Shown here: positions 1 through 45,625 of the stretch, piece after piece
Layout of the letters: each line of letters opens with the position of its first letter
Numbering within the stretch: position 1 is the first letter of the stretch
Origin: an uncultured Bacteroidia bacterium
Lineage (GTDB): Bacteria > Bacteroidota > Bacteroidia > Bacteroidales > UBA932
Length of the DNA stretch: 45,625 nt
Direction: 5' to 3'
Assembly (NCBI GenBank): GCA_902774155.1
Contig: CACYHF010000011.1
Location: forward strand, 1-45,625
Translations under genes and position numbers: made by a program
Notes under the pieces: generated by a model
The model's input: the letters and a program-made list of their open reading frames with translations, nothing else
The model's database searches: none
What the model was told of the DNA's origin: nothing

Positions 1-2563
1 ATCGCGCTGCGGGAACGGGATGGTGATGTTGTTCTCATTGAAAATCTTGTAAATGAGCACCTTGAGGCGGGCAGTATAGCGGAAACGCTCCGTCACCAGC
101 ACACTCTGTTTGATGCCGATGTTCACCGCGTTGTCTCCGAAATCATCTAAGCCTACACGGATGCCACCATCGGGATCCACAACGTCCCGGCCATAGGCGT
201 CTTTGGTCTTTAGGACTTCCAACTCCTTCACCAGCAATTCTTTTAACTTCTCGAAGTCTGTTCCGTAGGCTACGCCCACCGACACCTTGACATATTCATA
301 ATCACCATTGCGGGTGAGATTCTTAAAGCTCTTGTTAAACAGCGAGGTATTGAGGAAGGCCACCTGGGAGCCGCCCAGGGCGTCTCAGCTGAATACCGTA
401 AATGAAGTTATTGATGATATCCTTGAGGGCAAGACCTATACCGGCAGAAAGACCGCCGGCGATAAGTCCCAGTGATCCGGTGGGGATATTGAGCTTAATA
501 ATGACCCAATATGCATAGATAAACCAGACGGTTACATTGATGAGGCTGTCTCCAAGGGACAGGTTAATCTCATCGTTTCTGACGACGGGACGTTTGTTCT
601 TGCGCAGGAAGTTGCGGTACTTCAGTGTCCGGAAAATGGTATGGGCAGCCTTGTTCACGTAACGGAACAAAAAGAAAAGGAACGTGAGCAGAAGCACACT
701 GTAAAGGGAAATGCGGATACCTTCCCCTCCGCCGGGCGAGAAGAAAGGCTCCATGAAAATCTGGATATACAGATCCCTGAACTCAAAAATATCCAGCGCC
801 CAATAAACGCAGGTAGGGATGGTTCCCAAAACCAGCATCGGAATCAAAACTTCCCGGATCAGGTCATAGAACCAGGTGGCGCCAAACAGCAACTTATCTT
901 TGGCCTGCTCCGGTACGTAGGTAAGTCTTGCCTTGTAGGTTTCCACCCGCTTGTCCAGCCGTTTCTCTTTGTACAGGAGTGTGAGGTCCCAGATAGTGGC
1001 GATTCCCAGGATGATGGCCAGCTGGACATACCACCAAGCCAGGATGATAAGCGCCAGGAATATGTAGCCTGCCCAGCCGACAACAGTGGCAATGGCCGTG
1101 ATACCGAAGGAAACCCATCCCACTACCATATCGGTGGTATCGGCCTTGGGACCGTACCGCAGGTTTACCGTAAGCTGCCACACTGCCATGGCAAGCAGGA
1201 GGGGCGGGAATACAAAATTCAAGAATGCATTGGGAACAAACAGAACTCTGCAACTGATCACGATCAGAGCCGTGATAATGGTGGGCATATACATCCGGAC
1301 ACCATCCCTCAGTTTAGAGGGATTTAGGCGGATGAGCAGAGCCGTGTTAATGGCGATCAGCAGTCCGAGGAAGGTTTGTATGATGGAAAGTGCCTTGCGG
1401 GCTATGTCGTCCAAGTTGCTTTCATAGCTAAGGATGAGGAACAGAACGCAGGCAAGAAGCAGGGCAATATAAGGCTTCTGTTCCTTTTGTATCCAATTCC
1501 CAAGCGGTTTTATAAAACGGTAGAGCGGCCAGAGAATGAGCGCGGAAAGTCCCCAGAGTATGAAGAAAGCCAGAATGTAAATTACCCACCAATAGACTCT
1601 GGCCGAGTTGGAGAGCATATTGTCATTGGCAATCTGTTCATTGGAATAATCTACTGTATCAGAGTAGAGCGCTTTCCATACCAAAGAGAGGCGGTATTTC
1701 TCTCCAACGGCTTGGCGGGCCTCCCTCCAGTACCTGCCGGGATGGGTCAGGATGGTGGTCCAGGGAATCTGCCCCTCTACAAACACCTTATTTTCAATGA
1801 TATCGTAGTATTCCCTTGCATACTTGTACGACTCTTCCAAACGAAGCCGGGCTTCCTGGTAATGGGTGCTGTCGGCCATTGCCATCTCACGTGAAGCAGC
1901 GTACATCATCAGAAGTTCAGAGGCGTAGAACAGACAGGTATCGCGGTCCCGCTGTCCCTGCTCGCTCAGAATGAATGCCGGAACGGCTTCTTCCGTGGCC
2001 GATGTGTCCTGCACCTGCGTCATAGCCGTGATTGCATCCACTTTCTCTTCCAGCTCCTGCTGCAGGAGACTTGCGTTGTGCAGCAGATGGGCATCCAGCG
2101 TGTCGTTGTGATAAGCCAGGCTGTCCGGTACCACATCCAGATCCTCCAGTTCCGGCGGAAGGCGGCGAAGGGACTCTATCAGACGCGCATACCGGTTGAT
2201 ATCGATATCCAGATTGCCTACGATGCGGTCGTAGGGGGTGCGGTTCTTGTTGAAATTCTCGTACTCCTGAGTCACCTTTTCCAGCGCATAGCTGACATCG
2301 AAGGTATATTCCTGCTTCTGGGAATACAGCATCAGCGACAAATCGTTGCACTTTTTTGCAATTTCCACCATCTGCCGGTGCTGCACCTCGTATTGTTCCT
2401 GCAACTGCTTCTGTATCTGCGTTTTCTGTCGGTAATCATACGAGAGTTCCCGTCGCAGGTTGGACAGGGTTGCATCCAAATCCATTCCCGTAAAAACGGC
2501 CATCGCCGGCACCGCCACGAGCAGCAGCGCCGTAAGTGCAATTAGGAGTTTACGTTGTTTCAT
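1..2563 (-). pseudogene. MscS-family mechanosensitive channel, disrupted by internal deletion and frameshift; runs off the left edge
   Basis: The protein begins with a signal peptide (MKQRKLLIALTALLL...AMA), followed by a long charged helical periplasmic region to about residue 300, several membrane segments (about 320-680) and the MscS pore-helix region ending in LKDIINNFIYGIQL. Directly after that the frame is lost and stops at 335. In another minus frame the normal MscS C-terminal part resumes (AFLNTSLFNKSFKNLTRNG ... NENNITIPFPQRD) and stays open to position 1. Compared with the family, roughly 30 residues of the beta domain (the RxGDWIE region) are absent between the two parts, so this is a short deletion of a length not divisible by three, near 370-400. 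The gene is either decayed or collapsed in assembly. An intact version would open under osmotic downshock. It lies behind an AraC-type regulator and its repeats. Family assignment is firm; present function is doubtful. Confidence 0.85.
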
Positions 2564-2596
2564 ATTTTTGCTTTTAACTATAATCTAGTATTTAAC

Positions 2597-2628
2597 TAAA
2601 CATAGTTAGTAATTATTTTTTGAAACAA
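2597..2628 (-). promoter_or_regulatory. Bacteroidota-type promoter of the MscS-family gene
   Basis: On the minus strand a TTG (2628-2626) is followed after 21 bp by TATGTTTA (2604-2597), one mismatch from TAnnTTTG. The ATG at 2563 lies about 33 bp further on. A small dyad (AACTA/TAGTT) overlaps the -7 element. Confidence 0.45.
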
Positions 2629-2656
2629 CAATAAGCCTAAGATGCAAATCGGCATC

Positions 2657-2693
2657 TTTTGCAGATTCTGAAAGATTTTTGCAGATTCTGAAA
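2657..2693 (-). repeat. Two direct repeats with 20-bp period, likely AraC-type operator
   Basis: TTTTGCAGATTCTGAAA occurs at 2657-2673 and again at 2677-2693 without a mismatch. The pair abuts the stop codon of the AraC-type regulator gene and lies about 30 bp upstream of the -33 region of the MscS promoter. A tandem site repeating every two helical turns is the usual form of AraC-family binding sites. That this regulator binds here is inference. Confidence 0.55.
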
Positions 2694-3767
2694 CTAATTC
2701 TCCCGCATCCACGCCGTTACAGTCATTCCCGTATGCTGCTTGAATGCTGCGCTGAATGTACTGTAACTGCGGAAGCCGCTCTCGTAGGCTAAATTCTGAG
2801 CGGTAATCATACGATGTCCGGAAACTGCCTCCCGGTATAGCCGCATAAAATGCCGGATGCGCAGTCCATTGATGTAGGCGTTGTATGTGAGCCCCTGCTG
2901 GGCAAAGTACTTGCTCAGATAACTGTGGTTGGTTCCGATGGCAAGGGACAGTTGAGCCAGGCTCAAGTCGTGTTGCAGGTATAGCTGTGCCCTCTCGCAT
3001 TTCGTTTCCAGCAGCGGGCCGATGTTGTCGGGAATCGGCGAAGACGCCTCCTGAACCGCCGGAGCGGCGGGAATTAACTCCTGCAGCGTTTCCACGCGCC
3101 ATACCAGAAACACCGTGAGAAACAGTATATCGGCCTGCAGAAGATAAGCTAAAGTCCGCCCCCCTGTCTCGACGGTTTCGTACATCGCAAAAAAGATAAG
3201 GAAAACGGCCAGCACCAGAAGACTCATTCGTATCTCCTTGTGTTCCAAGTCGGCATAATTTTCCTGCAGCCAGCGCCCGTAGTGACGGACAGAAAAGACC
3301 ATGAAAAGCGTAAAGACTACAATGAAAAGCAGGGCGTAAACGATTATAAAGGTAAGAATGCCCTTGTTCCCCAACGAAATAAAGAGGGAATATAGGAGAA
3401 GGAGTGGCAGAAGGGCCAGGCAAAAGGGCCAGAGAGGACGCCGCCTGTCTTGCAGCATGGAAAGGAGCGTACCCATCATTGTGGGAAACACTGTGATGAT
3501 ATCCAGGCAGCACGTTACTGCATAGCTTGCTATGGGATCTTTCGAAAGAGGATGGGTAACAGCAAGAATCCACCACACGTGGCTGAACGCACCTGCAAGC
3601 AGGAAGGCCGCCGTCCAACGGCGCAGGCGCACAGGAGACGTCACTTCCGGCGCAATGGCATTAGCCTTTCTGAACAGAAGATAGAAGGCGGCCACTATGC
3701 CGGAAATCGTTACGCCCCCAAAGAGCATAACGTAAAAAATGTCATCCAGTAATTGCCGATAGTCCAT
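2694..3767 (-). CDS. Membrane-anchored AraC-family transcriptional regulator
   Basis: This 357-residue protein has an N-terminal half made of about seven hydrophobic segments (residues about 8-235, e.g. the LLPLLLLYSLFISL and LLVLAVFLIFFAMY stretches). A C-terminal AraC-type double helix-turn-helix follows (about 250-357: LSLAQLSLAIGTNHSYLSKYF ... YESGFRSYSTFSAAFKQHTGM). Such proteins sense a signal at the membrane and bind DNA through the cytoplasmic tail. The frame stays open further upstream to a TTG at 3812. I chose the ATG at 3767 because a -7 element lies at 3797-3790, inside the longer version, and a purine-rich AAGGCGGAA precedes the ATG. The tandem repeats right behind the gene and the MscS-family gene beyond them suggest a regulator-target pair. 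The ligand is unknown. Confidence 0.85.
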   Translation of the reverse strand: MDYRQLLDDIFYVMLFGGVTISGIVAAFYLLFRKANAIAPEVTSPVRLRRWTAAFLLAGAFSHVWWILAVTHPLSKDPIASYAVTCCLDIITVFPTMMGTLLSMLQDRRRPLWPFCLALLPLLLLYSLFISLGNKGILTFIIVYALLFIVVFTLFMVFSVRHYGRWLQENYADLEHKEIRMSLLVLAVFLIFFAMYETVETGGRTLAYLLQADILFLTVFLVWRVETLQELIPAAPAVQEASSPIPDNIGPLLETKCERAQLYLQHDLSLAQLSLAIGTNHSYLSKYFAQQGLTYNAYINGLRIRHFMRLYREAVSGHRMITAQNLAYESGFRSYSTFSAAFKQHTGMTVTAWMREN

Positions 3768-3789
3768 TCGTTTCCGCCTTTGTGAGGGG

Positions 3790-3797
3790 CAAAGATA
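3790..3797 (-). promoter_or_regulatory. -7 element of the AraC-type regulator gene
   Basis: TATCTTTG on the minus strand fits TAnnTTTG and lies 22 bp before the chosen ATG (3767). No TTG is found at the usual 17-23 bp upstream, so this promoter may be weak or activator-dependent. Confidence 0.4.
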
Positions 3798-3948
3798 CTT
3801 AAATTTATCCAAATGGCGTAATTATATCGTCGTGAATATGAGTAAAGAAAAAAACATGTTTTGTGCTTAACCGCCACGTGGTCTTGGGGCAAAGTTAATA
3901 GCTGTGTAATTATGAAAGACAAATATACTCCTTTTGGGACAAAATCAG

Positions 3949-3956
3949 TATATTTG
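3949..3956 (+). promoter_or_regulatory. -7 element of the TPR/AraC regulator gene
   Basis: TATATTTG fits TAnnTTTG and ends 18 bp before the ATG at 3975. A TTTG at 3933-3936 is too close (12-bp spacer) to be a normal -33 element. The 207-bp gap 3768-3974 holds the two divergent promoters; nothing else was recognised in it. Confidence 0.4.
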
Positions 3957-3974
3957 CGTTTCTATAGGAGTTGT

Positions 3975-5657
3975 ATGAAAAAACGCAGATATATCATCCT
4001 ATTAACAGCCGTGGTTGCGGCGCTGTCGTTGTTAGTAGGCTGTTCAAAGCCCGACCGCAGCGAGGAAGCCACCCAGCTGAAAAACGAGCTCCAGGATATA
4101 TTATTCTCGAACCCGGAACAAGTATTGGAACGGGTAGACAGTGCTGAACTGGCCGGCGTGTTCACGGAAACTACGGCCAACCTGATCCGGTCCAATGTCT
4201 ACGGGCGGATGGGCCAGACGCAACTGGCTCTTTTCTACGGCGAGCAAATCAAGCACAGTCCCGAACTCAGGAGTGAAGGCGTCAACTACTATTCGGCCCT
4301 TCTCCAGCTTACTTCGCTGCTGAACAAAAATGGCGAATGGGGAAAGGCCATCCATCTGGCCGACGAGATTATGGCCGACGTGGATAAAGGTGGTTTGGAC
4401 GAGCAGATGGCCCTGCGGATCAAAAGTCGCGCGTTTACCAACAAAGCCAGTTGCGCGCAGAATATGGGGCTTCTGGAAGAGGCCGAATGTTATTATCTGG
4501 AAGGCATCGACCTGATGATGGGCGTTGTGCAGCCCAAAGATTACTGGATCATAGATGCCCTGGTTGTAGCCGTAATAGAGACCACGGAGTTCTACCTTGA
4601 GCAGGAAATGCCCCAGAAAGCTCTGCCTATGGTGGAGAAGGCCGATACAGCCATGGCCCGTATGGCCCGCTGTCCCGACATGCCGGAGTACGTCCTAAAC
4701 AAACGCGTCAACAACCTGACCATCAACCAGGCCCTTGCCTATGCCGCCAACGGCTATTTCGACAAAGCCGAGTCTCTGTACCGGAAACATCGGCAAGCTC
4801 CCGATCTGTCGCCCTATGACTTGATAGCCGAAGCCCGCTACCTCACAATGGCCGGCCGTTATGACGAGGCCATCCGTCTGTTCCGCAAGACCGATTCCCT
4901 CTATCTGGCCCAGGGCAGCGCCATCAACAGCGCCTACATTGACAACTATATGATGAGCCAATACAAGGCCTTGCAAAAGGCCGGACGCACAGACGAGGCT
5001 ATGACATACGCCGACCGTATGCGCCACTTAAGCGATTCCATCCATCTGGAGGAGCGGAAGATGGAGATGGAGCAGCAGGAGGTCATCCGTGAGAAAGAGG
5101 CCGAAATCACCAGCCGCCGCCACTCGCTGGCTGTTCACCGCATCATCCTCCTATCGGCCATCATCATCCTCCTCCTCGTGGGCTATCTCCTCGTACGCAC
5201 CCGCATTTACAACAAGGCGCTGGAGGAGAAGAACCGCAGCCTCTATCAAGAGATCCAGCAACGGGAGAAGGCCGAGGCCGAAGAGCGCGAAGCCCTGCGG
5301 GAAAGGCCGGCCGAGACGCTTTCGCAGAGTGAGCTACTCTACCGCCGCTTGTGCGAACTGATGCAGGACCCCGAAGTCTTCACCAATCCCGACACCAACC
5401 AGGATACACTGGCCAGCCTGGCCGGTACCAACCGCACCTATATCTACGATGCCCTGCGCGAGTGCGCCGGCGTAACGCCTACCGACTTCATCAACGGTTA
5501 CCGCCTGCGCTATGCAGCCCGCCTGCTGGCCACCACTTCTGATTCCGTATCCCTTATTGCCGAACTCTGCGGCCTTTCCCGCCGCACCTTCTACCGTCTT
5601 TTCGACGAAGCTTATTCCATGTCCCCTTCGGACTACCGAAAAGCATCCAAAAAGTAG
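3975..5657 (+). CDS. Lipoprotein-type TPR sensor with transmembrane segment and C-terminal AraC-type HTH
   Basis: This 560-residue protein starts with a lipoprotein-like signal (MKKRRYIILLTAVV... LLVGC). About 350 residues of helical TPR-like repeats follow (EAECYYLEGIDLMM, KAESLYRKHRQ, EAIRLFRKTDSLY), then one membrane segment at about 389-408 (IILLSAIIILLLVGYLLV), a charged coiled coil to about 450, and an AraC-type HTH at about 455-560 (TLASLAGTNRTYIYDALREC ... LIAELCGLSRRTFYRLF). The layout implies a periplasmic sensor and a cytoplasmic DNA-binding end, a one-protein signalling route common in Bacteroidota. The ATG at 3975 follows ATAGGAGTTGT and gives the signal peptide; the frame is open further upstream to 3861 but that extension would precede the signal. 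Repeats and a terminator lie right behind it, then a secreted-protease operon that is its probable target. Confidence 0.85.
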   Translation: MKKRRYIILLTAVVAALSLLVGCSKPDRSEEATQLKNELQDILFSNPEQVLERVDSAELAGVFTETTANLIRSNVYGRMGQTQLALFYGEQIKHSPELRSEGVNYYSALLQLTSLLNKNGEWGKAIHLADEIMADVDKGGLDEQMALRIKSRAFTNKASCAQNMGLLEEAECYYLEGIDLMMGVVQPKDYWIIDALVVAVIETTEFYLEQEMPQKALPMVEKADTAMARMARCPDMPEYVLNKRVNNLTINQALAYAANGYFDKAESLYRKHRQAPDLSPYDLIAEARYLTMAGRYDEAIRLFRKTDSLYLAQGSAINSAYIDNYMMSQYKALQKAGRTDEAMTYADRMRHLSDSIHLEERKMEMEQQEVIREKEAEITSRRHSLAVHRIILLSAIIILLLVGYLLVRTRIYNKALEEKNRSLYQEIQQREKAEAEEREALRERPAETLSQSELLYRRLCELMQDPEVFTNPDTNQDTLASLAGTNRTYIYDALRECAGVTPTDFINGYRLRYAARLLATTSDSVSLIAELCGLSRRTFYRLFDEAYSMSPSDYRKASKK

Positions 5658-5670
5658 ATTTTGAAGGATT

Positions 5671-5698
5671 GGCACAATGATTTGTAGGGGTGGCACAA
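5671..5698 (+). repeat. Two GGCACAA direct repeats, 21-bp period
   Basis: TGGCACAA is found at 5670-5677 and at 5691-5698, a spacing of two helical turns. The second copy ends about 20 bp upstream of the -7 element at 5718, where a class II activator would sit. It also overlaps the terminator hairpin. Use as operator by the preceding HTH protein is inferred. Confidence 0.4.
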
Positions 5699-5714
5699 CT
5701 GTCCACCCCTTTTT
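5686..5714 (+). terminator. Intrinsic terminator of the TPR/AraC regulator gene
   Basis: An 8-bp stem AGGGGTGG (5686-5693) / CCACCCCT (5703-5710) with a 9-nt loop is followed by TTTT, 28 bp behind the stop codon of the regulator gene. Confidence 0.75.
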
Positions 5715-5717
5715 GCA

Positions 5718-5725
5718 TACCTTTG
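5718..5725 (+). promoter_or_regulatory. -7 element of the protease/OMP operon
   Basis: TACCTTTG fits TAnnTTTG, directly behind the terminator and 25 bp before the ATG at 5751. No -33 TTG lies at the expected distance, which fits a promoter that needs an activator. Confidence 0.5.
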
Positions 5726-5750
5726 CTCCCGGATTTAACGAGCAAAACGT

Positions 5751-5939
5751 ATGGATTTCACCTTCATCCTCACCGTAGCCCTGGCAGCCGCCATCATCGT
5801 CATCGTACTGATGCTGGTGGCCATCATCATTTTCCAGCGGTGGCGGATTGGTGAAAAGAATGCCGCTCTGGCCCGGTTTATCCAAGAGAATATCGAACTG
5901 CTAGAGGAACTTAATAATCACACAAAGATAAGACGATGA
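5751..5939 (+). CDS. Small single-span membrane protein (62 aa)
   Basis: The product has one strong membrane segment (residues about 4-28, TFILTVALAAAIIVIVLMLVA) and a short charged tail rich in Glu, Asn and Lys, likely cytoplasmic. I recognise no family. It is the first gene after the promoter at 5718 and its stop overlaps the next start (ATGA), so it is very probably translated. Its place ahead of an outer-membrane protein and two peptidases suggests an accessory role in that exported module, but nothing in the sequence shows which. Confidence 0.6.
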   Translation: MDFTFILTVALAAAIIVIVLMLVAIIIFQRWRIGEKNAALARFIQENIELLEELNNHTKIRR

Positions 5940-6601
5940 GAATGCGAACTTTGATGATGGCCGTAATGCTGCTGACGACCCTTTCAGCCCACGCGCAATG
6001 GCGCGTCGGCGCTACCACCGGAGGAGACTACAACTTCTACTCCATGGACAAGCAGTACATGACAGACTACGAGATTCAGGGCTCCCCTGGCCTCACCGTC
6101 GGCGCCTCCGGGCAGTACAACTTCAAGGACTGGCTGGGCGTGCGCGTGGATCTCAACTTCACGCAGAAGAACTACCAGCTCCATCGTGCTATGCTCGACA
6201 AATGGGAGTATTGCTATCGCAACGACTACGTGCAGCTGCCCGTAATGGCCGCCTTCAGCTTTGGCGGTAATCGGCTGCGCGGCTTCTGCAACCTGGGTTT
6301 CTACACCGGCATCTGGCTCAACAGCCATCTCTCCGGCACCGACTTCAACGTGTTCAGCGACGAGTGGGTGGACATCGACGAGGACGTGAAGTTCAACGCT
6401 GACCGCGACAACCGCTGGGATGCCGGTCTACTGGCCTCGGCCGGTCTGGAGTACCGCATGGCCCAGCACTGGGCCATCCAGTTCGAAGCCCGCTACTACC
6501 ACGGCCTTACCTCTACCACCAAGCCCTATATGCGCGTCGAGGATTATCGCTACAACAGCACCTTGGCCTTCCAGGTAGGCGTGTATTATTTGTTCAAGTA
6601 A
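5936..6601 (+). CDS. Outer-membrane beta-barrel protein
   Basis: A 221-residue protein with a cleavable signal peptide (MRMRTLMMAVMLLTTLSAHAQ) followed by alternating polar/aromatic strands (WRVGATTGGDYNFY, LTVGASGQYNF, LGVRVDLNFTQ, ALAFQVGVYYLFK-like end). The last residue pattern, a hydrophobic C-terminal strand ending in ...VGVYYLFK, is typical of small Bacteroidota barrels of the PorT/OMP_b-brl_2 type. The ATG overlaps the preceding stop by four bases; a second ATG six bases on is also possible. The substrate or partner is unknown; it heads a set of exported peptidases. Confidence 0.75.
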   Translation: MRMRTLMMAVMLLTTLSAHAQWRVGATTGGDYNFYSMDKQYMTDYEIQGSPGLTVGASGQYNFKDWLGVRVDLNFTQKNYQLHRAMLDKWEYCYRNDYVQLPVMAAFSFGGNRLRGFCNLGFYTGIWLNSHLSGTDFNVFSDEWVDIDEDVKFNADRDNRWDAGLLASAGLEYRMAQHWAIQFEARYYHGLTSTTKPYMRVEDYRYNSTLAFQVGVYYLFK

Positions 6602-6628
6602 AGTTCAACCCTCAATCGTTCATCATCC

Positions 6629-8212
6629 ATGAAAAAGATATTATCCATCACGGGTGCGGTGCTCCTGCTGTTGACTATGGGAGCCTGCCGCCCTGAGAGC
6701 GACACGCTGGTATCCTACGACCACAATGACAAATTGGTGTTCGCTGCTGCCGACACCTCCTTTGCCGCCAAGTTCCACATTATGTGGAACGGACTGAACC
6801 AGAACTATACCATCTGGGACTACGAGGCCGAGCACGGCGTGGACTGGGATGCCATCTACGACGAGTACTATCCCCAGTTCGAGGCCCTCGACCGTCGCGC
6901 CAAGGACGCCACCGTGACCGACGACGAGTTGAAGACCCTCTTGCAGAAGACCCTCAGTCCGCTGCACGACGGCCACTTCAACTTCGAAATGAAGAACCAC
7001 AAAACGGGCAATACCGTGACCTATATGCCCTCCCTGGACCGCAATGCCTCGCGCGACGACTACGCAATGGCCAGCACCTTCAAGCCCGACCTCACCTACT
7101 ATACCGATGTGGCCCATAACCAGGTGGAGACCGATGCTGAGGGCAATCCCATCGTAATGAGCTATAGCACCGACGCCCTTGGCCTGCTCATGCGCTTCCT
7201 CGGCACACCCGGCATCGGCCTCCAGTGGGTGATGGGCCGCATCCAGGAGCTCTCTGCACTACCTAGCCCCACCGAGATGGAGACCTTCCAGCTCCAGCAG
7301 CTGCAAGGCTTCTACCAGGAGCTGAGTGCCATCGAGGGCGCTTTGATGGACGCCGCCGTCGCCCTCTACAACCGTCTGCGCGAGAAGTACAGCTTCCTCG
7401 AGATTCCCGGCCATGACTACATCGACCCCCTCTTCGTCACGAAAGGCATCACGTTCAACTACGCCCTGCTCAAAGGCAATATAGCCTATTTCCACGTCAG
7501 CAGCTTCGCTATGACGCTCTATTTGGATGATGCCCGCACACAAAAGACCTTCAACACCTCCGAACCCGCCACCATGTATCATATCCAGCAGATGCGCGAG
7601 GTGTGGCAAGCCTGGTTCAACACCGTGCAGCAGCTCCACCGAAACGGAACGCTCGGCGGTGTAATCCTGGACGTGCGTAGCAACACCGGCGGCAACGTGG
7701 ATGATTACCAGTACTTTGTGGGTTCACTGGTGCCCTCCGGCGGCCTGCACGTCGGCTACCAGCGCTACAAGCGCGGCACCGCCCGCTACGACTACTCCCC
7801 GATGATGGAGGCCACCGCTCCCACCATGAGCACGCCCCACGAGGCCATCACCGAGCCCGTCGTCATCCTCACCAACTGCAGGTCTGTCAGCTTGTCCGAG
7901 ATGTCCTCCCTGGGCGTCAAGACCATGCCCAATGGCAAGGTTATCGGCAAGCGCACCTGGGGCGGCCTCTGCCCGCTGGGCACCAACGACCTCAACACCT
8001 TCAACTACTCCGGACATATCGGCGTGAAGGGCGAGACCGCCGTCTATGGCTATGTGCCTATGCTCGCCGCCTTCACACTCGACGGGAAGCTGATTGAAGG
8101 CGAGGGCATCACCCCCGACATCGAAGTGGACTTCAATGAGACGCTTTTCCAAAGCACTGGTCGTGACTCTCAACTGGAGCGCGCCCTCCAGTATTTGACC
8201 AGTGGCAACTGA
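6629..8212 (+). CDS. S41-family peptidase, tricorn-core-like, lipoprotein
   Basis: This 527-residue protein has a lipoprotein signal (LLLLTMGAC). Its S41 core shows GGVILDVRSNTGGNVDDY (about 349-366) and NCRSVSLSEM (416-425), where S421 is the candidate nucleophile. The Lys of the CtpA/Prc Ser-Lys dyad is not at its usual place: the stretch reads GKRTWGGL, the pattern of the S41B (tricorn-core) branch, which uses Ser and His. LHDGH at 112-116 supplies a candidate His (H116). No PDZ domain is evident. It probably acts at the cell surface or in the periplasm on extracytoplasmic proteins or peptides. It follows the barrel gene by 27 bp and precedes the M13 peptidase by 6 bp. Confidence 0.85.
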   Translation: MKKILSITGAVLLLLTMGACRPESDTLVSYDHNDKLVFAAADTSFAAKFHIMWNGLNQNYTIWDYEAEHGVDWDAIYDEYYPQFEALDRRAKDATVTDDELKTLLQKTLSPLHDGHFNFEMKNHKTGNTVTYMPSLDRNASRDDYAMASTFKPDLTYYTDVAHNQVETDAEGNPIVMSYSTDALGLLMRFLGTPGIGLQWVMGRIQELSALPSPTEMETFQLQQLQGFYQELSAIEGALMDAAVALYNRLREKYSFLEIPGHDYIDPLFVTKGITFNYALLKGNIAYFHVSSFAMTLYLDDARTQKTFNTSEPATMYHIQQMREVWQAWFNTVQQLHRNGTLGGVILDVRSNTGGNVDDYQYFVGSLVPSGGLHVGYQRYKRGTARYDYSPMMEATAPTMSTPHEAITEPVVILTNCRSVSLSEMSSLGVKTMPNGKVIGKRTWGGLCPLGTNDLNTFNYSGHIGVKGETAVYGYVPMLAAFTLDGKLIEGEGITPDIEVDFNETLFQSTGRDSQLERALQYLTSGN

Positions 8213-8218
8213 TTTTAT

Positions 8219-10147
8219 ATGAAAAAGATATTCTATTTGTTGGTATCGGCCATTGTGGCACTGGCTCTGAGCGCCTGCCATACAGACAATCCCGACGAGC
8301 CGAAGAACATGGTTGACAACGGCGTGTGGCCCGTGCCCGCCGACGCCGGGGACGAGAGTTACAAGCCCGGCGACGATTTCTTTATGTTCTGCAATGGCGG
8401 GTTCTGGAAAAGCGCCCAGGTAGATGAATCAAAAGTCGACGTCAATTGCTGGGCAAAGGTGGAAGTGCCCAGGTTAATGGATCAGCGCCTCTCCGCCTTG
8501 AATATCCCCTCTCTGGAGAAAATCAAGAGCGACATCGCCCGCCGCGACGAGGCGACCATCGCCTTACAGCAGCAACGCTTGCAGGAGGCAATGGCCCGCG
8601 TGGAGGCCCTCCAGACCCACGAAGAAGCCTGGCGGCTGGCTGCCAGGATGATGAAAGAGGGCTATCATATGACTGTCAATCTTTTACCCTTCTCGCATAA
8701 TGGACGCCTCGCTCTCTGCATCGGGATCGATAATGCAAACGACTACGCAGCATCCATGTTCAAGCCCGGGGATGATCCGGCGTGGCGGCTGGCGAATGAC
8801 CCTGGGGTGCTTGCACAGGTACGTCCGCTTATGGACGCCGCCACCAAAAGCATAGACGCGGAGCAGTGGCCTATGCTCGTTACCATGATGCAAGAGCTGG
8901 GCGTAGCGTCCGAGAACGCCTATTTCATGGGCGAATACCCAAACGTTGTTCAGCAGGGAAAGGCGGAAGCTGTTATCGATGTGTTCAACACGATTCAAAA
9001 CTTTGGCGTTGACGAGTTCTGCGAAAAAATACTCCTCCCCGCCATCAGGGAAGAGGCCGTCCTGTTCAGCGACGAGACCTCATTGACACAAGAGGAGTTA
9101 CTGAACATCATCAGCAAGAAATACCTGCGTTATGAACGCTCAAAGGTCTTTGCCGATGCATATGTCAACGCCGAAATGAAGCAACGTGCGATCGCCCACT
9201 GCGAACAGATGCGCGAGACCTTCCGCCAGCGCATCGACGCCAGCACCTGGATGAGCGACGCCTCAAAACAGAGCGTCCGCCGCAAACTTGACGCTATGAC
9301 CTTCAACGTAGGCTGCCCAGACCAGTGGATGCCGGAGGGTCTGCCCGACCTGAGCGCCTGCGAAACCATCCTCGACGATGTGCTCGCCCTGCGCCGAACT
9401 CTGTTACAATTCAACATCGGCCTTGCAGGCCAGCCCACTGTCAAGGCCGGCTTCCTTAGCAACATCGCCAACTCGTTTGAGCTCACCGAAGCCAACGCCT
9501 TCTATGCGCTCAATCACAACTCTATGAACATCCTGCCCGCATGGCTTATGGAGCCCTATTATCAGGAAGGTGCCAACGAGGCGTTCAACTACGCCACCTA
9601 CTATTGCACCGGTCACGAGATGACACACGGCTTCGACACCACCGGCTCACAGTACGACTGGCAGGGTGATCTGGGAAGCCTCTTCGCCAGTGAAGCCAAC
9701 CAGCAGGAGTTCCTGCGCCGCGCACAGCAACTGATCGACCGCTACAATCAGTTCGAGGTCCTGCCCTGGTCACTGCCCGGACTCTATGCCGACGGGGCCT
9801 TTACTGTGGGCGAGAACATTGCAGACCTGGGCGGATTCCTTCTGGCCTACGAGACCTATCTACGCCACCTGCGTGAAGCGGGCTTCACCGGTGACCAGTA
9901 CGACTTGCAGCGCCGCCGTTTCTACCTAGCCTACGCCTGGCAGATGCACGGCAAATACAGCGTCAAATACGCTCACGACCGCACCCTTGGCGCCGATAAC
10001 GCACCCGGTGCCAAGGACACGCACTCCCTTCTCCGAGAGCGCGTCAACGGCGTGGTTATGAACACCGAAGACTGGTATGAGCTCTTCCCCATCCAACCCG
10101 AAGACAAGCTATACTGCAAGGATGCGGACCGCGTGAGAATATGGTAA
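8219..10147 (+). CDS. M13-family (neprilysin/PepO-like) zinc metallopeptidase, lipoprotein
   Basis: This 642-residue protein has a lipoprotein signal (MKKIFYLLVSAIVALALSAC). The zinc site HEMTH is at 466-470 with Glu467 as base, and ENIAD at 532-536 supplies the third ligand Glu532. The usual C-terminal M13 features follow (NTEDWYELFPIQPEDKLYC ... RVRIW). Length and order of motifs match a full, active family member. M13 enzymes cut oligopeptides; as a lipoprotein it would act outside the cytoplasm. It sits 6 bp behind the S41 gene, so the pair may degrade proteins stepwise. Confidence 0.9.
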   Translation: MKKIFYLLVSAIVALALSACHTDNPDEPKNMVDNGVWPVPADAGDESYKPGDDFFMFCNGGFWKSAQVDESKVDVNCWAKVEVPRLMDQRLSALNIPSLEKIKSDIARRDEATIALQQQRLQEAMARVEALQTHEEAWRLAARMMKEGYHMTVNLLPFSHNGRLALCIGIDNANDYAASMFKPGDDPAWRLANDPGVLAQVRPLMDAATKSIDAEQWPMLVTMMQELGVASENAYFMGEYPNVVQQGKAEAVIDVFNTIQNFGVDEFCEKILLPAIREEAVLFSDETSLTQEELLNIISKKYLRYERSKVFADAYVNAEMKQRAIAHCEQMRETFRQRIDASTWMSDASKQSVRRKLDAMTFNVGCPDQWMPEGLPDLSACETILDDVLALRRTLLQFNIGLAGQPTVKAGFLSNIANSFELTEANAFYALNHNSMNILPAWLMEPYYQEGANEAFNYATYYCTGHEMTHGFDTTGSQYDWQGDLGSLFASEANQQEFLRRAQQLIDRYNQFEVLPWSLPGLYADGAFTVGENIADLGGFLLAYETYLRHLREAGFTGDQYDLQRRRFYLAYAWQMHGKYSVKYAHDRTLGADNAPGAKDTHSLLRERVNGVVMNTEDWYELFPIQPEDKLYCKDADRVRIW

Positions 10148-10173
10148 TTATCAATCAAATAACAATCAAAATT

Positions 10174-10719
10174 ATGAAAAAAAATCTGATGACGCTCGCA
10201 GCCGTCCTTTGCTGCGCCACCTTGTTCACATCCTGCAACAAGAACAATCCCGACCAGCCCCAAGCTCCGGACACCACCCCTGCTTCTGCCGTAATGAACT
10301 ACTCATTTACGGTCACCGATGACCTCTTCAACGCGTTCAATCTGACTGTGGAGTACTACGATGCCGCCGGTGCGGTAAAGACCGAGACTATGACTTCGAA
10401 GGAGTGGACCAAGTCTGTCCAAACCAACAAACTGCCCGCCACCCTGGGCGCCCGCGTGAAAATGAAATTGAAGGACGGTTTCGATTCCTCCAAAGAGGGC
10501 GTATTCAGTGCCAAGCACTCCTACCACTACGAATACTATGTGGTAAACAAGAGCAATGAGAAGCTCGGTAGCACCACCTCCAACGGATCGTCAGGCGGCT
10601 CAGATATGAAGTATGACAAGGTTCCCGCCTATGCCGAAAAGTATGTGGACAAACCCATTATGAAGTTTATCTTCGACTTTGCCGCTAACAGCACCTCCAC
10701 CAGCGGCAGCTGGGAGTAA
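10174..10719 (+). CDS. Lipoprotein of unknown function (181 aa)
   Basis: A lipoprotein signal (MKKNLMTLAAVLCCATLFTSC) is followed by an Asn/Asp/Pro-rich linker and a domain with beta-rich character (MNYSFTVTDDLFNAFNLTVEYYD). The C-terminus is Ser/Thr/Gly-rich. I recognise no family. The frame is open upstream to an ATG at 10141 inside the M13 gene, but the ATG at 10174 gives the proper signal peptide. It is the last gene before a strong terminator and belongs to the protease operon. Confidence 0.7.
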   Translation: MKKNLMTLAAVLCCATLFTSCNKNNPDQPQAPDTTPASAVMNYSFTVTDDLFNAFNLTVEYYDAAGAVKTETMTSKEWTKSVQTNKLPATLGARVKMKLKDGFDSSKEGVFSAKHSYHYEYYVVNKSNEKLGSTTSNGSSGGSDMKYDKVPAYAEKYVDKPIMKFIFDFAANSTSTSGSWE

Positions 10720-10730
10720 TAAACGAAAAG

Positions 10731-10755
10731 CCCTCGCAAAAATGCGAGGGTTTTT
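10731..10755 (+). terminator. Bidirectional terminator between the protease operon and tmRNA
   Basis: A perfect 8-bp stem CCCTCGCA (10731-10738) / TGCGAGGG (10743-10750) with an AAAA loop is flanked by T5 on the plus side and CTTTT on the minus side. It ends the lipoprotein operon from the left and the tmRNA from the right. Confidence 0.85.
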
Positions 10756-11152
10756 AGTGGAGGTGAGCGGACTCGAACCGCTGTCCAAACGTCGCACCAG
10801 GCGGCTTTCTACATGCTTATCCTTCCTTTGGTTGTAGGGGAAGCCCTGCCGGAAGGCGGGCGAAGCGTCCCTTAGCCTTTAAATCTTAGCCGGCTTTAAA
10901 GGCGTCCACCGGAGCAGCCTCAAATGGATGATACCCCTTGATCGGCCCTTATGAGGCGGAAGTTCCGAGGGATACTCGTCGGCCCCGCAGCCTTGGCGGG
11001 ACGGATTAAGCTAATTTGCTTGGCAAATTAAGCAGCGAGTGCATAGTTGTTGTTGGCAACTGATTGTTCGAGGTCTGAGATTTACGGGCAAGGCCTCCAC
11101 GCCCGGCATGCTTACCATCCAGCATCGGCGCTGTCAAAACCAAAACACCCCC
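10756..11152 (-). ncRNA. ssrA: tmRNA (transfer-messenger RNA)
   Basis: The 5' end GGGGGTG (11152-11146) pairs with CACCTCC (10765-10759) to form the acceptor stem, and GGTTCGAGTCC gives the T arm. The tag reading frame lies at 11057-11028 and encodes ANNNYALAA followed by TAA, close to the tags of other Bacteroidota. The bases after the discriminator are CT rather than CC, so the CCA tail seems not to be encoded in full. tmRNA with SmpB rescues stalled ribosomes and marks the product for proteolysis. The exact 3' end is uncertain by about three bases. Confidence 0.95.
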
Positions 11153-11168
11153 ATGACTGAACTGAGCG

Positions 11169-11198
11169 CAAAAATACGCAAAAAAACCGAATTATCAA
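11169..11198 (-). promoter_or_regulatory. Promoter of the tmRNA gene
   Basis: TTG (11198-11196), a 19-bp spacer and TATTTTTG (11176-11169) fit the Bacteroidota consensus. It lies 16 bp before the mature 5' end, leaving a short leader for RNase P, and its -33 part overlaps the last codon of the NlpC/P60 gene. Confidence 0.65.
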
Positions 11199-11833
11199 GG
11201 TTTCCGGGGTTCGTCCGGAAGGAAGCGCCGCGCACCGATATAGCGCATCTGGTAATAGCTCTGCGTGGATTCACTCTCGATGACACCGCCCGAAGAGGAG
11301 GCGTGGATGAAGCGGAAACTCCCCCGCTCCTCGTCAATGGATACCACAATGCCCACGTGGCCGATATTCCGCACGCTCCCCCGCTGGCCGAAAAACACCA
11401 GGTCGCCCTTCTGCAAATCGGCGAAGGACGCCACCTCCCGGCCTTCCTTGAACTGCGCCCCCGTATACTGTGTCATCTCATAGCCGAAGTGCTTGTACAC
11501 ATAGCGGGTAAAGCCGGAGCAGTCAAAAAGCTTGGGACCGGAAGCGCCTAATTTATAAGGTGTTCCTAAAAACGTGCGGGCGTAGGCAACCACCTGGTCA
11601 CCCAGCGTTTCCGCCTGCTTCTGAGCGGCCGACGAGGCTGGTTTCTTGGCTTCAGGGGCCGATTGTGCCGGCTTCTTTTCCTCTGCCTTGCCCTGGGGCG
11701 CCTCCACCACCCCCACCTCACGCGTACGAAGTGAGGAACCATCCAGGGTGGCCGATCCGCCAGTTCCCTGGCGCATACTCCCGCAGGAGAGCGCCAGAAG
11801 AAACAGGGGTACACAGACAATCGGATACTTCAT
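11195..11833 (-). CDS. NlpC/P60-family cell-wall peptidase, lipoprotein
   Basis: This 212-residue protein has a lipoprotein signal (MKYPIVCVPLFLLALSC), a low-complexity Ala/Lys/Glu/Pro linker at about 45-75, and an NlpC/P60 domain from about 78. DCSGF gives the nucleophile Cys105, NIGHVGIV gives His159, and a third polar residue is likely His177 in FIHAS. The family cleaves D-gamma-Glu-diamino acid or related bonds in cell-wall peptides. It is the last gene of the minus-strand row, 8 bp behind the BACON-protein gene. Confidence 0.9.
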   Translation of the reverse strand: MKYPIVCVPLFLLALSCGSMRQGTGGSATLDGSSLRTREVGVVEAPQGKAEEKKPAQSAPEAKKPASSAAQKQAETLGDQVVAYARTFLGTPYKLGASGPKLFDCSGFTRYVYKHFGYEMTQYTGAQFKEGREVASFADLQKGDLVFFGQRGSVRNIGHVGIVVSIDEERGSFRFIHASSSGGVIESESTQSYYQMRYIGARRFLPDEPRKP

Positions 11834-11841
11834 CGGCCGTC

Positions 11842-13374
11842 TTATTGTTTCATGATGGCCTCATGGCCCTCTCCGTCCACCAGAGTGACAAAGGGGCCGT
11901 CTATACTCTTCACCTGGAACGAAAGGTTCTCCTGCACGGAAGGACGAGAATCATCCACGTTCTGGATCAGGTTCACAGAAATTGTGCTGCCCACTTTCAA
12001 AGAAGCATAGGGAGCATAGCGAATCTGGATGAGCCGGTTGGTAGACGGTTCCATAAGGGTAAATACGCCGGTGGTCCCTTCTGCGTCACGTCCCATACGC
12101 AGTTGCATTTTCTGGGGTACGAAAGTCCATGTCAGGCCGGCCATGCCGTAGAATCCCGGTTCCTTGCTGTAGTCCGTCTGCATGCCCTGCGTTACGGTGA
12201 GTGTCTGAACAAGGTCTTCATGACGGAAGGTAATGGTCCCTTCACGGGGTTCGCTGCCGGTATTTTCTTCCACCTGGAAATACAGATGTTTTTCGGTTAG
12301 CGCCTTAGTATCCACCCTCTGAATCCACGAAACGCCGATTTCCATCTCCGGTTCCACGTTGGTGCGAAGCAGGATATCCAGCACGGTGGCTTCGTAAGAG
12401 AGCTCCGCCTTGTCCGGCGAAAGCAGGATGGCATTGTTCTGCGCCTGCGTCACTTTCACACTCTCCGAAAGGCCCAGTTCCTCGTTGAAGAAACGGATGG
12501 AAGCCTCCCGGGATTCATAAGTGTCATTGGCCGATACCTCGAAGGTATAGCTGTCCGTAGACATGGCCCGGGTAGTAACCTCCGAAAGCCATTCCACTCC
12601 CTGGGGCAATTCCATGCTAACCTCCACATTGTGACGTACTTCCACCGTAAAGGTTCCGCCGTCTGCGGAAACCGTCTCCTGGTTGGAACTGAGCACCAGC
12701 GTGGGCTCCGAACCTTGCTGGAAAACCTTGAAGGTCTCCTGTCCCAACGACGAGGAAACCACCACGGCGCCTTCACGTTTCTGGGTGTCCTCATTGGCCA
12801 GGACTTTATAGATAAGCGTATGATTGGTAAGCCCTTTCGTCTGTACCGGAACCAGCCATTCAGCCCCCGCCGTCACAGAGCTGGAAAAAGCGATGTTGGT
12901 GCTCACCTGGATGGTGAAATCACCTCCTTCCGCACCGAATTCCTGTTTGGAAGCCGTTGCCGTAAAGGCGTCCTTCTGCTTCTGGGTCACCAGCAGGGTC
13001 ACCTGGGCCGTGCCGCACTTCACCTGGACGGTGGCACGGCGTTCGTCGTACTCTTCGTTCGGACTCACCTGGATGGTCAGGGTCCCCTTTCCCTTGTTCC
13101 CGCTTTCCGGGCTCAGGCGCAGCCAATCGGCCCGTCCGTTGATAATGGAAGCCTTCCAGGCATCGCTGGAAGTGAACGAGACGGAAAGCGAGCCGCCAGT
13201 AGCGTCCAACACGGGATTCGTATTTACGCCGGCATCCCATTTAACGGTGGGCGCGTCCACGATACCGGGAGTGATATCCGTACCCGGAATATTCGTGCCT
13301 CCTTGGCAGGAGACTATCAGCAGAGCCGCGACGGCCCATCCCATATAGTTGATCTTTCTCATGACGCTTCTCAT
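11842..13374 (-). CDS. BACON-domain repeat lipoprotein
   Basis: This 510-residue protein has a lipoprotein signal ending in LLIVSC and at least four tandem BACON-type beta domains (about 50-130, 135-215, 220-305, 310-395). These show the repeated pattern of W-L x-V/S-P ... G-T/A-I/V-T-I/F-x ... T-V-x-Q (ADWLRLSPES, GTLTIQVSPNEEYDERRATV, VLLVTQKQ, ETFKVFQQG). A separate C-terminal beta domain follows. BACON domains are thought to bind mucin or glycans, or act as spacers. The start overlaps the stop of the M6 protease gene (TAATG), so the two products are probably made together; an ATG 12 bases on (MRKINYMG) may be the real start. Confidence 0.8.
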   Translation of the reverse strand: MRSVMRKINYMGWAVAALLIVSCQGGTNIPGTDITPGIVDAPTVKWDAGVNTNPVLDATGGSLSVSFTSSDAWKASIINGRADWLRLSPESGNKGKGTLTIQVSPNEEYDERRATVQVKCGTAQVTLLVTQKQKDAFTATASKQEFGAEGGDFTIQVSTNIAFSSSVTAGAEWLVPVQTKGLTNHTLIYKVLANEDTQKREGAVVVSSSLGQETFKVFQQGSEPTLVLSSNQETVSADGGTFTVEVRHNVEVSMELPQGVEWLSEVTTRAMSTDSYTFEVSANDTYESREASIRFFNEELGLSESVKVTQAQNNAILLSPDKAELSYEATVLDILLRTNVEPEMEIGVSWIQRVDTKALTEKHLYFQVEENTGSEPREGTITFRHEDLVQTLTVTQGMQTDYSKEPGFYGMAGLTWTFVPQKMQLRMGRDAEGTTGVFTLMEPSTNRLIQIRYAPYASLKVGSTISVNLIQNVDDSRPSVQENLSFQVKSIDGPFVTLVDGEGHEAIMKQ

Positions 13375-16019
13375 TATTGGACAACGATTTGACTCTCTAC
13401 CTTTTCTTCCCGGCCGTCGGCAAACTGCAGACGGACCGTGAGAATATGATTCCCGGCCGACAGTACTACGCTTTCACCCTCCACAGGCATTCCGTCGAAG
13501 AACCATTGGACGCCGGACGGTTTGGCGACAGGGCTGCTTACCAGCTTCAGCGGCAAGTGCTGCCCGCTGGAAAGCGTTCCGGAAGGAAGGTCTATATAAC
13601 TGATTCCCAGGTCTGCGAACGTGGCGGCCGGGTCCAGTTTCTTGGGAACGTCCACCATCATGTCAATCACTGCGTTCCCGTATGTAGAAGTCCTGTCTGC
13701 CCAGGAAGACGGGTCGGGCGGTACCGATGTGTTAAAGGACGAGCTTAACATAAATCCCCCCTCCGGACTATCTTTGTTTAAATCCGCAACCGCCGGATAA
13801 TCCGCATCGGACGATTTGATGAGATAGCCCACATACAGGTCTGTTCCGGCAGGGATCGTCACCATGGCGTCGGAGATGTCCACCCGGTTAGCGGGAGCAT
13901 CAGAATATACCGTAGTGTTCACCTTCTGGACGCGCCGGGAGAAGGTCCGCGTAGTAGTGCCATAATCCACAAACACCCAAACCTCCTCACCCGAGGCCTT
14001 GGTAGAGAAGCCGATGCTGTTGATGACCCCGCCCACATAGTCTTTCAGCTCTTCTTCCGTATAATGCTGGGCCACCGCATAATCTGATACATTTGTGAAG
14101 CGGACGCTTGTATATTTTTCAATCGGGAATTGCGTTTTGGTAACACCCGTTTCCCCGCCCTGGATAACCGATTCCAGCGAGACATCCCGACGCAGCGCCC
14201 AGCCTTCGGCCAGGATATGCTCCGCATAATAGCCCGAGGCGAAGAAGGAAAGCTGCAACTGCTGGGAGTAGGTATCCTCAAGGGAAACGAAATAATAGCC
14301 ATATTCATCGGTCACCGCCTCCAGATAGCCGCTCGACGAGGCGCGCGCCGCGGCACGGGCCGCCGACAAGGTGAGCGACCGGGTCATCGCCCGGGCGGGT
14401 CCGGATGCCGATGAAGAAGCGGGTTCAATGAGTACCACGGCGTCTTTCAAAGGCTCGCCGGTCTGGGCGTCGGTCACATAACCCGATACGCTCCGGCTTC
14501 CTTGTGCAAAGACAAAGGAAGCCTTTCCGTCGGCATAGTTGATGCCGCTGAGCTTGCCGGCGTCGGTGCCATCCCACGCCCGCAAACTGTAATCCCTCAC
14601 ATCATAACTCACGTCCCAGTCGGAATTCTTCGGAAACACCCACAGCGAGTAGAAGCTGTTCTTGTAATTCTCGTTGTACATAGTGTATTTGCCGTAGGGC
14701 CGAAGCGAATCGTCCGGAATCTCCAGGTAATGGCAGGGGTGGTCGGAATAGCCGTTGATCAGGTCCCAATCGTCCCAGCGCTGTGTGGCCGTTTTCCCGC
14801 TCACAACGTTCTGGGAGCGGTCCACGTGATAAATGATCATCCCGGGAGGCAGCGTGCTGTCGAAACCCTTCCCGTCCCGTACTTCCGGAAGGAAGAATTC
14901 CCCCTCATTATTGGTGGGAATACGATAGAACGTGGGGGTGTCCAGGCCGGGGATCTGCTTTTCCCCGGGCGTATCCAGGTCGTGTACCTCCTTGATGTAA
15001 CCCAGGATATAACGTTCATACACACTCATACGGGCGGGAATGATTCCGTCACCGTTGTGGTTACCGCTGGCCATCAGGTTCCAGGAGCTGGGATGGATGG
15101 CCTGGCCGTCTTCCTCATAATTGGTATCGTACAGGTCCGGAAGACCCACCACGTGGCCGAATTCGTGGCAGAAGGTGCCGATTCCACTACGGTCCGAACC
15201 TGATTTTCCCCGGAGTTCGGACGAACAGGCATAGGTTTTCAGGTAAACCCCATCATGGATAACGCTGCCGCTGATGCTGCTTTTATGGGGCCAGATGGTG
15301 TCCTCTCCGCCGCCGGCAGACTGCGCATACCCTGGAAACAGCAGATAGATGCTGTCCACGTTTCCATCATCGTTCAAATCGTAGGCGGAAAAATCCACCT
15401 CCGCATCCAACAGGGCGGCGGCTTCCTTGATCATGGTACGGGCCATATCATAATGTTTTTCGCCGTCCCCCGACGGGAAATCCGTGTGCTTACGGGAAAG
15501 CGTAACCGGCCCGTATACGTCGAACACCGGCGTGAACTGTCCCTGGGACGCGTCCATATAATAATCACGGGCCGATCCCACGCTGCCATTGTCGCTGAAG
15601 CCGCTTTGGTTCAGGGCGCGGGTAAAGTAATCATCGGCCCCGGCACGGAAACGCTGGTCCGACCACTGGACCAGGATCACCAGGAAATGCTTTTCCCCGA
15701 AGCCCAGTCCTTCCTGACGGGCGGGAGCCAGCGCGGCATCACGTGCCTGTCGCCGGGCTTTGGCCTCCGCAATCATGACGCGGTTGGGACGGGAGCCGTT
15801 GTCCGGCCTCCACCAGCCGTCTGGGCCCTTCCGGTAAACAGTACGGCCGTCCTCCGATGTGTACCAGCTGCAGAACTCGTCGCCGTGCAGGCGGAGCGTG
15901 ATGGTACTGCCGTCCGGCTGCCGCATCCTGAGGGGGTTCGGCGTGGCCGAATCGGCCCATATAACCAGCCATCCGGAAACGGCCAGCAAAAAGAGAAGTG
16001 ACAGGAATACTTTTTTCAT
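13374..16019 (-). CDS. Secreted M6-family (immune inhibitor A-like) metalloprotease with carboxypeptidase-regulatory-like domain
   Basis: This 881-residue protein has a signal peptide (MKKVFLSLLFLLAVSGWLVIWA) and a pro-region. An M6 peptidase domain lies at about 105-480 with the zinc motif HEFGH at 285-289, followed by GLPDLYD and the Met-turn-like WNLMASG. A dockerin-like calcium stretch DLNDDGNVDS precedes it. A CarboxypepD_reg-like domain (VSGYVTDAQTGEPLKDAVVLIE, about 505) and further beta domains complete the C-terminus. The enzyme probably degrades host or dietary proteins outside the cell. It lies 2 bp behind the DUF721 gene and overlaps the BACON gene. Confidence 0.88.
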   Translation of the reverse strand: MKKVFLSLLFLLAVSGWLVIWADSATPNPLRMRQPDGSTITLRLHGDEFCSWYTSEDGRTVYRKGPDGWWRPDNGSRPNRVMIAEAKARRQARDAALAPARQEGLGFGEKHFLVILVQWSDQRFRAGADDYFTRALNQSGFSDNGSVGSARDYYMDASQGQFTPVFDVYGPVTLSRKHTDFPSGDGEKHYDMARTMIKEAAALLDAEVDFSAYDLNDDGNVDSIYLLFPGYAQSAGGGEDTIWPHKSSISGSVIHDGVYLKTYACSSELRGKSGSDRSGIGTFCHEFGHVVGLPDLYDTNYEEDGQAIHPSSWNLMASGNHNGDGIIPARMSVYERYILGYIKEVHDLDTPGEKQIPGLDTPTFYRIPTNNEGEFFLPEVRDGKGFDSTLPPGMIIYHVDRSQNVVSGKTATQRWDDWDLINGYSDHPCHYLEIPDDSLRPYGKYTMYNENYKNSFYSLWVFPKNSDWDVSYDVRDYSLRAWDGTDAGKLSGINYADGKASFVFAQGSRSVSGYVTDAQTGEPLKDAVVLIEPASSSASGPARAMTRSLTLSAARAAARASSSGYLEAVTDEYGYYFVSLEDTYSQQLQLSFFASGYYAEHILAEGWALRRDVSLESVIQGGETGVTKTQFPIEKYTSVRFTNVSDYAVAQHYTEEELKDYVGGVINSIGFSTKASGEEVWVFVDYGTTTRTFSRRVQKVNTTVYSDAPANRVDISDAMVTIPAGTDLYVGYLIKSSDADYPAVADLNKDSPEGGFMLSSSFNTSVPPDPSSWADRTSTYGNAVIDMMVDVPKKLDPAATFADLGISYIDLPSGTLSSGQHLPLKLVSSPVAKPSGVQWFFDGMPVEGESVVLSAGNHILTVRLQFADGREEKVESQIVVQ

Positions 16020-16021
16020 AT

Positions 16022-16351
16022 TTATTTAAGGATCAATTCTTTTACATATCCAACAGTAGGATCTTCCCCGGTAAACAAATCATCTTTTGCCAGGAAAGCA
16101 TTCATTTTCTCCACAAGTACATCCCGCTGGAAATACAGCTGGCTGCGGATTACGGAAGAGCCCAGGGTGATATAGAGTTTGCCTCCGCGGAAAAAGCGCT
16201 TGAGGGTATAAGCCGATGCCCCGGAACAGGCGTCCCAGGCCGCAAAGACCCGTTGCGTATTGAGCCCGGCCGTAAGTTTCATGGACTGGATGTACTCCCG
16301 CACAACCTGATCCATGCCGATAGCTTCCTTCCTGTGAATCTGTACCGCCAT
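16022..16351 (-). CDS. DUF721 / DciA-like protein
   Basis: The 109-residue product matches the DUF721 (DciA) family: a short N-terminal helix region (MDQVVREYIQSMKL), RVFAAWDACSG, and the KH-like core LYITLGSSVIRSQLYFQRDVLVEKMN. DciA proteins help load the replicative helicase in bacteria that lack DnaC or DnaI. In many Bacteroidota the gene follows recF, as here (6-bp gap). The C-terminal extension is short. Function is from family knowledge only. Confidence 0.75.
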   Translation of the reverse strand: MAVQIHRKEAIGMDQVVREYIQSMKLTAGLNTQRVFAAWDACSGASAYTLKRFFRGGKLYITLGSSVIRSQLYFQRDVLVEKMNAFLAKDDLFTGEDPTVGYVKELILK

Positions 16352-16357
16352 CCCCCC

Positions 16358-17455
16358 CTATTCCGCTTTGGTGAATTCTCCGCCGCGTGTGGTAAAATAC
16401 GCGCGGTCATCGGTCATGCGGTCCACGATGCCGGCCAGGCGCGCCGCGTCCGTGTCCGTAATGAAGATCTGGCCGAAATCGGCCCCCGCTACCATCCCGA
16501 TGAGGTTGGAGATACGGCCCAGGTCCAGTTTGTCAAAGACATCGTCCAGCAGCAGCATGGGCGCAAAACCATAGGCGCGCTTCATAATTTCGTACTGGGC
16601 GAACTTGAGGGCTACCAGGAAACTTTTCTGCTGTCCCTGGGAGCCTGCGCGCCGGATGGGATGACCGTCCATGGAGAAAAGAAAGTCGTCCCGCTGGATG
16701 CCAGAAGTGGTGTAACGTAATCGGAAGTCTTGCTCCCGGTGCCGCTCGAAAACTTCTGGTAATGAGCTGTTTTCCAATTCAGATTTATACGAAATGGACA
16801 CTTCCTCCCGATTGCCGGAAATGAGTCGGTAGTACTGGGATACTACGGCTTGCAAATCGGCCGCAAGGCAGGCACGGGCCTGATGAACCAGCGCGGCCGG
16901 AGCCGCCATGCGCTGGTCCAATACCGCCAACAAGGAAGGGTCCGGATCCTGCTCTTTAAGCAGCTTGTTCCGCTGAGCCAGCAGGCGGGTGTAAGTTTGC
17001 ACGGCCGCCAGATACTCCCGGTCCATCTGGGAAAGGACGGCATTGGAAAGACGCCGGCGCTCCTCTCCGGATTCACTCACCAGGGCAATGTCCCCCGGAG
17101 AGACCATAACCACGGGCAGGATGCCGATATGCTCTCCCATCCGGGCATAGGGTTTGTCGTCGCGCACCAGTTTCTTTCCCTCCGGCCCCACTTTCAAGGC
17201 AAAACGGGATTCCAGTCCGTTTTCCATGGAATAGGTGCCGCCCAGAGTGAAACCGTCCGTTCCATAGCGGAACTGGCTGGAATCCGGCGCCGGAAAGGCG
17301 CTTTTGGTCATAGAGAGAAAATAGATGGCATCCAGGAGATTGGTCTTCCCTTCCCCGTTGTTACCGCTGATGCAGTTCACGTTGGGACTAAAGGAAAGTT
17401 CCTGAAACGCGATGTTCCGGAAATCCTGTACGACAATCTTCTTTAGAACAGGCAT
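16358..17455 (-). CDS. recF: DNA replication and repair protein RecF
   Basis: This 365-residue SMC-like ATPase has Walker A GNNGEGKTN near residue 31, the conserved FRN pattern before it (VVQDFRNIAFQELSF), the signature region RRAGSQGQQKSFLVALKFAQ and Walker B MLLLDDVFDKLD. RecF works with RecO and RecR to load RecA at gaps. The frame is open upstream to a TTG at 17482, but that codon overlaps the -7 element (17487-17480), so the ATG at 17455 (MPVLKKIV) is preferred. It heads the minus-strand row recF, DUF721, M6, BACON, NlpC/P60. Confidence 0.95.
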   Translation of the reverse strand: MPVLKKIVVQDFRNIAFQELSFSPNVNCISGNNGEGKTNLLDAIYFLSMTKSAFPAPDSSQFRYGTDGFTLGGTYSMENGLESRFALKVGPEGKKLVRDDKPYARMGEHIGILPVVMVSPGDIALVSESGEERRRLSNAVLSQMDREYLAAVQTYTRLLAQRNKLLKEQDPDPSLLAVLDQRMAAPAALVHQARACLAADLQAVVSQYYRLISGNREEVSISYKSELENSSLPEVFERHREQDFRLRYTTSGIQRDDFLFSMDGHPIRRAGSQGQQKSFLVALKFAQYEIMKRAYGFAPMLLLDDVFDKLDLGRISNLIGMVAGADFGQIFITDTDAARLAGIVDRMTDDRAYFTTRGGEFTKAE

Positions 17456-17476
17456 TGAAAACGACGACTGATTAGA

Positions 17477-17507
17477 TTGCAAATATATAAAATTTATTGT
17501 AAATTTG
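17477..17507 (+). promoter_or_regulatory. Promoter of the TPR membrane protein gene, overlapping the divergent recF promoter
   Basis: On the plus strand TTG (17477-17479), a 20-bp spacer and TAAATTTG (17500-17507) match the Bacteroidota consensus, 35 bp before the ATG at 17543. On the minus strand TATATTTG (17487-17480) serves recF. The two promoters occupy the same DNA, so only one polymerase can bind at a time. Confidence 0.65.
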
Positions 17508-17542
17508 CGGGCTCAAAAGCTAATTAAGTAATAACAGATAAT

Positions 17543-18223
17543 ATGGCAAAAGTTAACAAAAACGAAGCGGAACTCCGTCAACAGAATATGGTTGAGGCCG
17601 TTTCCAAGACAGAAGAATTCTTCAAGAAGTATGGCAACCTCATGTACGGTTGCATCCTGGGTATCCTCATCATCGCCCTGGCCATCCTGGCCTACAACCG
17701 TTTCATCCTTCAGCCCAAGAAGCAGCAGGCCACGGACCAGATGGTCCGCGCAGAACGCTGGTTCGAGGCCGGTGAATACGAACTGGCCCTGAACGGTGAC
17801 GACAACGACCCCGGCCTCCTGGACATCATCGACCAGTACGGTTCCAAGGCTCCCGCCTCCGTGTATATGTACACCGGCGTTGCCAAACTCCAGAACGGGG
17901 AATATGAGGAAGCCCTCAACTACCTCAAGAAGTACAAGGGCTCGGATCCCATAATGCTGGCACGTGCCCAGGCCTGTATGGGAGACTGCTACGTAGAGAT
18001 GAAGGATTATGAAGCTGCTATCAGCTGCTTCACCAAGGCTGCCAAGACCACGGACAACGCCCTGGCCGCCGCTTACCTCCTTAAGGCCGGCATCGCCGCC
18101 GAAGCCGCCGGTAAGCCGGAGCAGGCCCTGTCCTTCTACCAGGAAATCAAGGACCTGTGGGCCAACGCCCCCGAGGCCATGGAAATTGACAAGTACATCA
18201 GCCGCATCCAAATCGCCGAATAA
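17543..18223 (+). CDS. Membrane-anchored tetratricopeptide repeat protein
   Basis: This 226-residue protein has a soluble N-terminus, one membrane segment at about 33-55 (LMYGCILGILIIALAILAYN) and a periplasmic TPR region (ASVYMYTGVAKLQNGEYEEALNYL, ARAQACMGDCYVEMKDYEAAISCF, AYLLKAGIAAEAAGKPEQALSFY). The layout is that of YfgM-like proteins, which assist secreted proteins next to the SecYEG translocon; orthology is not certain. It is transcribed divergently from recF and is followed after 3 bp by the YebC gene. Confidence 0.8.
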   Translation: MAKVNKNEAELRQQNMVEAVSKTEEFFKKYGNLMYGCILGILIIALAILAYNRFILQPKKQQATDQMVRAERWFEAGEYELALNGDDNDPGLLDIIDQYGSKAPASVYMYTGVAKLQNGEYEEALNYLKKYKGSDPIMLARAQACMGDCYVEMKDYEAAISCFTKAAKTTDNALAAAYLLKAGIAAEAAGKPEQALSFYQEIKDLWANAPEAMEIDKYISRIQIAE

Positions 18224-18226
18224 GTT

Positions 18227-18985
18227 ATGGGAAGAGCGTTTGAATTCCGCAAAGAGCGCAAGATGAAGCGCTGGGGCCATATGGCCAAGACCTTCACCAA
18301 ACTGGGCAAGGAAATCACCATCGCCGTTAAGCAGGGTGGCGCCGAAGTTACCGGCAACCCGCGCCTGCGCGCCCTCATCGCAGAGGCCAAGGCCGAGCAA
18401 ATGCCCAAGGAGAACATCGAGCGCGCCATCAAGAAGGCCACCGAGGCCAAGACCGGCGACTTCAAGGAAATCATCTATGAAGGTTTCGGACCTTTCGGCA
18501 TCGCCTACCTGGTAGAGGCCGCCACGGATAACAACACCCGCACCGTAGCCAATGTACGCAGCTACTTCACCAAGTGCGGCGGCGCCCTCCAGACCAGCGG
18601 CTCCGTGGCCTTTATGTTCGACCACAAGTGCGTGTTCCGCATCAAGGAAGACCCTGCCCATCCCATTGACGTGGAAGAACTGGAACTGGACCTCATCGAC
18701 TTCGGCGCAGAGGAAGTGTTCAAGCAGGAAGTGGAGGACGAAGACGAGAACGTAACCGTGGAAATCTCCATTTACGGTGACTACACCGCCTATGGTCAAA
18801 TCCAGAAATACATCGAAGAAAAAGGATACGAGCTCATTTCCGGCGGTTTCGAGCAAATTCCCAACGTGGATTTGAAAGAAGTGACGCCCGAACAGCGCGC
18901 TACCTTGGAAAAGCTCACCGGTCTGCTGGAGGACGATGAAGACGTCACCAACGTCTACACCACCCTGGCTCCGGAAACAGAGTAA
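18227..18985 (+). CDS. yebC: YebC/TACO1-family protein
   Basis: The 252-residue product carries the family's characteristic start MGRAFEFRKERKMKRWGHMAKTF-type pattern and the conserved blocks NPRLRALIAEAKAEQMPKEN and GFGPFGIAYLVEAATDN. Family members bind nucleic acid; they were first described as transcription regulators and later as translation factors relieving stalling at proline stretches. Length and motifs are normal, with an acidic C-terminus. It is probably co-transcribed with the TPR gene upstream. Confidence 0.9.
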   Translation: MGRAFEFRKERKMKRWGHMAKTFTKLGKEITIAVKQGGAEVTGNPRLRALIAEAKAEQMPKENIERAIKKATEAKTGDFKEIIYEGFGPFGIAYLVEAATDNNTRTVANVRSYFTKCGGALQTSGSVAFMFDHKCVFRIKEDPAHPIDVEELELDLIDFGAEEVFKQEVEDEDENVTVEISIYGDYTAYGQIQKYIEEKGYELISGGFEQIPNVDLKEVTPEQRATLEKLTGLLEDDEDVTNVYTTLAPETE

Positions 18986-18994
18986 TTCCATCCC

Positions 18995-19879
18995 TTGAAA
19001 AAACTGTCCCTGCTGCTAATCCTGTTGGCATGTACGTCCTGCGGAGTCTTCCGATTCCGCTCTTCGGAACGTTACCTGCCAGGGCCTGCCATTCGGGATT
19101 ATGTACCCAATGGGATTGTGGAGGAAGTGATGTATCCCTCCAGTGTTCCGGGACCCACCGCAAGAAGGATGATCGTGTACCTCCCGGCCGATTATTATCA
19201 GAGCCAGGAGCGATACCCGGTCATCTATCTTTTGCACGGCGCGCGCGGGTATGAAACCGCCTGGATCCGTTTCGGGGAAGTGTACGAAAGCACGGACAGC
19301 CTGACCCGAGAAGGCAAAGCCGCGCCCTGCATCGTGGTGATGCCCAACGTAAACCAGTACAACGACGACAAAGACTACGAAGGCGGCCGCTTCAAAGATG
19401 CCTGGGAGTCCATCTGGGAGGTGGACGGCGTGGTGGAATCGGCCTTTGTGCACGATGTAGTGCAACTGGTAGACAGCCTGTACCGCACCATTCCGGACAA
19501 GGCGCACCGGGCCCTCGCCGGCCTTTCCGTGGGAGGATACCAAAGCATCTGGATCAGTGCCAACCATCCGGATACCTTTGGATACGTGGCCGCTTTCTCG
19601 CCTTATATGTGGTGCCTGGGCAAGTCCAACCCCTATAAAAAGCAGTTCTATTCCAACCTGTACCCGAAACTGGCGGTTCAGTTTGCCAGTTCCGTGGAGG
19701 GCTACTATCTCTATGCCGGTGAACAGGACATTATGCTCCCCTCTACCGAAGATTTCCACAACAAACTGAACAAAAGAGGATACCTGCACCATTTCTTCCT
19801 CTTCCCTGGTAAACACGACTGGCCGGACGGCTGGATAGAGGAGTATCAGGATATGTTGCAGCGAGTATTCAAAAACTAG
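18995..19879 (+). CDS. Esterase D/feruloyl-esterase-like alpha/beta hydrolase, lipoprotein
   Basis: This 294-residue enzyme starts with a lipoprotein signal (MKKLSLLLILLACTSC) read from a TTG codon at 18995; no ATG lies in reach that would keep the signal. The body shows the esterase pattern: YPVIYLLHGARG (oxyanion hole), GLSVGGYQS with the nucleophile Ser, and a C-terminal FFLFPGKHDWPDGW with the catalytic His. The family splits acyl esters, including ferulic or acetyl groups on plant polysaccharides. Substrate is not visible. It follows yebC by 9 bp. Confidence 0.8.
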   Translation: MKKLSLLLILLACTSCGVFRFRSSERYLPGPAIRDYVPNGIVEEVMYPSSVPGPTARRMIVYLPADYYQSQERYPVIYLLHGARGYETAWIRFGEVYESTDSLTREGKAAPCIVVMPNVNQYNDDKDYEGGRFKDAWESIWEVDGVVESAFVHDVVQLVDSLYRTIPDKAHRALAGLSVGGYQSIWISANHPDTFGYVAAFSPYMWCLGKSNPYKKQFYSNLYPKLAVQFASSVEGYYLYAGEQDIMLPSTEDFHNKLNKRGYLHHFFLFPGKHDWPDGWIEEYQDMLQRVFKN

Positions 19880-19906
19880 GGCCTTTCTTTTTTTGTATTT
19901 TTTGAG

Positions 19907-19914
19907 TACATTTG
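19907..19914 (+). promoter_or_regulatory. -7 element of the kinase/S26/PqqD/ABC cassette
   Basis: TACATTTG fits TAnnTTTG and ends only 6 bp before the ATG at 19921, so the transcript should start with almost no leader. No well-spaced TTG precedes it. A T-rich stretch (19885-19903) behind the esterase gene may help end the upstream transcript. Confidence 0.45.
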
Positions 19915-19920
19915 CATGAT

Positions 19921-20781
19921 ATGCAACATGTACAATCCTACCAGGTCGCCGGCCTGCGTTTCACCATTGAAGGAGATTTCCCCGTTCTTCAGAACCTGGA
20001 ACCCTTCTGTTCGGAACAGGGAGAAGATATTTTCCGCCTGCAAGTAGTTTCCAGCCTGCTGCCGCTTCCCACCACGCCCGTTTACCGGACGGAAGACGGC
20101 CCCGGATTCCCGGAAATCTCCATCGATGCCCTCCCGGACGGCGGATACCGTTTCCGCATGCGTCCCCTGCCCGGAAAGCCCCTGGAGGCCGAACTTCGCA
20201 CCAATACAAGCTTTTCCCAGGCCCAGTTGATGTTCCTGGGCAAAGACCACAGCTTTGCCCTGAACAACTCCCTCATGCTGCTGTACACCTTTGCATCGGC
20301 CGTACACGGTGCCCTGGAAATGCATTCCTCCGTGGTGATGAATGATGGGAAAGGGTACCTTTTCCTAGGCAAGAGCGGTACCGGAAAAAGTACGCACAGC
20401 AGCCTATGGCTCAAGCATATCCCCGGCACGGAACTCCTCAACGACGACAACCCCATCCTACGCCTGATGCCGGACGGATCGGCGCGGGTGTTCGGCTCCC
20501 CCTGGAGCGGAAAAACCCCTTGTTACAAGAACCAGGACGTGCCGGCGGGCGCCGTAGTACGCATCCGCCAGGCCCCGTTCAACCAGATAGAAAAGCTTCC
20601 CGCCGTGCAGGCCTATGCCTCCCTGATGGCATCGGCCTCCAGTTTCCGGCCTTTCCGCGAACTGGCCGAAGGCTGGCACCGCACGCTGGAAGGACTGGTG
20701 GCCGTACTCCCCTGCTATGTGCTGGACTGCCTGCCGGACCAGGCAGCGGCAGAACTCTGTTACAAAACCGTTCATGGATAA
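19921..20781 (+). CDS. HprK/PEPCK-like P-loop kinase of the PqqD cassette
   Basis: The 286-residue protein has an N-terminal beta-rich part (about 1-120) and a kinase core with the P-loop GKSGTGKST at 150-158, then LLNDDNPILR and GSPWSGKTPCYKN. This is the fold of HPr kinase and ATP-type PEP carboxykinase. Relatives occur next to PqqD-type genes in RiPP clusters such as some lasso peptide loci, where they phosphorylate the precursor. The ATG at 19921 was chosen because the upstream extension would run into the -7 element. Its end overlaps the next gene by 8 bp. The substrate is unknown; a modified peptide is inferred, carbon control via HPr is unlikely here. Confidence 0.75.
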   Translation: MQHVQSYQVAGLRFTIEGDFPVLQNLEPFCSEQGEDIFRLQVVSSLLPLPTTPVYRTEDGPGFPEISIDALPDGGYRFRMRPLPGKPLEAELRTNTSFSQAQLMFLGKDHSFALNNSLMLLYTFASAVHGALEMHSSVVMNDGKGYLFLGKSGTGKSTHSSLWLKHIPGTELLNDDNPILRLMPDGSARVFGSPWSGKTPCYKNQDVPAGAVVRIRQAPFNQIEKLPAVQAYASLMASASSFRPFRELAEGWHRTLEGLVAVLPCYVLDCLPDQAAAELCYKTVHG

Positions 20782-21196
20782 ACGCATCGTCACCAACGAA
20801 GTGCTGCTGGAAGAAGCCGCAGCCCTCATGAATGAAGGACGCGAAGTGAGCTTCACGCCCCTGGGCAACAGCATGCTCCCCTTCATCCGTGGCGGAAAAG
20901 ACGCCGTGCGCATGCGCAAACTGCCCCGGGTAGAAGTGGGAGATATCATCCTCATCCGCCTTCCGGGCCGATATGTCCTTCACCGCGTCATCGCGCTGGA
21001 CGGCAACCAAGTCACGCTTATGGGAGACGGGAATATCACCGGCACGGAACAGTGCACCCTGGACGATGTCCTGGGCACGGTGGTGGCCATCGAGAAGGAT
21101 GGCAAAACCGTTATTCCGGGCAAGGGACGGTTCTGGTACAAGATTAAACCTTTAAGAAGATACATTTTAGCCATTTACAGGAGATTACCCATATGA
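20774..21196 (+). CDS. Small S24/S26-family peptidase, Sec11-like
   Basis: The 140-residue product shows TPLGNSMLPFI with candidate nucleophile Ser33, GDIILIR, VLHRVIALDG with His70 where bacterial leader peptidases have Lys, and LMGDGN with Asp85. A Ser-His-Asp set at these places is the pattern of the S26B (Sec11/archaeal) branch. No N-terminal membrane anchor is present; a basic amphipathic C-terminus (YKIKPLRRYILAIYRRLPI) may touch the membrane. It lies between the kinase and PqqD genes, overlapping both (8 and 4 bp), so a role as processing enzyme for the cassette's peptide is likely but inferred. The start overlaps the kinase's end; an upstream extension to 20717 would read through kinase sequence. 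Confidence 0.75.
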   Translation: MDKRIVTNEVLLEEAAALMNEGREVSFTPLGNSMLPFIRGGKDAVRMRKLPRVEVGDIILIRLPGRYVLHRVIALDGNQVTLMGDGNITGTEQCTLDDVLGTVVAIEKDGKTVIPGKGRFWYKIKPLRRYILAIYRRLPI

Positions 21197-21462
21197 AAAT
21201 CAAAGAAGGATTCATTCTGCGCACCATCTGCGGTGAACACGTTATAGTGGGCGAAGGCCTCACCCAGGTCAATTTTAACAAGATGCTCTCCCTCAACGAG
21301 AGCGCCGCTTATCTCTGGAAACAAGTCCAGGGCAAGGAATTCAGCAAAGAAGACATGGTGCAGTTCCTGCTGGACCAATACGAGGTTTCTCCGGAGCAAG
21401 CCGCCGCCGATGTAGACAAGCTCCTGGCCATCTGGATGAATGAAGGTGTGGTAGTGGAATGA
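21193..21462 (+). CDS. PqqD-family peptide-binding protein (stand-alone RRE)
   Basis: The 89-residue protein is a complete PqqD domain: a beta hairpin (KIKEGFILRTICGEHVIV), NKMLSLNESAAYLWKQVQG, KEDMVQFLLDQYEVSPEQAAADVDKLLAIWMNEGVV. Proteins of this fold bind the leader of a RiPP precursor and hand it to modifying enzymes. It overlaps the S26 peptidase and ABC genes by 4 bp on each side. No radical SAM enzyme, transglutaminase-like or asparagine-synthetase-like partner is next to it, so the matching enzymes are the kinase and peptidase, or lie elsewhere. Confidence 0.85.
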   Translation: MKIKEGFILRTICGEHVIVGEGLTQVNFNKMLSLNESAAYLWKQVQGKEFSKEDMVQFLLDQYEVSPEQAAADVDKLLAIWMNEGVVVE

Positions 21463-23081
21463 AAAGCCTGAAAGCATGCGCACAAACGGTCTGGACGCTC
21501 TCGCGTCCCGTCCGCTGGCGGGTGGCCATCACCCTGGCCACAGGCCTGGTGCGCATTGCCGTATCGCTTTCCTTCGTCTGGGCCAGCAAACACCTGGTGG
21601 ACATTGCCACCGGGGTGAGCACAGACTCCCTGGGCCGCGGAATCGGCCTGTTCCTGGGCATCCTGGCCGCCCAGCTGGCCACCATCGTTTTCATCAACTG
21701 GTGGGACGGCTACAACCAGGTAAAGACCCAGAACATCCTGCGTAAGAACCTGTTCGGGCACGTGCTCAGCAGCCGCTGGGACGGACGGGAACGCTTCCTC
21801 TCCGGAGATACGGTCAACCGCCTGGAAGAGGATATCCGCGTGGTGTCGGACCTTATCTGCGACCGCATCCCCGGCCTTATTATCACCAGCGTGCAGCTGC
21901 TGGCTGCCAGCGTGTACCTGCTCACCCTGGCTCCCAATCTGCTATGGGTGCTGGTCATCCTCATGGGTGCCGCCGTATTCGGCTCCAAGCTCTTCTTCCG
22001 CCAGATCCGGCAACTCATGGCCGCCATCCGCGCCCGCGAAAGTGAAATGCAGCAGCTCATGCAGGAAAGCCTGCAGCATCGTGTGCTGGTGCTCACCCTC
22101 ACCAACGTAGAGCGCGTGCTGGAAAAATTCGGCTGGTTACAGGCCGATGTAGAAGACAACACCCGCAAACGCCTGAATTACAATGCTGTTGCCCACGGCC
22201 TCATGTTCCTGGGTTTCCAGGCCGGCCATGCCACGGCTTTCCTATGGGGGGTTGTAGGCATCCTGCACGGAACCGTTACCTATGGTACCATGACGGCCTT
22301 CCTGCAGCTGGTGGGTCAGGTGCAGCGCCCCATTGCCGAATTCGGCCGCCAGATTCCGGCCATCATCACGGCCATCACCTCCATCGAGCGCCTGATGGAC
22401 CTGTTGGAACTGGAGCAGGAAAAACTGGAAGGCCCTGTTCTGCTGTCCGGTGCGCCGGAAATAACCCTCTCGCACGTAACCTACGCCTATCCCGAAGCCG
22501 AAGAAGCTGTTATCCAGGACTTCTCCTGCAGCTTCCCTTCCGGCAGCCTTACGGCCATCGCCGGCCCCACTGGCATCGGGAAAAGCACCCTCATCCGCCT
22601 GATTCTGGGGCTGTTGAAACCCACCCAGGGCAGCATTACCATCAACCAGGTGCCCGCCGGCAGCGCCCTGCGGGAGAACTTCATGTACATTCCGCAGGGA
22701 AATTCACTGCTCAGCGGCACCATCCGCACCAACCTGCAACTGGCAGCGCCGCAGGCCACCGAAGAGCAGATGAACCAAGCCCTGGAAACGGCCATGGCCC
22801 AGTTCGTCCACAAGCTTCCGCAAGGCCTGGACACGCCTTGCGGAGAAACCGGCAGCGGCCTCAGCGAAGGCCAGGCCCAGCGCATCGCCATCGCCCGGGC
22901 CCTCCTGCGTCCCGGCGGCGTGCTCATCCTGGACGAGAGCACATCGGCCCTGGATCCCCACACGGAAAAACAACTCTTACAGAACCTGCACGGCCGTTAT
23001 CACGGAGAAAAGACCATCCTGTTCATCTCCCACCGCGAAGCCGTCATCCAATACGCCGACCAAATTGTAAAACTGGATTAA
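21459..23081 (+). CDS. ABC exporter, fused permease and ATPase
   Basis: The 540-residue protein has an N-terminal six-helix type 1 exporter domain (about 15-310) and an ATPase with Walker A GPTGIGKST at 369-377, signature LSEGQ at 468-472 and Walker B VLILDEST at about 488. There is no C39 peptidase domain in front, so any leader must be removed by another enzyme, for which the S26-like peptidase is the obvious candidate. It overlaps the PqqD gene by 4 bp and therefore belongs to the cassette. Half-transporters of this kind work as homodimers in the inner membrane. Confidence 0.88.
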   Translation: MKSLKACAQTVWTLSRPVRWRVAITLATGLVRIAVSLSFVWASKHLVDIATGVSTDSLGRGIGLFLGILAAQLATIVFINWWDGYNQVKTQNILRKNLFGHVLSSRWDGRERFLSGDTVNRLEEDIRVVSDLICDRIPGLIITSVQLLAASVYLLTLAPNLLWVLVILMGAAVFGSKLFFRQIRQLMAAIRARESEMQQLMQESLQHRVLVLTLTNVERVLEKFGWLQADVEDNTRKRLNYNAVAHGLMFLGFQAGHATAFLWGVVGILHGTVTYGTMTAFLQLVGQVQRPIAEFGRQIPAIITAITSIERLMDLLELEQEKLEGPVLLSGAPEITLSHVTYAYPEAEEAVIQDFSCSFPSGSLTAIAGPTGIGKSTLIRLILGLLKPTQGSITINQVPAGSALRENFMYIPQGNSLLSGTIRTNLQLAAPQATEEQMNQALETAMAQFVHKLPQGLDTPCGETGSGLSEGQAQRIAIARALLRPGGVLILDESTSALDPHTEKQLLQNLHGRYHGEKTILFISHREAVIQYADQIVKLD

Positions 23082-23095
23082 ATACTATTAATACT

Positions 23096-24103
23096 ATGAA
23101 CCTCAAAGACAACAAGTACGCGCAATTCTATCTTTGCCGCGAAATGATGGACACCGTAGATGTAATCCGCAAGTTCAACCCGGAAACCGTCAACTTCATC
23201 GTGGAATCGGCCAAAAAGACCGGTCACATCCTATTCTCCGGCGAAGGTTCCAGCCGCATCATGCCAGCCAAGAACGCCATCCGCAAGGCCCTGCGCTGGG
23301 GCATCGATACCGTTACCCACACGGAAGGCTCCCACCAGGCCAGTGAGTACAAGCTGGACAAGTATACCGTCCTGCTGGACTCCAATTCCGGCCGTACCAA
23401 GGAAACCCTCATGCTGGCCAAGCAGTTGCAGGCCGCCGGTCACCAGGATTACTTCGGTGTAACCGCCAACGCCGGCACTCCTCTGGAGGAAGTGTGCAAG
23501 AAGACCGTTGTGCTGGGTTGTGGCTGGGAAAATGCCGTAGCCGCCACCAAGAGCGTAGTGGAACAGGCCCTGCTGTTTGAAACCGTGATCTGGAAACTCG
23601 CCGGCAAGGATATCGCCAAAGAGCTGAATGCCCTGGCCGATAAAGTGGAAAAGGCCCTCACCGTTGCCATTCCCCAAGAGGTGGTGGATTGGGTTCGCGG
23701 TGCCAAGACCATCTACTTCGCCGGCATGAACGACGGTGTAACGGAAGAGCTTACCCTCAAGACCAATGAGATCACCCGCCGCAAGAGCGACTTCCTGGAG
23801 GGCACCTACGCCCTGCACGGACCGGAAGAGGTCATGGAAGACGGCGATATCGTCTTCGTGGTCGAGCCCATACAGAGCGAGTACGAGAAATACCAGAAGG
23901 TCTTCGGCGGCGCCAACGTGCACGTGGTGGCCATCGACACCAAGCCCACGCCGTTCACCACCATCGTGGTTCCCGACGCCGGTGACCTCCAGGCCTATGT
24001 ATACCTGGCTGCCGGTTGGAACACCCTGGTAGAAATTGCCCAGGCCGATGGAATCAACCTGGACAAACCTAACCGTGCCCGCAAAGTAGGCAACGAGATG
24101 TAA
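23096..24103 (+). CDS. SIS-domain sugar isomerase-like protein
   Basis: The 335-residue protein has two SIS domains, related to the isomerase half of GlmS and to AgaS-type enzymes. The first contains TGHILFSGEGSSRIMPAKNA (about 42-60) and LLDSNSGRTKET with the phosphosugar-binding Ser/Thr loop; the second contains YFAGMNDGVTEELTLKTNEI and EGTYALHGPEEV. There is no glutaminase domain. It could interconvert ketose and aldose (amino)sugars or phosphosugars; the substrate is not visible. The ATG at 23096 follows the ABC gene by 14 bp and it is convergent with the rhamnosidase gene (1-bp gap). Membership in the cassette or in sugar use are both possible. Confidence 0.75.
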   Translation: MNLKDNKYAQFYLCREMMDTVDVIRKFNPETVNFIVESAKKTGHILFSGEGSSRIMPAKNAIRKALRWGIDTVTHTEGSHQASEYKLDKYTVLLDSNSGRTKETLMLAKQLQAAGHQDYFGVTANAGTPLEEVCKKTVVLGCGWENAVAATKSVVEQALLFETVIWKLAGKDIAKELNALADKVEKALTVAIPQEVVDWVRGAKTIYFAGMNDGVTEELTLKTNEITRRKSDFLEGTYALHGPEEVMEDGDIVFVVEPIQSEYEKYQKVFGGANVHVVAIDTKPTPFTTIVVPDAGDLQAYVYLAAGWNTLVEIAQADGINLDKPNRARKVGNEM

Positions 24104-24104
24104 A

Positions 24105-26495
24105 CTATTTCAGGGTAAGGGTATTCTTACCACCGTGAAGCGATTGCGTTTTCCCGTTCCACTGGAAAACACCGTCTACTCCCAGAGGCAGCTCTACCGT
24201 AGCGTGGAGCTGCTTCCCTTTTACCTTGTACTGGACGGTGATGGCACCCTGCGGATGCGGGATGGTGCCGCAGATTTCCTTGATATCACCCAGACGAGGC
24301 TCGATGCGCACCTTCTTGAACGCCACGGCGTCAGAATCGATGCCCAGCACCGTGCGGTACAGCTCGATATTAGGGCTGGCGCCCCAGGCGTGGCAGTCGG
24401 ACCGGGTGCCGAATACATCGGCATCCTCACCCCAGGTGGTAAGGCCCATGGCCATATTCTCGCGCCAGGTATCCAGCCAGTTCAGGTAATCGTTGCCCAG
24501 GCCGGCCTTCACGTAAGCCTCGTGCAGGTAGAATTTGTAATAGATTGTGCACTGGGCCAGGGTTTCGTCCGCCAGAAGCTTCTGCGCCAGGGCCTTGGGA
24601 TCCTCCACAATGCCGCAGAGAATGGCCAGGGCGTTGGGATGCTGGCTATAGGCATCGTGTTCCACCCTGTTGGCAAACAGGCCTTTCTCCGCGTCCCAGT
24701 AGGCTTTTTTCACGCCTTCGGCCAGGTGGGCGGCCTGTGCACGGTACTCCCCTGCCTGCCAGGTATTGCCCCTCACTTCCTCCATATCGGCCATGAGCTG
24801 GAGCGCATACAGGTACTGGAGATCCATGTTGCTGGAGCAGCCGTCGGCACCGGGAAGCTGCACCCCGCTGTGCCAGCTGTCGGGACGGTCGTTCACCCAA
24901 TCGGAGAAGCTCCAGCCGGGAAGGTTCTTTACGCGGCCGTCTTCCTGCTGATAATGGTTGTAGTAGTGCATGATCTGTTCTGCGCCCGGGAGCAGATCCA
25001 TCACGAAAGCCGTATCCCCGCCGTACATCATATAGTCGTGCAGGGCATAGACATAGCTAAGGGCATAGGGCTGGATGTGCTGCGGGAGGGTGGTGGGATA
25101 GCGGCTCTTGGTGATACCGTCGGCGCTGCGGGAGACATCGGCCAGATGGAGGAAATTCTTCACCAGACGGTCGTCTTTGCTGTTGTAGAGCGTCACCAGG
25201 GCCTGGATGCGGGTGTCGCCCAGGTACTGGAGCTGCTCATAGTACGGGCAGTCCATGTAGGTTTCCCAGGCGCAGAGGCGGGCTGTGCGCCAGCCGATTT
25301 CCAGCATCTGCTGCAGTTCCTGTCTGTCGGTGTTCAAGTTGGCATCCAGCGTGAAGGGGTATCCGGTGAAGATGCCGGAGATATCCTTTATGGCCAGCGG
25401 CTCATCGGCCGTTTCCACCTGCAGGCGCACATAGCGGAAGGTACGCCACGAAAGCGTAGTGTATTCCTGATCCTGCAAGCCGTTGGAGATGAGTTCATCG
25501 GCCCGTCCCACAAACACTTTGCCTTCCGTCTCGTTGCGATTGCCCTTGCCCTTCACCTTGGGAGACAGCACGTAGGACAGATACTCTTCCGGGACCTGGG
25601 CCAGCTGCTCGGAAGTAAGGTCGTAGGCCGGGCCGGAACCGTCCGGAATGTACAGTGACTCGGCATAGCCTATCCTCAGCTTGGCATCCTTGCCGCCGCT
25701 CATCTTCAGGTGGAAGTATGCATTGGTCAGCACCTTGTTATCCAGGAGAAGCTCCTTCCTGGAATGGGCGGGAACGGTAAAGCCTTCTCCCAGACGGAAA
25801 GGCGTCCGCTCCATCTGCGGCAGGGTGGAAGGCCGGAGCATATGGTCGTCAAAGTTCTGCATCCCCATCACGCCCGCAGTTTTGCCGGCAGGTCCTTCCT
25901 GTGCCTCCTTCCAGGCCGATAAATCGGCATCGGCCTTGTTCCAGTCGGCGATGCTGCAGCGCAGGTCCACCTTCTCTCCAGGACCGCCCACGTAATAGCC
26001 GATCACAATGGGATTGATGGGACTGTAGGAAGAATCCTGGATGCACAGCCAGCTCTTATCCGTAAAAAGTTCGGCCGATTCCGCCTCCCCCTGCAGAAGG
26101 AAGCCCGTGCGCACGGAAATCTGGGAATCCGGCCGCTTGGCGCCTTCGTTGTACACCAGGGCGGCAATCACGTTGCGGCCGCCGTTCAGGTACGGCGCCA
26201 GATCTACGGTCTCGTAGTTCCAGTGCAGGGCGTCTCCCTTGGCGGGGCCCATGGACACCAGTTTTTCGTTCACATACAGTTTGTAGCGGTTGTCGCCGGT
26301 CACGTGCACCAGATAGCGGGCCGGAACAGCGGCAAGGTCCACGTTTTTCCGGAAGTAATACACACCATAGTCCAGTTCCGGGCTTCCCGGAACGGAAATC
26401 CATTTGGCCGGCCAGGGCTGGCTGGTCAGGTCCGGCTGGGCAAAGGCCTGCGCGCAGAGCAGAGCCACAGCAAGAAGTACGAGAGTCTTTTTCAC
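24105..26495 (-). CDS. GH78-type alpha-L-rhamnosidase, secreted
   Basis: The 796-residue protein has a signal peptide (VKKTLVLLAVALLCAQAFA), N-terminal jelly-roll domains with YVNEKLVSMGPAKGD and a catalytic (alpha/alpha)6 barrel. The latter shows CAWETYMDCPYYEQLQYLGD, the GH78 signature region with the catalytic acid, and PGWSFSDWV. A C-terminal beta sandwich follows (KVKGKQLHATVELPLGV). It removes terminal L-rhamnose from plant polysaccharides or glycosides. The frame is open upstream to an ATG at 26531, but the -7 element at 26526-26519 lies inside that extension, so I favour the GTG at 26495. The rhamnose operon nearby would take up the product. Confidence 0.85.
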   Translation of the reverse strand: MKKTLVLLAVALLCAQAFAQPDLTSQPWPAKWISVPGSPELDYGVYYFRKNVDLAAVPARYLVHVTGDNRYKLYVNEKLVSMGPAKGDALHWNYETVDLAPYLNGGRNVIAALVYNEGAKRPDSQISVRTGFLLQGEAESAELFTDKSWLCIQDSSYSPINPIVIGYYVGGPGEKVDLRCSIADWNKADADLSAWKEAQEGPAGKTAGVMGMQNFDDHMLRPSTLPQMERTPFRLGEGFTVPAHSRKELLLDNKVLTNAYFHLKMSGGKDAKLRIGYAESLYIPDGSGPAYDLTSEQLAQVPEEYLSYVLSPKVKGKGNRNETEGKVFVGRADELISNGLQDQEYTTLSWRTFRYVRLQVETADEPLAIKDISGIFTGYPFTLDANLNTDRQELQQMLEIGWRTARLCAWETYMDCPYYEQLQYLGDTRIQALVTLYNSKDDRLVKNFLHLADVSRSADGITKSRYPTTLPQHIQPYALSYVYALHDYMMYGGDTAFVMDLLPGAEQIMHYYNHYQQEDGRVKNLPGWSFSDWVNDRPDSWHSGVQLPGADGCSSNMDLQYLYALQLMADMEEVRGNTWQAGEYRAQAAHLAEGVKKAYWDAEKGLFANRVEHDAYSQHPNALAILCGIVEDPKALAQKLLADETLAQCTIYYKFYLHEAYVKAGLGNDYLNWLDTWRENMAMGLTTWGEDADVFGTRSDCHAWGASPNIELYRTVLGIDSDAVAFKKVRIEPRLGDIKEICGTIPHPQGAITVQYKVKGKQLHATVELPLGVDGVFQWNGKTQSLHGGKNTLTLK

Positions 26496-26518
26496 ATTGA
26501 GTTGGTTTAATATCTTTT

Positions 26519-26554
26519 CAAAGATACACATTTTTCGGTTTTTTCTTATATTTA
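26519..26554. promoter_or_regulatory. Divergent promoter region between the GH78 and GH35-like genes
   Basis: TATCTTTG on the minus strand (26526-26519) serves the rhamnosidase gene. TATATTTA on the plus strand (26547-26554), one mismatch from consensus, ends 7 bp before the ATG at 26562. Neither has a well-placed TTG, which suggests help from an activator. Confidence 0.4.
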
Positions 26555-26561
26555 CAACATT

Positions 26562-28259
26562 ATGAAAAAACTATTAACCCTTCTTTCAGTTATCGCTCTG
26601 TCGGCATCCCTTTCCGCGATGGCCGGCTCCCGGGGAGTCCCGGCCGTTTACAAGAACGGGCAGCTTACAGTTGACGGCAAACCTTTCACCCTGCTGGCGG
26701 GGGAACTCCACAATTCCACCACCGGCAGCGTGCCGTATATGCGGGACGTCTGGAAACAGATGGCCGATAAGAACCTCAACACCGTGATTGCCGCCGCCAG
26801 CTGGGAATTGGTGGAACCGGAGGAAGGCAAGTTCAACTTCCGGGAAGTGGATGCGATGATTGACGGTGCCCGGGATGCCGGCCTGAGGTTGGTGGTCCTG
26901 TGGTTCGGCAGCTGGAAGAACGGAGATTCCTCCTATACCCCGTCCTGGGTAAAACTGGACCAGAAGCGTTTCCCGCGGGCCCACTTCCAGGACGGACAGC
27001 CTACGCAGGCCCTTTCTCCCCTGGGGAAAGAAAGTCAGAAGGCCGATGCCCGCGCCTTTGCCGCCCTCCTGGCCCACATCCGGGACTACGACCAGGCAGG
27101 GACCGTGATTATGGTGCAGGTAGAGAATGAACTGGGCTCCGTGGATGTATTGTCCACCTTTACCGGAACGCCCAACCGGGGGATGCGGGATTATTCCCCT
27201 GCCGCCGACAAAGCCTTCAAGGGAGCTGTCCCCAAAGCCCTTATCACCTATCTCAAAAAGCATAAAGGAGCCCTGCATCCGGCCGTTGAAGCGGCCTGGA
27301 AACGCAGCGGTTACCGGACTTCCGGCAGCTGGGAAGAAGTGTTCGGTACCGGAACGCTTACCCTGAAGGAGGGCTCCTGGCAGGATACGTATCCCTATCT
27401 CACGGAAGAGCTCTTCAACACCTGGCAGTACGCCTTGTATGTAGAAGCCGTTGCATCGGCCGGAAAAAAGGAGTATCCCCTGCCCATGTACGTGAATGCC
27501 TGGCAAAAGACGGAAGGCCAGTGCGTGCCCGGCAATTATCCTTGCGGCGGTCCCCTGCCGCACGTGTCCGACATCTGGAAAGCAGCCGCTCCGTCCATCG
27601 ATTTCCTGTCTCCGGACATCTATGCTACAAACGTTTACGACTGGATTTGCGACGGATACACGCAGGCCGGTTATCCCCTCTTCATCCCGGAAACCACCTC
27701 CTCTCCGGACGGTGCCTCCCGCGCTTTCTACACCTTCGGGAAATACGGGGCCGCCTGCTATGCACCTTTCGGTATAGACAGCGCCAAGGGCTTTTCCTAT
27801 GACATCACCTACGCCCTTCTGGGCCGATACCTGGACGAAATCCAGGGCGGCAAAACCGCCGGGCTGCTCATCGATCCCCCGGCCGGCCGGACTATGGACC
27901 AGGCCGAACTGGGCGGCTATCGCTTCATCCTGATTCCCAACAATACGGAGCTGTTCACCGCCCTGACCGGCGCATCGGCCGATGCGGAGGAAGCTGCCTT
28001 AACGCCTGTTTCGGGCGTTCTTATCCTCCAGCGCTCCGCAGAGGAATTCCTGATACTGGGAGGCGTGGGCCCCGCCACGCTGTCGGTCACTTCCACCAGC
28101 GGAAAGAACGCCGCTGTCCTATCGGTGGATGAAATCCGCCAGAACACCGACGGCAGCGAGTACCTCCACCGCCTGAACGGTGACGAAACCTCTATGGGCA
28201 TCACCTCCTTCGCCCCCGGTCAGGTAAAAGCCCTCCGGGTTAGGTTGTATCAGTATTAG
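26562..28259 (+). CDS. GH35-like (DUF5597-type) glycoside hydrolase, secreted
   Basis: The 565-residue protein has a signal peptide (MKKLLTLLSVIALSASLSAMA) and a TIM barrel of the GH35/GH42-like clan. LLAGELHNSTTGSVPYMRDVW begins it, NTVIAAASWELVEPEEGKFNF is the second conserved block, VQVENELGS carries the probable acid/base Glu, and LFIPETTSS the probable nucleophile Glu. A C-terminal beta domain (about 440-565) is typical of DUF5597-containing relatives. Likely activity is beta-galactosidase or a similar exo-glycosidase acting on plant side chains. It is divergent from the GH78 gene and probably works on the same polymer. Confidence 0.75.
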   Translation: MKKLLTLLSVIALSASLSAMAGSRGVPAVYKNGQLTVDGKPFTLLAGELHNSTTGSVPYMRDVWKQMADKNLNTVIAAASWELVEPEEGKFNFREVDAMIDGARDAGLRLVVLWFGSWKNGDSSYTPSWVKLDQKRFPRAHFQDGQPTQALSPLGKESQKADARAFAALLAHIRDYDQAGTVIMVQVENELGSVDVLSTFTGTPNRGMRDYSPAADKAFKGAVPKALITYLKKHKGALHPAVEAAWKRSGYRTSGSWEEVFGTGTLTLKEGSWQDTYPYLTEELFNTWQYALYVEAVASAGKKEYPLPMYVNAWQKTEGQCVPGNYPCGGPLPHVSDIWKAAAPSIDFLSPDIYATNVYDWICDGYTQAGYPLFIPETTSSPDGASRAFYTFGKYGAACYAPFGIDSAKGFSYDITYALLGRYLDEIQGGKTAGLLIDPPAGRTMDQAELGGYRFILIPNNTELFTALTGASADAEEAALTPVSGVLILQRSAEEFLILGGVGPATLSVTSTSGKNAAVLSVDEIRQNTDGSEYLHRLNGDETSMGITSFAPGQVKALRVRLYQY

Positions 28260-28320
28260 GCTGCCATGCGGTCCCATCGGCCGTGACTGCCAACTCACTT
28301 ACTCTGAGGCATTTACGAAT

Positions 28321-28354
28321 AGTTCTCTGCTCTTTTTTTGCGCAGAGAACTTTT
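28321..28354 (+). terminator. Hairpin terminator behind the GH35-like gene
   Basis: A 10-bp perfect stem AGTTCTCTGC (28321-28330) / GCAGAGAACT (28342-28351) with an 11-nt T-rich loop ends in TTTT, 61 bp behind the stop codon. The short T tract makes it weaker than the one at 10731. Confidence 0.6.
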
Positions 28355-28429
28355 ACCAAATAGCTGAGTATTAACTATTTAGTTACCATGCGATCTTTTT
28401 CCCTGAAAACCCGTAGATTACATCCTCAT

Positions 28430-28556
28430 CTTTAAAAACTTAAAGCACACTTTGCGTTCCGAGTGGCAGATTATGTGCTTCAGCGGGTGGAACGGCCCCC
28501 GTCTCAAGCACATTTTATACCCTCCAGAGTTAAAACCGTGCTTTAAATTCTTAAAG
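28430..28556. repeat. Imperfect palindrome with 51-bp arms
   Basis: The arms 28430-28480 and 28506-28556 are inverted copies, about 35 of 51 bases matching, with a 25-nt centre. Matching is concentrated in two blocks at equal distance: AAGCACAT, and GTGCTTTAA plus a TTAAAG end. Read as protein, both arms give LKHI...K.CFKFLK on opposite strands. The 427-bp gap 28260-28686 holds the terminator, this palindrome, a further hairpin and the next promoter; I see no gene in it. Confidence 0.6.
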
Positions 28557-28585
28557 AACACTAGCACTTCGAAACCATGGGCGGA

Positions 28586-28628
28586 AAGGGTGCGATTCTG
28601 GAGCGAATTGCCGGAAGAACGCACCCTT
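28586..28628. repeat. Stem-loop in the intergenic region
   Basis: AAGGGTGCG (28586-28594) pairs perfectly with CGCACCCTT (28620-28628) around a 25-nt loop. No T tract follows, so it is not an ordinary terminator. It may be part of the same repeated unit as the palindrome at 28430. Confidence 0.5.
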
Positions 28629-28650
28629 CCCAGCCTCTGCACGACTCTAT

Positions 28651-28681
28651 TTGGGATTGCGGAAAGAATGCAGTATCTTTG
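28651..28681 (+). promoter_or_regulatory. Promoter of the CocE/SGNH hydrolase gene
   Basis: TTG (28651-28653), a 20-bp spacer and TATCTTTG (28674-28681) match the Bacteroidota consensus. The -7 element ends 5 bp before the ATG at 28687, so the message is probably leaderless or nearly so. Confidence 0.65.
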
Positions 28682-28686
28682 ATATC

Positions 28687-30941
28687 ATGAAGCATTCCCT
28701 CCGTTTACATCTTTGTCTGTTTCTGACTGCCCTGCTGCTGCCGCTGGCGGCACGGGCCCAGTTTTTCGAAAACATTCCTACCGCTATTCCCGCCACGTGC
28801 GGAATGGTATACAAAGACACGCTGGTGGCTGCGGCCGATGGCAGCAAACTGGTAACCCAGTTGTATCTGCCCGACACGCAGGAGCCTTTTCCCGTAGTAG
28901 TCTGGCGTAGTCCTTACCTGAACTTCCCCACCGGGGACTGGATGAAGGGAGCCCGGGATTATGCACAGAGGGGAATCGGCGTGGTTATCCAGCGTTGCCG
29001 CGGGACGGGCGGGTCGGAAGGCGTTTTCCAGCCTAACATCTATGAGCGGAAAGACGGTCTTGCCTTACTGGAGTGGTTGCAGGAGGCGCCCTGGTGCAAG
29101 AGCATCGGCCTTACCGGCTGTTCCTATATGGGCCTCACTTCATGGATTGTGGCCGATGCCCTGCCCTCCAAAGTGAAAGGCATCTACCTGGAGCACTATG
29201 GCGTGGACCGCCATCTGTCGGCCTATTCCAGCGGGCTGTTCCGGCAGGACATCCTCACGGCCTGGGCCATAGGCAATGCCACCGAACCCATCCGGAAGCC
29301 CACGGAGTTTACCACGGATTTCAAGTACGGAGACCAGATGCTGTACATGCCCCAAGTGACGATGGATGAAGACCTTCTGGGCGCTCCACTACCCTGGTAT
29401 CGGGATTGGATCACGCATACCGACTATACAGACCCTTACTGGCACACCGGTTTTTGGGAACTCCTGAAAAGCATTCCGCCCAAGATTACGGTGCCCATGA
29501 CCATTGTGGCCGGTCATTTCGACCACCACATGGAAGGAACCCTGCTGGGCTACGAACTTCTCCCGGAAGAGACCAAGGCCAAAAGCCGGCTCATCGTGGG
29601 CGGATGGGACCACAATTACAAAACTACGCCGGAACTCCCGGGCGTAATACACGACATAGAGGTAAACATCAACCTGGACACGTTTGAATGGTTCCACTCC
29701 CTCCTGCTGGAAGAGAAAGAGCCTGAACACGAGGTTCTTGTGTACCAGATTGGCGCCGACAAATGGCTGCATCTGGCCGAATGGCCCTCCCAGCAGGTCT
29801 TCCCCGTCTCCTTTTACCTGGGAGCGGATGGAAATCTGCAGGCCCAGGCGCCCGCGGAAGAATCGGCCCTTTCCTATACTTACGACCCTTCGAATCCTGT
29901 CCTTTCCGTGGGCGGTGAGACCCTGTTCAGTGCCGATGACCGCAAAGGCAGCCGCCTTCAGCCGCCGGTGGGCTACCGGGACGACATCCTTTTCTTCCGC
30001 AGCGAACCTCTTGAGCAGCCTCTCTATCTGTCCGGCAGTCCGGAAGCCACCGTCTGGTTCTCCTCGGACTGCGAAGACACGGCCGTTGCTGTGAAAATCA
30101 GCGAGGAGAAGGCCAATGGCAGCACGTACAACATCCGCACCGGTATTGCCACCCTGGCCTTCCGGGAGGATAAACTGGGCCCTCGTGGCACTTACACGCC
30201 AGGAGAGATTGTGCCCGTACGAATCCAACTCCTTCCTATTGAGTGGGAAATCTCCGCAGGCAGCCGCATCCGCGTGGACATTTGTTCTTCCGACTTTCCC
30301 CAATACAGCCTCCACTCCAATTATCCGGGCGTATGGTCGGAACAGGCTTCGGTTCGCGTAGCGCACCAGCAGGTATGGACAGGGGCTCAGCACGCTTCTT
30401 CCATTACCCTTCCCTTCTCCGTCCAGGCTTATCTGGCAGCACAGCAGCCGGAGCCGGAAAAACATATTGTGAAACCCCGAAAAGGTAAAATCACCCAGCG
30501 TATAGCCGTTTTCGGCGGTTCGCTCTCTGTGAACAAGGAGTCCGACGCGGCCAAGCAAATCTGGGCCGACAGGCTTCAGGCCGAGGTCACCACCTACGGG
30601 GTGGGCGGAGCGGGCTTCTCCTTGGACCAGGGCTGCTCCGTGCAGAAACAGGTGGACCAGGCCGGCATCTATGATATCTATGTACTCTGGGCCTCCACCA
30701 ACGACTACACCAACAGCCGTCCCTGCGGCAGCTGGCAGGACTACACGGCCCTGGACGGCTATGACCAGAACAAGCTGCACACCCAGTGCGGCGGCATCAA
30801 CTACTGCATCAAGACCATCCTGGAAAAGAGCCCCAAGGCTAAGATTTATTTCTTCACCTCCCTGACCGTCTCCACATGAATGAAGACGGTTACCGGGCCA
30901 TCGGCCCTGTGCAGGCCGATTTCCTGGCCACAGGGCGCTAG
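28687..30941 (+). CDS. CocE/NonD (S15-like) hydrolase fused to an SGNH hydrolase domain; SGNH end frameshifted
   Basis: The uninterrupted frame (28687-30879, 730 aa) has a signal peptide and an S15/CocE catalytic domain with GLTGCSYMGLTSW (nucleophile Ser), AGHFDHHMEG (Asp) and GGWDHN (His). The usual C-terminal jelly roll follows (SALSYTYDPSNPVLSVGG, AGSRIRVDICSSDFPQY). An SGNH domain then begins (RIAVFGGSLS, GVGGAGFS, LWASTNDY) and is cut at 30877 by TGA. In another frame the SGNH end is visible from about 30858 to TAG at 30939: LPDRLHMNEDGYRAIG, including the DxxH pair. Compared with the family several dozen residues between the parts are missing, so this is a deletion plus frameshift. The first domain could still act on an ester or acyl-peptide; the second is probably inactive. 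The ATG at 28687 is set by the promoter just before it. Confidence 0.8.
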
Positions 30942-30968
30942 ACTGAAATTCCATCAAACCCCATAACA

Positions 30969-31877
30969 ATGAAACGTTTTATAACCATTCTCACCCTGTG
31001 CGCCCTCGCCACGTCGGTCGCATACGGCCAGAACAATAACGGGAACCCTTTCGGCAATATGAGCCGCGAGGAAATTGAGGAACTGTTCAAAAAGATGAAT
31101 ACGCCGCCCACAGACCCTTCCTACCGCATGGAAGTGGTGGGCTGTGTCAGTGACGGGAACCAGCTTTATGGAGAGGCCTTCATTCCCGTAGCGCCCGGCA
31201 AACACCCGGCCGTAATCCTTTCCCACGGCTACGGCGGCACCCACCACGGTTTCTACGCCATGGCCGATATGCTGGCCAAGGCCGGTTACGTAGCCTACTG
31301 CTACGACTTTGCGGGCGGTTCTCCCCGCAGCCAGAGCCAGGGCCGCACGGAAGAAACCTCCATCTTTTCGCAGCGCCAGAACCTGAAGGACGTGATTGAC
31401 ATGGTGCGCGGCTGGAGCTTCGTGGACAAAAAGAACATCTTCCTGCTGGGAGAAAGCCAGGGAGGCTGCGTTAGCGCCATTACGGCCCCTTATGTGAAAA
31501 AGAAAATCAACGCCATCTGCCTCACCTTCCCCGCCCTGTGCATCCCGGACGACGGCTTCGCCCTCTACCCCACGCTGGCCGATGTCCCCGAGACGGTGAC
31601 TTTTATGGGAATGACCATCGGCAAAGCCTATTACGAGAAATTCTACGAAGGCTTTGATATTTACAAGGAGATTGCCGGCTATCAGGGCCAGGTGCTCATC
31701 GTGCACGGAACGGAGGATGCCCTGGTGAAACCGGAGTATTCCGCCAAGGCATCCAACGTGTACAAAAACTGCGAACTACATTTACTCTTTGGCGCAGGCC
31801 ACGGCTTCTACCAGCCCCAGCACGTGGAACTGTACCACCAGTATGTGATGGATTTCCTGAAGTGCAACTTGAAATAG
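30969..31877 (+). CDS. Secreted alpha/beta hydrolase (dienelactone hydrolase/esterase type)
   Basis: This 302-residue enzyme has a signal peptide (MKRFITILTLCALATSVAYG), the oxyanion region ILSHGYGGTHHG, nucleophile elbow GESQGG, the acid region LIVHGTEDALV and a C-terminal GAGHGFYQP with His. It belongs to the broad family of cinnamoyl or acyl esterases and peptidase-like hydrolases. The substrate cannot be told. It follows the SGNH end by 27 bp, has no promoter of its own that I can see, and is convergent with the rhamnose operon, the stop codons being only 3 bp apart. Confidence 0.78.
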   Translation: MKRFITILTLCALATSVAYGQNNNGNPFGNMSREEIEELFKKMNTPPTDPSYRMEVVGCVSDGNQLYGEAFIPVAPGKHPAVILSHGYGGTHHGFYAMADMLAKAGYVAYCYDFAGGSPRSQSQGRTEETSIFSQRQNLKDVIDMVRGWSFVDKKNIFLLGESQGGCVSAITAPYVKKKINAICLTFPALCIPDDGFALYPTLADVPETVTFMGMTIGKAYYEKFYEGFDIYKEIAGYQGQVLIVHGTEDALVKPEYSAKASNVYKNCELHLLFGAGHGFYQPQHVELYHQYVMDFLKCNLK

Positions 31878-31880
31878 ACC

Positions 31881-33185
31881 CTACTCGCCTACGTGGAAGG
31901 CCACGCGAAGGTCTTCGATTTCGGCGTCGGTGATGGGGTTGAGCTTGCCCACGGGGGCGGCCATTACCAGGGAACGGGCGCTGAAATCGGCCACTTCCAG
32001 TTTGTCGAAGGTGTTGATGAGCTTGTCGCCGGTGACCACGATGGAGTCGTTGGCCAGGAAGGCGCAAGGCAGCTTCTTGAAGCCCTCGGCCATCTCCTCC
32101 ACGTTGAAATACTGCGTGCCGAAAGGATATTGCGGGATGTCCTGCAGGAAGATCCAACTCTCAGGAATGGTGCGCACATCGAACTTCACGCCCGTGGTGG
32201 CATAACCCATCAGATAGGGCGTCTGGGTGAGGATGATGCTGTTGATCTTGGGGTTGCGGCGGTAAATCTCATAATGGAGCGCGGTAGAGCGGCTGGCATT
32301 CTTGCCGGCCTCCACCATACCGTTGCGCACCTGGACAATGTCATTGGGCTCCAGTTCCCAGCGCTGCTTGTCGGAAGGAGTGATGAGGAAGTCATTCCCC
32401 CGCCAACGTACCGAAGCCGTACCGTAGGAACTGCACATGAGGCCCTGGGCGCAGGCGCGGTGCACAATCTCGCAGATTTCCGTGCGGATGGCCCTTTCGT
32501 CGGAAGGATGCTCCACGTTCATGAAATGCTGGAAGTCAATATGGACGGCCTTCTCGTGCTTGAGAATCTGCTCTTCCGTCAGATAAACGGGCTTACCCAA
32601 AGTCTTGGCATTCAGGATGGTACGGGCGCACAGCTCCAGGGTTTCCAGGCGCTGGTAGGCATCGGCAATATCCTCTCCCATAAGCACCACGCCGTGGTTT
32701 TCCATGATTACGGCCTTGTATTCGGGATTCTTCTCGAACTCAGCGGCAATCTTCTCTCCCAGCAACTCGCTGCCCGGCAGGGCATAAGGAGCAAAGCCGA
32801 TGGGGCCGCACACGTACTTCGCCTGCGGGATGATGGTGGTATCCGGCACCTGGTGCACGATGGAGAAGGTCACCAGTCCCGGAGGGTGCGCGTGAATCAC
32901 CGAGCGCAGCTTGGGACGCTGCTTGTACAGCGCCCGGTGGAAAGGATATTCGGACGAGGGCCGATGCGGTCCCACAATGGTGCCGTCGGCCTTCACGCAC
33001 ATAATGTCGGACGGCGTGAGAGAGCCTTTATCAATGCCCGCCGGGGTAATCCACATATCCCCGTTGTCGTCCATAATGGACAGGTTTCCGCCGGAAGTGG
33101 TTGTCATCTTCCGGCGATAGATGCGGCCGATGATAAGGGCGATTTGCTCGGCCGGGTGCATAAGTTGCGTATCAATTTTCTTCAT
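31881..33185 (-). CDS. Tandem class II aldolase/adducin-like protein, second domain degenerate
   Basis: This 434-residue protein contains two class II aldolase domains. The first (about 10-215) has the full metal site: SEYPFH with Glu79, HAH with His98 and His100, and ENHG with His164. The second (about 230-425) starts like the family (IVHRACAQGLMCSSYGTASVRW), but the HxH position reads ILTQTPYLMG and no NHG is found, so it probably binds no metal and serves structure or recognition. Members cut or epimerise sugar phosphates such as fuculose- or ribulose-phosphate. It is the last gene of the rhamnose operon, overlapping the dehydrogenase gene by 14 bp. Confidence 0.8.
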   Translation of the reverse strand: MKKIDTQLMHPAEQIALIIGRIYRRKMTTTSGGNLSIMDDNGDMWITPAGIDKGSLTPSDIMCVKADGTIVGPHRPSSEYPFHRALYKQRPKLRSVIHAHPPGLVTFSIVHQVPDTTIIPQAKYVCGPIGFAPYALPGSELLGEKIAAEFEKNPEYKAVIMENHGVVLMGEDIADAYQRLETLELCARTILNAKTLGKPVYLTEEQILKHEKAVHIDFQHFMNVEHPSDERAIRTEICEIVHRACAQGLMCSSYGTASVRWRGNDFLITPSDKQRWELEPNDIVQVRNGMVEAGKNASRSTALHYEIYRRNPKINSIILTQTPYLMGYATTGVKFDVRTIPESWIFLQDIPQYPFGTQYFNVEEMAEGFKKLPCAFLANDSIVVTGDKLINTFDKLEVADFSARSLVMAAPVGKLNPITDAEIEDLRVAFHVGE

Positions 33186-34437
33186 AGTAATTCAGCAAAT
33201 AAGTTTCGGCCTCTACGTTCCAAAGGCCGTTATGGGCTTTGCACAGGCGGTCCAACTCATCGAAGAGCGGCGTTCCCTGCTTACCGAAATCGGCAATGGC
33301 CGTGAGCGGCATTTCGATATGCGTGTAGATGAGCTTCTTGCCACCCGGGATGGAAGGAAGATTGATGGTGGTATCAATCACGGCATTGAGGCCGCCGATA
33401 TGCGTTACCAGTCCCGCCGGGTCCATGCCCTTGCCCATATAATGAAGCGCTTCCTTCATATCGTCGGTGTTGCCGCCGGAAGTGCCCACCACGTGCGTGT
33501 TGTTGTAATGCACATTGTAGAAATTGAACGGTGCCTTGAACAGTGCCTTGGACGGGCCGGCGAAGAAATTCAGGCAGCCGTCGAAGGCCAGGATGTCATC
33601 GGCCTGCTCCACCACCGGGGCCACCGGCGCGAAGCAGAAGACATCGTCGTAGCCTTCCCCGCCGGTGAACGACTTCAGCAGCTCCACCGGATTCTCCACG
33701 CCAGTATTCACATAGTGCAGTTCAATGCCGCGGCTCTTGGCAAACTCCACGGTATACAGGCTGGCCGCCCGGTCCAGACGCTCCTGGTTGATATCGGTGA
33801 CCACCAGCAGCTTAGGCTTGCGGTCTTCCCGGTGCAGGACATAGTTGATGGCCGCCAGGCCCATGGGACCCACAGAGGCCAGCAGGGCCATTTTGCCGCC
33901 GTCCTTGATTTCCATGGTGTGCACATACTTGCCCGGCGTCCCGTGGTAATTGGCGTGCATCGCGCCAATCACGCAGGAAAGCGGCTCACTGAGTGAAGCC
34001 GGATAGAAGCCCTCGCCCCTGAACGGCAGCAGGCAGCCCAGTTCCATCACCTCATTGGGGATAATCACATAGGTAGCATCCCCGCCGATGTACTGATAGG
34101 AATAGCCCGGCGCACTGTAAATGCCCACCGGACCGCCCGGATAGTTCATGGCCGGCTGGATGGAGAACTTATCGCCCGGCTTGAAGGCCGATGCCCACTT
34201 GGCACCCACCTGAACGATCTCACCGGCAAACTCGTGGCCGATGATGACCGGGTTCTTCGCCACATCGTTCGGGACCCGCTTGTGGTCCGTTCCCTGGTGC
34301 GTGGCTTTGTACGACGACATACAGATGCTGTCGCTCACCACCTTCGCCAGAATCTCGTTGTCCTTAATGGCCGGAAGCTCAAACTCCTCCAAGCGGAGGT
34401 CGTCCTTTCCGTAAAGTCTTACTGCTTTGGTTTTCAT
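33172..34437 (-). CDS. Zinc-type alcohol dehydrogenase (sorbose-1-phosphate reductase-like)
   Basis: The 421-residue protein is an MDR-family dehydrogenase: catalytic zinc region DSICMSSYKATHQG and GHEFAGEIVQVG, and a Rossmann domain with LLASVGPMGLAAINYV. The loop of four cysteines that binds structural zinc in classical enzymes is not there; in its place is an insertion rich in Gly, Tyr and Pro (NYPGGPVGIYSAPGYSYQYI). This shape resembles L-sorbose-1-phosphate reductase (SorE) and relatives. Here it probably reduces or oxidises a sugar phosphate or the lactaldehyde branch; the substrate is inferred from place. It lies 4 bp behind the aldolase/dehydrogenase gene. Confidence 0.8.
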   Translation of the reverse strand: MKTKAVRLYGKDDLRLEEFELPAIKDNEILAKVVSDSICMSSYKATHQGTDHKRVPNDVAKNPVIIGHEFAGEIVQVGAKWASAFKPGDKFSIQPAMNYPGGPVGIYSAPGYSYQYIGGDATYVIIPNEVMELGCLLPFRGEGFYPASLSEPLSCVIGAMHANYHGTPGKYVHTMEIKDGGKMALLASVGPMGLAAINYVLHREDRKPKLLVVTDINQERLDRAASLYTVEFAKSRGIELHYVNTGVENPVELLKSFTGGEGYDDVFCFAPVAPVVEQADDILAFDGCLNFFAGPSKALFKAPFNFYNVHYNNTHVVGTSGGNTDDMKEALHYMGKGMDPAGLVTHIGGLNAVIDTTINLPSIPGGKKLIYTHIEMPLTAIADFGKQGTPLFDELDRLCKAHNGLWNVEAETYLLNYYEEN

Positions 34438-34441
34438 ATTG

Positions 34442-36379
34442 TTATGCTAACATTACTTGTCCACCGGTAACGGGTATAGCCTGGCCGGTTTCTCCGGTCT
34501 GTTCTATGGCGTAGAGAATGGCCTTGGTTACGTCCACGGGGTTGCAACCCTTACGCATGGGCACCTGGGCCAGGTAGAAGTCCTTTACGTCCTGTACCGT
34601 CTTGGCACCCGGCACCTTGCCGGCGGCCAGGTACTGCACAAACAGACCGTTCTCCGGATTGCTCCACAGCGGTCCGTCGTAGAAGTTGCCCGGGCAGATG
34701 CTGTTCACCTTCACACGGAAAGGCGCCAGTTCCAGGGCAAAGGACTGGGTGAGGCCGATGCCGCCGAACTTGCCACCGGCATAGGCGAAATTGGCCTTGG
34801 AGCCGCGCAGGCCGCTCTTGGAATTCACCTGCACGATATCGGCAAAGTACTCCGGATCCTTCTCCGTCTCTATCTTCATGATGTGGCTGGCCACCTTGGC
34901 GCAGAAGAAATATGCCTTGTAATTGATGTTGGTCACGAACTCGAAGTTCTCCGGCGTCATGGCCTCCAGGCCGCCAGCGCGCAGAACTCCCGCGTTGGAC
35001 ACGAACACATCCAGGGCGCCGAAGTTACAAATGGTCTGCTTCATCAGGTTGTGGAGGCTGTCCATATCGGCCACATTCGTCTTCACAAAGATGGCCTTGT
35101 TGTTCTTCGCAATGGCGTTGAACGAATCCGCCGTGGCCTGACCTACTGCCTCATTGAGGTCTGCCACCACAATATTGGCACCCTGGCCCATGAGTTCGCG
35201 GGCTATGCCTTCGCCAAAGCCCTGGGCGGCACCGGTGACCACGATGGTCTTGCCTTCCACCCGGCCACTCGCAGCGGTATTCGCCACCTTGCGGCGGTAG
35301 TTCTCCACCTCCCAGGTGTCAATGAAACGGATCCAGGACGGCTCCATGCCATGGGCTCCGCCGAAGCTTCCCGCATAGAATGCCACCTTCATGGCATCCA
35401 GGAACACCTCGGTAATGATGCCCGCATTCTTGGCATTGTCTCCTACGGCTACAAGGCCGATTCCCTTCACCAGCAGCACCTTGGGCGTATGGCCGCGACG
35501 GGCTACATAGTCTTCAATGGCAGCCTCGGCCTCCGCCACGTCGGCATTCAGCACCAGATACTCACTCTTGCAATAGACGATGATATCCGGCGTAAACGGC
35601 GTGGTAACGGCACCGGGAGCTTCCAGGATGCAGTCTACAAGGGCATTCTTGGTCACCTTCAGCGTCTTGAGCCCACGGCCTCCGCGGGACAGGACCTGGC
35701 GAATGGCCGGGATGAACTCCGTGACGCAGTCATCCACCTCGGAAGGACCTTCCGGAAGAGCCTTCACCCGGCCTTCCAACTGGCCCATAATTCCGCCGTA
35801 GATACGGTCAACCTCCTCCGGGGTATCGGCCCCTACGAACACGCCGTGGTTCTGCAGGAAGATCACCTGCGGCTGGCTGCCTTTGGCGGCTTTCCAGACC
35901 TGCAGGCGGTCATAGACCTTCTTGAAAAGGGTGTATCCCGGGTCCGTGTATTCGATGTACAGGGCATCCGGGAACAGTTCGTCGCAGACATTGGCGGCAT
36001 TGGCCGAGCACATGAGGCCGTTCACCAGCGTAGGATGCAGGTGCACCACAAAGGCATAGTCCAGACAGTCGTGCAGGCTGGTTTCCACCGAAGGCCGACG
36101 GTCCCGCGTGATACAGGCCGATGCCAGGTCTTCCTTCACCTGCGCCTCCCGTTCGGCCGGATCGGCGCTGTAGGTCTTGGTGCCCATAGGCGCCAACTTG
36201 TTGCGGTCCAGCACGGCAAAACCGTCTTCGCCGATGGTGGCCAGGGCGTGGCCGCTGGCCTTCACCCACAACTTGTCGGCCGTCTTATAAGAAGTGTTTC
36301 CGCCGCCCGCGATCACATAGCGGGAATCGGCCCCGTACTTACGGGAAATGGCAATCAGATTCTCAATTTCTTTTTCCAT
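34442..36379 (-). CDS. Bifunctional class II aldolase/short-chain dehydrogenase (rhamnulose-1-phosphate aldolase/lactaldehyde dehydrogenase type)
   Basis: The 645-residue protein has an N-terminal class II aldolase domain with HLHPT and QNHGVFVG metal motifs (about 1-210) and a linking region. A C-terminal short-chain dehydrogenase follows from about 380 with the NAD loop VTGAAQGFGEGIA, the NAG stretch and YAGGK (YxxxK) catalytic pair. Enzymes of this layout split L-rhamnulose 1-phosphate to DHAP and L-lactaldehyde and oxidise the latter to L-lactate. Length and motifs are complete. It is the only aldolase/dehydrogenase of that kind in the operon, so it is very probably the cleavage step of rhamnose use. 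Confidence 0.88.
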   Translation of the reverse strand: MEKEIENLIAISRKYGADSRYVIAGGGNTSYKTADKLWVKASGHALATIGEDGFAVLDRNKLAPMGTKTYSADPAEREAQVKEDLASACITRDRRPSVETSLHDCLDYAFVVHLHPTLVNGLMCSANAANVCDELFPDALYIEYTDPGYTLFKKVYDRLQVWKAAKGSQPQVIFLQNHGVFVGADTPEEVDRIYGGIMGQLEGRVKALPEGPSEVDDCVTEFIPAIRQVLSRGGRGLKTLKVTKNALVDCILEAPGAVTTPFTPDIIVYCKSEYLVLNADVAEAEAAIEDYVARRGHTPKVLLVKGIGLVAVGDNAKNAGIITEVFLDAMKVAFYAGSFGGAHGMEPSWIRFIDTWEVENYRRKVANTAASGRVEGKTIVVTGAAQGFGEGIARELMGQGANIVVADLNEAVGQATADSFNAIAKNNKAIFVKTNVADMDSLHNLMKQTICNFGALDVFVSNAGVLRAGGLEAMTPENFEFVTNINYKAYFFCAKVASHIMKIETEKDPEYFADIVQVNSKSGLRGSKANFAYAGGKFGGIGLTQSFALELAPFRVKVNSICPGNFYDGPLWSNPENGLFVQYLAAGKVPGAKTVQDVKDFYLAQVPMRKGCNPVDVTKAILYAIEQTGETGQAIPVTGGQVMLA

Positions 36380-36387
36380 AGTAACTA

Positions 36388-36424
36388 CAGATTCTTCGTC
36401 ACTTCGTTCCTCAGAATGACAAAG
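36388..36424. repeat. Short palindromic repeat (ATTCTTCG...CAGAAT type) supplying the PHP gene's stop
   Basis: The stretch begins CAGATTCTTCG and ends CTCAGAATGACAAAG, an inverted repeat around TCACTTCGTTC. Sequences of this form are a common dispersed palindrome in many bacterial genomes. On the minus strand it reads ACTTTGTCATTCTGA and gives the last codons (TLSF) and the stop of the PHP gene. It fills the only larger gap of this part of the operon. Confidence 0.6.
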
Positions 36425-37439
36425 TCTTTTCTATTATTTCAGCACCGGCGGCGGGGCTGTCAAGGCCGGCCTGGTGGGCGGCGATGGCGCAGGCGCCCCG
36501 CCAGTTGATGGCCTTGAGTTTGTCGCTGAGTTCGGCGGCATCGCGCGTGTGCAGTTTCACCGGCTCCATGGCCGGGGTGTTGTGCTCACTGCCGAAGCTC
36601 ACGATGAAGCCCTCGTCCTCCAGATAGCCGGCATACTGCTCCAAAACAGCCGTAGTATTGCGCGTGGAGATGAATTCCACACTGCGGAAACCGCGTTTTT
36701 TGAGGGTATCGGCCGCCTGCATGAGGTCTCCTTCAAAGTCGGTGAAATGGCCTTTGGCATCATCGGCCAGGAACGGATAGGTGGGAATGCCGCCCGCCGC
36801 CTGAATGATCTCCTGCACCGTTTCCGTGGGCAGGAAGGCCTTGGGGTCTTCCGGCACGAACGCCGCTCCCCCGGCTTTCAGCAGCTTGGACCGAAGTTCA
36901 TTCTCCAGCTTGGCCGGATTCTCCGCATCCGGATACAGAGCCAGACGGAGAGCCTTGGCCAGGTGCCGTTCGCGGATAGAGCCCATGGTGAGCTTCTCCC
37001 GGATCTCACTGAAATCCAGTTGGATATCCTTCCCTTCGGCCTTGAGCCACTGATTCAGTTTTCCGCACATGGCCTCCACCTGGGCATTGGATTCGGCCTT
37101 CACCTCCTCCAGGTGCCGCAACGGCTTTCCGCTCAGTATCACAGGATAGGCCAGGCCCTTACCGCTGATGTAGGTACGGCCCGGGTTGTTGGGGTCGTTC
37201 ACCCGCAGTCCTGCCGCCTGATCGGCCGCATTCAGCGAAATGAACTCGATGCCGAACAGCGGAAACAGTCCCCGCACAGCACAGCCCGCCTTCCAGGCGC
37301 CATAACCGTCCGTGGAGTAGAAATCGTTGATTCCTACCACCTTCACACCTTCCGCCGCCGCGTGGTCCAGTGCCTCCTCTACGGAAGAGAAAGCACTGAA
37401 CGAATACGGCGTATGAATATGTGCATTTACATCAAACAT
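36411..37439 (-). CDS. PHP-domain protein
   Basis: This 342-residue protein starts with the PHP signature (MFDVNAHIHTPYSFSAFSS, HxH at 7 and 9). The second motif is altered, VVGINDFYSTDGY instead of a TDH-type site, then FGIEFISL and SFGSEHNTPAMEP supply further metal ligands. PHP proteins are metal-dependent phosphoesterases: histidinol-phosphate phosphatase, polymerase-linked nucleases or sugar-phosphate phosphatases. The operon suggests a sugar- or triose-phosphate, but this is inferred. Its C-terminus comes from a dispersed palindrome, so the original end may have been different. Confidence 0.7.
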   Translation of the reverse strand: MFDVNAHIHTPYSFSAFSSVEEALDHAAAEGVKVVGINDFYSTDGYGAWKAGCAVRGLFPLFGIEFISLNAADQAAGLRVNDPNNPGRTYISGKGLAYPVILSGKPLRHLEEVKAESNAQVEAMCGKLNQWLKAEGKDIQLDFSEIREKLTMGSIRERHLAKALRLALYPDAENPAKLENELRSKLLKAGGAAFVPEDPKAFLPTETVQEIIQAAGGIPTYPFLADDAKGHFTDFEGDLMQAADTLKKRGFRSVEFISTRNTTAVLEQYAGYLEDEGFIVSFGSEHNTPAMEPVKLHTRDAAELSDKLKAINWRGACAIAAHQAGLDSPAAGAEIIEKTLSF

Positions 37440-37454
37440 AGAAAATATTTTTCA

Positions 37455-39935
37455 TTACACACCTCTCTTAGATCTAAGGATCTGCTGGGCACAGGTCTGG
37501 TTGCTCACGGGAACGTAGTCCTTCAGAGGTATCATCTTCTCATGGATGGCATCCAGGAACCAGCTGGGCTGCGGGAAGAAGGCCTCTTCCAGTTCGTGGG
37601 ACGGGGTGATCCAGTTGCGGGAACCCAGCACCACAGGCGCGGCGTCCAGATAGTCAAAGCAGAGGTCCGTAATATTGGCGGCCAAGTCGTTGAGGTAGCT
37701 GCCGCGGGCACTGGCATCACCGGCGATGATGATGCGGCCGGTCTTTTTGACGGATTCGATCACCTTCTCATAGTTGAACGGAACCAGCGTGCGGGCGTCA
37801 ATCACTTCGGCCTCCAGGCCATACTTCTCCTTGAGCTCATCGGCCGCTTTCAAGGCGCGGTACAGCGTAGCGCCGATGGTAAGGAAGGTCACGTCCTTGC
37901 CCTCGCGCTTCACGTCCGGTTCTCCCAGCGGAATCTCGTAATAGCCTTCCGGCACGCCGCCCTCGTGGAACTGCTCGCCGATGCCATAGAGGCGCTGGCT
38001 CTCAAAGAAAATCACAGGGTCCGTTCCCTGCAAGGCACTGTTCATAAGGCCCTTGGCATCGTACGGCGTTACCGGGAACACCACCTTCAGGCCGGGAATG
38101 TGCGTGCACAGGGACGTCCAGTCCTGGCTGTGCTGGGCACCGTACTTGGAGCCCACGGAAACGCGCACCACCACCGGCATCTTGAGGATGTTGCCGCTCA
38201 TGGCCTGCCACTTGGGCAGCTGGTTGAAGATTTCGTCGCCGCAGCAGCCCAGGAAGTCGCAGTACATGATTTCCGGAATCACGCGGCCGCCGCACATGGC
38301 ATAGCCGATGGCCGTGCCGATGATGGCAGCTTCGGCAATGGGGCTGTTGAAGAGCCTATGGTACGGAAGCGCCTCAGTAAGACCACGATAGACGGCGAAG
38401 GCGCCGCCCCATTCGCGGTTCTCCTCACCGTAGGCCACCAGGCTGGAATCCTTGTAGAAACGGTCCACGATGGCCTCGAATACGCCGTCGCGGAAATTGT
38501 ACATCTTCATGCTGGAAACCGGCTTGCCGTCCTTGTCCACATAGAAACGGGACTTGCCGGCAATCTGTTTCACGCGCGGGTTCTCCTCCATGGGATGGTT
38601 CACCTCGGGAGTGGCGTCGCCAAAGGAGTCCACGCTGCCGTTGGAGAACATCATCTGTCCCAGCAGTTCGTTGTCCTTCACCAGGTCCATGCGGGGAGAA
38701 ATCTCCTCGTCGATGGCCAGCTTGTACATCTCGAAAATCACATCCTTCACATGGGCCTGGATGGCTTCCAGCTCGGCCTCGGTGGCCACGCCGGCTTCCA
38801 CCAGTTTGCGGCCGTAGGCCAGGATGCAGTCTTCGGCCTGCCAGGCTTCCATTTCCTCCTTGGTGCGGTAGCTGGACTGGTCGGACGGCGAGTGGCCGCT
38901 GTAGCGGTAGGTAACCACATCCAGGAGGCAGGGGCCTTCCTTCTTCTCCAGCAGGGCCTTCTTGCGGCGGAAGGCATCGATCACGGCCAGCGGATTATAA
39001 CCGTCCACACGCTCTGCGTGCCAGGCCTCCGGGTCGAAGCCGGCGCCCAGACGGGCCGGATAGGTATAACCCATCGTTTCGCCGCGGGTCTGTCCGCCCA
39101 TGGCATACTGGTTGTCCATCACGCAGATCATATAAGGCAGGCCGCCCTTCATATCGCCCTCCCAGAGGGTATGGAATTGGTCCATAGAGGCGAAGGTCAT
39201 ACCTTCCAGCACCGGGCCGCGGGCCATGGCGCCGTCGCCCAGGTTGGATACCACGATACCAAGCTTGCGGTTCACCTTCTTGTAAAGGGCCGCACCTACA
39301 CCGATAGCGCCGCTGCCGCCCACGATGGCATTGTTGGGATAAATGCCGAAGGGGGTGAAGAAGGTGTGCATACTGCCGCCCAGGCCCTTGTTGAAGCCCG
39401 TGGTGCGGGCGAAAATCTCGGCCATGGCACCGTACAGCAGGAAGCGGATGCCCAGTTCCTTGGTGCTGCCCTGGAAGCCCTTACCGGCCACGGCCAGCGT
39501 GGCGCCGCCCCAGAACTCCTCCATCACCTTCTTCAGCTGGTCTTCCGGCAGGATCTCGATGGAACGCAGACCTTTGGCCAGGATTTCACCGTGGGAACGG
39601 TGGCTGCCGAAGATGAAGTCGTCGGTGGTGAGGTTGTAGGCCATACCCACAGCGGCAGCCTCCTGACCGGCGCTCAGGTGGGCCGGACCGGGATTGTTGT
39701 AGGCTACGCCATTGTAGCCGCCGGTGGTTTTCACCAGGTTCAGCATGGTCTCAAACTCCCGGATTACGAACATATCCCGGTAAATGTGCTTGAGATCTTC
39801 CTGGGTGAAGTTTCCTTCGGACAGTTCCTGCTTCACGGTCTTGTCATAGGCCATAACGGGAATCTGGGGGAACTGAATCTCGTGCTCCTTCGGGCGGAGC
39901 ACCTCATTGGGATCGATGTATAACGACTTGGGCAT
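37455..39935 (-). CDS. 2-oxoacid dehydrogenase E1, alpha and beta parts fused
   Basis: This 826-residue protein joins an E1-alpha-like half (about 40-390, with the ThDP motif GDGAMARG ... DNQYAMGG) to an E1-beta-like transketolase half (about 475-815, GEENREWGG, ALPYHRLFNSPIAEAAIIGTA, IDARTLVPFNYE). Such fused E1 proteins belong to the pyruvate/branched-chain/acetoin group and decarboxylate a 2-oxoacid or acetoin, passing the acyl group to lipoyl E2. E3 and E2 are the next genes upstream, 3 bp apart each. The substrate cannot be read from sequence alone. The place in the rhamnose operon suggests pyruvate or a C4 oxoacid derived from the lactaldehyde branch. Confidence 0.85.
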   Translation of the reverse strand: MPKSLYIDPNEVLRPKEHEIQFPQIPVMAYDKTVKQELSEGNFTQEDLKHIYRDMFVIREFETMLNLVKTTGGYNGVAYNNPGPAHLSAGQEAAAVGMAYNLTTDDFIFGSHRSHGEILAKGLRSIEILPEDQLKKVMEEFWGGATLAVAGKGFQGSTKELGIRFLLYGAMAEIFARTTGFNKGLGGSMHTFFTPFGIYPNNAIVGGSGAIGVGAALYKKVNRKLGIVVSNLGDGAMARGPVLEGMTFASMDQFHTLWEGDMKGGLPYMICVMDNQYAMGGQTRGETMGYTYPARLGAGFDPEAWHAERVDGYNPLAVIDAFRRKKALLEKKEGPCLLDVVTYRYSGHSPSDQSSYRTKEEMEAWQAEDCILAYGRKLVEAGVATEAELEAIQAHVKDVIFEMYKLAIDEEISPRMDLVKDNELLGQMMFSNGSVDSFGDATPEVNHPMEENPRVKQIAGKSRFYVDKDGKPVSSMKMYNFRDGVFEAIVDRFYKDSSLVAYGEENREWGGAFAVYRGLTEALPYHRLFNSPIAEAAIIGTAIGYAMCGGRVIPEIMYCDFLGCCGDEIFNQLPKWQAMSGNILKMPVVVRVSVGSKYGAQHSQDWTSLCTHIPGLKVVFPVTPYDAKGLMNSALQGTDPVIFFESQRLYGIGEQFHEGGVPEGYYEIPLGEPDVKREGKDVTFLTIGATLYRALKAADELKEKYGLEAEVIDARTLVPFNYEKVIESVKKTGRIIIAGDASARGSYLNDLAANITDLCFDYLDAAPVVLGSRNWITPSHELEEAFFPQPSWFLDAIHEKMIPLKDYVPVSNQTCAQQILRSKRGV

Positions 39936-39938
39936 AGT

Positions 39939-41321
39939 TTATTTCAAGGTAAAAACGGTTTCTTTCAAGATTTCAGATACGGTGGGATGCGGGAATACCA
40001 CTTCCTTGAGCTGTTCCACGGTCATCTCCTGTTCAATGGCCACGCAGGCGCTATGGATCATCTCCGAGCAGGGATTGCCCAGCATATGGACGCCCAGCAC
40101 TTCGTGGTACTGCTTGCCCACAATCACCTTGCACAGGCCCTCTCCCCTTTCATTTTCGGCCACGAAACGGCCGCTGTAGGCCATGGGGAGCTTGAGCACG
40201 GTGTAATCCAGGCCCTGCTTCTTGGCATCGGCCTCGGTGACGCCCACGCCGGCCACTTCCGGATTGGTGTATACCACGCCCGGGATGGCGTTGTAGCGCA
40301 TATGGTCGGCCTTGCCCAGGATGTTGTTCACGGCCACCTCGCCTTCGCGGGAAGCGGTGTGGGCCAGCATGCTGAAGCCGGTTACATCGCCCGCCGCATA
40401 CACGCCGGGCACATTGGTGCGCATCTTTTCATCCACCTTGATGCCATACGGCCGGCCGGCAGGATTCAGCGCCAGTTCTACGCCGATGCTCTCCAGGCCG
40501 ATTCCCTGGAAATTGGCCCTGCGGCCCACGGAGACCAGGATCTTGTCGCCCTGGGCCCGGCAGGTCTTGCCTTCCGGATCTTCATAGACTACCTCGTTGC
40601 CTTCCACGGCCACTACTTTGCAGCTTAGATGGAATTCCACACCCTTCTTCTCATACTGCGCCTGCAGCATTGAGGAAATTTCGTCATCCAGCGGGCCCAG
40701 GATCTTGGGCAGCATCTCCACTACCGTCACCTGCGTGCCGATGGAATTGAAGAAACTGGCGAACTCCATACCGATGACGCCGCCGCCGATGACTACCAGA
40801 CGTTCCGGTTTTTCGGCCAGCGAGAGGATTTCGCGGTTGGTGACCACCACGCCGCCCAGACCTTCGCGAAGGCCCGGAATGGGCGGAACGGCGGCCTCGG
40901 AGCCCGTGCAGATGAGGAGGTTACGGGCGCTGTAGGAAGCCTCGTTGCAGGCGATGGTGATGCCATCGGCCCCACGGCCGGTAATCACGGCTTCGCCTTT
41001 CACCACTTCCACCTTGGCACCTTTCATCTGGGCCTTCACGCCGCCCACCAGCTTCTTAACCACCTTCTCCTTGCGCTTGAAGATGGCGCCGAAATCGATG
41101 GAAGAGGCGTCCACGTTTACGCCGTACTGGTCGGCGTGCTTGGTATAATCGTATACTTTGGCGCTGTACAGGAGCGTCTTGGTGGGCACACAGCCTTCGT
41201 TCAGGCAAACGCCGCCCAGTTCCCTCTTTTCAAAGAGGATGACGGAGAGTCCGGCTGCGCCGGCCCGTCCGGCAGCCACATAACCGCCGGGACCTCCGCC
41301 CAAAATGGCTAAATCGTACAT
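39939..41321 (-). CDS. lpdA: Dihydrolipoyl dehydrogenase (E3)
   Basis: The 460-residue flavoprotein has the FAD-binding start MYDLAILGGGPGGYVAA, the redox-active disulfide in GGVCLNEGCVPTK (Cys39 and Cys44), a second nucleotide-binding GGGVIGMEFASFF and the C-terminal dimer motif HPTVSEIL with the catalytic His. It reoxidises the dihydrolipoyl group of E2 with NAD+. Length and motifs are normal. It lies between E2 and E1 with 3-bp gaps, so all three parts of the complex are made together. Confidence 0.93.
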   Translation of the reverse strand: MYDLAILGGGPGGYVAAGRAGAAGLSVILFEKRELGGVCLNEGCVPTKTLLYSAKVYDYTKHADQYGVNVDASSIDFGAIFKRKEKVVKKLVGGVKAQMKGAKVEVVKGEAVITGRGADGITIACNEASYSARNLLICTGSEAAVPPIPGLREGLGGVVVTNREILSLAEKPERLVVIGGGVIGMEFASFFNSIGTQVTVVEMLPKILGPLDDEISSMLQAQYEKKGVEFHLSCKVVAVEGNEVVYEDPEGKTCRAQGDKILVSVGRRANFQGIGLESIGVELALNPAGRPYGIKVDEKMRTNVPGVYAAGDVTGFSMLAHTASREGEVAVNNILGKADHMRYNAIPGVVYTNPEVAGVGVTEADAKKQGLDYTVLKLPMAYSGRFVAENERGEGLCKVIVGKQYHEVLGVHMLGNPCSEMIHSACVAIEQEMTVEQLKEVVFPHPTVSEILKETVFTLK

Positions 41322-41324
41322 AGC

Positions 41325-42704
41325 TTAAAATTCAATATCCAGTTTTTCAATTTCCACGGCCACCTGTTTGAGGAAGCGGGTGGCTTCCCCGCCGTCGATG
41401 GCCCGGTGGTCATAGGTCAGGCTAAGTCCCATATAGGGCACGAAGGCATACACGCCGCCGCCCAGGTCCTTGGGACGCGGCACGATGGTACCCACGCCCA
41501 GGATGGCGCTCTGCGGCACGTTGATGATGGGCGTGAACCATTCCACGCCGAAGCCGCCCAGGTTGGACACCGTGAAGGAAGCGGCTTCCGGCGATAGCAG
41601 ATCCGGGTTGATATTTCCCTTCTTGCTATCCTCGGCCACCTTCTTCAGGGCCTTGGCCAGGTCCACGATGCTCAGCTCGTCGGCGTGCGGCACGGCCGGA
41701 ACCATAAGACCCCGTTCCGTATCCACCGCCAGACCCAGATTCACCGGTTTGAAGATGCGCATAGCGTCTCCAAGGCAGTGCGAATTGAGATTCGGGAACT
41801 GCTGCAGGGCCTTGATCACGGCGAAGCAGACGAAGTCGTTGATGGTGATGTTCACATCCACCTTTCCCTCTTCCAGGGCCTTCTTGGCCTTCTTGCGCAG
41901 GGCCATCACCTTGCGGGCATCGGCCCCCAGCATATGGGTGAGCTGGGCCGAATTCTGCAGGGAATTGTACATACTCTTAGCAATGAGCTTGCGCATATTG
42001 GACATCTTAACCACCTGGAATTCAGAGCCTTCACCGGCCAGGCCTTCCGTATGGCTGGGCTTCCAGACCTTGAGGTCGGCGCCCTTTACAGCGCCGGCCA
42101 GACCGGAACCGGCACCCGGAGATGCCACTCCGCCCTGGGCCATCTTGGCCTTGGCCAGCCCCGTGAGGGTGCCCTGAGCTGCTGCGGCAGCCTCCACATC
42201 GCGAGCGATGATACGGCCTCCGGGGCCGCTCCCCGCCACCTGCGCCGTATTGACGCCCTTCTCCGCCGCCAGCATCCTAGCTCTAGGTGATACACCAGCG
42301 GAGGAGGGTACACCCTCTGAAACCTCTGGCCACCCTCGGCCTGATAAGAGGGAGGGGCCCGCCGGCTCTGCCGGTGGGAGGGGTCGCGAAGCGACGGTTT
42401 CAGAGGGCGTACCCTCCGCAGCGCCGTTTCCTGCCGAACCAGGTTTGAATTCCTCGAAGGATTCGCCGGGCTGGCCGATGACCATCACGTTCTCCAGGCA
42501 GGGAATTTCGTCCCCATCGGCCCAGAAAATGGCCAGGACGGTGCCTTCTACCTGGGAGGCTTCCTCGAAGGTGGCTTTGTCGGTTTCGTAGCCGAAGAGG
42601 ACGTCGCCCACCTTCACGCTGTCCCCCACTTTTACTTTAAACTCGGAGATAATGCAGCTCTCCACGGACTGGCCCTGTTTGGGCATTATCACTACTTGTG
42701 CCAT
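41325..42704 (-). CDS. Dihydrolipoamide acyltransferase (E2) with a palindromic element in its linker
   Basis: The 459-residue protein has one lipoyl domain (about 1-80, lipoyl Lys43 in ETDKATFEE), a linker and a peripheral-subunit-binding domain (about 137-172, VSPRARMLAAEKGVN ... GGRIIARDVEAA). A catalytic domain from about 225 has DHRAIDGGEATRF (His and Asp of the acyltransferase). Residues 97-134 of the linker come from a 115-bp palindrome (42303-42417), read through in frame. The gene begins one base after the rhaT stop. E2 forms the core of the complex and passes the acyl group to CoA; the natural substrate is as uncertain as for E1. Confidence 0.9.
   Translation of the reverse strand: MAQVVIMPKQGQSVESCIISEFKVKVGDSVKVGDVLFGYETDKATFEEASQVEGTVLAIFWADGDEIPCLENVMVIGQPGESFEEFKPGSAGNGAAEGTPSETVASRPLPPAEPAGPSLLSGRGWPEVSEGVPSSAGVSPRARMLAAEKGVNTAQVAGSGPGGRIIARDVEAAAAAQGTLTGLAKAKMAQGGVASPGAGSGLAGAVKGADLKVWKPSHTEGLAGEGSEFQVVKMSNMRKLIAKSMYNSLQNSAQLTHMLGADARKVMALRKKAKKALEEGKVDVNITINDFVCFAVIKALQQFPNLNSHCLGDAMRIFKPVNLGLAVDTERGLMVPAVPHADELSIVDLAKALKKVAEDSKKGNINPDLLSPEAASFTVSNLGGFGVEWFTPIINVPQSAILGVGTIVPRPKDLGGGVYAFVPYMGLSLTYDHRAIDGGEATRFLKQVAVEIEKLDIEF
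42303..42417. repeat. 115-bp palindromic element inserted in frame in the E2 gene
   Basis: The ends 42303-42324 and 42396-42417 are 22-bp inverted repeats with one mismatch (GGAGGGTACACCCTCTGAAA versus GGAGGGTACGCCCTCTGAAA). Inside are two small hairpins: CCGGC-tct-GCCGG (42362-42374) and GTCGC-gaa-GCGAC (42383-42395). The whole folds like a cloverleaf and resembles a non-autonomous mobile palindrome. It adds about 38 codons without stop. Confidence 0.8.
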
Positions 42705-42705
42705 C

Positions 42706-43746
42706 TTATCCCATCAATTGAGGCAGGAATGTACTGAAAACCAATACCACCAGGCCGCACACCAGCACGGCGATGGTCTTTTTGGAGCAACCTTTCCATT
42801 CCTTGAGGATGATTCCCCAGACATTGGAGAAGGTTACGTTGAAGGCCATCAGAATGCAGAAGGCCAGGGTATCCATGGCGCTTCCGGGCTCGAAGAACGA
42901 GCGGCCCAGACTCAGGCCGAAGAACTGGCTGTACCAGAGGGCGCCGGCCAGCAGACAGAAGAGGAGGTTGTTCCCCCACACGTTCTTCTTGGCGTAGTCG
43001 CCCCAGGTCTTGTTCTTGGTGTTTTGCCAGAAGCAGTACACGGCGTTGGTCACAAAACCGCCCAGAGTTACCAGGAAGGTAGCCGGGAGGGTTTTGAACA
43101 TATCGGCCGTCTCCGCGAAATGAATGTCCTTGCCGAACTCCAGGCCCACATTGAAACAGCCGCTCATAAAGCCGGCCAGCAGGGCGATAATGAGACCCTT
43201 GGGGAAGTTGAAGTCCTTCACGGCCGCCTTCTTCTCTTCTTCGCTGAGGGTGGCCGATTTCATGCCGCCGGCCACGCCGATGATGGCGATGCCCAGCAGG
43301 CACACCACCACGCCCCAGATGACGGAGGCCGTCAGGGACGCGAGGGCGTTCATCTCCGGGAAGAAGATGTTCAGCAGCACCGGGCCCATCACGGTGCCCA
43401 GGCCGGCGCAGGTACCCAAGGCGATGCTCTGGCCCAGGGCCACGCCCAGGTAACGCATGGACAGGCCGAAAGTGAGACCACCCACGCCCCAGAGGGCGCC
43501 GAAAAGGATGGTCATCCAGATATTGAAGGAAGGGGCGGCTGCAAAGAGTTCTCCAACCGTATGGCCGGAAGGAACCGCCAGCAGCAGGCCCAGGAAAGGA
43601 AGGACCAGCCAGGCGAAGACACCCTGGACAATCCAGTAGCTCTCCCAGCTCCAGTCCTTGATCTTATTAATGGGCACATAGCAACTGGACTGACAGAACG
43701 CGCCAATTGCTATGATTAACAAACCGATGATTAAATTCATATTCAA
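42706..43746 (-). CDS. rhaT: L-rhamnose/H+ symporter RhaT
   Basis: The 346-residue inner-membrane protein has about ten hydrophobic segments. Family-typical blocks are visible: GAFCQSSCYVPINKIKDWSWE, GALWGVGGLTFGLSMRYLG, LGQSIALGTCAGLGTVMGP and LLAGFMSGCFNVGLEFG. It takes up L-rhamnose with protons. The gene lies 8 bp behind rhaA and 1 bp before the E2 gene. Confidence 0.92.
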   Translation of the reverse strand: MNMNLIIGLLIIAIGAFCQSSCYVPINKIKDWSWESYWIVQGVFAWLVLPFLGLLLAVPSGHTVGELFAAAPSFNIWMTILFGALWGVGGLTFGLSMRYLGVALGQSIALGTCAGLGTVMGPVLLNIFFPEMNALASLTASVIWGVVVCLLGIAIIGVAGGMKSATLSEEEKKAAVKDFNFPKGLIIALLAGFMSGCFNVGLEFGKDIHFAETADMFKTLPATFLVTLGGFVTNAVYCFWQNTKNKTWGDYAKKNVWGNNLLFCLLAGALWYSQFFGLSLGRSFFEPGSAMDTLAFCILMAFNVTFSNVWGIILKEWKGCSKKTIAVLVCGLVVLVFSTFLPQLMG

Positions 43747-43754
43747 TCGTATAT

Positions 43755-45053
43755 TTACCGTTTGGAAGTGACTTCCTTCTCGTATTTTTCGATTTCCGGG
43801 ATGAAGTCGGCGCCCACGGGCACGTCGTTCTTCATGTTGAAGTAATCGAACACGGCACCGAACGGAAGGGTCTTGGCCTCTTCCAGGAGCGCCAGGCGCT
43901 GGAAGTCCTTGCCGGCATCTTCATACTTACGCAGCTTGGCCAGCGGTTCCAGCAGGGCGCTCAGGAGGCACTTCTGCGTAGCGCGGGTACCAATTACATA
44001 GGCGCCGATGCGGTTGATGGCGGCGTCGAAGTAATCCAGGCCGATATGGCTGCGGTTCAGGGCATCGGCACGGACAATCTCCTTGAACAGGTCCAGGGTC
44101 TGGTCGTTCATGATGGTCACGTGGTCGGAGTCCCAGCGGATGGGGCGGCTCACGTGAAGCATAAGCTCCGGCACGTACAGCAGCAGCGAGGCCACCATAT
44201 CGGCCACATTCTCCGTCATCTCATAATGGCCGGTGTCCAGGGTGTACATGAGCTTGCGGGTGGCGCAATAGCCGGACACGAAGTCGTGGGAACCAACGGT
44301 ATAGCTTTCCAGGCCGATACCGAAGAGCTTGGCCTCCAGGCAGGTCTTCATGCCGGGAAGGTCTTCCTTCAGGATCTCGTCCAGGGATTCGGCGAAAATT
44401 TCACGATAACGCTTACGCTCTACGGTCTGGTCCTTGGAACCGTCGTGTACCCAGATGTTCATGATACAAGGGTCGTTCTGGGCCTTACCCATGGCATCTG
44501 CGATACGGCGGCAACGCTTAGTGTGTTCGATCCAGAATTCGCGGATGGCCGGATCCGGGTTACTCAAGGACAGGTTTCCGCTCTTGGGATGGCCGAAGGA
44601 AGTGGAGTTGAAATCCAGCTTCATCTTGTTCTCCTTTGCCCAGTCGATCCAGCTCTGGAAGTGCTTCACTTCCACCTGGTCACGGTCTACGTATTCACCC
44701 TTGAAGTCGCCGTAGATCTCATGCAGGTTCAGGCGGTGATTACCGGCCAGGAGGCTCTTGGCAAAGAGCACGTCCTGCCGCACTTCGTCTATGTTGCGGG
44801 CACGGCCGGGATAGTTGCCGGTGGTCTGGATACCGCCGGAAAGGCCTGCGGCGCTTTCAAAGCCGATGACGTCGTCGGTTTGCCAGCAATGCAGGGAGAT
44901 GGGGGTCTTCTCCAAGGTTTCGATGGCTTTGTCGGTGTCTACGCCGAATTCAGCATAACGGTCTTTGGCGATTTCGTAAGCGCCCATGATGGTGGCTTCC
45001 TTCGCCAGGCCCTTGGCTAGCTGGATGCCCTTTTCTAAAATGTTTTCTGCCAT
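43755..45053 (-). CDS. rhaA: L-rhamnose isomerase
   Basis: This 432-residue protein carries the blocks of rhamnose isomerase: SLHCWQTDDVIGFE, LNLHEIYGDF, DFNSTSFGHPKSGNLSLSNP, IWVHDGSKDQ, and YTLDTGHYEMTE, with His, Asp and Glu ligands for two divalent metals. It converts L-rhamnose to L-rhamnulose in the cytoplasm. The length is normal and the start gives the full N-terminus. It follows rhaB by 19 bp. Confidence 0.93.
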   Translation of the reverse strand: MAENILEKGIQLAKGLAKEATIMGAYEIAKDRYAEFGVDTDKAIETLEKTPISLHCWQTDDVIGFESAAGLSGGIQTTGNYPGRARNIDEVRQDVLFAKSLLAGNHRLNLHEIYGDFKGEYVDRDQVEVKHFQSWIDWAKENKMKLDFNSTSFGHPKSGNLSLSNPDPAIREFWIEHTKRCRRIADAMGKAQNDPCIMNIWVHDGSKDQTVERKRYREIFAESLDEILKEDLPGMKTCLEAKLFGIGLESYTVGSHDFVSGYCATRKLMYTLDTGHYEMTENVADMVASLLLYVPELMLHVSRPIRWDSDHVTIMNDQTLDLFKEIVRADALNRSHIGLDYFDAAINRIGAYVIGTRATQKCLLSALLEPLAKLRKYEDAGKDFQRLALLEEAKTLPFGAVFDYFNMKNDVPVGADFIPEIEKYEKEVTSKR

Positions 45054-45072
45054 AATATTGTTGTGTTTTGTG

Positions 45073-45625
45073 TTATTGATTCTGGGGATAAAAGGTTTTC
45101 ACGGCAAAGGCCTTGGCAATCATCTGGCGCATAGCCCAGCGGTCTTTCACCAGGCCGGCGGTCACCGGCATGCCGATGGCGTTGGCCGTCCACTGGCTCA
45201 TGGTGTCGTTGGCGCTGCCGCCGCCAATCACGTGCAGTTTCTCGATCTTAAACGGAGCGAAGCCCTGCAGCATCTCCACAATCTCTCCGTAACGCTGGGC
45301 CAGACTGTGATAAATGCAGCTGATGTACTGGGCATCGTTCTTGGGAACGGGCTGGCCGCTCTTCTTCAGATATTCGTCGATGGCACGGACCATATTGGCG
45401 GGTGCGGCGAAGCTGGGATCGTCGGGGTTGATGCGGCCGGGGAAGGCAGCTTCGGCCTGGGCCATGGCCTCCATTTCGCTGTACTTATAAGTACGGCCTT
45501 CGGCCTCCCATACCTTGCGGCTCTGTTCCAGCAGCCACATGCCGGTGATGTTCTTGAGGAAGCGGGTGGTGCCGTCGATGCCGCCTTCATTGGTGAAATT
45601 CAGGCGGGTGGAATCTTCGTTGATG
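45073..45625 (-). CDS. rhaB: Rhamnulokinase, C-terminal part (runs off the right edge)
   Basis: At least 184 residues of an FGGY-family kinase are in the window. INEDSTRLNFTNEGGIDGTTR and GMWLLEQSRKVWE are typical of rhamnulokinase, and LHVIGGGSANDTMSQWTANAIG is the C-terminal ATP-binding block of the FGGY fold. It phosphorylates L-rhamnulose at C1. The N-terminal two thirds and the operon promoter lie outside. Confidence 0.9.
   Translation of the reverse strand, partial: INEDSTRLNFTNEGGIDGTTRFLKNITGMWLLEQSRKVWEAEGRTYKYSEMEAMAQAEAAFPGRINPDDPSFAAPANMVRAIDEYLKKSGQPVPKNDAQYISCIYHSLAQRYGEIVEMLQGFAPFKIEKLHVIGGGSANDTMSQWTANAIGMPVTAGLVKDRWAMRQMIAKAFAVKTFYPQNQ

Follow-up and report, generated by a model that had tools for sequence, protein, structure and literature searches.

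Our data identify a compact cassette of four overlapping genes in an uncultured Bacteroidia bacterium (Bacteroidales; UBA932), encoding a kinase, a peptidase, a PqqD-type RiPP recognition element (RRE) and an ABC exporter. These genes probably constitute the enzyme-and-export module of a RiPP system that acts in trans and resembles the linear polyphosphorylated peptides (LPPs), which were described in May 2026 and reported to be limited to Bacillota (Popov et al., PMC13381572). In the Paenibacillus alginolyticus LPP set, LppB is the RRE, LppK an HprK-like kinase, LppS a signal-peptidase-like protein and LppD the exporter, and the peptide was shown to pass from RRE binding to modification by the kinase, trimming by the peptidase and export through the transporter (PMC13381572). 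The window, the whole 45,625-nucleotide stretch analyzed here (contig CACYHF010000011.1), carries the cassette and its immediate neighbors as follows:

Ending at 19879, 41 bp upstream of the cassette: esterase-type gene
19921..20781, + strand: kinase gene (286 aa); HprK/PEPCK-fold, LppK-like, with P-loop GKSGTGKST (K156) and an NDD motif (D175/D176)
20774..21196, + strand: peptidase gene (140 aa), overlapping the kinase gene by 8 bp; small S24/S26-type Ser-His peptidase, LppS-like, with S33, H70 and D85
21193..21462, + strand: PqqD gene (89 aa), overlapping the peptidase gene by 4 bp; stand-alone PqqD-type RRE, LppB/lasso-B1-like, with N35 and D73 as predicted YxxP contacts
21459..23081, + strand: ABC exporter gene (540 aa), overlapping the PqqD gene by 4 bp; MsbA-type half transporter without a C39 peptidase (Pfam), LppD-like
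Starting at 23096, 14 bp downstream of the cassette: SIS-domain gene

A first-pass annotation, made from the sequence alone, had described overlaps of 8, 4 and 4 bp among genes for an HprK/PEPCK-like P-loop protein, a small S26-type peptidase, a complete stand-alone PqqD and an exporter without a C39 domain. Re-checking returned the same coordinates and overlaps, and the protein assignments hold up in profile and structure comparisons. For the kinase, Pfam gives one weak match, to PEPCK_ATP (23.2 bits, under the curated cut-off). Its AlphaFold 2 model (pLDDT 94) finds PEPCK proteins as best Foldseek matches and HPr kinase 1knx at E=9.6e-5, and a profile search against the PDB returned P-loop and PEPCK matches only. 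K156 and D176 are conserved in 132 of 133 unique kinase sequences, with a gap in the remaining row. The peptidase matches both S24 (20.1 bits) and S26 (17.3 bits) weakly and under their curated cut-offs, and its model (pLDDT 82) resembles LexA-type S24 and signal-peptidase folds in Foldseek, which places it as S24/S26 type. Single-sequence PDB searches gave no useful match for either protein. The peptidase residues S33, H70 and D85 are invariant in 114 unique sequences, D85 may correspond to LppS D93, and in three relatives (L117, L118 and L122) the peptidase is joined to the exporter N-terminus. The exporter itself has ABC_membrane and ABC_tran domains over cut-off, shows no C39 domain in the Pfam scan, and has MsbA models among its best NCBIfam matches, below their cut-offs.

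The PqqD protein covers all 67 positions of PF05402 (61 bits). Its profile matches the lasso B1 protein TfuB1 (6jx3, E=2.9e-7), an actinobacterial protein that is also its nearest match; LppB (9x8z), which may not be in the searched set, is not among the 13 matches at E<=10. D73 is present in all 118 unique PqqD sequences and N35 in 117 of them, and in a profile alignment (tag offset 18) these residues fall in the columns of PbaB1 Q79 and G42. The PbaB1 G42N/Q79D change is reported to strengthen binding of the Tyr leader.

The first-pass annotation had proposed looking for the same four-gene order in relatives, and the linkage is kept. By manual count, 34 of 53 genome contig loci have the order kinase-peptidase-PqqD-ABC, 27 of which are not independent because they are close kin (kinase at least 59% identical); in further loci the cassette genes are linked in a different order. 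Cassette holders are Bacteroidales plus a few MAG contigs labelled Fibrobacter. A constant partner gene was also sought among recurrent neighbors of the 53 loci, and the shared families proved to be housekeeping synteny (recF, DUF721, YebC-like and others).

Some relatives do add an NTP transferase, supported by Pfam: it is found in 7 of the 30 short loci and in 11 of the 53 loci. This addition favors a reading in which the peptides are substrates but phosphorylation is just one step, the kinase-fold enzyme turning them, for example, into an activated intermediate that another enzyme would use and leaving no stable Ser phosphate; for Bacilli LPP and paeninodin systems, the LPP report leaves both the end products and the reaction of the NTP transferase undefined (PMC13381572). 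We nevertheless consider it improbable: a search for the PF14907 NTP transferase (LppN) at E<=0.01 found none in the organism's own draft genome (92% complete), and the experimental counterpart LppK leaves its phosphates on one Ser (PMC13381572).

Candidate precursors for the LPP-like system are short ORFs whose leader carries the lasso-type YxxP motif, a family chosen first by eye from regex small-ORF listings rich in antisense noise and then tested by profile. Among 55 peptides gathered by hand from profile and regex matches, and thus subject to a selection effect, Ser lies between Tyr+18 and Tyr+21 in 51 and Ser or Thr in all 55, versus Ser in at most 24 of 55 for any other non-overlapping four-residue window; the LPP phosphosite is at Tyr+18 (PMC13381572). 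No Pfam or NCBIfam family was assigned to the 8 candidates scanned (best match lasso_cyano, E=0.077), and no distinct leader cleavage site can be read from the candidate precursors. In some relatives such ORFs lie inside or adjoining the cassette. In the window, as the first-pass annotation had noted, no precursor adjoins it: none of the short ORFs beside the cassette fits, and the DNA pattern for K-K-x-Y-x-x-P has a single match, at 27465 within a large ORF (26562-28259). The annotation had named conserved short ORFs sharing a leader as evidence that would support its scheme; such ORFs are found next to the cassette in relatives and in trans in the organism's own genome, where two candidates lie on contigs other than that of the cassette:

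Contig C44 of genome G000, 16441-16557, + strand: candidate precursor 1 (E=2.7e-8 with profile A7, E=1.1e-4 with profile A4)
Contig C5, 44561-44716, - strand: candidate precursor 2 (E=0.014 with profile A7)

The alignments behind A4 and A7 were both built without sequences from this genome.

YxxP leaders and a B1-like PqqD are features of lasso peptides, so the cassette might instead serve a lasso pathway, with the genes for the B2 protease and the macrolactam synthetase located outside it. The B2 transglutaminase-like protease PF13471 is over cut-off in 6 of 80 tested cassette-positive genomes, but none of the six is beside the cassette (in G592 it is ~369 kb off, in the others on a different contig), and a PF13471 search of the organism's own genome found nothing at E<=0.01. 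With a cassette peptidase that belongs to another class, a lasso pathway appears extremely unlikely. The same data set the cassette apart from paeninodin-type phosphorylated lasso peptides, which share a PadeK-like kinase, a discrete RRE, a YxxP/WxxP leader, an exporter and sometimes an NTP transferase; the window cassette has neither a macrolactam synthetase (AsnB-like C protein) nor a B2 protease.

The precursor profile tracks the cassette across genomes. In a family sample of 199 genomes, 67 have both precursor and PqqD, 5 precursor only, 15 PqqD only and 112 neither (Fisher p=8e-32); in an order sample (E<=1e-3), 42 have both precursor and kinase, 9 precursor only, 13 kinase only and 329 neither (p=5e-36), and removing the ten genomes that supplied precursor rows leaves 32/9/13/329 (p=4e-28), though these p-values overstate independence because the genomes are related. 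A precursor match is missing in 15 of 82 PqqD-positive family genomes and in 13 of 55 kinase-positive order genomes; the organism's own genome is among those 15 at that setting, so the search misses some precursors. Conversely, 5 family and 9 order genomes have a precursor without a cassette match. Most precursors are distant: 107 of the 134 family matches listed are more than 10 kb from PqqD, and the 27 within 10 kb compare with ~1 expected (estimated from 20 kb per 2.2 Mb).

This co-occurrence also bears on whether a sugar or HPr is the kinase substrate, with the cassette belonging to polysaccharide or phosphate metabolism and the YxxP ORFs incidental. Five loci (L076, L077, L082, L096 and L143) do, by eye, place the cassette genes amid apparent glycosyltransferase and Wza/Wzc-like genes. 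However, the window locus is not a polysaccharide locus by its ORFs and Pfam content, an RRE with the predicted YxxP-contact residues was always alignable, and the precursor profile follows the cassette in two samples, which makes a sugar or HPr substrate very unlikely.

Compared with LPP systems, the shared features are an HprK-like kinase, a discrete PqqD-type RRE of Tyr-leader type, a signal-peptidase-like leader peptidase with Ser/His/Asp residues, an MsbA-like exporter, a frequent polysaccharide-locus setting, and short YxxP precursors with a downstream Ser near Tyr+18, here in trans. The hosts differ (Bacteroidales and the few Fibrobacter-labelled contigs rather than Bacillota), as do the precursors, which are mostly distant from the cassette, several per genome, and often 5' of a fimbrillin-like lipoprotein gene. 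By eye, the listed peptides lack the HQxIxFET of the Bacillota leader consensus YxxPxVLxHQxIxFETxxS, and the RRE profile is nearest to an actinobacterial lasso B1. LPP clusters comprise lppA/K/B/S/D/N, with LppN as a core gene (PMC13381572); because an NTP transferase was not seen in the draft genome and the candidate leaders do not follow the Bacillota consensus, we call the cassette LPP-like and do not assign it to the published clade. The SCM and HPr-rel-A RiPP-like cassettes (TIGR04249/TIGR04248, TIGR04352) likewise pair an HprK-related kinase with a PqqD-family partner, but NCBIfam scores here are far under cut-off (kinase 22 of 125 and 20.6 of 200 bits, PqqD 20.2 of 100).

From these data we infer a pathway of binding, phosphorylation, cleavage and export. 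PqqD would bind the YxxP leader of short precursors whose genes lie at other genomic sites, and the HprK-fold kinase would phosphorylate a Ser ~18-21 residues past the Tyr. PqqD may then present the peptide to the signal-peptidase-like enzyme, which would cut off the leader near that Ser, and the ABC protein would export the acidic linear core. The first-pass annotation had sketched the same scheme, from PqqD binding through kinase modification and peptidase trimming to export; the matching LPP gene set (PMC13381572), the linkage, the key residues and the co-occurrence support it short of proof. It had left the product class open, which now narrows to a probable LPP-like linear phosphopeptide with precursors elsewhere in the genome.

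Many precursor matches lie directly 5' of fimbrillin-like lipoprotein genes, and both candidate peptide genes in the organism's own genome each precede a surface-lipoprotein gene. We surveyed downstream neighbors at the best locus per genome only, covering 76 distinct precursors, of which 68 have a downstream ORF; L244 was dropped as a false pick, and the ORF picker used in neighbor surveys favored Ser/Thr at Tyr+18 to +21. For this pairing, upstream neighbors made a biased control, since their ORFs were delimited by stop codons at both ends and frequently truncated; a later background is fairer. Treating the downstream lipoproteins as one Pfam-recognized family failed in part, with Mfa_like_1 in 8 of 68 and in none of the first four checked.

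An LPP-like RiPP type, described as Bacillota-limited (PMC13381572), would thus extend to Bacteroidales, one of the dominant orders of gut and rumen, with testable substrates in hand. One enzyme set serving genome-scattered substrates would be an unusual RiPP layout, and searches that look for a precursor only within the cluster would miss it. The fimbrillin-like lipoprotein pairing offers a first lead to the role of such peptides, which the LPP paper leaves open (PMC13381572). We tentatively suggest that one modification and export cassette might serve many dispersed modules, each a YxxP peptide gene followed by the gene of a fimbrillin-like surface lipoprotein. The exported phosphopeptide could then be destined for that lipoprotein, whether it decorates it, co-assembles with it or signals its state, and a RiPP pathway would in this way maintain the variable Bacteroidales cell surface.

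The four overlapping genes picked out by the first-pass annotation are borne out by their coordinates; they encode a kinase, an S24/S26-type peptidase, a stand-alone PqqD protein (an RRE) and an ABC exporter without a C39 domain.

19921-20781, kinase
20774-21196, peptidase (8 bp overlap with the kinase)
21193-21462, PqqD (4 bp overlap with the peptidase)
21459-23081, exporter (4 bp overlap with PqqD)

Pfam matches were clear for PqqD and the exporter and weak for the kinase and peptidase. AlphaFold2 models agree with the earlier assignment of these two as an HprK/PEPCK-like kinase and a small S26-type peptidase: the kinase model (pLDDT 94) resembles PEPCK and HPr kinase 1knx, and the peptidase model (pLDDT 82) resembles LexA-type S24 and signal peptidases. 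The kinase's nearest public relatives are in MAGs titled Bacteroidales, many of rumen origin, and we accordingly assign the host to Bacteroidales; the draft genome holding the window (2,428,135 bases, 88 contigs, completeness 92.2%, contamination 3.6%) has one PqqD gene above cut-off.

Among unique sequences from fetched loci, excluding rows of ≤25 bits or ≥700 aa, peptidase Ser33, His70 and Asp85 are found in 114/114, kinase P-loop Lys156 and Asp176 in 132/133 (the remaining one is a gap), and PqqD Asp73 and Asn35 in 118/118 and 117/118. A kinase GKTPCY motif with Cys201 (20490-20530 region, residues W195-Y202) occurs in 111/133 overall; it is retained in the close kinase group and missing or gapped in nearly all distant-group kinases.

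The kinase-peptidase-PqqD-ABC order, whose conservation the first-pass annotation had proposed to check, is retained in 34 of 53 genome_contigs loci, 27 of them close kin. Remaining linked loci hold the cassette genes in different orders, and in 60 stretches of ≤19.5 kb from further genomes the genes are likewise linked in mixed orders. The peptidase is fused to the exporter N-terminus in L117:9907-12168(+), L118:7095-9377(-) and L122:10187-12424(+), with Peptidase_S24 above cut-off in all three; each is, judged by sequence, a predicted peptidase-containing transporter in which a serine peptidase replaces C39. The kinase profile matches 8/395 phylum and 55/393 order genomes, and PqqD is found in 82/199 family genomes. 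The cassette also lies on Fibrobacter-labelled MAG contigs (L061, L067, L071 and L072; transfer or mis-binning), with precursor ORFs on two of them (L061, and L067 with two).

Linear polyphosphorylated peptide (LPP) systems are defined, in PMC13381572, by a signal-peptidase-like LppS, a discrete RRE LppB, an HprK-like LppK, an NTP transferase LppN and an MsbA-like LppD. Precursors there carry YxxPxVLxHQxIxFETxxS, with Ser at Tyr+18; LppK places several phosphates on core Ser3, and LppS removes the leader, aided by LppB. In relatives of our cassette, adjoining small ORFs have a common K-rich start, YxxP, a hydrophobic stretch, Ser/Thr and an acidic tail, providing the recurrent short ORF with a shared leader that the first-pass annotation had suggested looking for. 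In eight distant loci (L109, L111, L113, L114, L115, L120, L123, L125) the precursor ORF lies between or adjoining PqqD and the kinase. Among 55 collected peptides, 51 have Ser at Tyr+18 to +21 and every one has Ser or Thr there; the best non-overlapping four-residue window contains Ser in 24 of the 55.

Precursor profiles A4 and A7, made without own-genome sequences, identified two candidates on other contigs (C44 and C5) of the own genome:

C44:16441-16557, + strand (L228:9442-9558), candidate precursor 1, MRQKELYEAPETEVLELRLEGVIAMSNFSNGEGMDDDD, found with A4 and A7
C5:44561-44716, - strand (L229:9562-9717), candidate precursor 2, MEANNDRMDSEKKKVIYESPEALVYTFVVESGVLNNTSPGTEMGNGGFLDE, found with A7

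A4 matched one ORF (E=1.1e-4), and A7 matched the same ORF at 2.7e-8 and the second at 0.014, an E-value weak by itself for an ORF with the entire precursor pattern.

Precursors and cassette co-occur, with p-values inflated by common ancestry: at E<=0.1, a run that missed the own genome, 72 of the 199 family genomes have an A4 match, 67 have this and PqqD, and 112 have neither (Fisher p=8e-32); in the order sample (E<=1e-3), 42 genomes have both, 9 have a precursor match alone, 13 the kinase alone and 329 neither (p=5e-36), or 32, 9, 13 and 329 without the ten genomes supplying precursor rows (p=4e-28). Within the own genus, A4 matches 13/15 PqqD-positive genomes of the family sample and none of 4 listed PqqD-negative ones. 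Profile A8, which includes both own-genome ORFs, has matches at E<=0.01 in 119/151 genomes of a wider genus sample, with a maximum of 23 per genome. Among 134 family matches listed (E<=1e-3, 57 genomes), 27, spread over 22 genomes, have a PqqD gene within 10 kb and the other 107 have none that close; precursors are thus enriched near the cassette yet mostly elsewhere.

Both own precursors end about 13-18 bp upstream of a gene with a lipoprotein-like start; the neighbor on C44 has no Pfam match, and that on C5 has BspA-type LRRs. A lipobox-like motif occurs in 52 of 68 downstream ORFs, T[KR]...W..GD, which we take to be a motif of fimbrillin-like proteins, in 37, and both motifs in 33, against 155, 24 and 6 of 1201 background genes from 98 cassette loci. 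In two splits, profiles built on half of the downstream N-termini recovered 25/34 and 26/34 of the other half; among 73 upstream neighbors they matched 7 and 5. Mfa_like_1 (Pfam) matches 8/68, and C-terminal parts vary (LRR, Fib_succ_major, GH20, others). In 4/68 the gene that follows encodes the kinase, as we read it from PEPCK_ATP and Hpr_kinase_C matches.

Against the PDB, the PqqD profile matches the lasso B1 proteins TfuB1 (2.9e-7), PbaB1 (0.2) and TbiB1 (0.3); a weak match (E=0.51) is 2fb0, a solved 'conserved hypothetical protein'. In our reading of the alignment, N35 and D73 align with PbaB1 Gly42 and Gln79, and a passage of PMC13381572 reports that Gly42->Asn and Gln79->Asp strengthened Tyr-leader binding; N35 and D73 are the pair expected in a YxxP binder. 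A search of the own genome for the lasso B2 family PF13471 gave nothing at E<=0.01. The family matches 21/80 cassette genomes tested at E<=0.01 and 6/80 above cut-off, in none of which six does its gene adjoin the cassette.

An NTP transferase is also present in 11/53 loci and 7/30 short loci, and is PF14907 by Pfam in three. Overlapping NTP transferase and kinase genes occur at L064:7926-9904, L065:7965-9946, L069:7959-9946 and L086:8959-10940, with no PqqD or peptidase detected near these pairs. In L076, L077, L082, L096 and L143, cassette genes lie, as read by eye, amid glycosyltransferase and Wza/Wzc-like genes, resembling the polysaccharide setting that has been reported for Bacilli LPPs.

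The discussion of PMC13381572 confines LPPs to Bacillota; the paper mentions a minority of SpI homologues from other phyla, and its text contains neither 'bacteroid' nor 'bacteroidota'. No account of such a system in Bacteroidota came up in our literature search, which covered few of the subscription journals. Because this draft genome has no PF14907 NTP transferase at E<=0.01 and the candidate precursors depart from the full leader consensus, we name the system LPP-like. There is strong indirect support for the cassette working like an LPP system.
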